From Dolichospermum sp. DET69 (GTDB lineage Bacteria; Cyanobacteriota; Cyanobacteriia; Cyanobacteriales; Nostocaceae): 64,000 nt of DNA. The stretch lies in NCBI GenBank assembly GCA_017355425.1, contig CP070233.1, positions 1,963,501 through 2,027,500 on the forward strand, written 5' to 3'. Numbering within the stretch: the stretch's first letter is position 1; the number at the start of each line of letters is the position of its first letter. Of the stretch, positions 1 to 64,000 are shown one piece after another. The notes beneath the pieces were generated by a model. The model searched no databases. It saw nothing but the letters and a program-made list of their open reading frames with translations, and was not told the origin of the DNA. The position numbers and the translations under genes were made by a program.

Positions 1-30
1 CAGGACTTAATTATTCAAGGAGAAGTAACG

Positions 31-399
31 GTGGAAAATATTGAAACGAGAGGAGACACTATTCGCCAAAGTGGAAGCTTTGGTATTGGTGTTAATAAAG
101 GTACAGTTAATACAGAAAAATTAGCTGGAACTATTAATGAAGCTAACCAACAGAATTTAGCAGAAGCTGCAAAAGAAATCCAGAATTTGCTCAAGCAATT
201 GAAAGAAACTAATCCCACTGAAACTAGTACAGTAATTGCAGCTAAAGCTGCTGATGAGATCAGGAATAATTCAACTTTGAAAGCACGGGTAATTAGTGCG
301 CTCAAGTCTGGAGGTAAGGAAGCATTTAAAGAAGCGGTTGATAATCCACTAGTTAACGTTTTGGTAGCAATTATTGAGGGTTGGCAAGAAGCTGAGTAA
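31..399 (+). CDS. Small conserved-looking protein of unknown function (122 aa)
   Basis: I do not recognise a named family. The start is GTG, supported by an AAGGAG ribosome-binding site eight bases upstream. The N-terminus (SFGIGVNKGTVNT, about residues 16-28) looks like a short beta or repeat segment. It is followed by helical, Ala/Glu/Lys-rich sequence (about 35-70) and a C-terminal segment with a hydrophobic patch (NVLVAIIEGW). There is no signal peptide or membrane helix. Small proteins with this kind of N-terminal motif occur in cyanobacteria near signalling or conflict genes, but that is recollection and not shown here. The gene to its left lies outside the window, so its operon context is unknown. 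The opposite-strand frame over the same bases is a shadow. Confidence 0.6.
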   Translation: MENIETRGDTIRQSGSFGIGVNKGTVNTEKLAGTINEANQQNLAEAAKEIQNLLKQLKETNPTETSTVIAAKAADEIRNNSTLKARVISALKSGGKEAFKEAVDNPLVNVLVAIIEGWQEAE

Positions 400-692
400 A
401 CTGCGATGATGTAAATGGACTCAAGCCTGGATAAGTATAATTTTCTGCAAAAATTTGGCAAAATCTCATCCTGCCTCAGTTTCAAAACTTGCACATAAAA
501 AATATCCAAAAAATTCTTGTAGTGCGGGCATCTTGCCCACTAATCATCAAGGATGGGCAGGATATCCATCTTCAATGTACGGTTATAGCAACCGCCAATT
601 TTTTTTTAACTCTTATTCTATGCAACTTCATATTAATTTTTTATCATAATAATTTTGTTTAATTGAGATATGTAAAACCAAAATTGATTAGC
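400..692. other. Intergenic stretch with a GGGCA...TGCCC inverted motif
   Basis: No convincing gene. Around 524-570 there is an imperfect inverted repeat built on GGGCATCTTGCCC and GATGGGCAGGATATCC. Similar motifs recur near 18230 and 61168, so this is probably a small dispersed palindromic repeat. The rest is AT-rich sequence with a T run near 600. Confidence 0.4.
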
Positions 693-1235
693 TTATACCG
701 ACATCTTCTCAACCAAAACCTGATTCATAATTTGCTGTTTCAAGGAAGCCGCCGCAACTGAAGCAATCATTTCCCAATCTTTTTCTGTCAATATTACCCC
801 AAGCAGTTCGCGCAATACCTGATGATTAGAAATAAACTCCTCACCAAAAAGTTCATCCCTCTGCAACACAGCTTGAATATGTTCTTTAACAGTAGGTGTA
901 GGTATCCTGAATCTTTCCAGCAACTTCTCTCTGGCGGTAGCAGATGCTATAGAAGTGGCAGTTCCTAAATTCCAATCTTTGAGTAACAAACGCACTTCTC
1001 GATTCAACGAAATCCGCAAAGTTTTTAAACGATAAAACAATTCGGGATTAAGTAACAGTTGATCAAAACCAGAACCCCAATCTAAACCAGCACCAATATT
1101 ACCCCCTACTTCTTCCTCAGCTTGGATACTTTTTCTCAACCATTCTTCATTAAGTAATAAATCCATCGGGGTTGCTAAATACGCATTTACAAGAGTGCTA
1201 TCCTCAACACGAATTAGCTGAACTTGCAGTTGCAC
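693..1235 (-). CDS. Hypothetical protein, 180 aa, soluble
   Basis: An unrecognised soluble protein. It starts MQLQVQLIRVEDSTLVNAYLA and has no signal peptide or membrane helix. The middle (about residues 75-110) is basic and amphipathic, and the C-terminal half (about 110-180) is helical with repeated Leu/Glu/Lys, ending in a segment that could support oligomerisation. It is a single gene with no same-strand neighbour in operon distance: CP12 lies more than 400 bp upstream, beyond a mobile repeat. No catalytic motif is visible, so no function is offered. The open frame and start are convincing; product identity is open. Confidence 0.55.
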   Translation of the reverse strand: MQLQVQLIRVEDSTLVNAYLATPMDLLLNEEWLRKSIQAEEEVGGNIGAGLDWGSGFDQLLLNPELFYRLKTLRISLNREVRLLLKDWNLGTATSIASATAREKLLERFRIPTPTVKEHIQAVLQRDELFGEEFISNHQVLRELLGVILTEKDWEMIASVAAASLKQQIMNQVLVEKMSV

Positions 1236-1292
1236 TCGTTACTCCTTATTGGTGAAAATGACTGTGGTAACAAACTAAAATAGTATCATTAA

Positions 1293-1632
1293 TATAGGAC
1301 TCCAGTTTGATTGCTGATAGCGTTCACGTAGTGTGCCGAAGGCATAGCGTGGCGTTAGCCATATTTTCCTGCGTAGGAAGGCAAGAGGATTTGACCCGGA
1401 TTTCTCACAAGTCCTGGCTAAAACTGCTCAACCCCAACCCCCACTGGACTTTCGGCTGATTGTGTAAAATGACAGACTATTTTTTCTGCCCTTCTCTGGA
1501 ACGCTTATCTGGCAGGCTTATAAGCCATTTTTGAAAATCGTGGTGAGAAATCCGGGTTGAGAATATGAAGGTGTACCGAGTTTTGTATGGCTACGCCACG
1601 CAAGCTATCAAAAATCAAATAGGAGTCCTATA
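1293..1632. mobile_element. MITE-like element with TATAGGACTCC termini, containing a nested element
   Basis: The left end (TATAGGACTCC...TTTGATTGCTGATAGC) is matched in inverted orientation at the right end (GCTATCAAAAATCAAATAGG then AGTCCTATA). The same termini occur at 36480-36748, 38695 and 48722. There is no transposase ORF inside, so it would be a non-autonomous element. Nested within it, GACCCGGATTTCTCAC at 1393-1408 pairs with GTGAGAAATCCGGGTT at 1543-1558, which looks like a second element inserted into the first. Confidence 0.65.
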
Positions 1633-1689
1633 TTTAAATAAGAGAAGTTTATCTTATTTCTTTAAAATGAGAATTGCTGCCGATCTAAA

Positions 1690-1950
1690 TTAAAGATCGT
1701 AAATCAAACACTCCAAAGCGTCTGGATACATTTCACAGTAGTCTTCTAAGGCTGTTTTGCGGTGTTTTGCTTGTTTTTGATGGGCTTTTTCTGCTTGCAA
1801 TTCTTCGACAATATCCCATGCTACTGCACAATTGGCGGAATTATTGCCATTTTCTGTACAGGTTGTCCGCGCTTCTGTAATAGCTTCAAGAATTGCTTCT
1901 TCAATGGGTTTTTTACCATTGATAACTTCGTTTAGGGATACCATGATCAT
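1690..1950 (-). CDS. cp12: Calvin cycle protein CP12
   Basis: CP12 is a small, conditionally disordered protein that in the dark ties GAPDH and phosphoribulokinase into an inactive complex, switching off the Calvin cycle through thioredoxin-controlled disulfides. Both family hallmarks are present: an N-terminal cysteine pair (CTENGNNSANC) followed by the AWDIVEELQAE core motif, and the C-terminal pair in YCEMYPDALECLIYDL. The length (86 aa, or 84 from the third codon ATG) is normal for the family. It is monocistronic here, with an AT-rich upstream region of about 250 bp and a mobile repeat downstream. The C-terminal residues correspond to the part that binds the GAPDH active site in characterised CP12s (established knowledge). 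Confidence 0.95.
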   Translation of the reverse strand: MIMVSLNEVINGKKPIEEAILEAITEARTTCTENGNNSANCAVAWDIVEELQAEKAHQKQAKHRKTALEDYCEMYPDALECLIYDL

Positions 1951-2207
1951 GTTACCTCTGTTGAGGAAAATAAAGGTTAATTAGGAATTTTAAGGATTGC
2001 TAATGAAGAGAATTACTCATAGTTGGTAAACTCTTTTTCAGAGTAACAATTCAAATAATTATTTTTAGTTAATTTATATACTTTTTGATTCTATGATGAT
2101 ATAATCATGACTTAAACATTCCGTAATAGGGATTTATTAATGCTAAAGTAGTAGATAATCTAAATATTTTAGTTATAATTTAAACAGAGTATCTGTAACT
2201 TATAATT

Positions 2208-2485
2208 ATGCGTGAATTAGCACTTCAATCTCAATCTTTACGTGAAGCCTGGAAGGGTTACAAGAAGGTTTAACTCAAGTTGCACTCAATATGATACAAG
2301 AAGGTATTGATTTATCTCTAGTAGCTAAACTAACTAATCTACCACTTAAAAAGATTCAAAATTTGCAAGTTAGTAATGTAGATGATTTGGAAATTTTAGT
2401 AAAAGATTTTCTTGAGTTAAGTGAATCATCACTCAATAAAGTTTGGCTTGAACCAGAAGAAGACGAAGCTTGGAAGGATTTATAA
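2208..2485 (+). pseudogene. Frameshifted remnant of a small protein (transposase-tail or antitoxin-like)
   Basis: The ATG at 2208 opens a short frame (MRELALQSQSLREAWKGYKKV) that stops at once. Shifting frame near 2250 gives GLQEGLTQVALNMIQEG, which reads straight into the ORF from 2291 (GIDLSLVAKLTNLPLKKIQ) and ends LEPEEDEAWKDL. The first half resembles the C-terminal tail of Rpn/PD-(D/E)XK transposase-like proteins, and the final residues resemble tails of small cyanobacterial antitoxins (both from memory). I read it as one ancestral frame broken by a small indel. The 64-codon part from 2291 could still be translated. The 3' end overlaps the convergent GTPase gene by 6 bp. Confidence 0.5.
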
Positions 2486-3841
2486 ATTCCCAAAATTACC
2501 GCCTAATTCTTGCTGTAAGCGATACAAAATAGTATTTTTATCAACTTGTGACAAAATTTCTTGAATGACAGTATTAGCGCCCAATTGTCCCCAAGTACAG
2601 CCTTTTTCTAGATATAACTGGGCGGCTTTACCGACTGTATAAGCACCATAACCGGCAATTCCACCTTGGGCGATCGCACTTCCGAAAAAAGTAGTAATAT
2701 TAAAGGGATTATCACCACTAGCTATAGCTGCGGCACTTTTACCTAAACCTAATATAAAACTACTGCCAATTTCACTTAATAATAAACCACCAGAACTAAA
2801 TAAAATTGTTTTTAATAATTCACTGGCTTCATAGCTAGTCATGGGTAAACCATACAATTTAGCTAAAGCCCGAATTAAAGCTAAATCGGTAATTAAACCA
2901 CCTATTATATCTAAGAAAGCAATAGGATTTAAACCAATGGCTAGGGCTTTATATTGGCTAAACTTCCAAATTATATCTTCTGCTTCTTTTTCGCGGATAT
3001 GAACGGTTTTTTGGGCGATATTTTCTTCAGATTCTCTGGCTTGAATTAGTGCATTTAAAGCTAAAAGAGATCGTCCTTCTCGATTTAATATATTTAAGAT
3101 TGTTTGTTTTAATTCTTCTACTTGCGGTGGTGGTGTTTCCCATTCAGAAGTGATGCTTCCGTCTGGATATTCCACCCTAACTTCCATTGGTGCAGGTTCA
3201 GCCGCTATCATGACAATTTCATCAGGTAATAATGGCTGATTTTGGATATTTCCTGCCCCTAATTGTTGCAGATTTTTATAAATTGCATTTTTATCTGTTT
3301 CTGGATATAAATCAATTTTGTTAAATACTAAAATTAACGGTTTTTGTGCCTGACGTAATTCTAATAATCCCTGATATTCAGTTCTCGTAATATCCCCAGA
3401 AACCACAAACAAGATTAAATCAGCTTGACGCGCTACGTCTCGCGCCATTTGCGCCCGTGAATCTCCGGCAATTTCATCTAAACCGGGAGTATCAATTAAT
3501 TCGACTAATACTTTATCTCCTGGTTTCCAAGGTACAGAACGTGGCCATTGAGTGACACCATTTAGGGGTCCTGTTTGCAGAATTTTTTCCCCTAATAAAG
3601 AATTTAATACTGCTGATTTTCCCCGACTGACTAAACCAAAAGCTGCAATTCTAATGACATTCGCATCTAATTTATTCAGTGTGGCGTTTATTGCTTCTAT
3701 TTCCGGTTTTAGCAAACTTGCCAATTCTGGATTTGCTGCCATTTGTCCCGATTTACGGAGATATCCATACCAAGATAATGCTTGTCTAAGACTAGCACGG
3801 GCGCGGTTTAAATGAGTTTCTTGTAGGTTACGATTACTCAC
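2480..3841 (-). CDS. Era/dynamin-like GTPase with C-terminal membrane-associated domain
   Basis: GTP-binding protein with all G motifs: G1 GLVSRGKS (residues 69-76), G3 DTPG (117-120) and G4 NKID (174-177). This is the TrmE-Era-EngA-YihA superfamily pattern. After the G domain a helical linker leads into a hydrophobic Ala/Gly-rich C-terminal region (about 285-430) like the DUF697-type domain of YcjF-related proteins, suggesting membrane association. The precise role is unknown; relatives act in membrane or envelope homeostasis. It lies alone on its strand, with heptamer repeats immediately before its start codon. The 453-aa length fits the family. Confidence 0.8.
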   Translation of the reverse strand: MSNRNLQETHLNRARASLRQALSWYGYLRKSGQMAANPELASLLKPEIEAINATLNKLDANVIRIAAFGLVSRGKSAVLNSLLGEKILQTGPLNGVTQWPRSVPWKPGDKVLVELIDTPGLDEIAGDSRAQMARDVARQADLILFVVSGDITRTEYQGLLELRQAQKPLILVFNKIDLYPETDKNAIYKNLQQLGAGNIQNQPLLPDEIVMIAAEPAPMEVRVEYPDGSITSEWETPPPQVEELKQTILNILNREGRSLLALNALIQARESEENIAQKTVHIREKEAEDIIWKFSQYKALAIGLNPIAFLDIIGGLITDLALIRALAKLYGLPMTSYEASELLKTILFSSGGLLLSEIGSSFILGLGKSAAAIASGDNPFNITTFFGSAIAQGGIAGYGAYTVGKAAQLYLEKGCTWGQLGANTVIQEILSQVDKNTILYRLQQELGGNFGNL

Positions 3842-3905
3842 AGGGAATAGGGAATAGGGAACAGGGAATAGGGAACAGGGAATAGGGAACAGGGAATAGG
3901 GAACA
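3842..3905. repeat. Heptanucleotide tandem repeat (GGGAATA/GGGAACA)
   Basis: A run of 7-bp units alternating GGGAATA and GGGAACA begins directly against the start codon of the minus-strand GTPase gene. This is the STRR class of repeat known in heterocystous cyanobacteria. It occupies the place of the gene's leader, so it may be part of its 5' UTR. Confidence 0.85.
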
Positions 3906-3936
3906 GAAAAATGTTCTTTATTCTTAAATATTGTAC

Positions 3937-3957
3937 GGGTTTAGCAATGCTAAACCC
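3937..3957. repeat. Palindromic GGGTTTAGCAATGCTAAACCC element
   Basis: A near-perfect inverted repeat around GGGTTTAG and CTAAACCC. A close copy lies at 49599-49621, between two convergent genes, so this is a dispersed palindromic repeat that may also act as a transcription terminator. Confidence 0.55.
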
Positions 3958-4061
3958 CTACTGATTGATTTTCTAATTCTATCTTTTAAAGTCCTAAATA
4001 TGCTGATAATTTTGAAATGTTGGGTTTCCTCGATTCAACCCAACCTACATGAGGATTAAAA

Positions 4062-4322
4062 TTAAGCCGCTGTTAATGATTTGCCGATAATTTGCGGTTC
4101 GGGTATTGGTTGTCCGGCTTCTAAATAAGATGAAATCAGCATTTCTAAGACTTCTTGGGCATTTTTTAAAGCCTCTTCATAAGTGTCTCCATGAGTATGA
4201 CAAAACTCTCCCCATTCAGGAAGACTTACCACAAAGCATTTATCTTCTTCTGACCATTGAATAATGATTGTGTAATGATTATTCATTAATAAATTTTTCA
4301 GTTCTCTAATTTTTTTGGGCAT
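4062..4322 (-). CDS. HicB-family (UPF0150) antitoxin-like protein, no HicA partner
   Basis: The sequence MNNHYTIIIQWSEEDKCFVVSLPEWGEFCHTHGDT... followed by YEEALKNAQEVLEML is the compact beta-alpha fold of HicB antitoxins (UPF0150). In HicAB systems this domain neutralises the mRNA interferase HicA. No HicA-like ORF (small, basic, double-stranded-RNA-binding) lies on either side: upstream is livG, 13 bp away, and downstream is non-coding. It is therefore an orphan, perhaps a retained regulator. The start could be the listed ATG (86 aa) or the internal ATG before NNHYTI (74 aa); the family usually starts at the latter position. Confidence 0.75.
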   Translation of the reverse strand: MPKKIRELKNLLMNNHYTIIIQWSEEDKCFVVSLPEWGEFCHTHGDTYEEALKNAQEVLEMLISSYLEAGQPIPEPQIIGKSLTAA

Positions 4323-4335
4323 ATCTAATATAATA

Positions 4336-5121
4336 TCATTGTCCTAAATATGCTTCTAAAACTTTGGTATTATTTTGGATTTCTGTAGGACTACCAACAG
4401 CTAAATTTTGTCCTTCGGCTAATACCCAAACTCGATCACATAAGGACATAATTACGTCCATGTTATGTTCAATAATCAAAAATGTCATGCCGTCGTGACG
4501 ATTCCAATCTAGAATGCGATCGCTAATCTCATCAATTAATCTAGGATTTACCCCTGCGGCTGGTTCATCTAGTAATATTAACTTAGGATTGGTCATTAAT
4601 GCTCGACCAATTTCTAAAAGTTTCCGCTGTCCCCCAGATAAACCTCCAGCATAATCAGCGGCTTTTTTTTCCAAGCCTACAGATTCTAACAAAAACATTG
4701 CCCGTTCTTTTAATTGCTTTTCTTCCTTAGCTACAATGTGGGGTTGAAATTGCACTTGCCAAAAATTCTCACCGGTTTGTTTTTGCGCCCCTAGCAGCAT
4801 ATTTTCTAATACTGATAACTTCGATAAAGCCCGGGCTACTTGAAAAGTTCTCACTAATCCTTGTTGGGCAATCTGGTATGGTTGTAACTGATGAATAGGT
4901 TCACCATCAAAAATGACTCTACCCTTATCTGGATGGATAAAATTGGAGAGTAAATTAAATAAAGTGGTTTTACCAGCACCGTTGGGACCAATCAAGCCAG
5001 TAATACTCCCTTTGACAACTTCAATATTAGCTTCTTGAACTGCTTTAATCCCACCAAAACTTTTACAAAGTCCAGTAGCAGCTAATAGGGGTAATTGAGG
5101 TGACTCGATATTATTTACCAT
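4336..5121 (-). CDS. livG: Branched-chain/neutral amino-acid ABC transporter, ATP-binding protein (LivG type)
   Basis: ATPase of a HAAT-family importer for hydrophobic or neutral amino acids, comparable to NatA of the Anabaena N-I system. Visible motifs: Walker A GPNGAGKT (about residues 43-50), signature LSGGQRKLLEIGRAL, Walker B LILLDEPAAGVNP and the H-loop LIIEHNMDVIM. The length (261 aa) is normal for LivG. It sits 3' of livM on the same strand, separated by a nuclease-fold gene, so an operon livM - unknown - livG - hicB-like is likely. A matching substrate-binding lipoprotein gene lies far away at 54321-55634. LivH and LivF partners are not in the window. Confidence 0.9.
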   Translation of the reverse strand: MVNNIESPQLPLLAATGLCKSFGGIKAVQEANIEVVKGSITGLIGPNGAGKTTLFNLLSNFIHPDKGRVIFDGEPIHQLQPYQIAQQGLVRTFQVARALSKLSVLENMLLGAQKQTGENFWQVQFQPHIVAKEEKQLKERAMFLLESVGLEKKAADYAGGLSGGQRKLLEIGRALMTNPKLILLDEPAAGVNPRLIDEISDRILDWNRHDGMTFLIIEHNMDVIMSLCDRVWVLAEGQNLAVGSPTEIQNNTKVLEAYLGQ

Positions 5122-5145
5122 AATGATTTTATGCTCAACTTATTT

Positions 5146-5742
5146 TTAATGAACTGATTTAGATAAGATACCCAATATTTTTTTGATATCTTTAATATAA
5201 TATTCACTGAAGTCAATGTAAACTACTTGATCTTCTAGTTTTAAAAATTTCCACATATTGCCTGTGGTGACAATACCATAAATTGTATCTATATAATTAC
5301 CCTCTTTTTGATTAAATAATTGGGCAGCTATCATTTCTGCTACACATTGACCTAATCCAACTTTAATATTTTCATTCTTGGCTTCAACGATGGTGATAAT
5401 AGGAGAAGTAATAAATAGTTGTTCTGGTGATTTACTAATGATAAAGTCGCAAACTCCATTTAAACCTTGTGCTGGTTCAACATTAAAATCTACACCTGAA
5501 AATAAACTAATTTCCTCACTAAAAAGATTCTTGATTTCAATTAGAACTGGGGCAATTATCATTTCTGAACGAGCTTTTTCAGTGTTAATTGCTAATGCTA
5601 AAGCTACATTAGTTTTTAGCACAGCATCTAAAATTGTACTTGATTCTCTTTCAGGTGTATCAGCAAATAAATCTACTTTTTCATTAATAGTTAAACTAAA
5701 TTTCTTAACTACTTCCTGTAATTTAAAATCACTATAAGCCAT
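5146..5742 (-). CDS. Unknown protein with possible PD-(D/E)XK nuclease-like fold
   Basis: About 198 aa from the ATG at 5742, which has a good Shine-Dalgarno sequence (AAGAGGT) upstream; the longer frame to 5784 is less likely. The segment GVCDFIISK...[25 protein letters not shown] has the D...(E/V)xAK-helix layout of restriction-endonuclease-like folds (D at GVCD, E-A-K, then Q in the following helix). No helicase, methylase or transposase lies beside it. It is inserted between livM and livG on the same strand, with 42 bp to livM and about 24 bp to livG. The nuclease-fold assignment is inference from motif spacing; the biological role is unknown. Confidence 0.6.
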
Positions 5743-5784
5743 TAAATTTACCTCTTGAAAATTGCTATTCTTCCTAATTACCAA

Positions 5785-6918
5785 CTATTTACCAAGAGTC
5801 AGTTCTTCCTTTTTGCCTAAAATACCTTGAGGCCGCCAAATCATCAATAGCATTAAAAGTAAACCAATAAACATGATCCTAAAAGCACCAATCCGTTCTA
5901 CATCTAGGGGAACAATTTTGGGTAAAAATTCTCTGGTTAGGGCATCATAAGTAAAGAAAATGACTGCACCTAAAATAGTTCCTAGATTATTGCCAGAACC
6001 GCCTAGAATTACCATGATCCAAGCATCAAATGTGAGTTGAGGTTGAAAATTATCAGGGTAAATTGCTCCTAGTTGCCAAGCAAAAAATGCCCCAGCAATT
6101 CCAGCAATTGCACCACCTAACATTAATGATTGTAGTTTATAAGAAAATACGTTTTTGCCTAATGCTTTGGGAACTTCTTCATCTTCCCGGATAGATTTTA
6201 GCACTCTTCCCCAAGGAGAATGGACTAAAATTTCTAACCGCCAAAAAACAAAAGCCAAAATTAACAATACCAACAACATTAAACCTGCTTTGGGATTATA
6301 ATTATATAGTCCGATTACACCGGAAACATAAATTGCCACAGTCAATAATCCTAAACAAAATCCTACTATCAACCGAGAAATAAATTCTTGTTGAATACTA
6401 TTATTTCTCACTATATTATTACTTGCAGAAATTTGAGCAGTCCGCAGCCAACGCCAAAGAGAAAATAATGTTATTCCTGTTAATAGAGTCAGGACAGCAA
6501 TCATTACTATCCGCAAGAATAAATTCGGGGTTGTTGATAAAGGGACAACATAACTTTGCACGCCAAAAGAGCCAGATATCCAAGCATTACCCACAGGTAA
6601 ATCCTGGTTATTCACTATTAATCGAATCAATTCACCCGTGCCAATAGTGACAATTGAAAGATAATCTTCGCGTAAACGCAGAGTGGCAAAACCAATAACT
6701 AAACCCAGCAAAGCGGCGACAATTGCCCCAATTCCGGCCGATAGCAGCAAGGGTACGCCCTTTAAACTTAACAAAACCGTTGTATACGCACCCAAGGTCA
6801 TAAAAGCAATATGACCAAAGTTAATTAAACCTGTAAAACCCCATTGTAAATTAAGTCCTAACCCAAACAGGGCAAATGTTGCGGTAGAAATAGCCAGAAA
6901 AATCAGATATTCAATCAT
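5785..6918 (-). CDS. livM: Branched-chain/neutral amino-acid ABC transporter permease (LivM type)
   Basis: Integral-membrane permease of a HAAT-family importer (compare NatC of Anabaena). There are about nine to ten hydrophobic helices, the N-terminal GLNLQWGFTGLINFGHIAFM motif typical of LivM/LivH proteins, and the cytoplasmic coupling loop SPWGRVLKSIREDEEVPKALG that contacts the ATPase. The length is 377 aa. It heads the minus-strand cluster with livG. In the middle (about residues 160-185) there is a hydrophilic insertion (SNNIVRNNSIQQEF) common in cyanobacterial versions. Confidence 0.9.
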   Translation of the reverse strand: MIEYLIFLAISTATFALFGLGLNLQWGFTGLINFGHIAFMTLGAYTTVLLSLKGVPLLLSAGIGAIVAALLGLVIGFATLRLREDYLSIVTIGTGELIRLIVNNQDLPVGNAWISGSFGVQSYVVPLSTTPNLFLRIVMIAVLTLLTGITLFSLWRWLRTAQISASNNIVRNNSIQQEFISRLIVGFCLGLLTVAIYVSGVIGLYNYNPKAGLMLLVLLILAFVFWRLEILVHSPWGRVLKSIREDEEVPKALGKNVFSYKLQSLMLGGAIAGIAGAFFAWQLGAIYPDNFQPQLTFDAWIMVILGGSGNNLGTILGAVIFFTYDALTREFLPKIVPLDVERIGAFRIMFIGLLLMLLMIWRPQGILGKKEELTLGK

Positions 6919-7435
6919 AAGTTTGTCAGTGGTCAGTGGTCAGTGGTCAGTTGTTAGTGGTAATTATTTCTTTAATTTGCTTTGCTGGCTCTTGGTGAAA
7001 TAATAAATTGTAGTCTACCTTGAGGATAATTCACTAAAAGTTTAGAACCTGCTGCTTATGAGCGGGTAGTCAAATTCCTGCGTGTTGTACCGATGCCCGA
7101 TGTTTAATTCAAAGATTAATTCAGAGGGAACAGGGAACGGGCAACAGGGAACAGGAAAAACTCATGTTTAAAAACATGAGATTGAAATAATGACACTGTT
7201 TTTTTTCGGGCTACGCATCTTAAAAAACATCTTTTTTTTAACTGAGCTTTAAACTGGTGCAACTTTTGTTTCTTACCTGTTCCCTGTTCCCTGTTCCCTG
7301 TTCCCTGTTCCCTTCTTTTGTAAATTTTTATCAAGCGGTTTCCTGTCAGATGATTAAAAACTGTATAAGACAAAGCAGGGATCGCCAAAACCATACATTA
7401 AACTGGAGTTTGAATATATTTGAGATTTCCCTCTT
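6919..7435. other. Intergenic region with short tandem repeats, divergent promoters of livM and pgi
   Basis: No supportable gene. It holds GTCAGTG heptamers (6928-6955), a mixed GGGAACA-type run (7128-7155) and its complement GTTCCCT (about 7277-7313). These two runs lie in inverted orientation around a 120-bp spacer. Small ORFs here are translations of the repeats. The remaining AT-rich DNA must contain the promoters of the divergent livM and pgi genes. Confidence 0.6.
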
Positions 7436-9022
7436 ATGGATGCTCAGGCACTTTGGCAACGATACCAAGATTGGTTATATTTACACGAGGGATTAGGACT
7501 GTATTTAGATATCAGTCGAATGCGGTTTGATGATGCTTTTGTGGCATCGCTGCAACCGAAGTTTGACAAAGCGTTTGCGGATATGGCAAAATTAGAACAG
7601 GGTGCGATCGCCAATCCCGACGAAAACCGCATGGTAGGTCATTACTGGTTACGAAATCCAGATTTGGCACCCACTCCCGAACTAACCCAAGAAATAGTTC
7701 AAACTTTAGAACAAATCGAAGCTTTTGCTGACCAGATCCACACTGGTGCAGTGCATCCCCCCAAAGAGCGCAGCTTCACAGATATCATCTCTATCGGTAT
7801 TGGTGGTTCAGCCCTAGGTCCCCAATTCGTCGCTGAAGCCCTTTCCCCCGATTTACCACCCCTAAATATTCACTTTATTGACAATTCCGATCCCACAGGA
7901 ATTGATCGAGTTCTCTCCCAAATTGGCAATAAACTAGCTACTACTTTGGTATTAGTGATTTCCAAATCTGGAGGCACTCCCGAACCTCGCAACGGCATGA
8001 TTGAGGTCAAACAGGCTTATGCAGCCCAAAATTTAGACTTTTCTAAATATGCAGTTGCGATTACTGGACAAGATAGCAACTTGGATAAAGTCGCAAAATC
8101 TGAAAATTGGTTAGCCCGGTTTTTCATGTATGACTGGGTAGGTGGACGTACCTCCGAAATGTCCGCTGTAGGGCTAGTTCCTGCGGCTTTACAAGGCATT
8201 GATATCCGTGCCATGCTGGATGGTGCAAAAGAAATGGATGATGCCACCCGCGTTCCTAATCTCAAACATAACCCAGCCGCTTTATTAGCCCTTGCTTGGT
8301 ATTTCTCTGGCAATGGCAAAGGTGAGAAAGATATGGTTGTCTTACCTTATAAAGATAGTTTGTTGTTATTTAGCCGTTATTTACAACAACTGGTCATGGA
8401 ATCCTTGGGTAAAGAACAGGATTTAGACGGGAAAACTGTATATCAAGGGATTGCAGTCTATGGTAACAAAGGTTCAACCGACCAACACGCCTATGTACAA
8501 CAGTTGCGGGAAGGTGTTCCCAATTTCTTTGCAACCTTGATTGAAGTTTTAGAAGATCGTCAAGGAAAATCTACAGAAGTTGATCCTGGAGTGACTGCTG
8601 GTGATTATCTCTCTGGTTTCTTGTTAGGAACTCGTCAAGCATTGTATGAGAATAACCGCGATTCCATTACAGTTAGCATTCCTCAAGTTAATGCTCGCAC
8701 AGTGGGCGCGTTAATTGCATTGTATGAACGGGCTGTAGGTTTATATGCCAGTTTGGTAAATGTCAATGCTTATCATCAACCTGGCGTAGAAGCTGGTAAA
8801 AAAGCCGCTGCTGTGATTCTGGATTTACAAAAACGAGTTTTAGAAGTGTTACAAACTCAGAAAAAACCACTTTCTATAACTGAACTTGCAGATATTGCCG
8901 GCGTTGCTGAAGAGGTTGAAGCAATTTACAAAATTCTCCGTCATTTACATAGTAATAATCGGGGTGTGGTGTTAACTGGTGATTTAGCTAAACCAGGAAG
9001 TTTAACTGTTTCTCTCGGTTAA
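7436..9022 (+). CDS. pgi: Glucose-6-phosphate isomerase
   Basis: Interconverts glucose-6-phosphate and fructose-6-phosphate in the cytoplasm, linking glycolysis, gluconeogenesis and the oxidative pentose phosphate pathway (important in heterocysts and at night). Family signatures are clear: the sugar-isomerase segment [17 protein letters not shown], the phosphate-binding [15 protein letters not shown], the catalytic-region [12 protein letters not shown], and the C-terminal [11 protein letters not shown] with its lysine. The 528-aa length matches cyanobacterial enzymes, which carry a C-terminal extension. The ATG at 7436 gives the usual N-terminus ([14 protein letters not shown]). A strong hairpin follows at 9032. 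Confidence 0.97.
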
Positions 9023-9031
9023 ATACAATTA

Positions 9032-9062
9032 GATCCCCGACTTCTTCAAGAAGTCGGGGATC
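9032..9062. terminator. Perfect GATCCCCGACTTC...GAAGTCGGGGATC hairpin
   Basis: A 31-bp perfect palindrome ten bases after the pgi stop. It is almost identical to the hairpin at 10326-10354 downstream of ftsH. Its position suits a terminator for pgi and for the convergent toxin-antitoxin operon; a T run is weak, so the termination role is inferred. Confidence 0.65.
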
Positions 9063-9104
9063 TTGTTCTCTACATAATTGCTACAAACTGAGATTTATCA
9101 GGTA

Positions 9105-9416
9105 CTATGCAATTTGCTGTTCATCCATTGGGGTCAGATGAATTACTACCCGCTGATTAAGAGCATGAGCGATTTTTTGCAGCATGGAAAGAGAATGTCC
9201 TTCATAGTCAGCATCTTCTAGCCGTGCAATTACTGGTTGTTTTGTGCCAATCAGTTCAGCCAACTGTTTCTGCGTTAACCCAGCTTTGGTTCTGGCTTCA
9301 TATATTAATTGTGCCACTTCTGCATTAATAGCAGATACCGCTATCATTGCCTCAAGTTGAGGATCAGTACGAGTCATCTTGTCAATAATTTTAATCGCAT
9401 CCTTAGTCTTGGCCAT
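9105..9416 (-). CDS. HigA-like antitoxin, XRE-family HTH
   Basis: About 103 aa from the ATG at 9416, which overlaps the end of the toxin gene (the toxin reads ...DDGQD-stop across it). The core LIYEARTKAGLTQKQLAELIGTKQPVIARLEDADYEGHSLSMLQKIAHAL is a classical Xre/Cro helix-turn-helix. In HigBA pairs this protein binds the toxin and represses the operon. The longer frame from 9461 would run deep into the toxin gene and is unlikely. The toxin-first gene order and the overlap are typical of HigBA. Confidence 0.88.
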   Translation of the reverse strand: MAKTKDAIKIIDKMTRTDPQLEAMIAVSAINAEVAQLIYEARTKAGLTQKQLAELIGTKQPVIARLEDADYEGHSLSMLQKIAHALNQRVVIHLTPMDEQQIA

Positions 9417-9798
9417 CGTCTTCCTCCTCGTAGTAAGTGTGTGCTTCTGGGTTTTCCTCAAATAAACGCTCTCGCGCTATCGCTCGTTCGATATCAATTG
9501 CTGGTACTGCTGCTTGTTCTTTTGTAATGGCTTGTGCCAGAATCGCCACGTTTTGCCCATAAAAGAAGTACAAAATCCGGTACTGGACACGAATATGCTT
9601 TGCCCGCAATTCATAAATTCCATCTCGCAGGTAATCCGCCCCAGGGCGACGCAGTTCGTATCCTAAAGCCGCAAGTTGCTTGATGCGAGCTACACAGTTT
9701 GCATATCCTTTGCGGTCTTCTTTTAAAAGTCGCGTCAACCATTCCAGAACAGGTACTTCCCCATCCTCCTGGTAGAAAACAACCTGGGTTTCAGGCAC
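9403..9798 (-). CDS. HigB-like toxin, phage-derived Gp49-like (RelE/ParE superfamily)
   Basis: Predicted mRNA interferase toxin. The stretch VLEWLTRLLKEDRKGYANCVARIKQLAALGYELRRPGADYLRDGIYELRAKHIRVQYRILYFF matches the Gp49-like pattern: basic helix pair, then RxGIYELR and a central RVQYRILYF beta strand. The frame is open back to 9891, but the first residues are unlike the family. A GTG at 9798 (VPETQVVFYQEDG, about 131 aa) gives the usual N-terminus. The C-terminal acidic extension (EENPEAHTYYEEEDDGQD) is longer than in many HigB proteins. It is co-transcribed with the overlapping XRE antitoxin. Confidence 0.85.
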   Translation of the reverse strand: MPETQVVFYQEDGEVPVLEWLTRLLKEDRKGYANCVARIKQLAALGYELRRPGADYLRDGIYELRAKHIRVQYRILYFFYGQNVAILAQAITKEQAAVPAIDIERAIARERLFEENPEAHTYYEEEDDGQD

Positions 9799-10325
9799 TG
9801 CACACTCTCTCACTATATCAATATTGTTATTATACGCTAACTCAGATACTTTGGCACAATGACCTCCATGTTTGGTGTTTTGCGTACGCAAATATTCAAA
9901 TATCTAAATATTCAACTACACAATGAAGTGCGGAATGTGGGGTATAACATTCTTCCACAATTATACTCAGCAAGGGCATCAATCCGACAAGCGATCGCTC
10001 CAGAATACTCAGAACGGGTTGTCCAGTCCCGACCCAGGAACACTTCCCCTTGTTGGCTTTCCAAAGATAAAAGCGATCGCGCATAGAAGTTTGCTTTGGT
10101 TACTTATCCAGCAAACCCTAGTTATTGAGTCGTCTTGAGACGACTTTTGCTATGAGACTGGGAATTCATTCCCAGTTGGGTTATGTAAGTTGACACCATT
10201 AAGCAATGCAAAAACGCCAACCGAAAAAAAGAGATTTTAGGTATTGACAAACAATTTTAAAAATGTTATCGTGAAGTTGATAAGGAAGAACTATCTTGCA
10301 ATTATTCAATTAATAAAAAGACAAA

Positions 10326-10354
10326 ATCCCCGACTTCTTCAAGAAATCGGGGAT
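10326..10354. terminator. ATCCCCGACTTC...GGGGAT hairpin after ftsH
   Basis: A near-perfect inverted repeat located 18 bp past the ftsH stop codon (minus strand). Its sister copy is at 9032-9062; related versions occur near 45625 and 54271. It probably terminates ftsH transcription. Confidence 0.65.
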
Positions 10355-10372
10355 CTGATTCCAAATTAAATC

Positions 10373-12259
10373 TTACAGCATGGGGGCAAACTGAGATTTA
10401 TCAGGTACTTCCGCGTACTCAGCGACAATTTGCCGCAATTCCTCACCGTTAATGGTTTCTTTTTCAATCAACAAATCAACCAAACGGTCGGCAAGACTAC
10501 GATGATCACGCATGATCTTCTTAGCATTGGTATAACATTCTTCCACAATTATTCTCACTTGGGCATCAATCCGACAAGCGATCGCTTCAGAATACTCAGA
10601 ACGAGTTGTCCAGTCCCGACCTAGAAAAACTTCCCCTTGTTGGCTTTCCAAAGATAAAGGCCCTAAATCAGACATTCCAAATCGAGTTACCATTTGTCGT
10701 GCCATTCCTGACAACTGCTGCAAATCTCCACCCGCACCAGTTGTAACTTCTGCTGCTCCAAAAATTACCTCTTCAGCAGCGCGGCCACCTAAAGCACCTG
10801 TAATTCTAGCCTTTAGCTGAGAACGGCTAATTAAACCTTGCTCTTCATTAGGCATAAACCAAGTTAAACCCTGGGCTTGTCCTCTAGGAATCAGAGTCAC
10901 TTTTTGGACAGGATCATGGTCTTTGAGTAAAGTCCCCACCAAAGCATGGCCAATTTCATGGTAAGCAATCAACCGCTTACTCTTGCTGTCTACCAGGGGA
11001 GTACCTTCCATACCAGCAACTACCCGATCAACAGCATCATCAATTTCTAGTAAAGTGATACCTTCTTTCCGTCTTCTAGCGGTGAGAATAGCGGCTTCAT
11101 TGAGCAGGTTAGCTAAATCTGCACCAGTAAATCCCGGAGTCCGGCGAGCGATCGCTTCTAAGGATACACTCTTATCTAATTTCTTATTTCTAGCATGAAC
11201 TTGTAATACTTCTAAACGACCTTTAATGTCTGGTGCATCTACCTGTACTTGTCTATCAAAACGACCGGGACGCAACAAAGCTGCATCTAGGACATCAGGA
11301 CGGTTAGTAGCAGCAATAATAATAATCCCAGTATTGCCTTCAAAACCATCCATTTCTGTTAATAGCTGGTTGAGGGTTTGTTCCCGTTCATCATTCCCAC
11401 CACCAATACCCGCACCCCGTTGACGACCCACCGCGTCAATTTCATCAATAAAAATGATACAGGGAGCATTATCTTTAGCCTTTTTGAACAAATCACGGAC
11501 ACGGGAAGCACCCACACCCACAAACATTTCTACAAACTCCGAACCAGAAATACTGAAGAAAGGCACACCCGCTTCACCTGCGATCGCTTTTGCGAGTAAA
11601 GTTTTACCAGTTCCAGGAGGTCCAACTAATAATACTCCTTTAGGAATCCGCGCCCCTACAGCAGTAAACTTTTCAGGTTGTTTGAGGAAAGTAACAACTT
11701 CTTGTAATTCTTCTTTGGCTTCTTCAATTCCGGCTACGTCGTCAAATTTCACGCCAGTTTTCGCTTCCATTTGGAAACGAGCGCGGGATTTGCCGAAATT
11801 CATCGCTTGTCCAGGACCACCGGGAAGACTATTAGAACGACGGAACAAAAAGAATAATCCAGTAATCAATAATACTGGGAAAATTAAATTACCCAAAAGT
11901 CCCCAGATTGCTCCATCATTCCGCATTGGGTGGGCATCAAAACTGACTTGCTTTTGTTTGAGCTTTTGAATTAATTCAGGAGCATTAATCGGCAAATCTA
12001 CCCGCCAATGTTGAGTGCGGTTTTCGATGTCTTGGTCATTAGCTTCAATAATTGCTGTTCTACCACCATCGTAAAGATCGACATTGGTAACACGATCTGC
12101 GTCCAAATATTCTAGAAAGCGCCCGTAGGTCATGCGGGTATTGGCAGTATTTTTACTTGTATCCGCAGGAACACCTGCAAAAGCACCTTGCCAAAAGAAA
12201 AAGCCAATTACCAAAGCTAGGACTGACCAGAGTGCTACGACTCTCCAAGAGAATTTCAT
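10373..12259 (-). CDS. ftsH: ATP-dependent zinc metalloprotease FtsH
   Basis: Membrane-anchored AAA+ protease. In cyanobacteria FtsH hexamers degrade photodamaged D1 and other thylakoid or plasma-membrane proteins. There are two N-terminal membrane helices (about residues 5-27 and 122-140) flanking a periplasmic or lumenal domain. The AAA module has Walker A GPPGTGKT (213-220), Walker B IIFIDEID and the second region of homology with [18 protein letters not shown]. The zinc-protease motif HEIGH is in the C-terminal half. The length of 628 aa is standard. The upstream 490 bp are full of repeats. A broken copy of its 3' end lies at 9084-10071. Which of the several cyanobacterial paralogues it is cannot be decided by eye. 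Confidence 0.96.
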
Positions 12260-12286
12260 CTTTAATTTTCCTTCTAAATGTTAATT

Positions 12287-12627
12287 GTCTGAACTTAATT
12301 GTCTGAACTTAATTGTCTGAACTATGATTTACATGATTAATGTGATTTCGATGATTAATTAGTCTGAACTATGATTTGCATGATTGATGGGATTTCGATG
12401 ATTAATTAGTCTGAACTACAGCGGTTTCCGCTTTTATGAGTTACATCTTAGCCCCCTCATCGCTTGCGGGGAGGGGGTTGGGGGGTGGGGTTCTTGTACC
12501 TCATAACACCAGGAAGTGCTGTATGATTTACATGATTAATGTGATCTCGATGATTAATTGATCGGTTAAAGCAAGCAATTAATCACAGAAATCACCTAAA
12601 TCACCAAAATCACAGTTCAGACGATGT
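12287..12627. repeat. Cluster of GTCTGAAC-type fold-back repeats, ancestral relatives of the 28.5-kb array
   Basis: GTCTGAAC occurs at 12287, 12301, 12315, 12362 and 12409, and GTTCAGAC closes the block at about 12614-12621. Two units share GTCTGAACTATGATTT(A/G)CATGATT and a following TTTCGATGATTAATTAG. The 3' part carries AATCAC-rich sequence ending AATCACAGTTCAGAC, identical to the arm used in the large array at 28557-31157. The block lies just upstream of ftsH. A 103-bp element interrupts the last GTCTGAACTATGATTT unit. Confidence 0.75.
12419..12521. mobile_element. 103-bp MITE inserted at TA
   Basis: The element starts CAGCGGTTTCCGCTTTTATG and ends CATAACACCAGGAAGTGCTG, giving imperfect terminal inverted repeats (CAGC..TTCC....TTATGAG.TACA). 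It is flanked by TA on both sides and splits an otherwise regular GTCTGAAC-TA-TGATTTACATGATTAATGTGAT unit, so the TA is a target duplication. A second 103-bp copy is at 18251-18353. TA duplication points to mobilisation by an IS630/Tc1-type transposase (inference). Confidence 0.85.
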
Positions 12628-12752
12628 TCTATGGCAGATCCAGGATTTTTATCAGGAATCTTAATTAAACTTAACTTAATTCTAATACAAACTTGCCCTA
12701 CAAGCACAAACTTAGGGTAAAAGCTGAACTAAAAAAGGTCAAAAACCTCTTC

Positions 12753-13235
12753 TTACTTAACTTCCGTAATTTTTAAGGTATAAGGTAGATACTCATTTTG
12801 ACCGTAAGAACCAATCCAAATTTGATAAGTACCTGGTAGCCATTCCCCAACAATACCGGGATTTTTACCGTCAAAGTCATCATTACACCAAGTTCCACCG
12901 GGGCCTTTAATAATCATGGTGGTATCCGCAGGACTTTGGACGACAAACTTTAGGTAGTCAAATTTACTAGTAAGTTTCACAGTATGGTCTGGGGCTTCAT
13001 CCATAAATCCTTTACAGGGTCCAGTTGGTTGTGTTTCTGCTTTTCCCGCTATTTTGCTTCCCGGTATGGCACCACCACTCATACCCCTGACTGTCAATGG
13101 ATTTGGAGAAAGTGGATGTTGAATAGTCACATCTTCAAAAATTGGCGAGGCTGGTTGAGCATGAGCCACGGGATTAAATCCGGCTGTAACGCAGAGTATC
13201 ACTATGATTCCTGTCGTCAACGCTGTTTTTGACAT
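12753..13235 (-). CDS. Secreted hypothetical protein (160 aa)
   Basis: The N-terminus MSKTALTTGIIVILCVTAGFNPVAHAQP is a clear Sec signal peptide with an AHA-Q cleavage site, so the protein is probably periplasmic or exported. The mature part (about 130 aa) has two cysteines (GPCKGF and GTWCND) and a DHTVKLTSKFDYLKFVVQSPADTTMIIKGPGGTWCNDDFDG segment. That segment resembles beta-sandwich domains such as the pre-peptidase C-terminal type, with Asp-rich turns that could bind calcium. No enzyme motif is visible. It lies alone between ftsH and gltX on the same strand, with several hundred bp of repeats on the ftsH side. Confidence 0.75.
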   Translation of the reverse strand: MSKTALTTGIIVILCVTAGFNPVAHAQPASPIFEDVTIQHPLSPNPLTVRGMSGGAIPGSKIAGKAETQPTGPCKGFMDEAPDHTVKLTSKFDYLKFVVQSPADTTMIIKGPGGTWCNDDFDGKNPGIVGEWLPGTYQIWIGSYGQNEYLPYTLKITEVK

Positions 13236-13330
13236 TGCAATTAGAGAAGATTGCTAAATACCTTTAAAGACATGAATTGACGGTCTCAAGTTCCTTTGGA
13301 GAAAAGACTTGAGTACCGCTGGGGGAATTT

Positions 13331-13365
13331 AAATTTTAGATTTTAGATTTTAGATTTTAGATTAA
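13331..13365. repeat. AGATTTT heptamer repeats
   Basis: About four to five tandem AGATTTT units in the gap between gltX and the secreted-protein gene. Related AAAATCTAAA/AATCCAAAATC fragments follow to 13490, partly in inverted orientation. STRR-class repeat. Confidence 0.75.
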
Positions 13366-13510
13366 AAAATTTGGTACAAGACCCGTCATTCTCACAACGG
13401 AAAAATTGTCAATCCAAAATCTAAAATTTTCGAGTTTCTACACTTTAGGGTAAAGTCAATCCAAAATCCAAAATCTTAAATCCAAAATTGAGTGACCCCA
13501 TACCCAGTAA

Positions 13511-14953
13511 TTAATTATGGCTAATTGCCTGATTTAAACGGGATTTATCTAAACCAATCTGATTAAGTAGCAGCCAAGATTGGATTAGGTCTGGTCCGTG
13601 TACATCCCCGGTTAAGGCAGCTCTGAGCGATCGCATGACTAAGCCTTTTTTCACATTTTCTGTTTTCACAACTTGCTTAATAATACTTTGAGCAGTATCT
13701 GCTGATAACTCTGTTTGAGCTTCTAAAGCTGCGATAATTGCTTGCAGTACAGTCTTCACCCCTTCTTGCTGTAGTTGTTGACTGCCTTCTTCCGTCAATT
13801 CTACCCCAGCAGTAAAAAATACTTTGGTCATCTCCACAGCATCTACCAACCGAGTCAAACTAGCCGCAATTAACCCCACTAGCTGCTCTAACCAAGGCCG
13901 TTCTCTCCCATCTGTAAATTGATAACCAGCTTTTTCCCAGTGGGGAACAAGTAAATCTGTCAGTTTATCAATTGGCATATTATGGAGATATTGACTATTC
14001 AACCAATCTAATTTATCCCAGTCGAATTTAGCACCAGCTTTATTCACCCGCTCAAAGCCGAAATCCTTAGCTGCTGATTCTAAATTGAATATTTCCTGAG
14101 TAGAATCCGCTGGTGACCATCCTAGCAAAGTCATATAATTGACTAAACCTTCCGCAGTAAAGCCCATATTCTGAAAGTCACAAATGGAAGTGACTCCATC
14201 TCGCTTCGATAGTTTTCGCCCTTCTTGATTCAAAATTAAAGGTGTATGGGCAAATTCGGGAATCTTCGCCCCCAAAGCTTCATACAGCAAAATTTGTTTA
14301 GCCGTATTGGCGATATGGTCTTCTCCACGAATGACATGACTGATTTGCATATCAATATCATCCACTACCACCACAAAATTATATAGTGGTTGACCAGTAC
14401 CATCAGTAGTAGCGCGAGCAATGACCATATCACCGCCTAAATCACTACCACGCCAACTCATTTTCCCCCGTACCAGGTCATTCCAAATAATTTCCCGATG
14501 ATCGGCGATTTGGAAACGAATCACGGAAGAACGCCCTTGAGCTTCAAATTCAGCTCGTTGTTCTGGAGTTAAATGACGGTGACGGTTATCATAGCGAGGG
14601 GCTTCGTTTCTGGCTTTTTGCCCTTCTCGTAATGCGTCCAATTCCTCAGAGGTGGTATAACAACGATAGGCTAAACCTTGATCTAGTAATTTTTGAACGG
14701 CTTCTTTATAAAGGTCTAGGCGTTGAGATTGGAAAAATGGCCCTTCATCCCAGTTCATTCCTAACCAGCGCAGTCCAGCCAGAATATTATCTGTATATTC
14801 AGGACGCGATCTCTCTAAATCTGTATCTTCGATTCTTAAAATAAACTTGCCATCATGGTGACGGGCAAACAAATAATTAAATACAGCGGTTCTCGCCGTA
14901 CCAATATGTAGATTTCCGGTAGGACTCGGAGCTATGCGGACTCTAACGGTCAC
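13511..14953 (-). CDS. gltX: Glutamyl-tRNA synthetase
   Basis: Class I aminoacyl-tRNA synthetase that charges tRNA-Glu. In cyanobacteria it also supplies Glu-tRNA for tetrapyrrole synthesis and for Gln-tRNA formation by amidotransfer. HIGH-type motif HIG at residues 16-18, and the KMSKS-type motif KLSK at 247-250 followed by RDG. The catalytic-domain sequence [13 protein letters not shown] is diagnostic. The length of 480 aa is normal for discriminating or non-discriminating bacterial GluRS. It starts about 100 bp from a tRNA-Asp gene on the same strand. Confidence 0.97.
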
Positions 14954-15052
14954 AGTTGATTCTCTCTTTTATAAATCATGATTACACCTTCTGATATGAA
15001 AGCCTGTGAGCTTTTTTTATAAACTCCCTATTTCATATTCAGTATTTTAGAA

Positions 15053-15126
15053 CGGGACTGACGGGGCTCGAACCCGCAACTTCCGCCGTGACAGGGCGGT
15101 GCTCTAACCAATTGAACTACAGTCCC
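15053..15126 (-). tRNA. tRNA-Asp (GTC)
   Basis: The reverse complement begins GGGACTGTAGTTCAATTGGT and ends with acceptor CAGTCCC plus discriminator G. The anticodon stem-loop is CCGCC-CTGTCAC-GGCGG, giving anticodon GTC. The T-arm is GCGGG-TTCGAGC-CCCGT. All four stems pair, and no CCA is encoded. It is on the same strand as gltX, just upstream of it. Confidence 0.96.
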
Positions 15127-15228
15127 TTGAGTTCGATTTAACTTGCACTCTCACTATCATGCCTCTTCTTTTTCTATTTGTCAAGTAGTTTGAGAAAAAT
15201 TTTTTTTATATCAGAATTTGGTAGTTAG

Positions 15229-15290
15229 CTGAATCAGCAGAAGCCCCACTTCTCACTATACCGGAGCATGGGGATGCCAGTCGCCTGCGA
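15229..15290. repeat. Hairpin resembling an IS200/IS605 right end (relic)
   Basis: AGAAGCCCCACTTCTCACTA followed by TACCGGAGCATGGGGATG can fold on CCCCA/TGGGG. A near-identical sequence in the opposite orientation lies at about 60890-60940. From memory this resembles the right-end hairpin of cyanobacterial IS200/IS605-family elements. No transposase is adjacent, so it would be a solo end. Confidence 0.45.
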
Positions 15291-15318
15291 CGGGAAACCC
15301 GACTCGGTGACTCCTTCA

Positions 15319-16791
15319 TCATGCTTCTAGATGCTTTATTATTTCTAGTTGTATTTGTTTGTATTGCTGCTTTAACAAGTTTTTGCTAGTTGTAGTTTCG
15401 GTAGAAGCCGTAATATTTTTACTTTGTTGCACCCAATTTTTTAGGTTTTGCGTTTGTGGTGGAGAAATGCTGATACTAAACATATTAGTGCAGCTATATG
15501 GGGGTTCTAAGGTAAAGAAAAGTAAAGAATAAGACTCATTTTCTGCCAATGACCACACCAATTTGAGATTTTGGGAATTTTGCATATCTAAATAACATGG
15601 TAGCCACTTAGGGGTAAGGTCTCGGTCGTAAAGTAGCGTTATCCATAACAACATCGGATGGGGATATGTAATAAAAATAAATCGAGTGTAGCGTGTAGTA
15701 TACGCATAATTGGGAATTTCTGATTGTGGCAACATTAACCACAAAGAAGTTGTGAATACTTTTTCTTCACTAATTAGCTGGGGAAAGACAATTTCTTGAA
15801 TTGGTTTACTTTCAGGCCAAATGAATTGCTCTTCAACCATTATTTTTGTTTTAGATAACTCAGCATTTCTAAAACTCGAAGCTAAAGATACTTTGTCAAG
15901 AAATTGTGCTATATTCTCCAAAATTTTGAGAATTTCTGTCATATTTTGGGGACGTTGCTCCGGCTTTTTAGCTAAACAATTTATAATTAAATCATTTAGT
16001 TGCTGCGGGATTTGGAGACGGGGTTTAACATCAGATATATGTCTTGGTGGTTCAAATAAATGCACTTGATACCAAGCTCCAAATCCTTCTGCGTCTGGTT
16101 GCCAAGGTTTTTGCCCTGTCAACATTTCAAACATCATGACACCTAAGCTATAAATATCTGAACGACTATCTATATGCCCACCGTCTAATTGTTCAGGAGA
16201 ACAGTATGGTAAAGTTCCATAGAATTCTTCACTGATAGCAATTGATTCTGTACTACTCAGGAATTTAGTAATCCCAAAATCTAATATTTTAACTAAGTTA
16301 CCCAATATAGGATCTGGGGTGACAATAATGTTAGCAGGTTTAATATCTCTATGGACTAATAGATGAATTTTTCCGTCAATATTGACACCTTGATGAGCGC
16401 ATTTCAAACCTAAACAAATTTGACGTGATAGATTGAGAAATATTGGTACTGGCAGAGGAATTAATTCCTTTAAACTCTGTCCAGATAAATATTCCATTAC
16501 ATAATATGGGTTGCCATTACTAGTTACACCATAATCATAAGCGTGGACAATATGAATACTTTTTTGGCTTAAAGCTGCACTGAGAAGAGCTTCACGGTTA
16601 AAGCTTTCTTGTCTTTGAGGATCAATAACAGTTTGAGATAAAAACTTAATAGCAACTTGTGTTCCTCCTAGCAACATATCTTCTGCTAAAAATACCTCAC
16701 CCATGCCACCTCTTTCAATTAATGTTTTAATTTGATAACGGTTGGCCACCAATTCCTGATTTTGTGGAGGTAGGTATGGACTTTTGTTCAC
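15319..16791 (-). CDS. Serine/threonine protein kinase (Hanks type)
   Basis: Cytoplasmic eukaryotic-type kinase. The glycine loop is ERGGMGEVF (about 27-34), the ATP-binding lysine VAIK is at 49, the catalytic HRDIKPAN at 147-154 and DFG at 171-173, followed by YGTLPYCSPEQ (activation-loop/APE region) and SDIYSLGVMMFEMLTGQKPW. The kinase domain ends near residue 295. The C-terminal 190 residues are unlike any domain I recognise; they are beta-rich with repeated aromatic residues and contain no membrane helix. The substrate is unknown. It stands alone on the minus strand. Confidence 0.93.
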   Translation of the reverse strand: MNKSPYLPPQNQELVANRYQIKTLIERGGMGEVFLAEDMLLGGTQVAIKFLSQTVIDPQRQESFNREALLSAALSQKSIHIVHAYDYGVTSNGNPYYVMEYLSGQSLKELIPLPVPIFLNLSRQICLGLKCAHQGVNIDGKIHLLVHRDIKPANIIVTPDPILGNLVKILDFGITKFLSSTESIAISEEFYGTLPYCSPEQLDGGHIDSRSDIYSLGVMMFEMLTGQKPWQPDAEGFGAWYQVHLFEPPRHISDVKPRLQIPQQLNDLIINCLAKKPEQRPQNMTEILKILENIAQFLDKVSLASSFRNAELSKTKIMVEEQFIWPESKPIQEIVFPQLISEEKVFTTSLWLMLPQSEIPNYAYTTRYTRFIFITYPHPMLLWITLLYDRDLTPKWLPCYLDMQNSQNLKLVWSLAENESYSLLFFTLEPPYSCTNMFSISISPPQTQNLKNWVQQSKNITASTETTTSKNLLKQQYKQIQLEIIKHLEA

Positions 16792-16961
16792 TTTAGATAA
16801 CCTCTATAGGTCGGATGAAATACAATCGAGGACGGGGAAACCCAGCCCCTACAGGGTTTGTAATTTAAGATTTCTAAATAACTTTAAAAAGTGGGTTAAT
16901 TTTTAATGCTATTAAGGCTTATTTTTCGCCAAGCTACGCTATCGGCAACCCCTGATTTTTG

Positions 16962-18143
16962 TTAAAAGTTAGGTATTCTTAAGCGGCGTAATAATCTAGT
17001 CAGTGGAGATTCAGTTTTCAGTTTAAAGGCTAAAATTTGGGTTTGTTGTAACCCATTAAAATTATTATCACTGATTAAAATTAGTGATGGTTGTCCATCA
17101 GGTAATTTTGCACCCAGGGTCAGTCCCTCTATATTATCTAATGATACATCTAAAGTTCGTAAATCTAACAGGAGTTTTTTCTCTGCTGGCTTGATTTTAT
17201 CAGGGTCAATTTTGGCAATGCTGTCTAGGTTATGAATGTCAGTGGCTTTATCTAGGGAAACCTGAAATAGAAAAACCGTAAATCCCAAACCGGTGAAACT
17301 TCTTTCTATACTGAGAAAGTGTCCTTCGTTATCGAGAGCTAGTAAATCGGGTAAGCCACTGGCAAATTTACCAGTAGGATTAAACAAGGTTGTAACTGGT
17401 TGTGTTTGGTAAAGAAATTCCTGTGCTGGCTGCTTGGTTAAGAGGTTATATGCCAAAATGCGGCTAGAAGTACCAACACCAGATTTAGCTGCTACACTAT
17501 CTTGAATTAAGGCATTTTCTGTGGCTGTAAATAGGAATTTTTGATTAGGTGTAATGGTGAGACTTTCAAAGGCTAAGTTGTTGCGGATGCCTTTTTGCTT
17601 TTGGGAATCTGGTAAAAATTTATCTGGTATGGGTAGGGTACTAATTGTTTTTCCAGAAGCCAGCGCAAATTCTTTAATAAAGGGATTTACCAATCTGTCT
17701 ACGTGACCTTCAGAAGACACAAATATGGTATCTTGATTGGTGAGGGCAATTCCTTCTGTATCAGTGGTATTGGGAAGAAATGGTTGATTATTGTTACTTA
17801 ATAAGTTTGTTACACTTACGGACATAACATCGTTATTAGTCAATTTACCTTTACTAAGGTCAATTGTTAAAGTATAAAAACGAGGTGGTGCTTTTTGCCC
17901 TGGATCATCGGATATTGCGTAGTATAGATTATTTTTAGGATCATAAGTAATTCCCGACAAACCACCAACTTCGGTTTTTTGGAAAATTAAACCTGTGGGT
18001 AAGGTAGCTTGTCCAATAAATTCTATACTATTGACAATTGAAGAGGCGGAAACGAAATTACTAGACAAAAAACTAATGAGAATTAGTGGAATAATCAAGA
18101 CGAGAATTAAGGGCAGTTTCCGAGGTTTTAAGAGACGTGGCAT
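16962..18143 (-). CDS. Secreted phytase-like esterase-domain protein
   Basis: The N-terminus has a basic run (MPRLLKPRKL) followed by a 20-residue hydrophobic segment (PLILVLIIPLILISFLSSNF), so it is exported or membrane-anchored. The mature protein reads as a beta-propeller: GGLSGITYDPKNNLYYAISDDPG, DTEGIALTNQDTIFVSSEGH, NNLAFESLTITPNQKFLFTATENAL, and DNIEGLTLG near the end. This is the pattern of the 'esterase-like activity of phytase' family found in cyanobacteria. Such proteins are thought to act on phosphate esters outside the cytoplasm, but the substrate here is not known. It is monocistronic. Confidence 0.85.
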   Translation of the reverse strand: MPRLLKPRKLPLILVLIIPLILISFLSSNFVSASSIVNSIEFIGQATLPTGLIFQKTEVGGLSGITYDPKNNLYYAISDDPGQKAPPRFYTLTIDLSKGKLTNNDVMSVSVTNLLSNNNQPFLPNTTDTEGIALTNQDTIFVSSEGHVDRLVNPFIKEFALASGKTISTLPIPDKFLPDSQKQKGIRNNLAFESLTITPNQKFLFTATENALIQDSVAAKSGVGTSSRILAYNLLTKQPAQEFLYQTQPVTTLFNPTGKFASGLPDLLALDNEGHFLSIERSFTGLGFTVFLFQVSLDKATDIHNLDSIAKIDPDKIKPAEKKLLLDLRTLDVSLDNIEGLTLGAKLPDGQPSLILISDNNFNGLQQTQILAFKLKTESPLTRLLRRLRIPNF

Positions 18144-18250
18144 ATAGGAGAATCTAGGAGTTTAGAGAATTCCACAAAAAAGATGAACTGCTTGCAAGCA
18201 GTGCTAGTTACGCTATCCAATCTTGTATGATGGGCATCCTGCCTATCATA

Positions 18251-18353
18251 CAGCAGGTTTCGCTTTTATGAGGTACATCTTAGCCCCCTCATCGCTTGCG
18301 GGGAGGGGGTTGGGTGTGGGGTTCTTCTACCTCATAACACAAAGGAAGTGCTG
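18251..18353. mobile_element. Second copy of the 103-bp MITE
   Basis: Starts CAGCAGGTTTCGCTTTTATG, ends AACACAAAGGAAGTGCTG, and is flanked by TA on both sides. It has exactly the same length and interior (GCCCCCTCATCGCTTGCGGG) as the copy at 12419-12521. Confidence 0.8.
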
Positions 18354-18408
18354 TAATATTATTAGCAGGCTGTTTGGCCTGCACCACCAGAAATTTTAGG
18401 ATATTTTT

Positions 18409-19866
18409 TTATTTGGGAATCTCTGATGCACTTGCAAAAAAACTGACTAGCCAATCTTTCACTGTCCGGGTGGCGCGACAATCATCTTCGTTGTAGTCTT
18501 GGATGATGGCTAATAGGGTGCGATCGCCTGTTTCTAACCACTTATCATACCAGTAAATACATTTAGCACCATTGGCTGCTTGTTCACGCCATTCAAACCC
18601 TAACCAACGGGCAATGCTTTTTAACGCATAACTATCTATTGGTAAAGCCACACTTTGAATTAATTGTTCATAGATATCAATAAATCGATTCAGTATGGGA
18701 TGAATTTGGGAGTATGGTGTGCGATACAGTTTACCAAGGCGTTTGACTGTATCTACTTCATAAGCACAAAAATGATAAATTGGTGCTTGGGGATATTGAT
18801 TAACTAAATTCAGAAATTGCTGCCAAATTAATGGTTCTTGCTCTGGTGTTTCAGCTAAAAAAGCATAAAATTGTTCGGTGTTAGCTAGTCTATCTACAAC
18901 TAAAACACCTAAAAGATAATTTAAATTTAAATCTGGCTGGGCTTCAATATCAAAATAGAGTTCAATGGGGGCTTTAAAAGTCAAATATTCTAAGGAAAAG
19001 CAATCAGCAAGAATTAAAGGTTGTTTAGTGTATGCTGATTGGGCTTGGATAACTAATTTAGTGGCCACATTACTATCAAATCCTATGAGGTTTTCTAAGG
19101 TGCTAGGATGGGTGTGAGCCAGTGATTCTAAAGTGGTGATAGCCAGATTTTGTAGTTGCGTGTAGCGAATGGGTGTTACACCTGGTATCAGGGAAAGGTG
19201 TTCCTGAGATTTGGCGATCGCATGACAATAATTATACCAATGACAAAGTGTACACTTTTGCCGAGAAATAAAAATTTCTGGTGCTGCTGCTGAGTCAATG
19301 ACTTGAGTATATTCATTTAAAATATCTAACATTTGTGGTGTCCATTTATCTAAATCCACCAGGTATGTTTTATCCTTATCTCGCAATATCAGCCCCGCTT
19401 TACTGAGAATTACATCCTGAATTGTGGCTAAAACTTGGGCATGAAAAGCAATAACTACTTGATATTCCTGTTTAGGACGTTTACCCAATTCAATATTAAC
19501 TGGGACATAGTTCCAATTGCCAAAACGGGATTCCCCCGGCTGTTTGACAAGTAAATCCGGACGACTCAGCAAAGTATATTTTTCACGATATGTAGTTAAT
19601 AGCACACCACGACGAATGTAACTAACTCCTTGCTGCATCAGTTCTAGAGTTGATGCTGCTCCAGCTTGCCAATCTCTTGAAGTATAATTGGGTTCGTAGT
19701 AACTTAACTTTTTGACTATTCGCTGATGATGAGCAATTTTGTCTTGTTGTACCTTCAGTACCAATTCATTGGCAATCTCTCGCTCAAGGTAATCACCGTG
19801 AACATCTAAAAAAGGTCGCCGCTGACAGCGTTGAAATTGCAGTAAATGTTGAGCATTAATTAACAT
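18409..19866 (-). CDS. TM0106-family RecB-like nuclease
   Basis: A two-domain nucleic-acid enzyme. The N-terminal half is a Cas4/RecB-like PD-(D/E)XK nuclease with the QFQRCQRRPFLDVHGD opening, a NIELGKRPKQEYQVVIAFHAQVLA segment and a C-x2-C...C cluster (CTLCHWYNYCHAI) like an iron-sulfur site. The C-terminal half (LYFDIEAQPDLNLNYLLGV..., HFCAYEVDTVKRLG, DYNEDDCRATRTVKDWL) is an RNase H/DnaQ-like exonuclease domain with acidic motifs. Such proteins are probably DNA-repair or processing enzymes. The ATG at 19866 gives the expected start (MLINAQHLLQFQRC); the open frame extends to 19899. Confidence 0.85.
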   Translation of the reverse strand: MLINAQHLLQFQRCQRRPFLDVHGDYLEREIANELVLKVQQDKIAHHQRIVKKLSYYEPNYTSRDWQAGAASTLELMQQGVSYIRRGVLLTTYREKYTLLSRPDLLVKQPGESRFGNWNYVPVNIELGKRPKQEYQVVIAFHAQVLATIQDVILSKAGLILRDKDKTYLVDLDKWTPQMLDILNEYTQVIDSAAAPEIFISRQKCTLCHWYNYCHAIAKSQEHLSLIPGVTPIRYTQLQNLAITTLESLAHTHPSTLENLIGFDSNVATKLVIQAQSAYTKQPLILADCFSLEYLTFKAPIELYFDIEAQPDLNLNYLLGVLVVDRLANTEQFYAFLAETPEQEPLIWQQFLNLVNQYPQAPIYHFCAYEVDTVKRLGKLYRTPYSQIHPILNRFIDIYEQLIQSVALPIDSYALKSIARWLGFEWREQAANGAKCIYWYDKWLETGDRTLLAIIQDYNEDDCRATRTVKDWLVSFFASASEIPK

Positions 19867-19974
19867 CCTTACAGCAGATCGCAGATCAATGAGGTACACA
19901 ATCCAAATTCAAAACTAGACACTAAGCCAGTTTTACTCCTGACTCCTGACTCCTGACTCCTGAATTCTGCCTGA

Positions 19975-20850
19975 TTAAGAATTGAATTGGTTGGCAAAAT
20001 ATTGTAATTCGGATTGTGATTTTTCATGTTCAATAACAAACACATTAGAGTAAAGATTAGCAATAACTTGTTTTCCTTGTTGAGTCAAGGATAGATAACG
20101 CAGACCATCTGTAATATAAGGATAAACACTATTCCAATAAAATTTGGCGTAGTTTTTGCGTAAATCCCCAGGATTTTGATATCCCAAAAGTTTAGTTACA
20201 CCAGTTTCTTCAAATTCATAGTATAAACTGGTGATTTTTTTTAAGTAACGCGGGTCGCTTAATTGACCAATTAAATCAGCAGCGCGGACTAAACTAGCAA
20301 AACTATGGGAATCGTGGTGATCATCTACCGCAGGTACGGGAAATCTCGTTAATTCAATATTACTTTTAATGACTTCGGCATCAATGAGCGGATGTCCACC
20401 AAAGCGTTCATCAATAAATTGTTTAGCTCTATCTACATGATAGGGGGTAAGACTAGCATCAGAAGCGCCAAAGGGAACAGAAACCATGCCACCATCTTGA
20501 CCGGTAGCATATAAACCTTCAGATTCTTGATCTTGACGACAAACTCCTTTGACATAGCCAATATCATGACAGAGGAGGGAAATAATGCAATGAAGCCAAT
20601 CTTCGCAGGAAACTCCACCTTCACGGATATGTTTACCCCGCAAAATTTCTTGTCCTACCAAGGTGACAAGTACGGAATGTTCAACATTATGGTATAAAGC
20701 ATCACTATTGGCGATGGTTTCTAAAGCCATATTGCCAGCCCAAGCAATAATGTCTTGATAATTAGTGTTTAAACCACCATAGGTGCGTTGATATCCTTCC
20801 CGAACTTGACTGACGAAAGCATTAATTATAATTTCAGTGGTATTGAACAT
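19975..20850 (-). CDS. HD-domain metal-dependent phosphohydrolase
   Basis: 291-aa cytoplasmic protein with an HD fold: H...HD motif in YHNVEHSVLVTLVGQEIL (first His pair), LLCHDIGYVKGV (His-Asp), and a later VDDHHDSHSFASLVRAADLIGQLSDP that supplies the distal Asp and additional metal-site residues. It belongs to a conserved cyanobacterial group annotated as Npun_R2479-type HD proteins (from memory). Likely a phosphodiesterase or nucleotide phosphohydrolase with unknown substrate. It lies about 110 bp upstream of the TM0106 nuclease gene on the same strand, with CTCCTGA repeats (19937-19965) between them. Confidence 0.85.
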   Translation of the reverse strand: MFNTTEIIINAFVSQVREGYQRTYGGLNTNYQDIIAWAGNMALETIANSDALYHNVEHSVLVTLVGQEILRGKHIREGGVSCEDWLHCIISLLCHDIGYVKGVCRQDQESEGLYATGQDGGMVSVPFGASDASLTPYHVDRAKQFIDERFGGHPLIDAEVIKSNIELTRFPVPAVDDHHDSHSFASLVRAADLIGQLSDPRYLKKITSLYYEFEETGVTKLLGYQNPGDLRKNYAKFYWNSVYPYITDGLRYLSLTQQGKQVIANLYSNVFVIEHEKSQSELQYFANQFNS

Positions 20851-21202
20851 ACGGGGTTCTCAAACTATATATTTAATATATTCGGGTTTTTTGGCTGAAG
20901 CTGTAGGAAAAGGAAATATTTATAACTGATCAACAGTTATTTTTCTAGCTTAAATGATTTTCTGGATTTTTGGCTAGTTTAACCCACTGCTCCGCAAAGG
21001 CGGCATCCATAAGATAGAGTATAAATCGTTTTTTATTGATTTTGGCAACTCTTTATCATTTATCTGCCCATTTTTAGGCTAAATATTGCTACACTAAATT
21101 TCATACAAAATTATAACTTTTGTCATCTGCACCTTGTGAGAGCATAAGGATCAGCTCTCTGTGTGTATTCAAGATAAGAAAGATAAAAGAGCAAATCAAA
21201 AC
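20851..21202. other. Divergent promoter region between HD gene and acsF
   Basis: About 350 bp of AT-rich DNA with no ORF. It must hold the promoters for the minus-strand HD gene and the plus-strand acsF. I saw no clear riboswitch, hairpin or mobile repeat. Confidence 0.5.
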
Positions 21203-22279
21203 ATGGTAGAATCCCTCAGAAAACCAGGCTTTGACGAAATCCGTTCTGGAGTTAAGTCCCCTGCTAAGGAAACCCTTTTAACACCAAGGTTTTACACAAC
21301 CGATTTCGATGAAATGGCGCAGATGGATCTTTCCGTCAATGAAGACGAATTAGAAGCCATTATCGCAGAATTCCGCGTTGACTACAATCGCCATCACTTT
21401 GTTCGAGATGCTCAGTTTGAACAATCCTGGGACAGTATTGATGGGGAAACTCGCAAATTGTTCGTTGAATTTCTCGAACGTTCTTGTACAGCAGAGTTTT
21501 CCGGTTTCTTGTTATACAAAGAACTCGGCCGTCGCTTAAAGGATAAAAGCCCTCTTTTAGCTGAAGGCTTTAACCTAATGTCACGGGATGAAGCCCGTCA
21601 CGCTGGGTTCTTGAACAAAGCCATGTCAGACTTTAATCTTTCCTTAGATTTAGGGTTTTTGACGAAAAGCCGTAGTTACACCTTCTTTAAGCCCAAATTC
21701 ATCTTTTACGCTACCTATCTTTCTGAAAAGATTGGTTATTGGCGCTATATCACCATTTATCGTCATTTAGCAGCCCATCCTGAAGATCGGATTTATCCAA
21801 TTTTCAACTTTTTTGAAAACTGGTGTCAGGATGAAAACCGTCACGGTGATTTCTTTGATGCGGTTATGAGAGCGCAGCCACAAATGTTGAATGACTGGAG
21901 AGCAAAACTATGGAGTCGCTTCTTCCTGTTGTCAGTGTTTGCAACGATGTATCTCAATGATATTCAACGGAAGGATTTCTATGCTTCCTTGGGTTTAGAT
22001 GCACGAGAGTATGATATTCATGTCATTAAGAAGACCAATGAAACTGCTGGTAGAGTCTTCCCTGTGATGTTGGATGTTGAGAACCCAGCGTTTTATCAGC
22101 GTTTAGATGTTTGCGTCAAAAATAACGAAAAATTGGCAGCAATTTCTAGCTCTAATACTCCCAAATTCCTGCAATTCTTGCAAAAATTCCCAATCTATTT
22201 ATCTCATGGTTGGCAGTTATTACAATTGTATCTGATGAAGCCTATTGATGCGGTTTCTGCTCACGGTCAAGCTCGTTAA
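21203..22279 (+). CDS. acsF: Aerobic magnesium-protoporphyrin IX monomethyl ester (oxidative) cyclase
   Basis: Di-iron oxygenase that forms the isocyclic E ring of chlorophyll from Mg-protoporphyrin IX monomethyl ester, acting at the membrane with O2. Di-iron ligand motifs are present: [30 protein letters not shown] and [14 protein letters not shown]. The C-terminus ([23 protein letters not shown]) is typical of the cyanobacterial enzyme. The ATG at 21203 gives the canonical [13 protein letters not shown] and 358 aa; the longer GTG frame from 21161 is unlikely. Single gene, followed by a strong terminator. Many cyanobacteria have two paralogues used at high and low oxygen; which one this is cannot be told here. 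Confidence 0.96.
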
Positions 22280-22303
22280 TTTGAGTTTAATTTTTTCTTG
22301 AAG

Positions 22304-22337
22304 AGGTGGTTTTGTTTTTGACAGAACCACCTTTTTT
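22304..22337 (+). terminator. Rho-independent terminator of acsF
   Basis: Stem AGGTGGTT / AACCACCT followed by TTTTTT, about 25 bp after the acsF stop. Confidence 0.9.
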
Positions 22338-22695
22338 ATTGTTTATCAAACAGAATTCAGGAGTCAGGAGTCAGAATTCAGAATTCAGTTGGGTATTCTG
22401 TGCGAGTGGCGGATGAATAACTGGGTTTAAGACCCCCACCAAATCGCAGATTTGGTGGTCTTTAATCAGTCGCAGGTCTGAATCCTCGACTGATTGATTC
22501 TGACTCGGTGGCTACTGACTCGGTGACTCCTTCTTCAACGAAGAAGGGAACATTAAACAGCGGGAAATCTGTCAATAAAGTTCAGTTAAATATTCTGAAT
22601 CATTGAACGCGGATAAACGCAGATGAACGCAGATAAAGATGTGTTAAATATATTAAGTGAAACCCAAATTTGTAGACTGTCATCCATCATTTACT
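22338..22695. other. Intergenic region with short repeats
   Basis: Contains CAGGAGT/CAGAATT short tandem repeats (22356-22388), a hairpin over CACCAAATCGCAGATTTGGTGG (about 22438-22460), and two copies of GACTCGGTG-GCTACT/ACTCC (22501-22530), a motif that recurs near 15298, 24953 and 31185. No gene seen. Confidence 0.5.
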
Positions 22696-24096
22696 ATGCA
22701 CAAATGTTTTAGATATCAATTACCATTTCTGCTAACATTTTGTTTATTTACTAATTTATTACCTGCTTCTGGTGTAGTTGTTTGTTCAATCAACGCTAAA
22801 GAATCAAAAATAGCTGGATATTATGATAGAGATGGCAGTAGAGGCAGCAATGGCCGGAGTGGTCGAGATGGTCGCAGTGGGACAAATCAGACAGTAAATG
22901 CTGATGGTTCGGCGGCTAATATTGACTTATCTGGGAAAGATGGTGAAGATGGGGAGGATGGTGAACCGGGTTCTCGGCCTAGTTGTAGGAATCATCGGGA
23001 AGAAGGACGGGATAATATTAATGCCCCAAATGGTGGTAATGGTGGTAGCGGTGGTCAGGGTGGCAATGGTGGTCAGGGTGGCGATCTGACTGCCTATTAT
23101 ACGAATTTGGCAGATTTAAAGAAAATTGCTGTTCGCGCTGTTGGTGGCGAAGGTGGCAGGGGTGGAAGAGGCGCTAGAGGTGCGGTGGGTTGTTCCTGTC
23201 GTCAGCGACGTTGGGAGCGGGAAAGCTGTACGGGAAACTCTAATACTCCTAATCGTCAATGTATTCAAAAGGTTTATCGCTGTGATGATGGACGTGATGG
23301 CAGTGATGGTAGTAATGGCCGTGATGGTACACCAGGCCGATTAGGAATTTTAAGTATAGTTAATAGTAAAGAAGTTTTAGCAGATGATAAACCAACTGCG
23401 GAACTAGGAATTTCTCAATTAGTAAATCAACAATTCAATCTTTCTAAAAATAAATGGCAAATTCGTCAAGGGGCAAAATCTTTACTTGCTATTGGTTCTA
23501 TAATTGCTGATGAATATCGAGAGTTTGAACGGCGGTTAGAGGCAAGTTTTAAATTAATTTGGTCAGAAAAACAGGCTATTAATAATTTCACTAATCAATC
23601 TGTAAAACTTACTTTAAATGATGCTCAACAAATAGATATTGCTTTTACTGAAAATCTCTGGGTTGATGGTACTGCTAAAACTACGGGAGGTTTGACGGAG
23701 TACACTGTGAATCATGCTATTTTGCAGGAAGATGTAACGAGGTTAGCTGTGGCTGAATTTGCTAATTCGGGACAAGATCTTAGTTTGAGAATAGTTGATT
23801 TAGGCGGCAAATCTGATGTAATTAATACTCAGTTTAAAATCAAATATCGAGCGCAGGATAATTTTGTTGATTCTTTTAATGCTCAAACTGTATATGAAGG
23901 AGAAATTCCCCCAGCATTAGTAACTCGTAATTATAATAATTTTACTCTAGCTTTGGGTAAGTTGAAAATTCCTATTCAATCTTTAAATCCTGGTGTAAAG
24001 GTTGATATTGAAGTAGTAGCAATTCGTTCTTTAAATGGACGTTCTGCACAGCAAAAAATTGGTTGGCAGGGGGTAATTCGTAAGGGAAGAATTTAG
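22696..24096 (+). CDS. Secreted collagen-like, Gly/Asp-rich protein
   Basis: About 466 aa from the ATG at 22696, where MHKCFRYQLPFLLTFCLFTNLLPAS forms a signal peptide; the frame also opens at a GTG 13 codons earlier. After the signal come stretches of Gly-X-X repeats: DRDGSRGSNGRSGRDGRSG, GKDGEDGEDGEPG, NGGNGGSGGQGGNGGQGGD, GGEGGRGGRGARG and DGRDGSDGSNGRDGTPG. A cysteine-rich insert (CSCRQRRWERESC...CIQKVYRCDD) interrupts them. The C-terminal 230 residues form a non-repetitive, beta-rich domain. It is probably an extracellular or outer-surface protein with short collagen-like triple-helix segments. No family name is claimed for the C-terminal domain. Confidence 0.75.
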   Translation: MHKCFRYQLPFLLTFCLFTNLLPASGVVVCSINAKESKIAGYYDRDGSRGSNGRSGRDGRSGTNQTVNADGSAANIDLSGKDGEDGEDGEPGSRPSCRNHREEGRDNINAPNGGNGGSGGQGGNGGQGGDLTAYYTNLADLKKIAVRAVGGEGGRGGRGARGAVGCSCRQRRWERESCTGNSNTPNRQCIQKVYRCDDGRDGSDGSNGRDGTPGRLGILSIVNSKEVLADDKPTAELGISQLVNQQFNLSKNKWQIRQGAKSLLAIGSIIADEYREFERRLEASFKLIWSEKQAINNFTNQSVKLTLNDAQQIDIAFTENLWVDGTAKTTGGLTEYTVNHAILQEDVTRLAVAEFANSGQDLSLRIVDLGGKSDVINTQFKIKYRAQDNFVDSFNAQTVYEGEIPPALVTRNYNNFTLALGKLKIPIQSLNPGVKVDIEVVAIRSLNGRSAQQKIGWQGVIRKGRI

Positions 24097-24165
24097 AATT
24101 TAGAATTTAGAATTTCACCCATTACCCATTACCCATTACCCATTACCCATTACCCATTACCTACT
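24090..24165. repeat. TTAGAAT and CCCATTA heptamer repeats
   Basis: About three TTAGAAT units run out of the end of the collagen-like gene, followed by about six tandem CCCATTA units up to the stop of the next (minus-strand) gene. STRR class. Confidence 0.85.
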
Positions 24166-24742
24166 ATTTACCCATGTTACGTTTAAGTTTTTCTAATTCG
24201 TCTTGGGTTTCCCAACGGCGAAATGTGTTTTCTAAGTCATCAAAATTACTATTACTATTACTATTAGTGGTAGTATTCCAACCTTGAGTTTCTAAACGTT
24301 TTTGGGTTTGGGCTTGAGTTCTGGCTGTTTGGGCTTCGGCTGCTTTTGTTTGTACTTCTTGACGACGCTGTTGAATTTTGCGGAGTAGTTCTTGAGATTG
24401 GCTAATGCGTTCTTTTAACCCTTGCATATGTCCCCACATCTGATTTCCTTCCCGTAGTAGTGCTGCTTCTCGTGCTTGGGCTGGTGTGGCTAAATCTTGT
24501 CTACCTGCGGCTTGGGCTTTTTGAATACGGATATGCCATTTTTGGATTTCTTGGGCTGTGGAGAGAATTTCATCTTGCGATCGCTTCTCTTGCAATTGTA
24601 ACTCGGCAATCAACTTTAATGTATCTTCTTCTTGTTCCCGCAGTTGTTCTAAAAGTGCTTCTAATTCTAGATGAGGGTTATTCCGCAAAAATTCTTCTAA
24701 CCGACTTTCTAAAAACCGACTTAAATCATCAAATAAGCTCAC
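24164..24742 (-). CDS. TIGR04376-family cyanobacterial protein, coiled-coil
   Basis: 192-aa soluble, highly helical protein. The opening MSLFDDLSRFLESRLEEFLRNNPHLELEALLEQLREQE is the recognised start of the TIGR04376 group found throughout cyanobacteria (from memory). Residues about 35-150 are continuous coiled coil rich in Gln, Glu, Arg and Ala. A Ser/Asn-rich linker (NTTTNSNSNSN) precedes a short C-terminal helical tail (LENTFRRWETQDELEKLKRNMGK). Function unknown. Heptamer repeats flank both ends. Confidence 0.85.
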   Translation of the reverse strand: MSLFDDLSRFLESRLEEFLRNNPHLELEALLEQLREQEEDTLKLIAELQLQEKRSQDEILSTAQEIQKWHIRIQKAQAAGRQDLATPAQAREAALLREGNQMWGHMQGLKERISQSQELLRKIQQRRQEVQTKAAEAQTARTQAQTQKRLETQGWNTTTNSNSNSNFDDLENTFRRWETQDELEKLKRNMGK

Positions 24743-24784
24743 TGTTAAAACTCCAATTTTCGGATATTGTGACTATTTTATATC

Positions 24785-24985
24785 AGGGAACAGGGAACAG
24801 GGAACAGGGAACAGGGAACAGAAAAATTTTCTTCCTTCTTCTTTCTTCCTTCTTCTTTCTTCCTTTTTCTTTCTTCGTGTACTTCGCTCCTTCGTGGTTC
24901 ATTAACTCCTGACTCCTTCTTCCTTCTTCCTTCTTCCTTCTTCCTTCTTCCTGACTCGGTGACTCCTTCTTCCTGACTCCTAACA
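24785..24985. repeat. CAGGGAA and CTTCTTC/CTTCCTT short tandem repeats
   Basis: CAGGGAA units (24785-24818), then CTTCTTTCTTC-type repeats to about 24955, ending with CTGACTCGGTGACTCC. ORFs spanning it are repeat translations and not genes. Confidence 0.8.
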
Positions 24986-24987
24986 AA

Positions 24988-25824
24988 TTAAATCGGTGTT
25001 ACCCAATATTTAATTCCTTGGATAATTTTTTGTTGTAATCCAAATTTGGGTAAATCATTTTCACTCCAGCCTAAATAAGTCCAATGGGGAAGATCACTAA
25101 CTACAGTTTGAAACCAGCCATTTTCATTTAAAGCTTGTCCTTGGGCTGATGTTGATACTTGTAAATCAATTGCTAATCCCCAAAGATGCTGTGAAGTCCC
25201 TGGGGGGGCAACTAAACCGAGAATTTTTGTTTCTTTTCCGGTTTTTACTCGTGTCAATGTTTCACTATTGGCGTATTTATTCCAAAATCTTAAATTAGTG
25301 GCAAAGTTGCGAAGACAATCACCAGCGTAACCTGATTTAAGAGGAATATTTTCTAAACTTTTGGCTTTATTTAACGCTGTTGCGGCTGTTTTTTGTAAAT
25401 AACATTCTTGAGTACCATCTACTAAAGCTATACTGATTGTTTTTTGAAAAGATTGTGTTTCTGATTCGTTATCTAAAATAACTTTTTGTGGTAAGTTAAT
25501 TCCTAATGCCTGATTAATAAATACCGTTCCATAGGACCGCAGTAAAGTATATTCAAAAGTATCATTTTGGGGAATTGTGGGTATTTTGTTGGCAATTGCT
25601 GCTAAAAACCGCTGTTGATCATCTAATTGCTGATCGGGAATAAATGGTGTATCTACAGATGTCGTTGAATTATGACAAGGCACGTTGGAGTTAGTTGTAC
25701 ATTCTTGAGTAATTTGAGGTGGTTGTATTGACTGACTTTGAGAAATTTTGTGGACGGATACTAAGGTAATACTAACAAAAATAATTATAGTAACAAATGC
25801 TGCTATATTCAGAATTAGTTTCAT
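24988..25824 (-). CDS. VanY-like D-alanyl-D-alanine carboxypeptidase family protein, membrane-anchored
   Basis: 278 aa. A single N-terminal membrane helix (LILNIAAFVTIIIFVSITLV) is followed by a Thr/Ser/Pro/Gln linker and a periplasmic catalytic domain. Metallopeptidase M15B motifs: SQHLWGLAIDL (SxHxxGxAxD, zinc ligands His and Asp) and LPHWTYLGW near the C-terminus, in place of the usual E..HW pair. The conserved SGYAGDCLRNF... segment precedes them. It presumably trims peptidoglycan stem peptides. The C-terminal WxxL signature lacks an obvious catalytic Glu, so activity should not be assumed. Confidence 0.8.
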   Translation of the reverse strand: MKLILNIAAFVTIIIFVSITLVSVHKISQSQSIQPPQITQECTTNSNVPCHNSTTSVDTPFIPDQQLDDQQRFLAAIANKIPTIPQNDTFEYTLLRSYGTVFINQALGINLPQKVILDNESETQSFQKTISIALVDGTQECYLQKTAATALNKAKSLENIPLKSGYAGDCLRNFATNLRFWNKYANSETLTRVKTGKETKILGLVAPPGTSQHLWGLAIDLQVSTSAQGQALNENGWFQTVVSDLPHWTYLGWSENDLPKFGLQQKIIQGIKYWVTPI

Positions 25825-26019
25825 GAAAATATTACTTATTTTGAAAATTTCGCTTTGATCATATCTTAATATCTAATCAGACTTTTGTATTATTAGAGGT
25901 TGTTTGATAGCGAAGCTATGAAGTTATGATTGATGTATAAAATATCTTTTTACCCCACCCTAACCCTCACCGATGTATTGGGGAAGGGACAAGATTCTCC
26001 TTAATCCCCCCTTTATAAG

Positions 26020-26184
26020 CTACGGTGTACACACATCTCTAGACAGGATGCTAAACGTGATCCGATCCCCCTAAATCCCCCTTAAAAAGGGGGACTTTGA
26101 AGAATTTAGCCCCCCTTTTTAAGGGGGGTTGGGGGGATCTAAACGTTGTGGGGCAACTCTAGAAGACTTGTGTGTACACCGTAG
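26020..26184. mobile_element. 165-bp MITE with 16-bp perfect TIRs and 10-bp target duplication
   Basis: The ends are CTACGGTGTACACACA and its exact inverse TGTGTGTACACCGTAG. It is flanked on both sides by CCTTTATAAG (26010-26019 and 26185-26194). The interior holds an inverted CCCCCTAAATCCCCCTT / AAGGGGGG pair. It sits in the loop of a larger hairpin (TTAATCCCCCC ... GGGGATTAAGGGGGG), so it inserted into an older palindromic repeat. No ORF. Confidence 0.85.
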
Positions 26185-26272
26185 CCTTTATAAGAGGGGA
26201 TTAAGGGGGGTAAAAATTCACAACGTATTACTCATACTCTTAAACTGATTATATTCATGCTTAATTATTTTT

Positions 26273-27115
26273 ATGAAAACGATGAATTTTAAGAACTCCC
26301 GCATCCAAACTTTAGTTATTTATGGAATACTAGGAGCGATCGCTCTCGTGATGCTATTTCCATTACTATGGCTAATCAGTACAGCATTAAAATCACCAAC
26401 GGAAAATATCTGGCAGTCACCACCACAATTATTACCCAATCAACCGACATTAGAAAACTTCTCCAGAGTTTGGCAATCTCTGCCCTTTGGAACTTATTTA
26501 TATAATAGTCTACTAGTATCAGCGTTAACCGTTGGTTTGAATTTGCTGTTTTGTTCCTTAGCGGCTTATCCCTTGGCCAGACTGTCATTTGTGGGTAGAA
26601 ACGGAATTTTCATCGCGATTGTGTCAACAATTATGATTCCGTTTCAAATTGTCATGATTCCTTTATATATTTTGACAGTGCAACTAGGGTTGAGAAATAC
26701 TTACTTAGGAGTAATTTTTCCTAGTTTAGCTTCTGCTTTCGGGATATTTTTGTTACGACAAGCCCTGATAGGTGTGCCAAAAGAAATTGAGGAAGCTGCT
26801 CGCTTAGATGGTAGTTCTGAGTTAGGATTATGGTGGCATATAATGCTACCTGCCATTCGTCCAGCCTTGATTACTTTGGCTATCTTTGTGTTTATTGGTG
26901 CTTGGAGTGACTTTTTGTGGCCCTTGATTGTCATCCAGGATGAAAGTTTATATACTTTACCCTTGGGAGTAGCTAAGTTAGCGGGAACATTTTCCTTGGA
27001 TTGGCGGTTGGTGGCTGCTGGTTCAGTAATTTCTATTACTCCAGTGTTAGTATTATTTTTGTTTTTACAAAAGTACATTGTCCCTACGGATACTGGGAGT
27101 GGAGTCAAAGGTTGA
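26273..27115 (+). CDS. Carbohydrate ABC transporter permease (MalG/UgpE type)
   Basis: 280-aa inner-membrane permease with six predicted helices and the EAA coupling loop KEIEEAARLDGSSELGLWWHIMLP (about residues 175-198). The N-terminal helix (LVMLFPLLWLISTALKSP) and the C-terminal QKYIVPTDTGSGVKG are characteristic of CUT1-family MalG-like subunits. The sugar is not predictable (glucosylglycerol, maltodextrin or trehalose importers share this type). Its partner permease, binding protein and ATPase are not in the window, so it is a scattered subunit. The start at 26273 or three codons later are both possible. Confidence 0.9.
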   Translation: MKTMNFKNSRIQTLVIYGILGAIALVMLFPLLWLISTALKSPTENIWQSPPQLLPNQPTLENFSRVWQSLPFGTYLYNSLLVSALTVGLNLLFCSLAAYPLARLSFVGRNGIFIAIVSTIMIPFQIVMIPLYILTVQLGLRNTYLGVIFPSLASAFGIFLLRQALIGVPKEIEEAARLDGSSELGLWWHIMLPAIRPALITLAIFVFIGAWSDFLWPLIVIQDESLYTLPLGVAKLAGTFSLDWRLVAAGSVISITPVLVLFLFLQKYIVPTDTGSGVKG

Positions 27116-27222
27116 ATTATTAGCAAAAACATCCAGGGTAATATCTTTGGTAGCCCCATTCTGGCATCAGAATTTATAGCTTTTACTAATAAGTTGGTAA
27201 TTCCTAGTATTTAGAAAAATAA

Positions 27223-28551
27223 ATGGCCAATTCTCGTTTACAGTTATTAGTCTTAAGCAATGGTCATGGAGAAGATATTATTGCTGTACGGATTATCCAG
27301 GCTCTACAAAAATTATCTTCTCCACCAGATATTTTTGCTTTACCAATAGTAGGTGAAGGGCGTGCTTATCAAAAAATCAATATTTCGATGATTGGTAAGG
27401 TGCGGAATATGCCTTCCGGTGGGTTTATCTATATGGATGGACGCGAGTTAATGCGCGATGTGGGTGATGGGTTGGTGCAGTTAACCCTTAATCAAATTCA
27501 ATCTATCCGCCGTTGGGTAAGTTCACAAACAAAGTTAGGTAATCAAAAGGCTGTCTTAGCTGTGGGGGATATTGTTCCCTTGCTATTTGCAGCGGTGAGT
27601 GGTGCTAATTATGCCTTTGTGGGTACGGCTAAATCGGAATACTATGTGCGTGATGAAGCGGGACTATTACCGAGAAAATCCAAATCCGCTCGGTGGGAAA
27701 ATTTTTCTGGTTCAATTTACCATCCTTGGGAAAGATGGTTAATGAGTCGTAGTCGTTGTCAGGCTGTGTTTCCTAGAGATGCTCTGACTACGGAAATTCT
27801 CAAAAAATGGCCAATTCCCGCTGTGGATGTGGGAAATCCGATGATGGATGGTTTACAGACAACTTTTACCGCACAACAATTCTATCGTCGTGACGCTGAA
27901 CATCAAGAAGTAATTCGTCCTTTAATTGTGACTCTGTTGCCTGGTTCTCGTGCGCCGGAAGCTTACAATAATTGGGAAATTATGATGATTGCTGTATCAG
28001 CGCTGATGGCTAGTTTACGACAGCCAAATTCTGTATTTGCGACTGCGGGGACGATGATTTTTTTAGGGGCGATCGCTCCTGGTTTAGATTGTAGTATTCT
28101 CTCACAAACTTTACACATTCAAGGTTGGCGACTGTGTGATGAATCCCCTTTACCAATTTCTGACCCCGATAGCTTGACTTTTAAACAAAAAAATGCTTAT
28201 TTTATTTTAACTCAACAAGCCTATAATGAATGCTTACATTTAGGTGATCTCGCGATCGCTATGGCGGGAACAGCAACAGAACAATTCATCGGTTTAGGAA
28301 AACCAGCGATCGCCATTCCTGGTAATGGTCCTCAATATAACCCCGGTTTTGCAGAAGCCCAAAGTCGGCTTTTAGGACTATCCCTGACCTTAGTCAAGCA
28401 ACCATCACAAGTTCTCTCTGCCATCCAATCTCTCTTCAAAAATCCTGACTTTTTACATGAGATTGCTGAAAACGGACTACAGCGCATGGGGCGTGCCGGT
28501 GCAGCACAACGGATTGCAGAATGTCTACAGGAAAGATGGGGAATTGATTGA
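27223..28551 (+). CDS. Lipid-A-disaccharide synthase-related protein (TIGR03492 type)
   Basis: 442-aa protein similar to LpxB-like glycosyltransferases but belonging to the cyanobacterial 'related' group. It starts LLVLSNGHGEDIIAVRIIQAL and contains VTLLPGSRAPEAYNNWEIM and LAIAMAGTATEQFIGLGKPAIAIPGNGPQYNPGFAEAQSRLLG, the nucleotide-sugar-binding end of a GT-B fold. The true function is not established; many cyanobacteria lack canonical lipid A. It follows the permease gene by about 107 bp on the same strand. The 119-bp repeat array begins six bases after its stop. Confidence 0.85.
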   Translation: MANSRLQLLVLSNGHGEDIIAVRIIQALQKLSSPPDIFALPIVGEGRAYQKINISMIGKVRNMPSGGFIYMDGRELMRDVGDGLVQLTLNQIQSIRRWVSSQTKLGNQKAVLAVGDIVPLLFAAVSGANYAFVGTAKSEYYVRDEAGLLPRKSKSARWENFSGSIYHPWERWLMSRSRCQAVFPRDALTTEILKKWPIPAVDVGNPMMDGLQTTFTAQQFYRRDAEHQEVIRPLIVTLLPGSRAPEAYNNWEIMMIAVSALMASLRQPNSVFATAGTMIFLGAIAPGLDCSILSQTLHIQGWRLCDESPLPISDPDSLTFKQKNAYFILTQQAYNECLHLGDLAIAMAGTATEQFIGLGKPAIAIPGNGPQYNPGFAEAQSRLLGLSLTLVKQPSQVLSAIQSLFKNPDFLHEIAENGLQRMGRAGAAQRIAECLQERWGID

Positions 28552-28556
28552 ATCAT

Positions 28557-31157
28557 GTCTGAACTATGATTTTTGTGATTATTTTGATGAAGATGATGAA
28601 GATGATGAATTTGCCCTCAGAATCACAAAAATCACAAAAATCAGACAAATCACAGTTCAGACGATAATTTCTACTGTCTGAACTATGATTTTTGTGATTA
28701 TTTTGATGAAGATGATGGAGATGATGAATTTCCCCTCAGAATCACAAAAATCACAAAAATCAGACAAATCACAGTTCAGATGGCAATTTCTACTGTCTGA
28801 ACTATGATTTTTGTGATTATTTTGATGAAGATGATGGAGATGATGAATTTCCCCTCAGAATCACAAAAATCACAAAAATCAGACAAATCACAGTTCAGAC
28901 GATAATTTCTACTGTCTGAACATTTTTGTGATTATTTTGATGAAGATGATGAAGATGATGAATTTGCCCTCAGAATCACAAAAATCACAAAAATCAGACA
29001 AATCACAGTTCAGACGATAATTTCTACTGTCTGAACTATGATTTTTGTGATTATTTTGATGAAGATGATGGAGATGATGAATTTCCCCTCAGAATCACAA
29101 AAATCACAAAAATCAGACAAATCACAGTTCAGATGGCAATTTCTACTGTCTGAACTATGATTTTTGTGATTATTTTGATGAAGATGATGGAGATGATGAA
29201 TTTCCCCTCAGAATCACAAAAATCACAAAAATCAGACAAATCACAGTTCAGACGATAATTTCTACTGTCTGAACTATGATTTTTGTGATTATTTTGATGA
29301 AGATGATGGAGATGATGAATTTCCCCTCAGAATCACAAAAATCACAAAAATCAGACAAATCACAGTTCAGATGGCAATTTCTACTGTCTGAACTATGATT
29401 TTTGTGATTATTTTGATGAAGATGATGGAGATGATGAATTTCCCCTCAGAATCACAAAAATCACAAAAATCAGACAAATCACAGTTCAGATGGCAATTTC
29501 TACTGTCTGAACTATGATTTTTGTGATTATTTTGATGAAGATGATGAAGATGATGAATTTGCCCTCAGAATCACAAAAATCACAAAAATCAGACAAATCA
29601 CAGTTCAGACGATAATTTCTACTGTCTGAACTATGATTTTTGTGATTATTTTGATGAAGATGATGGAGATGATGAATTTCCCCTCAGAATCACAAAAATC
29701 ACAAAAATCAGACAAATCACAGTTCAGATGGCAATTTCTACTGTCTGAACTATGATTTTTGTGATTATTTTGATGAAGATGATGGAGATGATGAATTTCC
29801 CCTCAGAATCACAAAAATCACAAAAATCAGACAAATCACAGTTCAGATGGCAATTTCTACTGTCTGAACTATGATTTTTGTGATTATTTTGATGAAGATG
29901 ATGAAGATGATGAATTTGCCCTCAGAATCACAAAAATCACAAAAATCAGACAAATCACAGTTCAGACGATAATTTCTACTGTCTGAACTATGATTTTTGT
30001 GATTATTTTGATGAAGATGATGAAGATGATGAATTTGCCCTCAGAATCACAAAAATCACAAAAATCAGACAAATCACAGTTCAGACGATAATTTCTACTG
30101 TCTGAACTATGATTTTTGTGATTATTTTGATGAAGATGATGAAGATGATGAATTTGCCCTCAGAATCACAAAAATCACAAAAATCAGACAAATCACAGTT
30201 CAGACGATAATTTCTACTGTCTGAACTATGATTTTTGTGATTATTTTGATGAAGATGATGGAGATGATGAATTTCCCCTCAGAATCACAAAAATCACAAA
30301 AATCAGACAAATCACAGTTCAGATGGCAATTTCTACTGTCTGAACTATGATTTTTGTGATTATTTTGATGAAGATGATGGAGATGATGAATTTCCCCTCA
30401 GAATCACAAAAATCACAAAAATCAGACAAATCACAGTTCAGACGATAATTTCTACTGTCTGAACTATGATTTTTGTGATTATTTTGATGAAGATGATGGA
30501 GATGATGAATTTCCCCTCAGAATCACAAAAATCACAAAAATCAGACAAATCACAGTTCAGATGGCAATTTCTACTGTCTGAACTATGATTTTTGTGATTA
30601 TTTTGATGAAGATGATGAAGATGATGAATTTGCCCTCAGAATCACAAAAATCACAAAAATCAGACAAATCACAGTTCAGACGATAATTTCTACTGTCTGA
30701 ACTATGATTTTTGTGATTATTTTGATGAAGATGATGAAGATGATGAATTTCCCCTCAGAATCACAAAAATCACAAAAATCAGACAAATCACAGTTCAGAT
30801 GGCAATTTCTACTGTCTGAACTATGATTTTTGTGATTATTTTGATGAAGATGATGGAGATGATGAATTTCCCCTCAGAATCACAAAAATCACAAAAATCA
30901 GACAAATCACAGTTCAGATGGCAATTTCTACTGTCTGAACTATGATTTTTGTGATTATTTTGATGAAGATGATGGAGATGATGAATTTCCCCTCAGAATC
31001 ACAAAAATCACAAAAATCAGACAAATCACAGTTCAGACGATAATTTCTACTGTCTGAACTATGATTTTTGTGATTATTTTGATGAAGATGATGAAGATGA
31101 TGAATTTGCCCTCAAAATCACAAAAATCACAAAAATCAGACAAATCACAGTTCAGAC
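28557..31157. repeat. Array of 22 tandem 119-bp fold-back repeats
   Basis: Units start at 28557, 28676, 28795, 28914, then 29029 and every 119 bp to 31052; the fourth is 115 bp because it lacks TATG. Each unit opens GTCTGAACTATGATTTTTGT, passes through a GATGAAGATGATG-rich middle, and closes AATCACAAAAATCA...AATCACAGTTCAGAC, forming an imperfect 106-nt hairpin. A 13-nt spacer (ATTTCTACT core) follows. GTCTGAACT pairs with AGTTCAGAC, and TGATTTTTGTGATT pairs with AATCACAAAAATCA. The array fills the gap between convergent genes. Its unit length is not a multiple of three and contains stops, so it is not coding. Related single units lie at 12287-12627. Confidence 0.95.
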
Positions 31158-31210
31158 GGTGATTTTCTTCTTCTTCCTCCTCCTGACTCGGTGACTTGGT
31201 GACTCCTTTC

Positions 31211-31933
31211 TTAAACTACTAACCCAGAACGTAAAGCCCGAACTGCTGCTTGGGTACGATCATCAGCACAGAGTTTATTTAAGATATTGCGAACATGAGT
31301 TTTTACCGTGCCTACAGTAATATATAACTTCTCCGCGATTTGTGAATTACTGCAACCAGCCACAATCAAGCCTAAAATTTCCAGTTCCCGGATGGTGAGG
31401 GGGTAAGTTTCTAAAACTTGTTCATATTCTATTTCCAGAGCTTCAATTTTGACAGTTTTTGGCTTATCCGATGATTGATGATCACCGGGGACACCTTGAC
31501 GCATTTTTCGTAATACTATACTAGCGATCGCTGGATCAATCCAAGAGTTACCATTAAAAGTTGCTTGTACAGCTTCAATAAATTTATTAACACTTGTATC
31601 CTTCATATAATAAGAATCTGCCCCGGCCGCAAAAGCTGCCAAAACGACATTTTCTGCATTATTCATGGTCAAAATCAATATTTTTGTCTGTGATTGTCCT
31701 GTTTCCGTCTGATAACGTCTAAATTTGCGCGTCAGTTCAATCCCATCCATATCAGGTAAACCAATATCAATCACAGCCACATCTGGTTTAGTTGTTTCTA
31801 AAAGTTTGAGTCCGAGATTCGCACTAGCAGCCTCACCAACCACTTTAAAACCGCCGCGCAACTGCAATTCAGTTTTCAGTCCCATGCGCGTCAAATCATG
31901 ATCTTCAATTAATAGAATACTAATTTCACTCAT
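31211..31933 (-). CDS. NarL/FixJ-type two-component response regulator
   Basis: A receiver domain (about residues 1-125: LLIEDHDLTRMGL acidic pair, phospho-acceptor in PDVAVIDIGLPDMDG, Thr in ILILTMN, Lys in YYMKD) is joined by a linker to a C-terminal LuxR helix-turn-helix (LTIRELEILGLIVAGCSNSQIAEKLYITVGTVKTHVRNILNKLC). It therefore binds DNA when phosphorylated. The ATG at 31933 (MSEISILLIEDH) is preferred over the one four codons upstream. It is convergent to the repeat array and lies near three other phosphorelay genes, but none of the kinases is on its strand, so its partner is unclear. Confidence 0.92.
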   Translation of the reverse strand: MSEISILLIEDHDLTRMGLKTELQLRGGFKVVGEAASANLGLKLLETTKPDVAVIDIGLPDMDGIELTRKFRRYQTETGQSQTKILILTMNNAENVVLAAFAAGADSYYMKDTSVNKFIEAVQATFNGNSWIDPAIASIVLRKMRQGVPGDHQSSDKPKTVKIEALEIEYEQVLETYPLTIRELEILGLIVAGCSNSQIAEKLYITVGTVKTHVRNILNKLCADDRTQAAVRALRSGLVV

Positions 31934-32127
31934 TATTACACCCATAATAATTCAGATTACTTCTTGTAATAGTGCCAGTAGAAAGAAAGCAGGAGAAAAA
32001 GCCTGTGAATTTAAAAAAAAATTGTATCTAATTTATCCAATCCTCAGCGTATATGATCTCTGAACCAATAAACATCTACCAATAGGAATAATAAATAATA
32101 AATAATTAATTTTTAAATTTAAGTAGC

Positions 32128-32334
32128 TAGTACCGCAAGACGGAATTAAGAATTTAGAATTTAGAATTTAGAATTTAGAATGAATACAGCATAAGCTTTT
32201 CACTGATTCGGAATGGTTCATTAACTTACGCCGTACTGTACTAGTACCGCTTTCTCGGAATTTAGAATTTAGAATGAATACAGCATAAGTTTTTCACAGA
32301 TTCGGAATGCTTCATTAACTTACGCCGTACTATA
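32128..32334. repeat. Two-unit direct tandem duplication (about 113 and 94 bp)
   Basis: Both units begin CTAGTACCGC, contain TTAGAAT heptamers, then AATGAATACAGCATAAG, TTCGGAATG and CATTAACTTACGCCGTACT. The first has four to five heptamers and the second two, which accounts for the length difference. A third GTTACGCCGTACTAT fragment appears at about 32494. Confidence 0.8.
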
Positions 32335-32866
32335 CTAGTAAAAATCTAGCTAAAGATATATACAGATGAGTCCCACAAATGAAATTATTGAGACAACTCA
32401 GAAAAATTACAGTTACAGTATGATCATGAAATTTACAATGGACTAAATACAGTAATTAGCAGGTATCATTCCCGAATAAATGAAATTACTAATGTTACGC
32501 CGTACTATCAGAGAATAAAAGACTTGTAACGCTGATATTTACCCTCAAAACGTATTTATACCCGTGAAGCGAGTCATTTTTGATCGGATAATCCAAGTGT
32601 CTTTAATTTTGAATTTTGAATTATTACCATTGTTTAAGTAAAATTATTTAAGCCAATGGTACATAATGTTTCCATGCAACTCTCACTAATGGGTGAGGAC
32701 AGTTAATGAATTACTAATTTACAATGTTTTTAACTGGATCAAGTATTTTCTTTTACTGCGGAGTAAATTTGCTAATTTAACAAGAAAGTATGTTTATTTG
32801 TATAACCTAGAAACTGTAAAAACAGAAATGCCGAACATAAATCTGTATTTAACAGCAAAAAAAACG

Positions 32867-34174
32867 ATGGAAAAGACGCTAAAAATTTTAGTTGTAGAAA
32901 ATAATCAGACAAATGGCTCAATAGTAAGTCTAGCTCTGACCCAAACAGATATTAGTATGGAGATTGATGAAGTTAAAGATGGGAATCATGCCTTTTTTGC
33001 CCTCATCAATAATCACTATGATTGCGTATTTCTTGATTATAACTTACCAAATCAAGACGGCTTAACATTAATTCATAAATTACAATCTTCAGGAATTAAA
33101 GTTCCGTTAGTAATTCTCATAGATTCAGAAAATGAAAAAATAGCCAGAGAGTGGATAAAATTAGGTGCGAGTGAGTATTTTATTAAGTCTAGACTATTTC
33201 CAGAAACCATAGCTCAAGTTTTACGCAGTACAATTCGTATACATTATGCTGAAATGCAGCTAAAATTAGCAAATCAACAGCTTCAAGAAAGTCGTGAACA
33301 GCTAATTTCGCAGCAAAAAGAATTAATAGCACATCAGCAACATATTAAACAACAAAACTTCAAACTTTTGGCAGCATCCAGTCTAAAATCACTATTTTTA
33401 GCCACTATATCCCATGAACTAAGAACTCCCATGAATGCGATTATTGGATTTTCACAAATTCTATTACGTCCCAAATTTGGTCAATTGACAAATCAACAAG
33501 TGGATATGGTAGAAAAAATTCTCAATAATGGTAAAGATCTCCTGATAGAGATCAATAAAATTCTTGATTTTTCTCAGCTAGAAGCTGGGAAATTAGCACT
33601 AAAGCCAGAAATATTGGATTTATCAACAGTTGTTAGTAATGCGGTAACAAAAATCCGTCCCTTAGCTGAAGCCAAAAATTTATCTTTGCTAGTCAAAACA
33701 GAGTTAAAAAATACATCAGTATTTAATGATTCAGTCCGATTACAGCAAATTTTAAGTAATTTACTTGCCAATGCTGTTAAGTTTACAGAATCTGGAACTA
33801 TTTGGGTCGAAATCCGAGAAACACCTAAAAATCAAGTTACAATAACTGTAAAAGATACAGGAATTGGGATTGCTGCTCAAGATTTTCACAATATTTTTGC
33901 AGCATTTCATCAAATTGATCAAGGTATCAGCCGTAAATATTCAGGTACAGGTTTAGGTTTAGCTATTATTGATGCATTAGTGGGCATCATGGGAGGAAAG
34001 ATATATATCGAAAGTCAATTAGGAGTAGGTTCAATGTTTAAAATAGAATTACCACGAAACATCAATTTAGCAACAGATTTAGGTCATGTCGTTTTTAGTC
34101 CTCATCAAAATTATTTTCATTCTGTATATTCTCCTTATAAGGCTTCAATAAATTATCCTCATTTAAAGCTGTAG
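32867..34174 (+). CDS. Receiver-histidine kinase hybrid (response regulator N-terminal)
   Basis: A CheY-like receiver (about residues 5-120, phospho-acceptor in CVFLDYNLPNQDG) is followed by a coiled coil (QLKLANQQLQESREQLISQQKEL), a HisKA domain with the phospho-site ATISHELRTPMN, and a HATPase_c domain (N box LSNLLANAVKFTESG, G boxes VKDTGIGI and SGTGLGLAI). No membrane helix or sensor domain is visible, so the input probably comes by phosphotransfer to the receiver. The open frame runs back to a GTG at 32693 and includes an ATG at 32828; the ATG at 32867 gives a normal receiver start. It lies 19 bp before the next kinase, so they are an operon. Confidence 0.9.
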   Translation: MEKTLKILVVENNQTNGSIVSLALTQTDISMEIDEVKDGNHAFFALINNHYDCVFLDYNLPNQDGLTLIHKLQSSGIKVPLVILIDSENEKIAREWIKLGASEYFIKSRLFPETIAQVLRSTIRIHYAEMQLKLANQQLQESREQLISQQKELIAHQQHIKQQNFKLLAASSLKSLFLATISHELRTPMNAIIGFSQILLRPKFGQLTNQQVDMVEKILNNGKDLLIEINKILDFSQLEAGKLALKPEILDLSTVVSNAVTKIRPLAEAKNLSLLVKTELKNTSVFNDSVRLQQILSNLLANAVKFTESGTIWVEIRETPKNQVTITVKDTGIGIAAQDFHNIFAAFHQIDQGISRKYSGTGLGLAIIDALVGIMGGKIYIESQLGVGSMFKIELPRNINLATDLGHVVFSPHQNYFHSVYSPYKASINYPHLKL

Positions 34175-34193
34175 ATTCCCAAAGAAAATAACT

Positions 34194-35318
34194 ATGTCTA
34201 ATCTAAAAAAAGACCGCATTTTGTCCGTTGATGATGTTCAAGATAATCTGAATTTAGTACGAACACTTCTAGAAGGTGAGGGATATAGTGTTGATTCAGC
34301 TCTAGATGGGACAATAGCTTTAGAAAAAATCAGAAAATTACCACCGGATCTGATTATTTTAGATGTGATGATGCCGGGAATAGATGGTTATGAAGTTACA
34401 AGACGAGTTCGGAATAATCCCGAAATAAACTATATTCCGATTTTACTACTGACAGCACATCCTGAATCTAGTGCTAGTGTTGTCGAAGGTTTAGATACTG
34501 GTGCTGATGATTTTATTCGCAAACCCTTTGAGATAGAAGAACTATTAGCAAGAGTGCGATCGCTTTTAAAATTAAAGCACAGTATGGACGAACAACGAAA
34601 AATGACACTACAGCGAGAGGACTTTGTTTCTCGTCTTACCCATGATTTACGCACTCCCCTAGTCGCAGCCAATCGAATGCTGTCCTTATTTCTGCAAGAA
34701 GTTTTTTGTCCGATTTCTCCAGATATGAAAACAGCCATTAATATCATGATTCGCAGTAATCAAAATCTCCTGGAAATGGTGAATACATTACTAGAAGTTT
34801 ACCGTTTTGAAGCTGGGAAAAAAACTCTCAACTTTGAATCATGTAACTTAATAACAATTGCTGCTGAAGTAGTCAGTGAGATCACTCCTTTAGCACTTGA
34901 GAAAAACTTAACTTTAACCTTGGATACCCATGAGTTAAGCCCAACAGAAAATAATGGGGGAATAGTGAATGGCGATCGCTTAGAATTAAGACGAGTATTC
35001 AATAATTTAATTGGTAATGCCATCAAATTTACGGATACAGGTAACATAGAAATTCGCATTTTTGAAACCTTATCCCCAAGCAATCATAGCAGTCAAGTAA
35101 TCATCGAAGTTCAAGATACAGGTTATGGTATTGCCGCAGAAGATCAAGGAACAATTTTTGAGCGCTTTCATCAAAGCAAGAATAAAAGATCAGGTAGTGG
35201 ATTAGGACTACATCTTTCCAGCCGGATTGTGGAAGCACACGGAGGTCAAATGGAGCTTTCCTCAGAAATCGGCAAAGGTAGCATATTCACAGTCAAACTA
35301 CCTAAAATTACTGGATGA
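34194..35318 (+). CDS. Receiver-histidine kinase hybrid
   Basis: 374 aa. An N-terminal receiver (ILSVDDVQDNLNLVRTLL, phospho-site in DLIILDVMMPGIDGYE, Lys in DDFIRKPF) is joined through a short helix to HisKA (RLTHDLRTPLVAANRM) and HATPase_c (NNLIGNAIKFTDTG, VQDTGYGIAAEDQ, SGSGLGLHLSSRIVEAHGG). Soluble, with no sensory domain. It follows the first hybrid kinase by 19 bp with the same architecture, suggesting two steps of one phosphorelay. It is convergent with, and only 3 bp from, the stand-alone receiver gene. Confidence 0.93.
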   Translation: MSNLKKDRILSVDDVQDNLNLVRTLLEGEGYSVDSALDGTIALEKIRKLPPDLIILDVMMPGIDGYEVTRRVRNNPEINYIPILLLTAHPESSASVVEGLDTGADDFIRKPFEIEELLARVRSLLKLKHSMDEQRKMTLQREDFVSRLTHDLRTPLVAANRMLSLFLQEVFCPISPDMKTAINIMIRSNQNLLEMVNTLLEVYRFEAGKKTLNFESCNLITIAAEVVSEITPLALEKNLTLTLDTHELSPTENNGGIVNGDRLELRRVFNNLIGNAIKFTDTGNIEIRIFETLSPSNHSSQVIIEVQDTGYGIAAEDQGTIFERFHQSKNKRSGSGLGLHLSSRIVEAHGGQMELSSEIGKGSIFTVKLPKITG

Positions 35319-35321
35319 TTA

Positions 35322-35780
35322 TTAATGAATCCGTTGCACTGCTAAAGCCGAGCATAGTTCAAATTTTCTCCCTAGTAACCGGTCGATAATTGCTCCTAAT
35401 TCCTCAATCATATAAGGTTTAATGATGTAATCATCAAAACCAGCTTCGAGAAGACTTTTTTTATCTTCACTCCCAGTTAAAACCGTCACAGCAACCACAG
35501 GAATATGACAAGTTAATGATTCGTGTTTTAGATACTGAATAACATCTAGTCCACTCATACTTGGTAAAAAAATATTCAATAAAATTAAATCAGGTTGGTG
35601 TTCTTTAGCCATAAATATTGTTGTTGAACTTTCCTTTTGACAAATAGACTGACAACCAAGTAACTCAAGGGTATAACTCATTAACAGTAAACTATCATCA
35701 TGATTTTCTACCACTAAAATTAAAGGCTGTTGATGTTTTTGCCGTTTCTCATTACTCATGAATGAATGCGCTAGATACAT
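35322..35780 (-). CDS. Stand-alone receiver protein lacking the phospho-acceptor aspartate
   Basis: A CheY-like single domain: ILVVENHDDSLLLMSYTLELLG, QPDLILLNIFLPSMSGLDVIQYL, VVAVTVLTGSED and DDYIIKPYMIEELGAIIDRLL. The Thr and Lys positions are kept, but the acceptor position is Asn (residue 69, codon AAT), where the family has Asp. It therefore cannot be phosphorylated in the usual way and may be a pseudo-receiver acting by binding. The start may be the listed ATG (152 aa) or MSNEKRQKHQQ seven codons later. It is convergent with the second hybrid kinase. Confidence 0.85.
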   Translation of the reverse strand: MYLAHSFMSNEKRQKHQQPLILVVENHDDSLLLMSYTLELLGCQSICQKESSTTIFMAKEHQPDLILLNIFLPSMSGLDVIQYLKHESLTCHIPVVAVTVLTGSEDKKSLLEAGFDDYIIKPYMIEELGAIIDRLLGRKFELCSALAVQRIH

Positions 35781-36065
35781 CTGGTCTCCAGAGTAGTTAA
35801 TGGGGGATTAGTCGTCTTTTTGGGCATAATAAACGCATTTTTAAGTTCTCACTGGTTATTTATGTCAACAAATTTGAACAGGAAATAAAAATCCAGCTTT
35901 AATACTTTTAGCAGATATATTTTGATTATATGCAAAAATGTCAATAAATTTATTTAGAAAAATCAATAAATTCCTAGCAACGGAGATTATTGTTATTCTT
36001 GTTACAAGTATTTCAACTAATAACTACTAACTAAATTTTAGAATTGGAGGAGAAAAAATTCATAA

Positions 36066-36146
36066 AACCTCGCGGTATGCGGGAAACTCAGTGGCTAAAG
36101 CCGGTGAGAGGGAAGCGACACGAGTGAATTTATTCACTGTGGTATT
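36066..36146. ncRNA. Recurring structured element, copy 1 (possible transposon-associated RNA)
   Basis: Contains GGTATGCGGGAAACTCAGTG, then GCTAAAGCCGGTGAGAGGGAAGCGACACGAG and a closing hairpin (GTGAATTTATTCAC). Copies occur at 48646-48698 and 61276-61358. The stem CTCA.TGGC...GCC..TGAG is conserved with a compensating change in copy 2. It resembles structured 3' ends of TnpB/IscB-type elements (inference). No ORF for such a protein is next to it. Confidence 0.4.
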
Positions 36147-36479
36147 TAAATGCTGATTTTTGAATGGATATAATCCCGGGAACCAGCAAACCCGTTCAAG
36201 TCCCCTCGCCCAACTAATCCAAAATGTCTTGTCTTTAACCAACGACTTAACAAACAGTCTTGCAGATAATCCGATAGCGTAGCGTGGCGTAAGCCATACT
36301 GGGGAAGTATTCGGAAGTGCGGATCAGGATTAGTCTCAATGGGCTAGTCGCTGCTTGTGTTGTAAAGTTTGTTCTTTACAAGCTCAATCCCTTTAGGGTT
36401 GAGTCAGTGACAATTCATACATTGAAAATATCAAACTTAATTCTTTCTCCTGACTCCTATTCCTAACTAGCAACTGATA

Positions 36480-36748
36480 TATAGGACTCCTATTTGATTT
36501 TTGAACATATACTATTGGTGGGCATTGCCCACAATATCCGGGTTTTGGTGGGCAATGCCCACCCTACAATACTTAGATATTGTTCAGAAATAATTTAGGA
36601 TTCTTATAGAAATCATAAATGATATTTGAAAAATGTTAAGTAGGGTGGGCAATGCCCACCATAATCATGATATTGTGGGTATTGCCCATCCTACGTAATA
36701 TTATGGCTACGCCACGCAAGCTATCAAAAATCAAATATTAGTCCTATA
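36480..36748. mobile_element. TATAGGACTCC-family MITE with internal GGGCAATGCCC palindromes
   Basis: The left end is TATAGGACTCCTATTTGATT and the right end ATCAAATATTAGTCCTATA, in inverted orientation. The interior has four GTGGGCATTGCCCAC-type palindromes. It shares ends with the element at 1293-1632 and the shorter copies at 38695 and 48722. Confidence 0.75.
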
Positions 36749-36965
36749 TTATCTATAATTATTGCTCAAGTAGACAAAGATTGAGTAAAATGTTTGGCAC
36801 AACTTTTTTTATGTAATACAACAGCTTAGAGGATGAATGAACAAGTTTTTAATGTATAAACAAACCCCTCTTGTAAACCTCTCCCCGAAGCGGGGAGAGG
36901 CTTTGAAACCCCCCTTCCCAGCCTTCGGCACGCTGCGCTAACGTAGGGAAGGGGGGCAGGGGGGT

Positions 36966-37201
36966 CTGACTGACAAGTGTAGGTTTTTTACATTGAGATT
37001 GATAATAGGGGCCAGACTTGGCAGACAAGGAGGGAAAGTGGACAAGGAGGAAGGAGAAAGAAGAATTAAAACCTATGAAGATAGGGAACATATCGGGCAG
37101 AATTTTCCGGTTCTTTTTCTTCATACTCCCTTGTCTACTTTCCTTCCTTGTCTTCTTTCGTCCAGCATAAAACCCAATTGTAAAAAACCTACACCTGTCA
37201 G
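36966..37201. mobile_element. Possible MITE with TGACAAGTGTAGG termini and 11-bp direct flanks
   Basis: CTGACAAGTGTAGGTTTTTT near the left end is matched inverted by AAAAAACCTACACCTGTCAG at the right end. The element is flanked by GGCAGGGGGGT at 36955-36965 and 37202-37212, which could be a target duplication. The flank itself is low-complexity G-rich, so the duplication is less certain than the terminal repeats. Confidence 0.55.
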
Positions 37202-37239
37202 GGCAGGGGGGTTAGGTTTTTGGAGATTATCGGTTTCAT

Positions 37240-37335
37240 CTAATACTTTATGGCTAACGCCACGCTATGCCTGATGCCTCCGGCTCCCGCAGGGATACGG
37301 CACACTTCGTGAACGCTATCAAACAACCTCTAATT
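37240..37335. repeat. Dispersed repeat fragment ending CTATCAAACAACCTCTAAT
   Basis: TATGGCTAACGCCACGCTATG followed by ACTTCGTGAACGCTATCAAA and CAACCTCTAAT is the inverse of the end seen at 25894-25915 (TTAGAGGTTGTTTGATAGC) and shares its middle with the element at 1320-1360. Probably a piece of another small mobile element family. Confidence 0.5.
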
Positions 37336-37467
37336 ACCTAACGGCAGTTTATGCCAATAGCGGTAGGCAGTAAAACCATTTTAGTGTAATGCTATATTAT
37401 GTTACGCAAGTAAGTGTGATCAAAAAGTTGTGCATCATTGCCTGTTTCAACAGAGAATAATTTGACT

Positions 37468-38670
37468 ATGGAATTTGACTATTTCCGAACTAACGAAAGT
37501 AATAACACTAATAAGAACTTTCAAAATTTGTTATCTAGTGGTTGGCGGCCATTTCACAGAGATTTTGACTGGGACTATTTTGGTAAAATTTTATTCCATG
37601 ATACCCAGGAATTAACGCAGAAAAGCATTAATTTAGCCAGTTATTATGCTGATGCCTTAGCCAGAAAAGAGTATGCTTGGTGGGCAAATATTTTAAATTT
37701 AGCCTCAGATTATACCCGTGGCGAATTTCAAAAATACTGGAGTTATATCACACCCGATATGCTTACCCCAGAACATCGTCATAAAGACTTTTTAAGTACA
37801 GAAACACCTCTTGTCCAATTTGTCAGCCGTAACAGTATTCCTATTGATTATGTACTAAATCTTCTCCAAGAAATTACTGTTTTACGAGTTTTGAATTTGT
37901 TAGAACGTCCTGATATTATCACTCAATATTACTCAGAAAGAGATTTTTATTTCCCAGTTGAAAAATTTGTGAATTGGGAAAGATTAGATGTGATTAATAC
38001 AGTTTACGCTTATTGGTCAGAATATGATATTTGGTTACAAATTGAAGCCTATGAAAGAGGCAGAAGAAATTATACTTTAATGGCCAAAAACATCAAGCCA
38101 TTAATTAATAAAGCAACCTATGATTTAGCAGTCATGCTGAGTGGATATCAAAGCCGTGTTGGCAAAGTTCATAGTCAGTATCCATTGTCAACATTTCCCC
38201 CAGACATTCAAGATTTTACTGACATAGTTCAACAAACAATTTTAGATCAAAATCAATTAGCAGTAGTAGTACATGGCGCACCAGGTACAGGGAAAACAGC
38301 ATGGACACAAAGTGTAGCTAAAGAAATTCTTGTCCCTTTAGGATATGTAATTTTTATTTTAGATCATGATGCAATTACTAACTTTGTTCCCCCAACATAT
38401 TTAGAAAAGATTTGTATTATCATTAATGAAGCGGATAATCTAGCCCAAGACCGGGCTTCAGAAGTAGCACAATATAACAACAAAACTGAGCATATTTTAG
38501 CCTTATTAGATGGGACATTATACCAAAGCATAATTGATGAATCTGGTATTCAAATGCAACAGAAATTAGTAATACTAATGACCTGTAATACCACGGAAAG
38601 ATTAGATCCAGCTATGTTACGTAAAGGTAGGGTAGACTTAATATGTGAGTTCACCAAAAAATTTGTTTAA
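37468..38670 (+). CDS. AAA-family ATPase with unknown N-terminal domain
   Basis: About 400 aa from the ATG at 37468; the frame extends upstream to a TTG. Residues 1-250 form an all-helical, Trp/Tyr-rich domain I do not recognise. A C-terminal AAA core follows: Walker A VVVHGAPGTGKTAWTQ, Walker B-like ICIIINEADNLA (Asn in place of the usual first Asp), sensor-1-like ILMTCNTTERLD and arginine-finger-like LRKGRVDLICEF. The domain ends shortly after, so the small AAA lid is minimal. The gene lies alone between mobile repeats and a permease gene. No partner protein suggests its substrate. Confidence 0.8.
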   Translation: MEFDYFRTNESNNTNKNFQNLLSSGWRPFHRDFDWDYFGKILFHDTQELTQKSINLASYYADALARKEYAWWANILNLASDYTRGEFQKYWSYITPDMLTPEHRHKDFLSTETPLVQFVSRNSIPIDYVLNLLQEITVLRVLNLLERPDIITQYYSERDFYFPVEKFVNWERLDVINTVYAYWSEYDIWLQIEAYERGRRNYTLMAKNIKPLINKATYDLAVMLSGYQSRVGKVHSQYPLSTFPPDIQDFTDIVQQTILDQNQLAVVVHGAPGTGKTAWTQSVAKEILVPLGYVIFILDHDAITNFVPPTYLEKICIIINEADNLAQDRASEVAQYNNKTEHILALLDGTLYQSIIDESGIQMQQKLVILMTCNTTERLDPAMLRKGRVDLICEFTKKFV

Positions 38671-38694
38671 TACCAATTAAATATCAACCTACAT

Positions 38695-38752
38695 AGAACT
38701 CCTATTTGATTTTTGATAGCTTGTATTCGTAGGCATTGCCCACCGTAGGCTA
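38695..38752. repeat. Partial TATAGGACTCC-family repeat upstream of the permease
   Basis: ATAGAACTCCTATTTGATTT and TTGATAGC, then GTAGGCATTGCCCACCGTAGG. Only the left end is recognisable, running up to about 40 bp before the start codon of the following gene, so it may form part of that gene's leader or promoter. Confidence 0.55.
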
Positions 38753-38792
38753 TATACCCAGACAGAGAATATTAACAGTCAGTTTTGACCTT

Positions 38793-40094
38793 ATGAATCA
38801 ACAAGAACCACCAGTAACACGATTATTTTCTCACTTGGAATTTGACGGGCATAAATTTCAACATCAACCAGGTAGTGTTGTAGGAAATACAGCTTTAATT
38901 ATGGGAACTACCATTGGTGCGGGAATTCTGGGATTACCAGCACTAACTTTAACATCAGGTATCTTACCCTCTACAACTTTACTCATTGTCGTATGGCTTT
39001 ACAGTTTAATTTCCGGTTTATTAATTGCGGAAGTAACTTTAAATATAATGCGAATTGAAGGTATTTCCCATTTAGGATTATTAGCACTCATAGAAAAAAT
39101 CCTCGGTAAAGTGGGAGTAGGAATCGCCGGAATTGCCTATATGTTTAATCATTATGCCCTATTAGTAGCATATATGACTGAAGGTGGAGAGGTTTTAACA
39201 ACAACATTTAATCAAGTTGGGAAATTACAAAATATTTCACATCAATGGGTAGGAACAATAAGTTTTTTTCTAATATTTGGTAGCTTGATGTATTGGGGGA
39301 AAGACAGATTAGTTGAAAAATTAAATGGTATATTTATTATTGTGTTACTAATTGCTTTTTTTGGTTTATTACTATTAGGAGGAAGGCAATTCCAAAGTTC
39401 TCAATTTTTAGTGCAAAATTGGCAAGCTGTAGGTAGTTCTATTGCTGTAATGTATGTAGCAATGTTTTTTCATAGTATTGTTCCATTTGTTGTAACTCAA
39501 TTGGAAGGAGATGTTCCCAAAATTCGACAATCTATTATTATCGGTTCTGTGATTCCCTTATTCATGTTTGTAGCTTGGAATGCCGTTATTTTAGGCTGCA
39601 TGACTCCAGATATTTTACAGCAGAATATTGGCAATGAGAGGGGATTTAATCCACTGCACATTCTGCGAACTGGTCAAGCTGGAGAATGGTTTGCTGTGTT
39701 ATTATCAATTTTTTCTGAATTTGCAATTATTACATCATTCATTGGTATTACCTATGGTTTAGCAGATTTTTTTAGAGATATTTCCGTTATTACCAAAAGT
39801 GAAATTTCTCGTTTACCTCTCTATTCCTTAGTGTTGCTTCCACCTCTGGGTTTAGGAACATTTAATCCTACTATCTTTTTTCATGCTCTAGAATACACTG
39901 GAGCATTTAGTGTTTCTATTTTAGGGGGAATTATGCCAGCATTAATGAGTTGGAAACAAAGTCAAACACCAGAATTTAGTAATGGTAACTATCAAACCTT
40001 AGTTCCCGGAGGTAAAATAACATTAATATTTATTATTGTCGGGGCATTATTTTTAATATGTAGACAAATTTTGGCAATATATGAATTCTCATAA
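38793..40094 (+). CDS. Aromatic amino-acid permease-like transporter (HAAAP/TyrP type)
   Basis: About 433 aa from the ATG at 38793 (MNQQEPPVTRLFSHLEF); the longer frame starts inside a repeat. It opens with GSVVGNTALIMGTTIGAGILGLPALTL, the first-helix motif of hydroxy/aromatic amino-acid permeases, and has about eleven hydrophobic helices. The mid-protein motif SIVPFVVTQLEGDVPKIRQSIIIGSVIPL is also typical. It probably imports tyrosine or tryptophan by cation symport. No linked genes on the same strand. Confidence 0.88.
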   Translation: MNQQEPPVTRLFSHLEFDGHKFQHQPGSVVGNTALIMGTTIGAGILGLPALTLTSGILPSTTLLIVVWLYSLISGLLIAEVTLNIMRIEGISHLGLLALIEKILGKVGVGIAGIAYMFNHYALLVAYMTEGGEVLTTTFNQVGKLQNISHQWVGTISFFLIFGSLMYWGKDRLVEKLNGIFIIVLLIAFFGLLLLGGRQFQSSQFLVQNWQAVGSSIAVMYVAMFFHSIVPFVVTQLEGDVPKIRQSIIIGSVIPLFMFVAWNAVILGCMTPDILQQNIGNERGFNPLHILRTGQAGEWFAVLLSIFSEFAIITSFIGITYGLADFFRDISVITKSEISRLPLYSLVLLPPLGLGTFNPTIFFHALEYTGAFSVSILGGIMPALMSWKQSQTPEFSNGNYQTLVPGGKITLIFIIVGALFLICRQILAIYEFS

Positions 40095-40479
40095 TGAGTA
40101 TTGATAAAAAGTGAATAAAACCTCTCTTATCGGGTAATGACAAGAGAGGATTTGGAGCTAAAGTCCGGTAGGGTAATCGGGCTACTTAATATTTAATATT
40201 TATCGCGGTTTAATCCAGTCCCCCCTAAGATATAGAAATTGATAATTATCATCTACAATTTGTATCATTTACGAATTTGCATAAAAAAATCCCTTGCTTG
40301 TATAGTGCAAACAAAGGGATTTGCTGTTAAAGTTCGTCAGGTGATCGGAATATTTAATTATTTAATATTTATTGGGTACGTCTTGATTCCTCCATTGGGT
40401 AGATAAAAATTGGGGACGGGAAGATATTATTGTATATTTTCAGACTATTGAGATAAATACATTTATTCATCCATTATAT
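40095..40479. terminator. Intergenic region with two terminator-like hairpins
   Basis: First, CCTCTCTTATCGGG...GACAAGAGAGG at about 40120-40148. Second, a long stem AAATCCCTTGCTTG ... CAAACAAAGGGATTT at 40287-40322 with U-rich flanks, usable in both directions between the convergent permease and TOPRIM genes. Near-duplicate tails (GTCCGGTAGGGTAATCGGG / GTTCGTCAGGTGATCGG then TTTAATATTTAT) follow each hairpin, so the module was duplicated. Confidence 0.65.
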
Positions 40480-41184
40480 TCATGAAGAAATCATGAATTT
40501 ATCAATATATCCCATAAATTCTCCCAAACTAGGAACACTATTAGCAAGGTGCATATATAGAAACTCGTAATCTAAATTAGATGCAAGTCTATTGAGTTGT
40601 TTCTCACTCTTATTATAACCTTTATGGACATAGTTATAAATCTTTTCCATATCATCAGTAGGATGAGGTCTTTGTTCCATATCATCAGTTTGAGGATTAA
40701 ATCCAAACATTGCTTGAATTTTCTGTGGAGTTAGACACGGATCTATTTTTAGAAAATGATTATATTCGGCTAAAAACCATGATTCCACTTCCATAACAGC
40801 AAGAACTATATTTATAGGAATCTTTCCTTTTGGTAGGAAAGAAGTTAAATCACTTTGCAACTTAGATTTTTCAGATATGCGTGTTGGATAAACATCTCTT
40901 AATCCTATAATTCTCTCATAACCAGATAGTATTAGCTTTGTATACTGTTTTTTTATATCAGAAACCACTCTTTTATCCCCAGAAGAGTTATATATTAAAA
41001 CATAAAATTTTGTTTCAGAAGTAATAACTGGTTTTTTAATTAAAGAAGTATCCTTGCCAGATTGATTAGCATTTATAGAAATTATTTCTATAGCGAGTCT
41101 GTTTTTATCAGCAATTTCTTGAAGTAATGTTTCTATAAAAATTTGTTCTGTTTTACCTTCCACAAAAATAGCTAATTTTTTCAC
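40480..41184 (-). CDS. TOPRIM-like DUF4276-family protein, partner of AAA ATPase
   Basis: 234-aa protein. LAIFVEGKTEQIFIETLLQEI at the N-terminus is the TOPRIM beta-strand/loop with the acidic E9 and E13. Further acidic positions are D97 in GLRDVYP and E/E in VLAVMEVESWFLAEY, as seen in the DUF4276/OLD-like TOPRIM branch of nucleases. It starts 2 bp after the stop of the AAA ATPase gene, so the two are translationally coupled. ATPase plus TOPRIM pairs (Gabija, PARIS, retron- and OLD-type systems) are anti-phage modules. That makes a defence role a reasonable inference for this pair, but I cannot assign it to a named system. Confidence 0.8.
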   Translation of the reverse strand: MKKLAIFVEGKTEQIFIETLLQEIADKNRLAIEIISINANQSGKDTSLIKKPVITSETKFYVLIYNSSGDKRVVSDIKKQYTKLILSGYERIIGLRDVYPTRISEKSKLQSDLTSFLPKGKIPINIVLAVMEVESWFLAEYNHFLKIDPCLTPQKIQAMFGFNPQTDDMEQRPHPTDDMEKIYNYVHKGYNKSEKQLNRLASNLDYEFLYMHLANSVPSLGEFMGYIDKFMISS

Positions 41185-41186
41185 TG

Positions 41187-42377
41187 TTATATATGCTCCT
41201 CATTACCAAATCCTTTGATGTAAAATTGAGTTTCAAAAAAATCAAAATTATTTAACCCAATAAATTTAAAATCCTCAAATATTTGCTTTGAATTATGTAT
41301 ATTATGCAATTTTGCTAATCCTGGTTTTCTCTCAATTACCAACCAATAATCTAAAGGAACACCATTCATAACATAGCTATCATTAGTTGTCATAATTAAC
41401 TGAACCAATCCACTTCCAGCTTTACTAATAAGCAACTTAATCATTGCTGATGCTCTTTCAAAATCGAGTCCTTCCCCAATATCATCTATTAAAATACAAC
41501 TAGGCTTTTTAGCTAACAGCGAGTAGTTTATTTGAATAATTAAAGATAATACTCTAAACATCCCTTGAGATATTATTGATTGTTCAGTTTTATCTCTTAA
41601 ATCACTTTCTTGAACATAAATATATTGCTGTTTTACTTCTGGAAAGTAGGAGTTATCTTCTTGAAAAATCGAAGTTGATGGCGTTTTAGTACCAATTTCA
41701 TCTATTCTGTAACCAACAAATAACATATCTGACTTGATAGATTCAATAAAACTTTCTCCTAACTCTTTTTCTCCTAATTTGAATATGCGAATTACATGAT
41801 TTTTATTGTTGAAGTCTATATTTTTTTTGATTATCGCCACGCTTTCGGTGTTAATTGCATCAAGACTACTTCTGCCTAAATCCGTTCCAAATTCGTAATA
41901 CCTCAATAAATTTGCCCAAATGTAAACGTCTTCAAAAAAAGGATGCTGGATAGAATCTCTTCGATGAAAAGCTGCGACTTCATTAGGAGGTGTTTGAAAA
42001 TCAATTTCTTTGTCTAATTGTTCAGCCCAAATTTTACCTTGACCTGATTTATCTCTCATCAGGTAACATTTAGATCCAACAGTGTAACTTTCTTCAATTA
42101 CTAGACTATTCTCAACTTTCAATATGTAGACTTTTTTATTATCTCCGTTATAAGAATCAAAAGTTAGTTTCCACTCTCTTAACCTACCATCAAGTTTACT
42201 GAGCTTTTCTTCACCAGATAGAAAATCTGATAAAAATTTAATACTTCTAAGCATTCTCGATTTTCCAGAGGCATTTTTACCAACAATTAAGTTTACATTA
42301 CCTAATTGACAACCATCTAAACGCCACTCACTTGGCTTATCTTTATCTTGACAATATTCTACAAAGTCTAATTTCAT
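41187..42377 (-). CDS. SMC/ABC-like AAA ATPase (AAA_15/AAA_21 type), OLD-like
   Basis: 396 aa. Walker A GKNASGKS (residues 33-40), a degenerate ABC signature SQGMFRVLSL (270-279), Walker B CILIDDIGEGLDF (294-306) and a switch region LIMTTNDSYVMN in which Asn-Asp replaces the usual His. The middle (about 60-230) is a variable insert that probably forms the coiled-coil or sensor part. It is the first gene of a two-gene operon with the TOPRIM-like protein. Base composition is very AT-rich and HIP1 sites are absent across 40.5-42.4 kb, which fits horizontal acquisition. Confidence 0.85.
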   Translation of the reverse strand: MKLDFVEYCQDKDKPSEWRLDGCQLGNVNLIVGKNASGKSRMLRSIKFLSDFLSGEEKLSKLDGRLREWKLTFDSYNGDNKKVYILKVENSLVIEESYTVGSKCYLMRDKSGQGKIWAEQLDKEIDFQTPPNEVAAFHRRDSIQHPFFEDVYIWANLLRYYEFGTDLGRSSLDAINTESVAIIKKNIDFNNKNHVIRIFKLGEKELGESFIESIKSDMLFVGYRIDEIGTKTPSTSIFQEDNSYFPEVKQQYIYVQESDLRDKTEQSIISQGMFRVLSLIIQINYSLLAKKPSCILIDDIGEGLDFERASAMIKLLISKAGSGLVQLIMTTNDSYVMNGVPLDYWLVIERKPGLAKLHNIHNSKQIFEDFKFIGLNNFDFFETQFYIKGFGNEEHI

Positions 42378-42443
42378 ATAGTTTTAGTGTTTATACTTAA
42401 TTAAGGTAACAATAACTTATTATAGCCTATGATAAATTACTAC

Positions 42444-43016
42444 TTACCCAAAAACAACACCGCGATAAATTTCCCCTATTGGTAATTCAACACCAACTGA
42501 CTCCAAAAAAATAGATTTTTCTAAATTATTAAAATCACTGAATAACCAACCTTGAGATTGTTTACTATATTTTTCTATAAAAGGTTCATCTTGTTCAACT
42601 AATAAATATTCACAAAAACTGCTAATTGAACGATACATCCGAAACTTGCTCTTGCGGTCATAATCTGCTGTTGAAGGAGATAATACTTCCACAATTAAGA
42701 TAGGATTTAAAACTTCATCACTGCGATTTTCATTTAGTTGCGGTTCACCTGCAAAAACCATCACATCTGGATATAATCCGCGTTTATATTCAGGAATCCA
42801 TAAGCGTAAATCGCTATTAATTGGCTCAAATTTACTATCACGCAGAAGATATGTTAGATAAGTCAACATATTTCGACCGATACGGCTATGGTTGAGTGAT
42901 CCTCCAGGCATTGGTATAATTTCTCCATCACGATATTCACTGCGCCCTTCAGCTTTTTCTTCAATGGCGCGATATTCATCTAAACTATAACGACGCTCAA
43001 CAGTGGTAATCATCAT
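42444..43016 (-). CDS. Uma2-family (DUF820) putative endonuclease
   Basis: 190-aa PD-(D/E)XK-fold protein of the family greatly expanded in cyanobacteria. Typical segments: YSLDEYRAIEEKAEGRSEYRDGEIIPMPGGSLNHSRI, LYPDVMVFAGEP (catalytic Asp), PILIVEVLSPSTADYDRKSKFRMYRSISSFCEYLLVEQDE (E-x-L/K and the following Lys). The N-terminal motif and the D...ExL...K layout are complete. The biological role is unknown, and the family is often associated with mobile or accessory DNA. It lies 66 bp upstream of the ATPase/TOPRIM pair on the same strand. Confidence 0.93.
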   Translation of the reverse strand: MMITTVERRYSLDEYRAIEEKAEGRSEYRDGEIIPMPGGSLNHSRIGRNMLTYLTYLLRDSKFEPINSDLRLWIPEYKRGLYPDVMVFAGEPQLNENRSDEVLNPILIVEVLSPSTADYDRKSKFRMYRSISSFCEYLLVEQDEPFIEKYSKQSQGWLFSDFNNLEKSIFLESVGVELPIGEIYRGVVFG

Positions 43017-43295
43017 GTTGTAACCGATTACATTGAAGTGATCATCATTATAGCAAAATTGAAACTATTGCTAATGTGAATGTCTAAAATTTTCTGGTAA
43101 GGAATGTGAATTAAATAAAGTGCAAAAGCAGGGTGTGTTAGCGACAGCGTAATGCACCATTCCACGTTAAATCAGAATTGCAGGTTATTAAATTTGCGTT
43201 CATATGTGAATTACATTTAATTTCGTGCAGAGACGTAAAGAGAAATCAAGGATGTTAGAATCTAACCAAGTACCGCGATAGACGGAGTAAATCTG

Positions 43296-43862
43296 ATGCT
43301 ACAAGTTAAACATCAATTTCAAAGCTTTGAAGAATATTTATCTTATGATGATGGTACAGACAAACTTTATGAATTATTCAATGGAGAGTTAATTGAAATG
43401 CCACCAGAATCAGGAATTAATGTCCAAATTGCCACATTTTTATTAATTCAATTTGTTGCGCTTTTAGGTTATAAAAGAGTCCGAGGACATGGTTTAGAAC
43501 TGGAAGTAAAAGGAGAACCAAGAAACCGTTATCCTGATCTGACTATTATTCGTGAAGAACATATTCAACAATTAGCTAATCGTAACACTATTCGTTTATC
43601 AATGTTACCACCTCTTTTAGTAGTTGAAGTAGTTAGTCCTGGGGAATTACAAAGAGATAGAGATTTCATTGCTAAACGTTTACAGTATCAAGATTGTGGT
43701 ATTCCTGAATATTGGATTATTGACCCACAAACCAAAAGTATATTAGTTTTAGAATTAATTAATAAAATTTATCAAGAAATTGGTATTTTTTCGGGTGATG
43801 ATTTAGTAATATCTCCACAATTTAATGGTCTACATTTGCCAGGATCACAAATTTTTGATTAA
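43296..43862 (+). CDS. Uma2-family (DUF820) putative endonuclease
   Basis: 188 aa, a second and divergent Uma2 protein: FQSFEEYLSYDDGTDKLYELFNGELIEMPPESGINVQIA, NRYPDLTIIREEH, PPLLVVEVVSPGELQRDRDFIAKRLQYQDCGIPEYWIIDPQTK. The catalytic Asp, Glu and downstream Lys pattern is present. It is not closely related to its neighbour on the opposite strand, so this is not a simple duplication. Convergent with ctaD, 38 bp away. The 280 bp upstream show no gene. Confidence 0.93.
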   Translation: MLQVKHQFQSFEEYLSYDDGTDKLYELFNGELIEMPPESGINVQIATFLLIQFVALLGYKRVRGHGLELEVKGEPRNRYPDLTIIREEHIQQLANRNTIRLSMLPPLLVVEVVSPGELQRDRDFIAKRLQYQDCGIPEYWIIDPQTKSILVLELINKIYQEIGIFSGDDLVISPQFNGLHLPGSQIFD

Positions 43863-43900
43863 GTAAAAAATGTAGTTTATTCACCCGAAAATCGCTGTAA

Positions 43901-45559
43901 CTAACTCAACAACTCATCATGGTTATACTCATAGTCATAAGGTCCATGAGTAACAACAGGTAATACTTCCCAGTTTTCAATAATGGGAGGGGAACTGGTT
44001 GTCCATTCCAAAGTTAAGCTTTCCCAGGGATTATCACCGGCGAGTTCGCCTTTTTGCCAACTGAAAATGGCGTTTAAAGCGAAGGGAATGACGGAAAGAC
44101 CTAACAGGAATGCGCCAATGGTGCAAAGCTGGTTTAAGGTGATAAATTGGGGGTCATACATGATCATTCTGCGAGACATTCCTTGTAAACCCAGTTTGTG
44201 CATGGGTAGGAATGTTAAGTTTGTACCGATGAAAGTAAGGACAAAATGAACTCGTCCCCATGCTTCATTCATCATTCTTCCGGTCATTTTTGGGAACCAG
44301 TGATAGATACCTGCGTAAATCCCCAAGACTGAACCACCAAATAAAACGTAGTGAAAATGGCCGACTACATAATAAGTATCGTGAACTTCAAAGGGGACTG
44401 TTCCCATAATTATGCCGCTTAAACTGCCCATGGCGAACATGAAGAGGAAGCCGATAGCGAATAACATGGCGCTGGTAAAACGGATTTTTCTCCCCCATAA
44501 AGTTGCTACCCAAACGCAGATTTTCACACATAAGGCAACTGCAACTATCAGTGGAGAAAGGGTGAATAATATTTGCATCCAATTGGGTGTATCATTGGTG
44601 AATAAATGCTGTACCCAGACGAATAAACCGACGACGCAGATAGCAAGTGTGGAAAAAGCGATCGCTTTGTAACTAAATATCGGTTTCTGGACATGAGTGG
44701 GAATAATTTCCGACAGAATTCCGAAAATGGGCAGAATCATTAAATAAACCGCCGGATGGGCATAAAACCAGGATAAATGTTGGTAAATAACGACGTTACC
44801 ATCTGCATCTGGTTTGAAGAAGGATGTCCCGAAGTTAATATCAAATAACAGTAAAAATAAACCTACTGCTAATATGGGGGTAGATAAAATTGCCAGGATA
44901 GAAGTTCCTAATATTGCCCAACAAAATAGGGGGATTTGATCCCATTTCATGCTAGGAACTTTCATCATTAAAATGGTAATGACAAAGTTGATAGAATCTA
45001 AAATTGAGGAAATTACTCCTAAAATGATGGACAAAATCCATAAACTTTGAGCATTGTTGGCGGTAATTAGGCTTAATGGTGGGTAAGTTGTCCAATTAGA
45101 GTGATAATTACTAAAGATAAAACTTAGTAATAGTAATAATCCAGCAACTAGATTTAACCAAAAGGCGATCGCATTTAATTTAGGAAATGCCATATTTCTA
45201 GCACCAATCATCAAGGGAACTAGATAGTTACCAAATCCCCCAATTGCACTCTTGACAATCCACAAGAAGATTATAATTGTGCCATGATTTGTCATCAAGG
45301 CATTGTCCGGAGTTGGATCAAGAAAATCGGCATCTGCTGTGGCTAATTTAGTGCGAAGAGCGATCGCCATCAATCCACTAATCAGATAAAATATAAACCC
45401 TGTCACCAAGTATTGAATACCAATAACTTTATGGTCAGTATTAAATGTGAAATAATCTCGAACTTTCCATGCTTCGGGATGAGAAATATGAGAAATTAGC
45501 CGCGTGGGTGCTTGACTTTCATCTAGTGGAGGATTAACCGAAAAATCTATTTTTTTCAT
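43901..45559 (-). CDS. ctaD: Cytochrome c oxidase subunit I, solitary, with altered CuB site
   Basis: 552-aa heme-copper oxidase subunit I with about twelve helices. The low-spin heme ligands are H92 (TNHGT) and H403; the high-spin heme ligand is H401 (GHFHYVLFGG). The CuB helix is HPAVYLM (H268, crosslink Tyr 272), but the usual His-His pair reads Gln-His (Q317-H318 in VWVQHLF). The loop FEVHDTYYVV is shorter than the common FDIHVHDTYF. No subunit II or III gene is adjacent: upstream is a ferredoxin gene, downstream a convergent Uma2 gene. In Anabaena PCC 7120 a complete coxBAC2 operon used in heterocysts lies near patB (from memory), so this may be its reduced descendant. Confidence 0.9.
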   Translation of the reverse strand: MKKIDFSVNPPLDESQAPTRLISHISHPEAWKVRDYFTFNTDHKVIGIQYLVTGFIFYLISGLMAIALRTKLATADADFLDPTPDNALMTNHGTIIIFLWIVKSAIGGFGNYLVPLMIGARNMAFPKLNAIAFWLNLVAGLLLLLSFIFSNYHSNWTTYPPLSLITANNAQSLWILSIILGVISSILDSINFVITILMMKVPSMKWDQIPLFCWAILGTSILAILSTPILAVGLFLLLFDINFGTSFFKPDADGNVVIYQHLSWFYAHPAVYLMILPIFGILSEIIPTHVQKPIFSYKAIAFSTLAICVVGLFVWVQHLFTNDTPNWMQILFTLSPLIVAVALCVKICVWVATLWGRKIRFTSAMLFAIGFLFMFAMGSLSGIIMGTVPFEVHDTYYVVGHFHYVLFGGSVLGIYAGIYHWFPKMTGRMMNEAWGRVHFVLTFIGTNLTFLPMHKLGLQGMSRRMIMYDPQFITLNQLCTIGAFLLGLSVIPFALNAIFSWQKGELAGDNPWESLTLEWTTSSPPIIENWEVLPVVTHGPYDYEYNHDELLS

Positions 45560-45874
45560 ATTGTTGTTAGTTGTCTTTTGGCAGTTTTCAGTTAATTACT
45601 AATGACTCATAACTATAGCGAAATCCCCGACTTATTAAAGAAATTGAGGATCTGAAGGTTGAATTTTTCATAAATCAAATAGCAAGAGAAAAATAGTAGC
45701 AAGTATGATTTGTTTAGATGATAACAATTGAAGATTTACGTTTGGTGTTTACCGCTAACTTTTTGATTAGTTTCTGTAAATATTGAGATTCCCCTCTCAT
45801 TACCTTGCTTAACAAATTGACGAAAATGACCAGTATTTTACAGTACATCACACTGTCGAAAATCAACAAGAATG
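45560..45874. other. Intergenic region between ctaD and fdxB
   Basis: 315 bp with no ORF for a subunit II. It contains a degenerate ATCCCCGACTTATTAAAG-type hairpin (about 45625-45652), related to those at 9032 and 10326. Otherwise AT-rich, and presumably holds the ctaD promoter. Confidence 0.5.
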
Positions 45875-46168
45875 TTATTTATCTACTGTGGTATGACTGT
45901 AACAATTCTTGGAACAAATCCGAGAGCAAGCTTCACATCCAATACAATTTTCTGGGTTAGTAATAACCATTACTTTCCGTTCAACTTCTTCTTCATCTTC
46001 ATCTACTACAAATTCACCTTCTTCGTTTAAAGCCATTAAGCCTAAAACTTTATGTCCACAAACTTTCATACATCTGCCACAACCGATACATTTATCTTTA
46101 TCTATTTCTTGGGCAAATTTAGGAGTCCAAGCACTACCTCCAAAGGTCAATCCTGTTAATGCAGCCAT
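45875..46168 (-). CDS. fdxB: Ferredoxin III, nif-specific (2x[4Fe-4S])
   Basis: 97-aa bacterial-type ferredoxin with two clusters: [11 protein letters not shown] followed by CGHKV spacing, and [15 protein letters not shown]. The two cluster motifs are separated by an acidic insert ([17 protein letters not shown]), which is the hallmark of the nif-specific FdxB group. The opening [18 protein letters not shown] is also typical. It is a probable electron carrier in nitrogen fixation. It is divergent from cnfR with a shared 890-bp intergenic region. CnfR is known to activate nif-related genes, so it may regulate this one (inference). Confidence 0.93.
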
Positions 46169-47054
46169 GAATAAAACCTCAGCAATTTTAGCTAGATGTT
46201 AGTTAATCCTTTCATCTTCATACTAGCCTGATATTTCATCTTTCCAAGCACAAAAAATCACTTTTTTATCAAATTTTGATGACTTGCTAAATAATATTAT
46301 TTATTTTTGATTGTCTCCTCATCTTAAATGATATTATTCATTAATAGATTCAGGTAGTATTTTTAGCTTAAAACCTGAATAAATAAGGGTTATCAAGTTT
46401 TGATTAAAATATATTTTCTCAATAACTGTTGATAAATTAAGTGAGAAATGATTGATTAAATAAAAATAATAATCAATTAAAAGATGTTATTGTTGGCTTT
46501 ATTAACTTCCTATTTGCAAATATTTTCTAATTAGATAAAAATATTTCATTCACCGTATTTATAAATACAAATTTTAAAAAATCATTTCATCTATTTTTGA
46601 ACTATTTTATTTTCATCCTAAATTACGTAGATTGGGTAGAGCGATCGCCAAACCTAATAAACAACAAAGTAGTAAAAAAATTGTTTTTTTTGCTAACCTA
46701 ACTTACTAATATAAGATGTTATTTAAAAACATTTAGCATAATTTATATAGCCCAAAATAAACATTATGACAGTAAATATTCAGGTAAATATTAAGAAATC
46801 CTGCCAAGCTCATACCGAACAATCTTATTGAAATCTTTATGAAATGTATAGTTAATGAAGAAGCAATGAAGCCTAACTTTGCAAAATATCAATAGCTACA
46901 AAATCTGGCTTCATTAACCCTATGAGTAATTAATCAAGCGAGAAACACATCTTCTCGTTATAGAGGTAATTTGGTAGCGAGTTATGAATCAATTGGACAC
47001 ATTAAGGGGAGACTTGAGCCAAACATCTCAACGATTAAAGTAGGAAGACGGACT
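46169..47054. promoter_or_regulatory. Large AT-rich divergent control region of fdxB and cnfR
   Basis: About 890 bp without a credible gene (one HIP1 site near 46642). The length is unusual for this window and fits a regulated promoter for cnfR and fdxB, both nitrogen-fixation genes. I could not identify a definite NtcA or CnfR site by eye. The frame extends from 46971, but the ATG at 47055 is the better start for cnfR, so 46971-47054 is probably leader. Confidence 0.45.
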
Positions 47055-48641
47055 ATGCCGCATATAATTCCTAACAACAGTTGCGTGGGATGTGACAACT
47101 GCCGACCTCTATGTCCTACGGGTGCAATTAAAATCGAAGATGATGAATATTGGGTTGATCCTGCCCTTTGTAATAATTGTGAGGGTTATTATTCACAACC
47201 ACAATGTGTGATTGCTTGTCCAACAAATGCACCAATACCTGTACACGCAAAAAAAGGCAGATGCAAAGTTGAACCACGAGATGCTACCAGTCCCGATTTA
47301 TTTCCTAATGGCAAGAATAACCCCTTTGCTTCAGCAATAGTTATCTGGGAAGCTTGCAATCTACTAGCACAAAGAACATCTTTACCATGGGAAAAAGATG
47401 AGACAGGTAATTTACATTACAATCGCTTAGTTAATCAAGGACGAGGGACAATTTCCTTTCATCTCCAAGACCTATTTCCAATTAATAACCGCGCTGATAA
47501 TTTACAAACAATTGATTATTTAGACATCCGTGCTGCTTGTATCCATCTTATTTTTGCTGCTCAAATTACAGCCCTAGATCAACCTTGGGAAGAAGAATTT
47601 ACCATTGATGAACGACAAATTGAACAGTATTTGGGCTTAGAAAAACGGAAAGACCTCAGCAAAAGCACCAAACTCGGTTTAATTAAAAACATCGTTTATC
47701 AAACTTGTTCTCTGATGGTTTCTATTGACTGGCCGCAACAAGGTAGAGTTCCCAGTTTTTCTATTAAAAATAGTTATCTATGGAATTTGACAGATACTCA
47801 GCACCATTTTCAAGAAGATGATCAAGGTTGTAAATATTTAGTTGGACTGACATTTACAGTCAAAGCGGGGATTTGGACACAACATTTCTTTAACAGACAA
47901 GGATGCAAAGACCGGACTACATTTTATCAATATGGCAGTCTTCCCAAAACCCTATTAACCACAGTTATGAGCCTGTGGCAACAACATGAAGGTGCTGTGA
48001 GACTGATGCTTTGGTTATTATTTAAAACCAAAATGGGTAGAGAACAACGCATTACTGTTCCTACATTACTGCGTATTGCTTATGGTGAAGAAAAAGTGAC
48101 TCAAGCTTCTAAACATAGGGAAGAACGCAAACGCCTACTTAAAGCTTATGAAAATGATTTAGAAGTTCTCAATCATTATGGAATGAAGCCATTATTTGAT
48201 CCTGTTACCTATCCCCCAGAAATTCAACCTTTGTGGGCAAAATTAGTTGATATTCCTGAAGATCCAGAGGAAGCTTTGGAATTTTGGATTAATGATGGTA
48301 GTGGTGAAAATCGTCTTACAGACAGTGGACCCCGTGGTAAATGGAATTTGCTTCTGAATGCCCGAATTTTATCTTTTGAACTTCCCCCAGACTGGGATAA
48401 GCGTTCAGAATCAGATAAAAAACAACGTCGCACCACTAAAGCCAAAAGCAATCATCAACAGACAGGTAATTTGCTAGGGGAACAGATTACAGAAGGACGT
48501 AAAAAAATGAATCTCTCCCAAAGGGAATTAGCAAAGTTGATGGAAAAAAGCCAAAGCTGGATTCGTGACGTAGAAAAAGGTCGTTTAAAAGCTAAACTAG
48601 ATGACCAAATGCTCTTGAGACAATTGCTAGATATTTCATAG
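47055..48641 (+). CDS. cnfR: CnfR/PatB, ferredoxin-HTH regulator of nif genes
   Basis: Transcription activator for nitrogen-fixation genes under low oxygen, acting in heterocysts in Anabaena (PatB) and as the master nif regulator in Leptolyngbya (CnfR). It begins with a bacterial ferredoxin domain: CVGCDNCRPLCP, then CNNC...CVIACP (two [4Fe-4S] motifs). A long unnamed middle domain follows. The C-terminus is an XRE-type helix-turn-helix (LGEQITEGRKKMNLSQRELAKLMEKSQSWIRDVEKGRLK). From the ATG at 47055 the protein is 528 aa, matching the family length of about 530; the longer frame from 46971 adds 28 unrelated residues. Structured element copy 2 follows its stop. Confidence 0.95.
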   Translation: MPHIIPNNSCVGCDNCRPLCPTGAIKIEDDEYWVDPALCNNCEGYYSQPQCVIACPTNAPIPVHAKKGRCKVEPRDATSPDLFPNGKNNPFASAIVIWEACNLLAQRTSLPWEKDETGNLHYNRLVNQGRGTISFHLQDLFPINNRADNLQTIDYLDIRAACIHLIFAAQITALDQPWEEEFTIDERQIEQYLGLEKRKDLSKSTKLGLIKNIVYQTCSLMVSIDWPQQGRVPSFSIKNSYLWNLTDTQHHFQEDDQGCKYLVGLTFTVKAGIWTQHFFNRQGCKDRTTFYQYGSLPKTLLTTVMSLWQQHEGAVRLMLWLLFKTKMGREQRITVPTLLRIAYGEEKVTQASKHREERKRLLKAYENDLEVLNHYGMKPLFDPVTYPPEIQPLWAKLVDIPEDPEEALEFWINDGSGENRLTDSGPRGKWNLLLNARILSFELPPDWDKRSESDKKQRRTTKAKSNHQQTGNLLGEQITEGRKKMNLSQRELAKLMEKSQSWIRDVEKGRLKAKLDDQMLLRQLLDIS

Positions 48642-48645
48642 AAAC

Positions 48646-48698
48646 GCACGGTATGCGGGAAACTCAGTGGCTTAAGCCCTGAGAGGGAAACGAAATTT
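48646..48698. ncRNA. Recurring structured element, copy 2
   Basis: CGGTATGCGGGAAACTCAGT, GGCTTAAGCC and CTGAGAGGGAAACGAAAT, immediately after the cnfR stop. The stem CTCAG/CTGAG with the inner GGC-TTAA-GCC hairpin is perfect here; the other two copies differ at paired positions. The tail hairpin of copies 1 and 3 is missing. Confidence 0.4.
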
Positions 48699-48721
48699 GT
48701 CAACTTTAGATAATATCTAGA

Positions 48722-48828
48722 TATAGGACTACTATTTGATTTTTGACAGCTTGCGTGTCGTAGCCATACTATCTGTAGGGTGGGGAATGCCCACCTACTA
48801 TTTTCAGGAATCATTTAGTATTGCTATA
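48722..48828. mobile_element. Short TATAGGACT-family MITE
   Basis: The left end is TATAGGACTACTATTTGATT and the right end AATCATTTAGTATTGCTATA (imperfect inverted repeat sharing TATAG....A.T...TGATT). The interior has GTAGGGTGGGGAATGCCCAC, as in the copy at 36480. It lies 31 bp before the next gene start. Confidence 0.65.
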
Positions 48829-48859
48829 GGTGTGAATCTGAATTTTTTGAGGAGTGAAC

Positions 48860-49582
48860 ATGAGTAATATTATTTTTGGTAAAAGTTTTTTAGCCTTACC
48901 AAGTCTTGCCGCTTTATTAGTTTTGGGTAACGGACTTTCTGTAAATGCTCAGACAGTCGCACCAGAAACAATTGTCATCCCCACTAACCAAGCATCAATA
49001 TCCACTGTGGCGACAGAAGAAATAGCCAATCGGACAATCACACCCATACCAGGAACAGTAGAAACTTCATCAGCTATACTAAATTATGGTTCTACAGAAG
49101 TCAGCGAAAAAACAGAACCATCCAATCACATAGCACAATCCAATATGGAAGTAGGTAGACCAACTCGTGGTGGTAGTAGCTACATTGGTGTTGCTGGAAA
49201 CGTAGGTCTATCCGGTGGCACTTCAGGCTTGAGTGATGGTAATTTCACCGTTATCAGTAAAATTGGTATTACCAAAACCCTATCAATCAGACCAGCAGCA
49301 ATATTAGGTACTGATACCACAATTCTTGCTCCTGTCACTTACGACTATTCTTTTAAATCAGCAGATCCATTTAGTGAACCTTTAACCATAGCTCCCTATG
49401 TGGGAATAGGTGCAGCCATTAAAACTGGTGATAAATCAGAAACAGCTTTGTTAGTAACTGGTGGTGTAGACTTACCTCTAAATAATCGCCTCACCGGTAC
49501 AGCCGCCGTAAACGCTGGATTTTTCAATGAAACTGATATCGGAGTTCTAGTCGGAGTTGGTTATAACTTCCGTGGGTTTTAG
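48860..49582 (+). CDS. Exported beta-barrel-like outer-membrane protein
   Basis: About 240 aa. Signal peptide (MSNIIFGKSFLALPSLAALLVLGNGLSVNAQ), then a low-complexity Thr/Ser-rich linker. From about residue 105 there are alternating-hydrophobic strands (SYIGVAGNVGLSG, FTVISKIGITKTLSIRPAAILG, APYVGIGAAIKTG, ALLVTGGVDLPL) ending GVLVGVGYNFRGF. The aromatic C-terminal residue is typical of outer-membrane barrels. Probably a small porin-like or surface protein; the family is not named. The start could be two codons earlier (MNM). A palindromic repeat (49599-49621) follows. Confidence 0.8.
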   Translation: MSNIIFGKSFLALPSLAALLVLGNGLSVNAQTVAPETIVIPTNQASISTVATEEIANRTITPIPGTVETSSAILNYGSTEVSEKTEPSNHIAQSNMEVGRPTRGGSSYIGVAGNVGLSGGTSGLSDGNFTVISKIGITKTLSIRPAAILGTDTTILAPVTYDYSFKSADPFSEPLTIAPYVGIGAAIKTGDKSETALLVTGGVDLPLNNRLTGTAAVNAGFFNETDIGVLVGVGYNFRGF

Positions 49583-49598
49583 AAACTAGGAGTCAGTA

Positions 49599-49621
49599 GG
49601 GGTTTAGGATTGCTAAACCCC
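49599..49621. terminator. GGGGTTTAG...CTAAACCCC palindrome between convergent genes
   Basis: Stem GGGGTTTAG / CTAAACCCC, near copy of 3937-3957. Its position between the stops of two convergent genes suits bidirectional termination. Confidence 0.6.
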
Positions 49622-49651
49622 AGCTGATTACTGAATTTGAATTCTGCTGTT

Positions 49652-50785
49652 TCATTGCAAAGGAATAAAGCCTGATTGTTGGACAATTTGTTGACCCTGG
49701 GGAGATAATGCCAGATCAATAAATTGTTTCACTGCGGGACTATTCTGTTTGCGAATTGCTAAATAAACACTACGACTGATGGGATATTTACCAGATTGAA
49801 TGGCAGTTTTATCTACGGGAGATACTCCATTAATTGGTATAATTCTGACTAATTGCTGATTTTCTAACTGAGAAACTGTAGCGTAACTAATACCATTATT
49901 TCCCAGTGTGCGGATTATTCCTGTAGTTTCGTCTTGGGGAAAGGTGATAAAATTAGCACTATCCGATGCAAAGGGTTTTTCTAACAAAACTGTATTTTGA
50001 AAGAAGTCCCTAGTCCCACTACTAGCAGCGCGATTAATAACTTTAATGGGAGCATTTGGTCCACCCACTTGTGACCAATTAGTGATTTGACCTTGATAAA
50101 TTTGTCGTAATTGGTCTAAAGTTAAACTACCTTGAAAGGGATTATTAACACCAACAACAACGCCTACTGCATCACGAGCGATCGCTATTACCTGAATCCC
50201 CGCTTGTGCTTCTTGAGGTTTCAAAGGTCGAGATGTTGCGGCCATTACCACTACATTCTTGATTAAGGCTTCCAGTCCCTTACCTGAACCTTTGGGAAAT
50301 CCATTGGGTTGACCATAGGTAGTAGGAACATTAGCATTTATTTGACCATACGAATTCCGCAAACGCTGGATTAAGCCTACCATAGTTGTACTACCATCCA
50401 TACTCAAGACAGTAGGATTAGGCAATGATGTATCAATATTAGTAGAATTAGTGCTAATTGGGTTAATAGCCGCAGTAGTGGTTGCTGTGTTCGGTGCTGG
50501 AGGCTCTTGGGTTGCAGTTGGCTCTGGTATAGGTACTGCTGGAACTGTAGTCTTAGGAGCAGTAGCAGTTAATTCTGGGGTAGTTTTTGCCGTGAGTTTA
50601 TCCTTGAAAGCAAAATAACCACCCCCTACAGCTACCAATGCAGCCAAACCTACGAAAACAATAGGAGGAATTGCAGACTTTTTCAATTGATGTCCGCAAA
50701 TTTCGCATTTCTTTGCATTAACCGCATTTTGATCATGTCCACATTTAGGACACTTGACATTATTAAAGTTATAATCTGCTGTCAT
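49652..50785 (-). CDS. Zinc-ribbon, membrane-anchored PstS-like substrate-binding protein
   Basis: 377 aa with an unusual order of parts. An N-terminal cytoplasmic zinc ribbon (C12, C15, C27, C30: CPKCGHD...CEICGHQ) is followed by one membrane helix (PIVFVGLAALVAVGGGYFAF, about 41-60), a Pro/Thr/Ala-rich linker (about 65-125), and a periplasmic type-II binding-protein domain (LSMDGSTTMVGLIQRLRNSYGQI, AIARDAVGVVVG..NPFQGSLTLDQLRQIYQGQITNWSQVGG, INRAASSGTRDFFQNTVL). The last domain is PstS-like and would normally bind phosphate. It is 21 bp downstream of the tubulin-like gene in the same operon, so it may be a sensor or anchor and not a transporter part. Confidence 0.85.
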   Translation of the reverse strand: MTADYNFNNVKCPKCGHDQNAVNAKKCEICGHQLKKSAIPPIVFVGLAALVAVGGGYFAFKDKLTAKTTPELTATAPKTTVPAVPIPEPTATQEPPAPNTATTTAAINPISTNSTNIDTSLPNPTVLSMDGSTTMVGLIQRLRNSYGQINANVPTTYGQPNGFPKGSGKGLEALIKNVVVMAATSRPLKPQEAQAGIQVIAIARDAVGVVVGVNNPFQGSLTLDQLRQIYQGQITNWSQVGGPNAPIKVINRAASSGTRDFFQNTVLLEKPFASDSANFITFPQDETTGIIRTLGNNGISYATVSQLENQQLVRIIPINGVSPVDKTAIQSGKYPISRSVYLAIRKQNSPAVKQFIDLALSPQGQQIVQQSGFIPLQ

Positions 50786-50806
50786 AAATACCTCATTTAC
50801 TAATTA

Positions 50807-53800
50807 TTATTTAGCTGGCAATTCTGCTTGAATTTTTGATTCAATCTGAGCAACTTGTTCATTTGTTAAACCTAACTCTTCTTGCAGTTCTAACAACTGC
50901 ACTTGTTCTTCTAAATCTATTTCTCCATCATTTCCCCAAAAAGCTTGATACATTAAGGTATATTCCTCAACTGCATTATTAGCAGCAACTGATGGCGTAA
51001 ATTCAGCAATCATCAAATCAGCAATATCTTGAGAAATATTATATTTCTGGCGAAATTTCTCTACCAATTGTAATTCTGTCGCTGACGGATTACCGCTTTT
51101 ATAACAAGTAGCCACTAGCTTACGAAATTTTTCTAAATTCTCATCATTTGCCGGAATGGATTTATTAGATATAGTTGTGGTAGGTGCAGTAATTGGGGTA
51201 TTAGTAGATGCAGTAGCAACCATCAAATTATATTGCTTAATGTAATTTTCAATTGCTGATTCTGCTTTTTGATAATCGGGGTTATCCTTACCACCAACAA
51301 GGGTATTTTCTACTTCCTGTAAACAACTCATGAGCTTTTGATATAATTGCTGTTTTTGAGGTTTAGTTGTGGCACTTTCTCCAATTGCTTTTAACCCATC
51401 TGCCAAAATATCTCGAATTTTCCGATTTTGGTCACTGAGAAGATTTTCTTCTACTTTTTGCCAATTGTCTCCCAAAACTTGCACTTTTTGTAACCCTGTT
51501 TGTTTATCTAGGTAGAAAAAGCGAATTTCCTCAAATCCCGTAACTTTATTTTCTTGGACTACAATTAATGCAAATGCCTTTGCTAAAAGCAGATTTTGTT
51601 TAACTTGTCCCTCTTCTTGACTGGAGGGCATAATATCCTGAAATTGACGATGATCTTGATGAGTATGTAAAGGGTTTTTATCAGATTGATTCACAGTCCG
51701 ATAAATCACTCGCATCTTTTCCATCCCTTCAATTAACCGCAGTGGAAAAGCCCCTACTTCTTGGACAAAGAAAATATAATGGGGATCATTTAATGGCCGA
51801 ATATCTTTATCAGTGAGGGTACTAGATTTGCGAATTATTGGTAAAACGGCATTTACAGCCGTATCAGATGGTTTAGTACCACCTTGAATCCCAATTAATG
51901 TTTGTCGTTTTTCTGCCTTATTTTCCCAACCAAGATTTACCTGTTCTTGACTAAATCGCAAGAAAGATTCACTCTTTTCAAAAGTAGTTTTAATTTGAGC
52001 TTCTTGTTGTTCTACAGTTGGATATTGTTCCAAAAACTTTCTAGCTGTTGATATCTGCAATTGGGATTTATCCACAAACTCATCTACGCTGCGATTCAAT
52101 AGTTTAATAAATAAGTCTTTAATTCGCAGGGGGTCAAATTTGTAAAGGTCAAACAGTGTAATTCCCATATCATCTAATATATCCTGAGATACTTTTTGAT
52201 ATACTGTCTCTGTTTTGCCTTCTAAAATTTGATTAAATACCAAATCTATATCTTTGGGATTATATAGCAAAATCCCATTCACAGTTAAGGTACTTGTTTC
52301 TCCTACATAAGTCTTTTCTCGCTCATTCAATTGAGTTTGTAAAGTTTCTAAATTTTGATCAAAAGTCGTTAAATCAACAATCAAACTATTAATTTCTTCC
52401 TTGAGAGCATCTAGTAACAGAACTCCTAAAGAGCGAGATTTAACTTCAACTTTAGAAGTATAAATTGATTTTAATGCTTCCATAATGCCATTAAACTCTT
52501 GTTCAATCACTGCCTTTTTATTGACTGGATTGAATCGTTTTGCATTATTATCTATTTGTTTGAGGAGAACTTGTAAAGCATTAGCCGCAGACTGTTCTTT
52601 TGGTAGCCAATTTTTTTGCCGTTCTTGGTCAAATTGACTGCGGTAATTATTAAAGACTTCTAACAGCCCTTCTAAAAATTGCCGGACAAATTTGGGACCT
52701 CGAAATCGGTCTGCAATCATGTTATAAACAATTTGCCGGAGTTCTTGCCTTTTTTGCGTTTTCAGGCGATTTAAGTTGTCCGACATTTTTTGGAAATAGT
52801 CACTCCAGCGACGTGGATCACTATCACTATCATTAAAGTGAGGACTGTATTTTTCCTGTTCAACGGAAATAAACCGCTGCAAATTTTCAAAGGGAATATT
52901 CAAATCATTGCGACGTTTGCGTAAACCAGCAATCCAATCAGCCACTTCCTTATTATAGGGTTTCATGCTATCCCCCAAGCTGATACTATCCAGAAGTTGA
53001 TGCTGATTATCTGATTCAGCTAAATTCAAACTTGGCAAGATTTCTGTTTGAATCAAATCCCGCATTGCTCCTGGTGCGGGAGTGGGATTTTGCCACCATG
53101 TGACTACTTGTCCTGCTAAACGAGAAGCACAAGCTTGAAGCACTCGTTGAATAGGAAATTGAATACTAGATAGGCCAAAAGCAATAAAATTCTGAGGATA
53201 TCCAAAAGAGTCAGGACTAGCCCACTGTTTGCGAATGTTATCCCGTACCAGTTTTTTGTATTGACTAAATCCAGAACTGAAATCTAAAAATATATTTTGT
53301 CCTACCATTTCCAGCACTGAATTAAGACTGGGAAGGGTGACTTTATCATTACTATTACCAACAAGATAGCAGAAGTTAAAAGGTACGTCTTGACTACTTT
53401 GAGTCGTAATCCGATCCGATGAATTACTACTATATTGGCATTCAAATCGAGTATCATTGCGAGAATAATGGTTTAGTTCCATTAATGCAGAATAGGCATT
53501 GGCAATAACGCGATCGCCCAACCCGGAAAAAGCTCCTGGAAGCACCAGATAAGCTGATGACTGGGGCATTTCTGAAGGCGGAACCCAATCTCGCAAATTG
53601 TAAGCTAAATCCAGCACCATTCCCGATCCCGTACCACCTGACAAGGAACAGACAATAAAAATATTTATACCTTTATCAAGTTGTAAACCCCAACGATCTA
53701 ACATGAATTTTTCATGTCCGAGAATCCGCGTTTTGGCATTAGTAAAGCTGTTTTTAATAGCTTGATAGTTCACTGCAAAGGCAAATTTACCTAAAGCTCG

Positions 53801-54148
53801 TATTTGCCCCGCACCTGCCAAAATAGAATCAGTACCTTTTAACTGACTGGGAAACCATTCTTCCAGATAATTATAAGCAGATAACTGATTAAGCATAGCT
53901 TTGGCATTCTCCACCTTCGCCCATACTTGCTCGGATGGGCTAAGACCAATGTTTTGCTTAAGAACAGTTTGTGCCTCAGAGACCTTAGCATTTTGTTCTG
54001 TATCTATATGCAAAAACGATACAATTGGTAAAGCATCCAAAGAGCCATAGGCTTCGACAATCATCCGCCGGACTTTAATTAATATTTCCTTACCTGTACC
54101 ACCTAGTCCTATGACTACGGTTGGTGTCATGCCTATATAGTCTGCCAT
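50807..54148 (-). CDS. Large tubulin-like GTPase (Tubulin_2 type), 1113 aa
   Basis: Prokaryotic tubulin/FtsZ-superfamily protein. The N-terminal Rossmann core has TVVIGLGGTGKEILIKVRRMI (residues 10-30) and the tubulin signature SLSGGTGSGMVLDLAYNLRDW with GGTGSG at 171-176; DRVIANAYSALMELNHY follows. After about residue 330 comes a very long helical, coiled-coil-rich region (to about 960) and an acidic C-terminal tail. It is not FtsZ: the length and insertions match the Tubulin_2 group, reported by others in bacterial multi-gene systems of uncertain, possibly conflict- or signalling-related, function. It forms an operon with the zinc-ribbon/PstS-like gene. No vWA or MoxR partner is in the window. 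Confidence 0.88.
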   Translation of the reverse strand: MADYIGMTPTVVIGLGGTGKEILIKVRRMIVEAYGSLDALPIVSFLHIDTEQNAKVSEAQTVLKQNIGLSPSEQVWAKVENAKAMLNQLSAYNYLEEWFPSQLKGTDSILAGAGQIRALGKFAFAVNYQAIKNSFTNAKTRILGHEKFMLDRWGLQLDKGINIFIVCSLSGGTGSGMVLDLAYNLRDWVPPSEMPQSSAYLVLPGAFSGLGDRVIANAYSALMELNHYSRNDTRFECQYSSNSSDRITTQSSQDVPFNFCYLVGNSNDKVTLPSLNSVLEMVGQNIFLDFSSGFSQYKKLVRDNIRKQWASPDSFGYPQNFIAFGLSSIQFPIQRVLQACASRLAGQVVTWWQNPTPAPGAMRDLIQTEILPSLNLAESDNQHQLLDSISLGDSMKPYNKEVADWIAGLRKRRNDLNIPFENLQRFISVEQEKYSPHFNDSDSDPRRWSDYFQKMSDNLNRLKTQKRQELRQIVYNMIADRFRGPKFVRQFLEGLLEVFNNYRSQFDQERQKNWLPKEQSAANALQVLLKQIDNNAKRFNPVNKKAVIEQEFNGIMEALKSIYTSKVEVKSRSLGVLLLDALKEEINSLIVDLTTFDQNLETLQTQLNEREKTYVGETSTLTVNGILLYNPKDIDLVFNQILEGKTETVYQKVSQDILDDMGITLFDLYKFDPLRIKDLFIKLLNRSVDEFVDKSQLQISTARKFLEQYPTVEQQEAQIKTTFEKSESFLRFSQEQVNLGWENKAEKRQTLIGIQGGTKPSDTAVNAVLPIIRKSSTLTDKDIRPLNDPHYIFFVQEVGAFPLRLIEGMEKMRVIYRTVNQSDKNPLHTHQDHRQFQDIMPSSQEEGQVKQNLLLAKAFALIVVQENKVTGFEEIRFFYLDKQTGLQKVQVLGDNWQKVEENLLSDQNRKIRDILADGLKAIGESATTKPQKQQLYQKLMSCLQEVENTLVGGKDNPDYQKAESAIENYIKQYNLMVATASTNTPITAPTTTISNKSIPANDENLEKFRKLVATCYKSGNPSATELQLVEKFRQKYNISQDIADLMIAEFTPSVAANNAVEEYTLMYQAFWGNDGEIDLEEQVQLLELQEELGLTNEQVAQIESKIQAELPAK

Positions 54149-54270
54149 AATCGAAGAATAATAAGAGACTAATGTAATTTACTTATAGCAAGTATACTAT
54201 ACTGCATTTTAATCATGTCGTATCAATAATACTTATTGGCAAAAAAAAAAGCTGATATTGCAGCTTGATC

Positions 54271-54312
54271 AAAAATCCCCGTCAGATTCACATCAAAAGT
54301 CGGGGATTTTTA
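54271..54312 (-). terminator. Terminator after the substrate-binding lipoprotein gene
   Basis: AAAAATCCCCG...CGGGGATTTTT inverted repeat just past the stop of the minus-strand gene at 54321; read on the minus strand it is a GC stem followed by T residues. Confidence 0.8.
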
Positions 54313-54320
54313 TTAATTAA

Positions 54321-55634
54321 TTACTTGGGACTAACTTTGTCAATCACCTTGATTTTGCCATCATCTCCCACAGTCCAGACATCATAAGTACCAATGACAT
54401 CACCGTTAGCGTCAACATCTACATCACCGCTTGCGCCTTGGTAATTAATCTGTTTGCCTTCTTTAAGTAGCTTCAATCCTTCACAAACATCACTGACAGG
54501 TGTACCTTTGCCAGCGGAGACTTCCCGAATTTTACCAGCTATTGCTGTTCCTGTATTTTCCTTGGCAGCTTGGGCAGCTAATACCAATAATGCCCCAGCA
54601 TCCCAAGCTTGAGGGGCGTATTCTCCTGGTGAACCACCTTTTTTATCTTTCCACAGTTTATTGAAGTTTTCTAAACCTGGACCACTAGAACCGGGAACTG
54701 TACCAATAGCCCCAGATAAAATATACTTGCCATCACTAGCTTTACCTACTTGATCAGGGAAAGTAGGAGATTTTACACCATCTGTGAGTAAAATTTGTAC
54801 TCCCTTGGTCACACCTTGCTGATAAGCAGCTTTGAGAAATAAACTCCCAGTTTCCGCATATAACACCCCTAAAACTGCATCTGGTTTCCCAGCAAATGCC
54901 GCAGTTGCCTCTGTATCAAAGGTTTGTGCTTTAGGATCGTAGCGAATAGGCTTATCCTTATTAATTACTGTGCCACCTAATTTTTCAAAAGTTTCCACAA
55001 ATGCTTTTTCAAAACCTACACCATAGTCATTGTTAATCACCACAGTGGAAACTCGTTTAAAACCTTTTTTCCGAGCCAGTTGGGCTAAAGCTAAGGCTTG
55101 ATAGGTGTCAGGGGGAGCAGTCCGCGCCCAAAAACTTTTAAAGTCGCCTTTTTTAGCTTTATCGGTAAATACAGGGCTGGTGCTACCAGGAGAAATCAAC
55201 ATGACTTTATTCGGTACAGCTACGGAAACCGCCGCAGTAGAAACACTACTAGCAAAAGAACCTACTACACCAGCTACCTTATCTAAAGTTGCTAATTTGG
55301 TCATCCCCGCAGCGCCGGCTTTGGGGTCTGTTTGGTCGTCTACTTGTACCAAACTAACTTTTTCACCATTCACACCCCCACAGGCGTTAACAGTATCTAC
55401 AAGCAAGGGAACTGAACCTACCATTTGTTGGCCAATGGAAGCTAAGTCACCAGTTGTTGGTAATAAACTCCCAATTTTTAATCCTTTAGCATCACTGGTT
55501 GTAGTGGTAGCTGTTGGGGAAGTGGTACTACTTCCAGTAGATGATGGGGGGGTAGGATTTTCGCAAGCTGCTAAAAGAAAGCCACTGGCTATGGTAGCGA
55601 TACTCAAGGCTAGGGAAACACGAAGTCTGGACAT
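54321..55634 (-). CDS. Amino-acid ABC transporter substrate-binding lipoprotein (LivK/NatB type)
   Basis: 437-aa periplasmic binding protein. Lipoprotein signal: MSRLRVSLALSIATIASGFLLAAC with a LAAC lipobox, then a Ser/Thr/Pro-rich linker. The mature part is a type-I periplasmic-binding fold: LKIGSLLPTTGDLASIGQQM, VNACGGVNGEKVSLVQVDDQTDP, VVGSFASSVSTAAVSVAVPNKVMLISPGSTSP. It binds branched-chain or neutral amino acids for a HAAT importer. The livG and livM genes in this window (4336-6918) may be its transporter, though they are 47 kb away. A strong terminator follows. Confidence 0.92.
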   Translation of the reverse strand: MSRLRVSLALSIATIASGFLLAACENPTPPSSTGSSTTSPTATTTTSDAKGLKIGSLLPTTGDLASIGQQMVGSVPLLVDTVNACGGVNGEKVSLVQVDDQTDPKAGAAGMTKLATLDKVAGVVGSFASSVSTAAVSVAVPNKVMLISPGSTSPVFTDKAKKGDFKSFWARTAPPDTYQALALAQLARKKGFKRVSTVVINNDYGVGFEKAFVETFEKLGGTVINKDKPIRYDPKAQTFDTEATAAFAGKPDAVLGVLYAETGSLFLKAAYQQGVTKGVQILLTDGVKSPTFPDQVGKASDGKYILSGAIGTVPGSSGPGLENFNKLWKDKKGGSPGEYAPQAWDAGALLVLAAQAAKENTGTAIAGKIREVSAGKGTPVSDVCEGLKLLKEGKQINYQGASGDVDVDANGDVIGTYDVWTVGDDGKIKVIDKVSPK

Positions 55635-55795
55635 TGATAAATTTCTCTAAGAATTAACTCTAAGGCATAAATAATAGCACCTTAGTGAAGGAGTTAAAAT
55701 TATGAAAATTCATCTAACCAGAGGCAGAATTTCTAAGTCAATCAGCTGTTTGGGTAAAAACAGGAATTAATATTTGTGACATTTTTTCTAAAAAA

Positions 55796-56563
55796 TTAAC
55801 TAGAAAAATTTGGAACTGTAAACTTTTCACCCGGGTTAGGAGTGATGACTTTGGTGTTTAAATTGTTTTTCTCCAGTAATGTCTGAAATTCTGACGCAGT
55901 TCCCTGAGTTTGCAGAAATTTGGTTAATATTCCTGTAAATAAAATGTCTCCTCCCGCAGCGGTAGGAAGCATAAATTGAGGTTTGACAGATTTTGCTACT
56001 TCCAGGGCGCTACTCATTCCTTTGATAATCGAACCAAGGACAGGTAAGCCTAAATCAATGATTGGTGTAATTACTACGTCAATGGATTCTATTGCTTTGA
56101 TTTGGGGGGAATGATAACCATGTGGTTCATAATATAATGTGGAATTATTTACTAAATCTTGGAGCAGATAGCCGTTTTCTAATAAAGTTGGGCCAATGGG
56201 AGAACCGGGAAAGGCTTTGATTTCTACTTGCTGATTTAAGGTGAAGGTTTCACCATGATTGAGAGTGATGATTTGTTGATAACCCAGTTGTTCTACTACT
56301 TTAGCCGCATTGGGGGAAGCGACAACGGGAATATTTTTGTCAAGTTGCTTTAATGTGGGTGGGTGTGCATGATCTTCTAAACCTTGAGAAAGCAGAATTA
56401 AATTGATATTATCTGGTATTGACCGATCCTGATGACGAGAACCTTTAAATAACCACTCTAAATTATTAAAGGTTAAATCACCAATTAACCAAGGGTCAAT
56501 TAGTATCCGTTGTTCGTTGATTTCTATCAACCAGCTATTACTGTCTAACCAAGTAAAGTTCAT
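55796..56563 (-). CDS. Metallo-beta-lactamase-fold protein with incomplete metal motif
   Basis: 255 aa in the UlaG-like MBL group: MNFTWLDSNSWLIEINEQRILIDPWL, NLILLSQGLEDHAHPPTLKQLDKNIPVVASPNAA, LHGET-like LNHGETFTL. In place of HxHxDH the motif reads QGLEDH, so two of the usual metal ligands are missing while Asp and the last His remain. From memory this SQGLxDH variant also occurs in plant and cyanobacterial homologues, so it is a family trait and not a local mutation. Function unknown. Monocistronic, followed by short repeats. Confidence 0.85.
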   Translation of the reverse strand: MNFTWLDSNSWLIEINEQRILIDPWLIGDLTFNNLEWLFKGSRHQDRSIPDNINLILLSQGLEDHAHPPTLKQLDKNIPVVASPNAAKVVEQLGYQQIITLNHGETFTLNQQVEIKAFPGSPIGPTLLENGYLLQDLVNNSTLYYEPHGYHSPQIKAIESIDVVITPIIDLGLPVLGSIIKGMSSALEVAKSVKPQFMLPTAAGGDILFTGILTKFLQTQGTASEFQTLLEKNNLNTKVITPNPGEKFTVPNFSS

Positions 56564-56644
56564 AATTAGGATTTGCTAAAGAAGTTTTTTCGTAAGGGAT
56601 AGAAGTAGGGGCGTATTGCAATACGCCCCTACAGGATTCAGGAG

Positions 56645-56716
56645 TTAATGAACCACGAAGGACACGAAGGACACGAAGGAAGAAGGAAGAAGGAAGAAGG
56701 AAGAAGGAAGAAGGCA
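56645..56716. repeat. ACGAAGG and AAGAAGG short tandem repeats
   Basis: GAACCACGAAGGACACGAAGG then tandem AAGAAGG heptamers. STRR-class tract between two minus-strand genes; no gene. Confidence 0.8.
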
Positions 56717-56746
56717 TGACAATTATTTGGCTAGATCAGAAATTAT

Positions 56747-57454
56747 TCAGTAACTACAAAGTAGCTGATTCAACAAATAAGCACAGATTGCACTACCGAT
56801 AGGAACTGTTAAATTATCAATTCCTAAAAAAGAAAATGCTTCTAAAATTGTAGCAATTAAAGCAACTATTAAAGAAACTATCCAAGTTTGCCATATATTA
56901 CCTTGAGTAACCAGTAAAAGAGTTACACAAATAAAATAACTAATTAAAGTAACTGTTAAAGAACCTTCCCAGCTTTTTTGAGAACCGAAAACTATATATT
57001 TATGTTTACCAAAGCGTTTACCAATTAAGGCCGCTAATCCATCTCCCCAAGCCATAGTCATAATTCCTAAAACAGCATATTGGGGTTGGTGTAAATACCA
57101 AAAAATACCTACTAAAACACCAATACTCACAGCATAGAAAAATGTTCCCAAACTGTGACGACCGACGCTATTAATACCGGGAAGAATGGGGAATTTATAA
57201 GATAATAAGGTAATAATACTCGCAAAGATTGAAGCTGTAATACCCACATAAGGGGGAATATCTAACCACCAAGCGATGACAATAACGTTACCTGTGCCAA
57301 TATGCACGATTTTACGGATGATTTCTGGTTCGCTATCAGTAAAACGACTAACTACCCAAGCAATGCAGATAATTAATCCTACCCAAGCCGCAGCAGGGGC
57401 AATTTGCAGCGACAATGGGGAAAGGGTTTCCAAAGTGAGCAATGTGTTAAACAA
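56747..57454 (-). CDS. Phytol/polyprenol kinase family membrane protein
   Basis: 235 aa with about six to seven membrane helices. The core motif REIIRKIVHIGTGN-like sequence (PEIIRKIVHIGTGNVIVIAWW) and VLGIMTMAWGDGLAALIGKRFGKHKYIVFGSQKSWEGSLTV are diagnostic of the CTP-dependent dolichol/phytol kinase family. In cyanobacteria and plants the phytol kinase salvages phytol from chlorophyll breakdown for tocopherol and chlorophyll synthesis. It is divergent from yidD with about 50 bp between the starts. Exact substrate (phytol or farnesol) not decidable by eye. Confidence 0.88.
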   Translation of the reverse strand: MFNTLLTLETLSPLSLQIAPAAAWVGLIICIAWVVSRFTDSEPEIIRKIVHIGTGNVIVIAWWLDIPPYVGITASIFASIITLLSYKFPILPGINSVGRHSLGTFFYAVSIGVLVGIFWYLHQPQYAVLGIMTMAWGDGLAALIGKRFGKHKYIVFGSQKSWEGSLTVTLISYFICVTLLLVTQGNIWQTWIVSLIVALIATILEAFSFLGIDNLTVPIGSAICAYLLNQLLCSY

Positions 57455-57505
57455 TGATGGAATAGAGATATTTTTAACTTTAATTCTACTTTATGGGATT
57501 TGGAC

Positions 57506-57751
57506 ATGAAAATATTATTGATTTGGCTGATTAAGGGTTATCGCTTCTTTATTTCTCCCCTGCTTCCTCCCGCTTGTCGCTTTCAACCGACTTGTTCTAT
57601 GTATGCGATTCAAGCTATTGAGCGGTTTGGGGTTGTCCGTGGTAGTTGGATGGCTATTATACGAATTTTACGCTGTCATCCTTTTCATCCAGGCGGTTAT
57701 GATCCTGTTCCAGATGTGGAAAAAAAGTCTTGTTGTCAAGATGAAGACTGA
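57506..57751 (+). CDS. yidD: Membrane protein insertion efficiency factor YidD
   Basis: 81 aa from the ATG at 57506 ([42 protein letters not shown]). This is the conserved haemolysin-like/YidD domain, with three of its cysteines and the [15 protein letters not shown]-terminal signature. It helps YidC insert proteins into the membrane. An alternative ATG two codons upstream is possible. No other member of the rpmH-rnpA-yidC cluster is adjacent, which is usual for cyanobacteria. The C-terminus carries an extra CC pair. Confidence 0.95.
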
Positions 57752-57940
57752 ACACGGATTTAAGGGATTACGGGATTACACTGATTTTTATTGCTAGTGA
57801 GTAATTTCTGTTACGGAAATATTTCCATAAGTGTTTGGTCTACTGGGACAAGCATTTTTTGATAACTACGATATCAAAATATTAGATAAATACATCGAAT
57901 TTCATCAGCGTTAAAAAAAAGTTAAAAATTATCAATTAAA

Positions 57941-58636
57941 ATGCGACCATATCACCAAATTCCCATTATTGAATGTAGTGAACCTTTAGTTAAAATTCCT
58001 CTGGAATTGTTTGCGGTGGAATCTCCTCACCCTTATCAAAAGTTAGGTGCTAATTATGGGGGACATTCACCTTATTATTTGCGCCAAAGTGTGATTGAAA
58101 ATTTGATTCAGGCACAAAATTATTTACAATTACTACATCCTAATTGGTATATTCAAATATTTGATGCTTATCGTCCTGTAGCTGTACAGCAATTTATGGT
58201 AGATTACAGTTTTGGAGAAGCTTTGCGAGAAAGGGGTTTGACGGATAAGGAATTGTCACCCCAGCAACGGGAAGAGGCATGGACAGCGGTTTATGAAATT
58301 TGGGCTGTACCCAGTTTGGATATGAAAACCCCTCCTCCTCATAGTACCGGGGCTGCGGTAGATATTACTCTAGTTAATGATATTGGGGAAGTTGTGGATA
58401 TGGGTTCACCTATTGATGAAATGTCCGATCGCTCACTTCCAGAATATTATATTCATAGTCATCCAGAATATCATGCTCACCGTCAATTATTGCGGGATAT
58501 GATGTTAAAAGCCGGATTTCAACGCAACCCTAAAGAATGGTGGCATTTTTCCTTTGGTGATCAAATGTGGGCTTGGTTATATAATCAATCTCATCCTGAA
58601 AATGTGATGACAGCACGTTATGGGATACACAAATAA
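57941..58636 (+). CDS. M15D D-alanyl-D-alanine dipeptidase (VanX/DdpX-like)
   Basis: 231 aa. Zinc-peptidase motifs: YIQIFDAYRPVAVQQFM (substrate Arg), PPHSTGAAVDITLV (SxHxxGxAxD zinc ligands) and the catalytic Glu plus zinc His in PKEWWHFSFGDQMWA. This is a complete VanX-type active site, unlike the VanY-like protein at 24988. There is no signal peptide, so it is cytoplasmic, where DdpX-type enzymes recycle D-Ala-D-Ala from the cell wall. A van resistance operon is not present. An IS607 element lies directly downstream. Confidence 0.92.
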   Translation: MRPYHQIPIIECSEPLVKIPLELFAVESPHPYQKLGANYGGHSPYYLRQSVIENLIQAQNYLQLLHPNWYIQIFDAYRPVAVQQFMVDYSFGEALRERGLTDKELSPQQREEAWTAVYEIWAVPSLDMKTPPPHSTGAAVDITLVNDIGEVVDMGSPIDEMSDRSLPEYYIHSHPEYHAHRQLLRDMMLKAGFQRNPKEWWHFSFGDQMWAWLYNQSHPENVMTARYGIHK

Positions 58637-58694
58637 CGTAGTTAAACCTTGGTCAAACAGCGTCAATTGCTTATAATTCGCTCTCTGATTGACC

Positions 58695-60125
58695 TTACTC
58701 GTAAGTTTGCACTTTAGGTTCTAGAGTCTGGGGCTTATCCATGCCCGTTGTCGCCTCGGTTTCTACTGTCAGAGATTCCCGAAACTTCTGAGTCCGTTCT
58801 AGCAAGATTACTTTTACATTGGAATGTTTCATGTAACGAGTGATTTCAACGTCACTCATTCTTGCTAGAACGTTGTCAGCAGCGTTAGTATCTGAGTGCA
58901 TCACGACCCCATCATGTCCGGTAAACTTGTCACCATTTCTACTACCTGTTAAGGTATTAAATCTGGAGTCAAGTTGTGACGTATACGCACAATTAACACT
59001 AACAACCGTACAACCTGTACGGGTTGAAACTTGTTTGAGGGCATCCGCAACCATCCCCTTGCACCATGAAGAAACATTTCTCTTCATGCGCTTTCTCATG
59101 GGCTTTTTGCCTTTTAGTGCTTCCGTCAAATCTTCAAAAGCTACCTTGATCGCATCTGTCATCAAGTCATGCGTAGCTGTAAAAACTATTGTTTGAACCC
59201 TACCTTTAAAGGATGTTTCCCGATTGTCCCACTTGATTTTACCAAGGTTATTCCGTTTGATTCTATCAGCTTTAGCACTGTTCCCTTTAGCGGTAGACTT
59301 GTTAAAAACTGACCTGATTTTATTGCGTTTAACTTGTTTCGCTGTTCTGTAATCGGTTTCTTGGGTTTGGATTTTACCAAAATTATTACCTAAAAATCTA
59401 GCACCATCGTTAGAAGATGTGGCATAAACTTCGGTGTAACCTCTATCACATCCAATTATTTTACCCTCGGTCTTTTTTTCAGCTTTTTGGATGTCAGTTG
59501 TGTAATGTATTTCCCATCTGCCATTACGCTTAATTAATCTTATCTGACACTTTATTTCTGTTGGTAAAGTCGTTGGTAACTTGAGAGTTTTACATGGAGT
59601 TAACCCTCCAAACCGCAACCATACCACGCCTTTATCGTCCATTTTAGTATCATAAGCCTTCACAATAATTTGGTTACAAACTTTTGTGTGTCCTCGATAC
59701 CAAAACTTTCTAACTAAGGTGCAAAGTTTTGGATGTTCCAACCATTCACGACTTTCTAAGGTAAGTTGTAAAACTGCTTTTTTAGCCTGGAACGGCTGGA
59801 ACGATTGACCCAAATATTTCATTACCTTTTCGACACAAGCAGCCTGAACTAAATGAATATCATCAATTACGTCATAGAGAGTCGCTTCCCATAACTTGGC
59901 AGGTAATTGATACTTGTCTTTTAAGGTGCGTAACTGTTTGTCAATCTCAAATTTAGAAACGCCCCAGGCTTTCAACGACCCGAACTCATTCCACAAATCA
60001 GAGCGTAGTTTACCTAAACTCAAAGCAATCAAATCAAGTTCGTTAGATTTCCAGTTATTTAGTTTTTCAGTCCCTAAAATAGCGATTCTCGTAACGGTTA
60101 ACTGATTCTTTGCTTTGAGTTTCAT
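58695..60125 (-). CDS. tnpB: IS607-type TnpB, RNA-guided nuclease family, no visible zinc finger
   Basis: 476 aa. RuvC-like catalytic residues are visible: D227 in IIGCDRGYTE, E331 in VAFEDLTEA and D412 in MHSDTNAADN. Between the last two, the sequence NCAYTSQLDSRFNTLTGSRNGDKFTGHDG occupies the place where most TnpB proteins have a CxxC...CxxC zinc finger, but the cysteines are absent. The N-terminal RNA-binding part is long. TnpB cuts DNA guided by an RNA from the element's own end and favours retention of the element. Its RNA would lie at the 58635-58695 side. Confidence 0.9.
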   Translation of the reverse strand: MKLKAKNQLTVTRIAILGTEKLNNWKSNELDLIALSLGKLRSDLWNEFGSLKAWGVSKFEIDKQLRTLKDKYQLPAKLWEATLYDVIDDIHLVQAACVEKVMKYLGQSFQPFQAKKAVLQLTLESREWLEHPKLCTLVRKFWYRGHTKVCNQIIVKAYDTKMDDKGVVWLRFGGLTPCKTLKLPTTLPTEIKCQIRLIKRNGRWEIHYTTDIQKAEKKTEGKIIGCDRGYTEVYATSSNDGARFLGNNFGKIQTQETDYRTAKQVKRNKIRSVFNKSTAKGNSAKADRIKRNNLGKIKWDNRETSFKGRVQTIVFTATHDLMTDAIKVAFEDLTEALKGKKPMRKRMKRNVSSWCKGMVADALKQVSTRTGCTVVSVNCAYTSQLDSRFNTLTGSRNGDKFTGHDGVVMHSDTNAADNVLARMSDVEITRYMKHSNVKVILLERTQKFRESLTVETEATTGMDKPQTLEPKVQTYE

Positions 60126-60152
60126 GGACTTGGTTTGCTACGTCTTTTAGTA

Positions 60153-60761
60153 TTATACCCCCATTGACTCGTATTGACTACTATTTGTTTCATGAATATT
60201 TTGCTCTTCGGCTATTTTTTTCTTGTAAGCTCGAAGAAAGTAAAGTTTGGAGGAAAAGCAGTGCATGATAGCCATAAAATCCTGCATCAACTCTTCGTGC
60301 GGTGATAGCTTGGCATTGTTCACCACGACAATTTTGCAGCCGTGAAGACTGCAAAACCACTCAACGAACTCAAAGCCAAATCTGCATAACCTATCTTTAT
60401 GCCCCACGACAATTTCAGAGATTTGATTCTGGGCAACTTGAGCCATTAATTTAAGAAAGTTTTTCCGCTTCCAATTCATGCCACTAGCAACATCCTTGAC
60501 GACCCGACATCCTGGGTAAGTTTTACCTAAAAATTCTATTTGTGTGTCAAGGTCTAACAACTGGGTTTTTGTGCTGACACGGGCATAAAGAACCCGCTCT
60601 TTATCCATTGAGACTGTTTTTATAAATGCTGACTCTGGATATCTCCGATGCCCACCAGGAGAACGGATACATTCTATTTTCCCTAAGTCAGCCCATTCTG
60701 CCGTCGTCTTAGGGTGATAGCCAAATTGTTTGTAAACTTGTTCTGGGGTTAGGTATTTCAT
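60153..60761 (-). CDS. tnpA: IS607-type TnpA, serine recombinase
   Basis: 202 aa. An N-terminal MerR-like HTH (MKYLTPEQVYKQFGYHPKTTAEWADLGKIECIRSPGGHRRYPES) is followed by a small serine-recombinase catalytic domain with nucleophile S63 in LYARVSTKTQ and the conserved arginines in VGHKDRLCRFGFEF. The C-terminal EELMQDFMAIMHCFSSKLYFLRAYKKK is the E-helix/dimer region. All catalytic features are present, so the element may be active. Confidence 0.95.
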   Translation of the reverse strand: MKYLTPEQVYKQFGYHPKTTAEWADLGKIECIRSPGGHRRYPESAFIKTVSMDKERVLYARVSTKTQLLDLDTQIEFLGKTYPGCRVVKDVASGMNWKRKNFLKLMAQVAQNQISEIVVGHKDRLCRFGFEFVEWFCSLHGCKIVVVNNAKLSPHEELMQDFMAIMHCFSSKLYFLRAYKKKIAEEQNIHETNSSQYESMGV

Positions 60762-60879
60762 CTTTCGGTTAAATACGATTAACTCCAGTATACTACGTTA
60801 TTTTGAGATTAGAGGATGAGGCTGTAGCCCTCTTTGTTTTCGCTGCGCTCAAATACAATTTGTGGCTACGCAACTTAAC

Positions 60880-60940
60880 TCACGCGCATTCATCCCACGC
60901 TCCGGTATAGTGAGACGTGGGGCTTCTGCTGATTAAGCTA
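60880..60940. repeat. IS200/IS605-like right-end hairpin relic, inverse of 15229-15290
   Basis: CATCCCACGCTCCGGTATAG then TGAGACGTGGGGCTTCTGCTGATT, the reverse complement of the sequence at 15232-15280 with few changes. It abuts the transposase fragment that follows. Confidence 0.45.
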
Positions 60941-61141
60941 AAAACTGCCAATGCTCAACTTCCTAATCAAAAAGGTAAACTTACTGCAAAGCCTACTTTA
61001 AGATGGATTTTTCAATGTTTTAAGTCAGTTCATCTAGTCTTTATCAATGGGATTAAATCTTCCATTCAACTCACAGATAGACAAAAACTGATTTTGCAGT
61101 TCTTTGGTGCATCTTCCCACCAATATTATTTTTTGTCTTAA
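60938..61141 (+). pseudogene. 3' fragment of an IS1634/IS4-like transposase
   Basis: In frame from about 60938: KLKTANAQLPNQKGKLTAKPTLRWIFQCFKSVHLVFINGIKSSIQLTDRQKLILQFFG...YFLS-stop. This is the C-terminal end of a cyanobacterial IS1634/DUF4277-type transposase (from memory: LPNQKGKxTxxPTLRWIFQCFxSxHLV). The N-terminal 80 percent is missing. The GTG frame opening at 60917 begins in the adjacent repeat and is not the original start. Confidence 0.75.
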
Positions 61142-61275
61142 ATTACCTGCTGAATGTGGGATACAAGGACGGGCAAGATGCCCATCCCACAAAGATTGGA
61201 TAGTGAACGCGAGAGCGTCCTGGAGGGAACTAGCGCTGCTGCAAGCAGTTCATTTTTTTTGTGAAATTCTCATAA

Positions 61276-61743
61276 GACCTCGCGGTAAGTGGGAAACTCA
61301 GTGGCTTTAGCCGGTGAGAGGGAAGCGACACGAGGGATTTTAATCCCTGTGGTATGCTAGAATGAAATCGTGAGTAAGAACAATAAACATCTACGTGTTG
61401 AAACATCCTAGTACGGAGAAATCCCGGCTCATAAGAAACAACAGTTAGGTTCAAGTCCTAGCAGCAGTATTGACTTGAAAGAGCAAGTAATGGCAGGTTG
61501 TGGAGCGTACCGCATCTTGGCTTAGTGATGGACTCACAAAAACACTGAAAACAATAAAAGTAAGCGCAATTTCGACACCTTGATTGGTGGTTGTATTGAG
61601 CGTCTAGGCGGCGTTTGACGGTCGCAGCGAGATTAGATTAGGCTAAACCCTTAATCTAATTCTGTCAGTAGAATCTCAGTGGCTGTCTTCCCTGAGAGTG
61701 TCAAACTCATTTAAAACCGGGGTTCTTTAAGAAGTCCGGTTTT
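61276..61743 (+). ncRNA. Candidate structured RNA of about 470 nt, copy 3 of the recurring element plus extension
   Basis: It begins with the shared motif (GGTAAGTGGGAAACTCAGTG, GCTTTAGCCGGTGAGAGGGA, tail hairpin GAGGGATTTTAATCCCT). It continues with many potential stems: AATCCCGG, GGTTCAAGTCC, AGATTAGATTAGG...CCTTAATCTAATTCT (the strongest), a second CTCAGTGGC...CCCTGAGAG motif near 61675-61700, and a terminal hairpin with U run at 61714-61744. No long ORF in either strand. It could be an IscB/TnpB-type guide RNA relic (HEARO-like) or another noncoding RNA; strand is inferred from the terminator. Confidence 0.4.
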
Positions 61744-61744
61744 T
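61714..61744 (+). terminator. AAACCGG...CCGGTTTTTA terminator
   Basis: AAACCGGGGTTCTTTAAGAA followed by GTCCGGTTTTTA: a stem with a T run, on the plus strand, ending just before tRNA-Ser (minus strand). It suggests that the preceding 470 nt are transcribed. Confidence 0.7.
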
Positions 61745-61758
61745 AGTTCTGATAAAAA

Positions 61759-61846
61759 TGGAGAGGGGGGGATTCGAACCCCCGAAGGGATATAATCCCT
61801 TAACAGATTAGCAATCTGCCGCTTTCGACCACTCAGCCACCTCTCC
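61759..61846 (-). tRNA. tRNA-Ser (GCT)
   Basis: The reverse complement begins GGAGAGGTGGCTGAGTGGTC and ends with acceptor CCTCTCC. The anticodon stem-loop is GCAGA-TTGCTAA-TCTGT, giving anticodon GCT. It has the long variable arm expected of class II tRNA (AAGGGATTATATCCCTT) and T-arm GGGGG-TTCGAAT-CCCCC. No CCA encoded. Confidence 0.96.
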
Positions 61847-61914
61847 AGGTCATGAGTAATAATCGTAGCAGAAGTTTTTGAGCTTGTCAATATTTATTTT
61901 GAAAATAAATTTAG

Positions 61915-62008
61915 TGACCAATGACCAATGACCAATGACCAATGACCAATGACCAATGACCACTGACCACTGACCAATGACCAATGACCAATGACCAATG
62001 ACCACTGA
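61915..62008. repeat. CAATGAC/CACTGAC heptamer repeat
   Basis: About thirteen tandem 7-bp units, (A)CCAATGA with occasional ACCACTGA variants, between tRNA-Ser and the crtB stop. STRR class; ORFs across it (repeated VIGHWSL) are artefacts. Confidence 0.9.
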
Positions 62009-62013
62009 CCAAG

Positions 62014-64000
<1,987 letters not shown>

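Follow-up and report, generated by a model that had tools for sequence, protein, structure and literature searches.

Structure and setting of the array

The window analysed here is a stretch of 64,000 nucleotides of the genome of Dolichospermum sp. DET69 (contig CP070233.1), and it contains a tandem array of fold-back units between the stop codons of two convergent genes, just where the preliminary description of this DNA had placed it. The coordinates of these features, and of a second, smaller cluster of the same repeat family, are collected in Table 1.

Table 1. Repeat clusters and flanking genes, by position in the window
Feature	Position	Strand	Remark
Upstream gene: TIGR03492 lipid-A-disaccharide synthase-related protein, 442 aa	27223..28551	+	Stop 5 nt before array
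22-unit fold-back array: outer GTCTGAACT...AGTTCAGAC, inner TGATNNNNN / NNNNNATCA phrases, 13-nt spacer	28556..31165		
Array unit 1 minus spacer: hairpin from GTCTGAAC to GTTCAGAC	28557..28661		
Convergent gene: response regulator, LuxR-type (GerE) domain, 244 aa	31211..31945	-	Stop ~52 nt after last arm
Smaller cluster of this repeat family: GTCTGAAC left end ×5 (47-bp + 14-bp tandem units), AGTTCAGAC right end ×1	12281..12622		

Tandem Repeats Finder (TRF) describes the array with a period of 119, 22.0 copies, 97% matches and a score of 4842. When it is cut at TGTCTGAAC it falls into 22 units, 20 of 119 bp and two of 115 bp (unit 4, whose left arm is short by 4 bp, and the final unit, which is cut off), so that the earlier count of 22 and the 119 bp period stand and its single 115 bp unit becomes two. 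The 119 bp units share a pairwise identity of no less than 0.958 (mean 0.979), and their variants are intermixed along the array (AGc GCt GCc AGc GCt GCc GCt GCt ...). Each unit of this type has the pattern of an outer GTCTGAACTR...YAGTTCAGAC pair with inner TGATNNNNN phrases. The 32 nt outer arms are 84% complementary and the inner 14-mer is 100% complementary; two units, each folded on both strands, gave z values of -3.7 to -4.2 and folded better than 200 of 200 dinucleotide shuffles, which bears out the long imperfect hairpin proposed from inspection. The 21 spacers are all 13 nt long, as had been stated, and are of two near-identical versions (GATAATTTCTACT 11 times and GGCAATTTCTACT 10 times) rather than one constant sequence. 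With no differing spacers the array is not CRISPR, and its units are ORF-less; on both points we agree with the preliminary description. An Rfam search across the window returned two tRNAs and no other match, and a distant blastn search of a plasmid collection found no match.

Related arrays in the genome and the genus

A two-unit query has 520 matches in the array's own genome (6.04 Mb in two contigs), and the 16-mer GTCTGAACTNTGATTT has 395 exact matches there versus none in a reversed control. We counted 26 related arrays in 20 regions picked from the two-unit-query matches plus the window, with overlapping rows merged and neighbouring arrays of other period kept separate; their units measure 42–137 bp and their copy numbers range from 2.4 to 55 (TRF). 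Most have the outer GTCTGAACTR...YAGTTCAGAC and inner TGATNNNNN phrases in common, and four (C1:341274-345397), which carry GTCTGAATCAGGAT, form a sister type. In an unchosen 800 kb stretch, GTCTGAA-type ends were found by motif in 12 of 23 arrays, one of them (period 306) possibly by chance, with the sister type dominant; the ends are absent from the remaining 11, which belong to other palindromic families that are tandem too. Tandem repetition is likewise seen at C1:348198-349000, 2582143-2582862, 2689350-2689631 and 2986197-2986527, in palindromic units that fold strongly, are GC-rich and lack GTCTGAA ends.

The preliminary description had raised the prospect that such arrays occur at random sites with no conserved position. 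The outcome is mixed. The siting is strongly intergenic: 28 of the 29 clusters of these ends in the unchosen 800 kb are intergenic, though the DNA there is 78% ORF by a simple caller. As to conserved position, the element at several sites is common to congeners, but the large copy numbers are confined, among readable sites, to this genome. The suggested search of relatives' genomes found the 16-mer in 10 of 16 genomes of the genus (395 copies in this one, 87 in the nearest genome, 3–9 in eight others and none in six), and the pattern for the window and sister types matched 16 of 291 genomes of a phylum sample, all in one family.

A GxxExxY gene linked to the repeats

PF13366 (GxxExxY; PD-(D/E)XK fold) has two matches in this genome, both among such repeats. 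GxxExxY is a named protein family that, to our knowledge, has no assigned function. The first match, a 132 aa ORF at C1:969569-969907 (TIGR04256), is preceded by the left arm GTCTGAACTATGATTTTAGGTGATTTTTTTGATT, and its stop codon falls within unit 1 of an array of 13 copies, the right arms of which terminate in AATCACAGTTCAGAC; the arms and arrays around it have ends and phrases like those of the window's repeats (GTCTGAACTATGATT arm). The second, C1:308811-309149, is surrounded by GTCTGAATCAGGAT-type repeats. The linked protein fits the PD-(D/E)XK fold, with D..ExK and QxxxY conserved, and a GxxExxY relative has a nuclease-like predicted fold; a search of the PDB for sequence relatives found none at E 1. 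We read the units of the window as belonging, as ORF-less (MITE-like) members, to a fold-back family linked to GxxExxY.

Within the genus a TGATT-type GxxExxY gene or remnant occurs in 7 of the 10 repeat-bearing genomes versus 0 of the 6 repeat-free ones (p 0.011, kinship uncorrected). Leaving out the remnant in G009, which has 68% identity, four stops and an unsure type, gives 6/10 versus 0/6 (p 0.034, kinship uncorrected). A wider tally (p 0.008) was set aside, as it lumped in a sister protein clade with another phrase. Three genomes (G010, G013 and G014) have an intact TGATT-type gene and just 3–6 exact copies, so possession of the gene is not sufficient for arrays, whose growth needs something more; copies are present and the TGATT-type gene is absent in G008, G012 and G006. 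Loss of SbcD was considered as a cause of growth and rejected, since SbcD is present in 15 of the 16 genus genomes, this one included.

Inverted phrase arms around GxxExxY in other genomes

PF13366 is present in 96 of 118 genomes of a family sample. Inverted short-phrase arms flank the gene (score ≥30) in 47 of 49 family rows versus 0 of 33 distant flank pairs from the same loci; 50 rows were available, three loci appearing twice, and one had too short a flank. At the loci printed out, one of which (L117) is cut by a contig end, one phrase recurs inverted on either side of the gene, such as GCCAAG, ACGAAGG, CGCAGATG or CACAGAGG.

A scan of named genomes with L085, a cyanobacterial locus, yielded at least 569 relatives, the best 80 of which come from cyanobacteria, Bacteroidota, Leptospiraceae, Desulfobacteraceae, Methylomonas, Ignavibacteria and Dehalococcoidia, among others. 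Among these best 80 of at least 569, 45 reach the inverted-arm score and 35 miss it, versus 0 of 65 control pairs (2 of 65 for another distant window); GTCTGAA-type ends lie on at least one side in 58 and on both sides in 39, versus 6 and 5 of 50, respectively, in the family set, and the repeats beside the gene are tandemly duplicated in 11, including loci of Bacteroidota and Desulfobacteraceae. In many Bacteroidota loci the ends flanking the ORF both face outward, in cyanobacterial AGGAT-type loci (L085, L136-L143) they face inward, and at L124, L127 and L129 a TGATT-type ORF stands between two whole hairpins. The GxxExxY ORF and its arms thus travel together, but because the arm layout varies by locus, any ends given for the coding element are provisional.

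The phrase type can also be placed on the protein tree. Seven phrase labels (109 of 138 rows could be labelled) require 7 changes, where the least possible is 6; shuffled labels require 46.4, and none of 200 shuffles needed as few. A label was present in 79 of 105 near flanks versus 10 of 105 distant flanks of the same loci. Phrase type follows the GxxExxY clade, which shows co-descent of arms and ORF and is no proof of binding. In one genus, L131 (G139) and L132 (G117) have like flanking genes and carry different phrases, CGCAAAGG and CGCCAAG, with both arms changed. We found no description of GxxExxY between phrase arms in the literature searched, which covers few subscription papers.

Growth of the arrays in place

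The spacers carry copies of neighbouring DNA. Next to the GxxExxY gene, the first unit of the array is preceded by 17 nt that are the last codons of the ORF, and 10 of 12 spacers close with these 17 nt. At C1:2313133 the spacer (TGATTAAATT) matches its own left flank at 9 of 10 nt, and in the sister genome G002 the element's left flank (AATAATTTCCCTCTACT) is similar to the window's spacer GATAATTTCTACT; G002 has at this site one whole unit and a second lacking its left end. Among the 14 other congeners, five keep the window's gene pair without the element (G014, G012, G009, G007 and G001), eight have another neighbour and one has a contig end. For 12 element sites (11 arrays and one single copy) we also joined the two flanks, searched for them in eight congeners and read the gaps. 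Where the sites can be read, the gaps in these relatives measure from tens of bases to some hundred and contain zero, one or a few units, versus arrays of 0.7–4 kb here (these counts exclude two G013 gaps with N runs and the G002 arrays at draft contig ends), and the single-copy site C1:2409532 has no expansion. Because the neighbouring array's spacer copies 17 nt of the ORF end and the congeners hold none, one or few units, the array is a local satellite, which grew where it lies through tandem duplication that took adjacent DNA along.

For the GTCTGAACT type, the sites read in congeners included no clean empty one with a target duplication. A fold-back of another type, with 7-bp phrases, splits a TGATT-type GxxExxY ORF in G005 (L326, G005:C1, ~3854801-3854999); it is ~200 bp long and carries CAGGGAA / TTCCCTG heptamers, and any target duplication there is at most 3 bp. 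At one intergenic site, C1:4346552 and its orthologues L289-L295, the inverted phrase repeats differ by congener: TGATT, GTCAGTG/GTCAGTT (G010, G008, G012) or CAGGGAA/CACCTGT (G009).

Comparison with known systems

Several described systems share features with these units. The intervening sequence (IVS) of the Coxiella 23S rRNA gene has complementary ends (a 28-bp stem) around one short ORF, with heptameric repeats just upstream of this S23p ORF, and is called selfish (PMC4990558); the GxxExxY-linked family resembles it as a small element with complementary ends and one short ORF. The IVS, however, lies inside 23S rRNA and its ORF encodes an S23p four-helix bundle (PF05635), whereas the present array lies between two protein genes, its units are intergenic and ORF-less, and the gene of the related repeats is PF13366. 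PF05635 was tried as coding partner and rejected: GTCTGAA ends bracket none of its nine matches in this genome (L075-L083), one of which (L080) has GTCTGAA repeats at a distance. These nine loci have inverted phrases of their own, with a score ≥30 in seven and a clear 7-bp period in five (AGGCAAG, TAGTCAT, TTGGTAA, TTGTCAG and TTGACGG).

MITE-like elements are short, ORF-less and intergenic, with inverted ends, many copies and a rarer coding relative (PMC10969869). The present units are like them in being short, ORF-less and dispersed between genes with inverted ends, and differ in that the linked gene encodes a PD-(D/E)XK-fold protein and not a known transposase, phrases recur every ~9 bp, tandem arrays are large and no target duplication was found. 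REP/BIME and CGTC-tagged REPs are also palindromic, intergenic and sometimes clustered, and CGTC repeats are reported to have no dedicated transposase (PMC3733652). The present units differ from REP/RAYT in that they lack a constant GTAG tag, the linked ORF is not a Y1 (HUH) transposase and the unit is a ~105-bp hairpin with phrase repeats; by eye, no GTAG-like tag is common to the spacers or flanks of 18 listed sites, and the CTAC in the window's spacer is absent from the others. Heptamer phrase repeats (cyanobacterial STRR and TAACTGA repeats) are, like the present ones, short tandem intergenic phrases of cyanobacteria and Bacteroidetes. For TAACTGA a repeat-binding protein is proposed as the mobile part (PMC4679880). 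Their phrases are of 7 rather than ~9 bp and are mostly direct, and the accessible parts of their descriptions give no link to GxxExxY.

Origin of the units and of the array

We regard it as reasonably probable that the unit is an ORF-less, MITE-like member of the fold-back family that brackets GxxExxY, and that the array is a satellite which expanded after such an element had settled between two genes. The arms of this family have GTCTGAAYY termini and short phrases in a repeat of ~9 bp, and the single gene bracketed elsewhere is GxxExxY (~130 aa).

It is unlikely, though less so than the explanations weighed below, that the units are host-generated palindromic satellites unrelated to GxxExxY mobility, with GxxExxY genes picking up or tolerating such repeats. 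Such an origin would accommodate the other palindromic families that are tandem too (the 11 of 23 arrays without GTCTGAA-type ends), and the nuclease is not needed for array growth. PF05635 genes also lie between inverted phrases (above), so bracketing is not special to GxxExxY. Against it, phrase type tracks the GxxExxY tree (7 changes versus 46 when shuffled), and a label is far rarer in distant than in near flanks (10 versus 79 of 105).

We give little credence to the possibility that the array is useful to the host, its hairpins ending transcription or protecting the 3' ends of the convergent genes, or serving RNase III or nucleoid proteins, with more copies selected. Several TGATT arrays at chosen sites do begin no more than 6 bp from a stop codon, 9 of 28 sampled clusters lie in convergent gaps, a slight excess (p 0.03 by intergenic length), and congeners have other inverted phrase repeats at C1:4346552. 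However, a stop codon is found within 12 bp of just 4 of the 28 clusters in the unchosen sample, and we rejected stop-codon targeting, striking in the chosen TGATT arrays, as weak there. The terminator role that had been suggested for the array fares no better: a consensus scan for intrinsic terminators (GC-rich stem and T run) in 28400-31400 found 0 sites versus 1.1 in shuffles. Nor did the recommended covariance check favour a conserved RNA hairpin, since the outer five pairs of the stem have no excess of compensatory changes in 32 distinct elements (the fifth pair has 2 double changes, 2.2 expected), and five congeners keep the gene pair without the element. Still more improbable is an assembly artefact that makes the real copy number much smaller or larger. 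Contigs of the draft sister genome G002 end at several such arrays, so these repeats do trouble assemblers; here, though, the variants are intermixed and not in blocks of identical copies, and the two-contig assembly holds many arrays with distinct units and spacers. Among the roles proposed in the preliminary description, the evidence supports the expanded selfish repeat, and the array is probably a tolerated selfish satellite without host function.

The origin that we favour, an ORF-less relative of a GxxExxY-bracketing element that later expanded, could have unfolded as follows. The GxxExxY protein would recognise its own phrase repeats in the arms and nick or cut there, so that single elements spread, coding or not. 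Both this lineage and its nearest relative have an element between the two genes. The element, with a little of its flank, may then have been duplicated by slippage or by unequal exchange among units, processes that the hairpins would favour, until one or two units had become 22; since the site is bordered by two gene ends, such growth would be tolerated.

More broadly, and as a tentative proposal on which we would put somewhat less than even weight, GxxExxY may be the sole mobility factor of widespread, undescribed tiny mobile elements: a RecB/Cas4-like nuclease that would read the phrases of its own inverted arms, diversify with them as lock and key, and leave ORF-less copies that become satellites filling intergenic space in cyanobacteria, Bacteroidota and other phyla. 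We know of no accepted origin for the intergenic phrase repeats of cyanobacteria and Bacteroidota; joining them with GxxExxY offers a testable explanation for both, in which one small nuclease and the recognition repeats that evolve with it make up a minimal selfish element. The array of 22 units would illustrate how such an element can turn into a satellite in a bacterium, and this genome offers a natural setting for studying the growth of palindromic arrays.

Apart from the fold-back units, the window is rich in 7-bp tandem repeats (61915-62012, 3842-3906, 7276-7313, 24117-24161 and 24784-24821), for example TGACCAA repeated 14 times.
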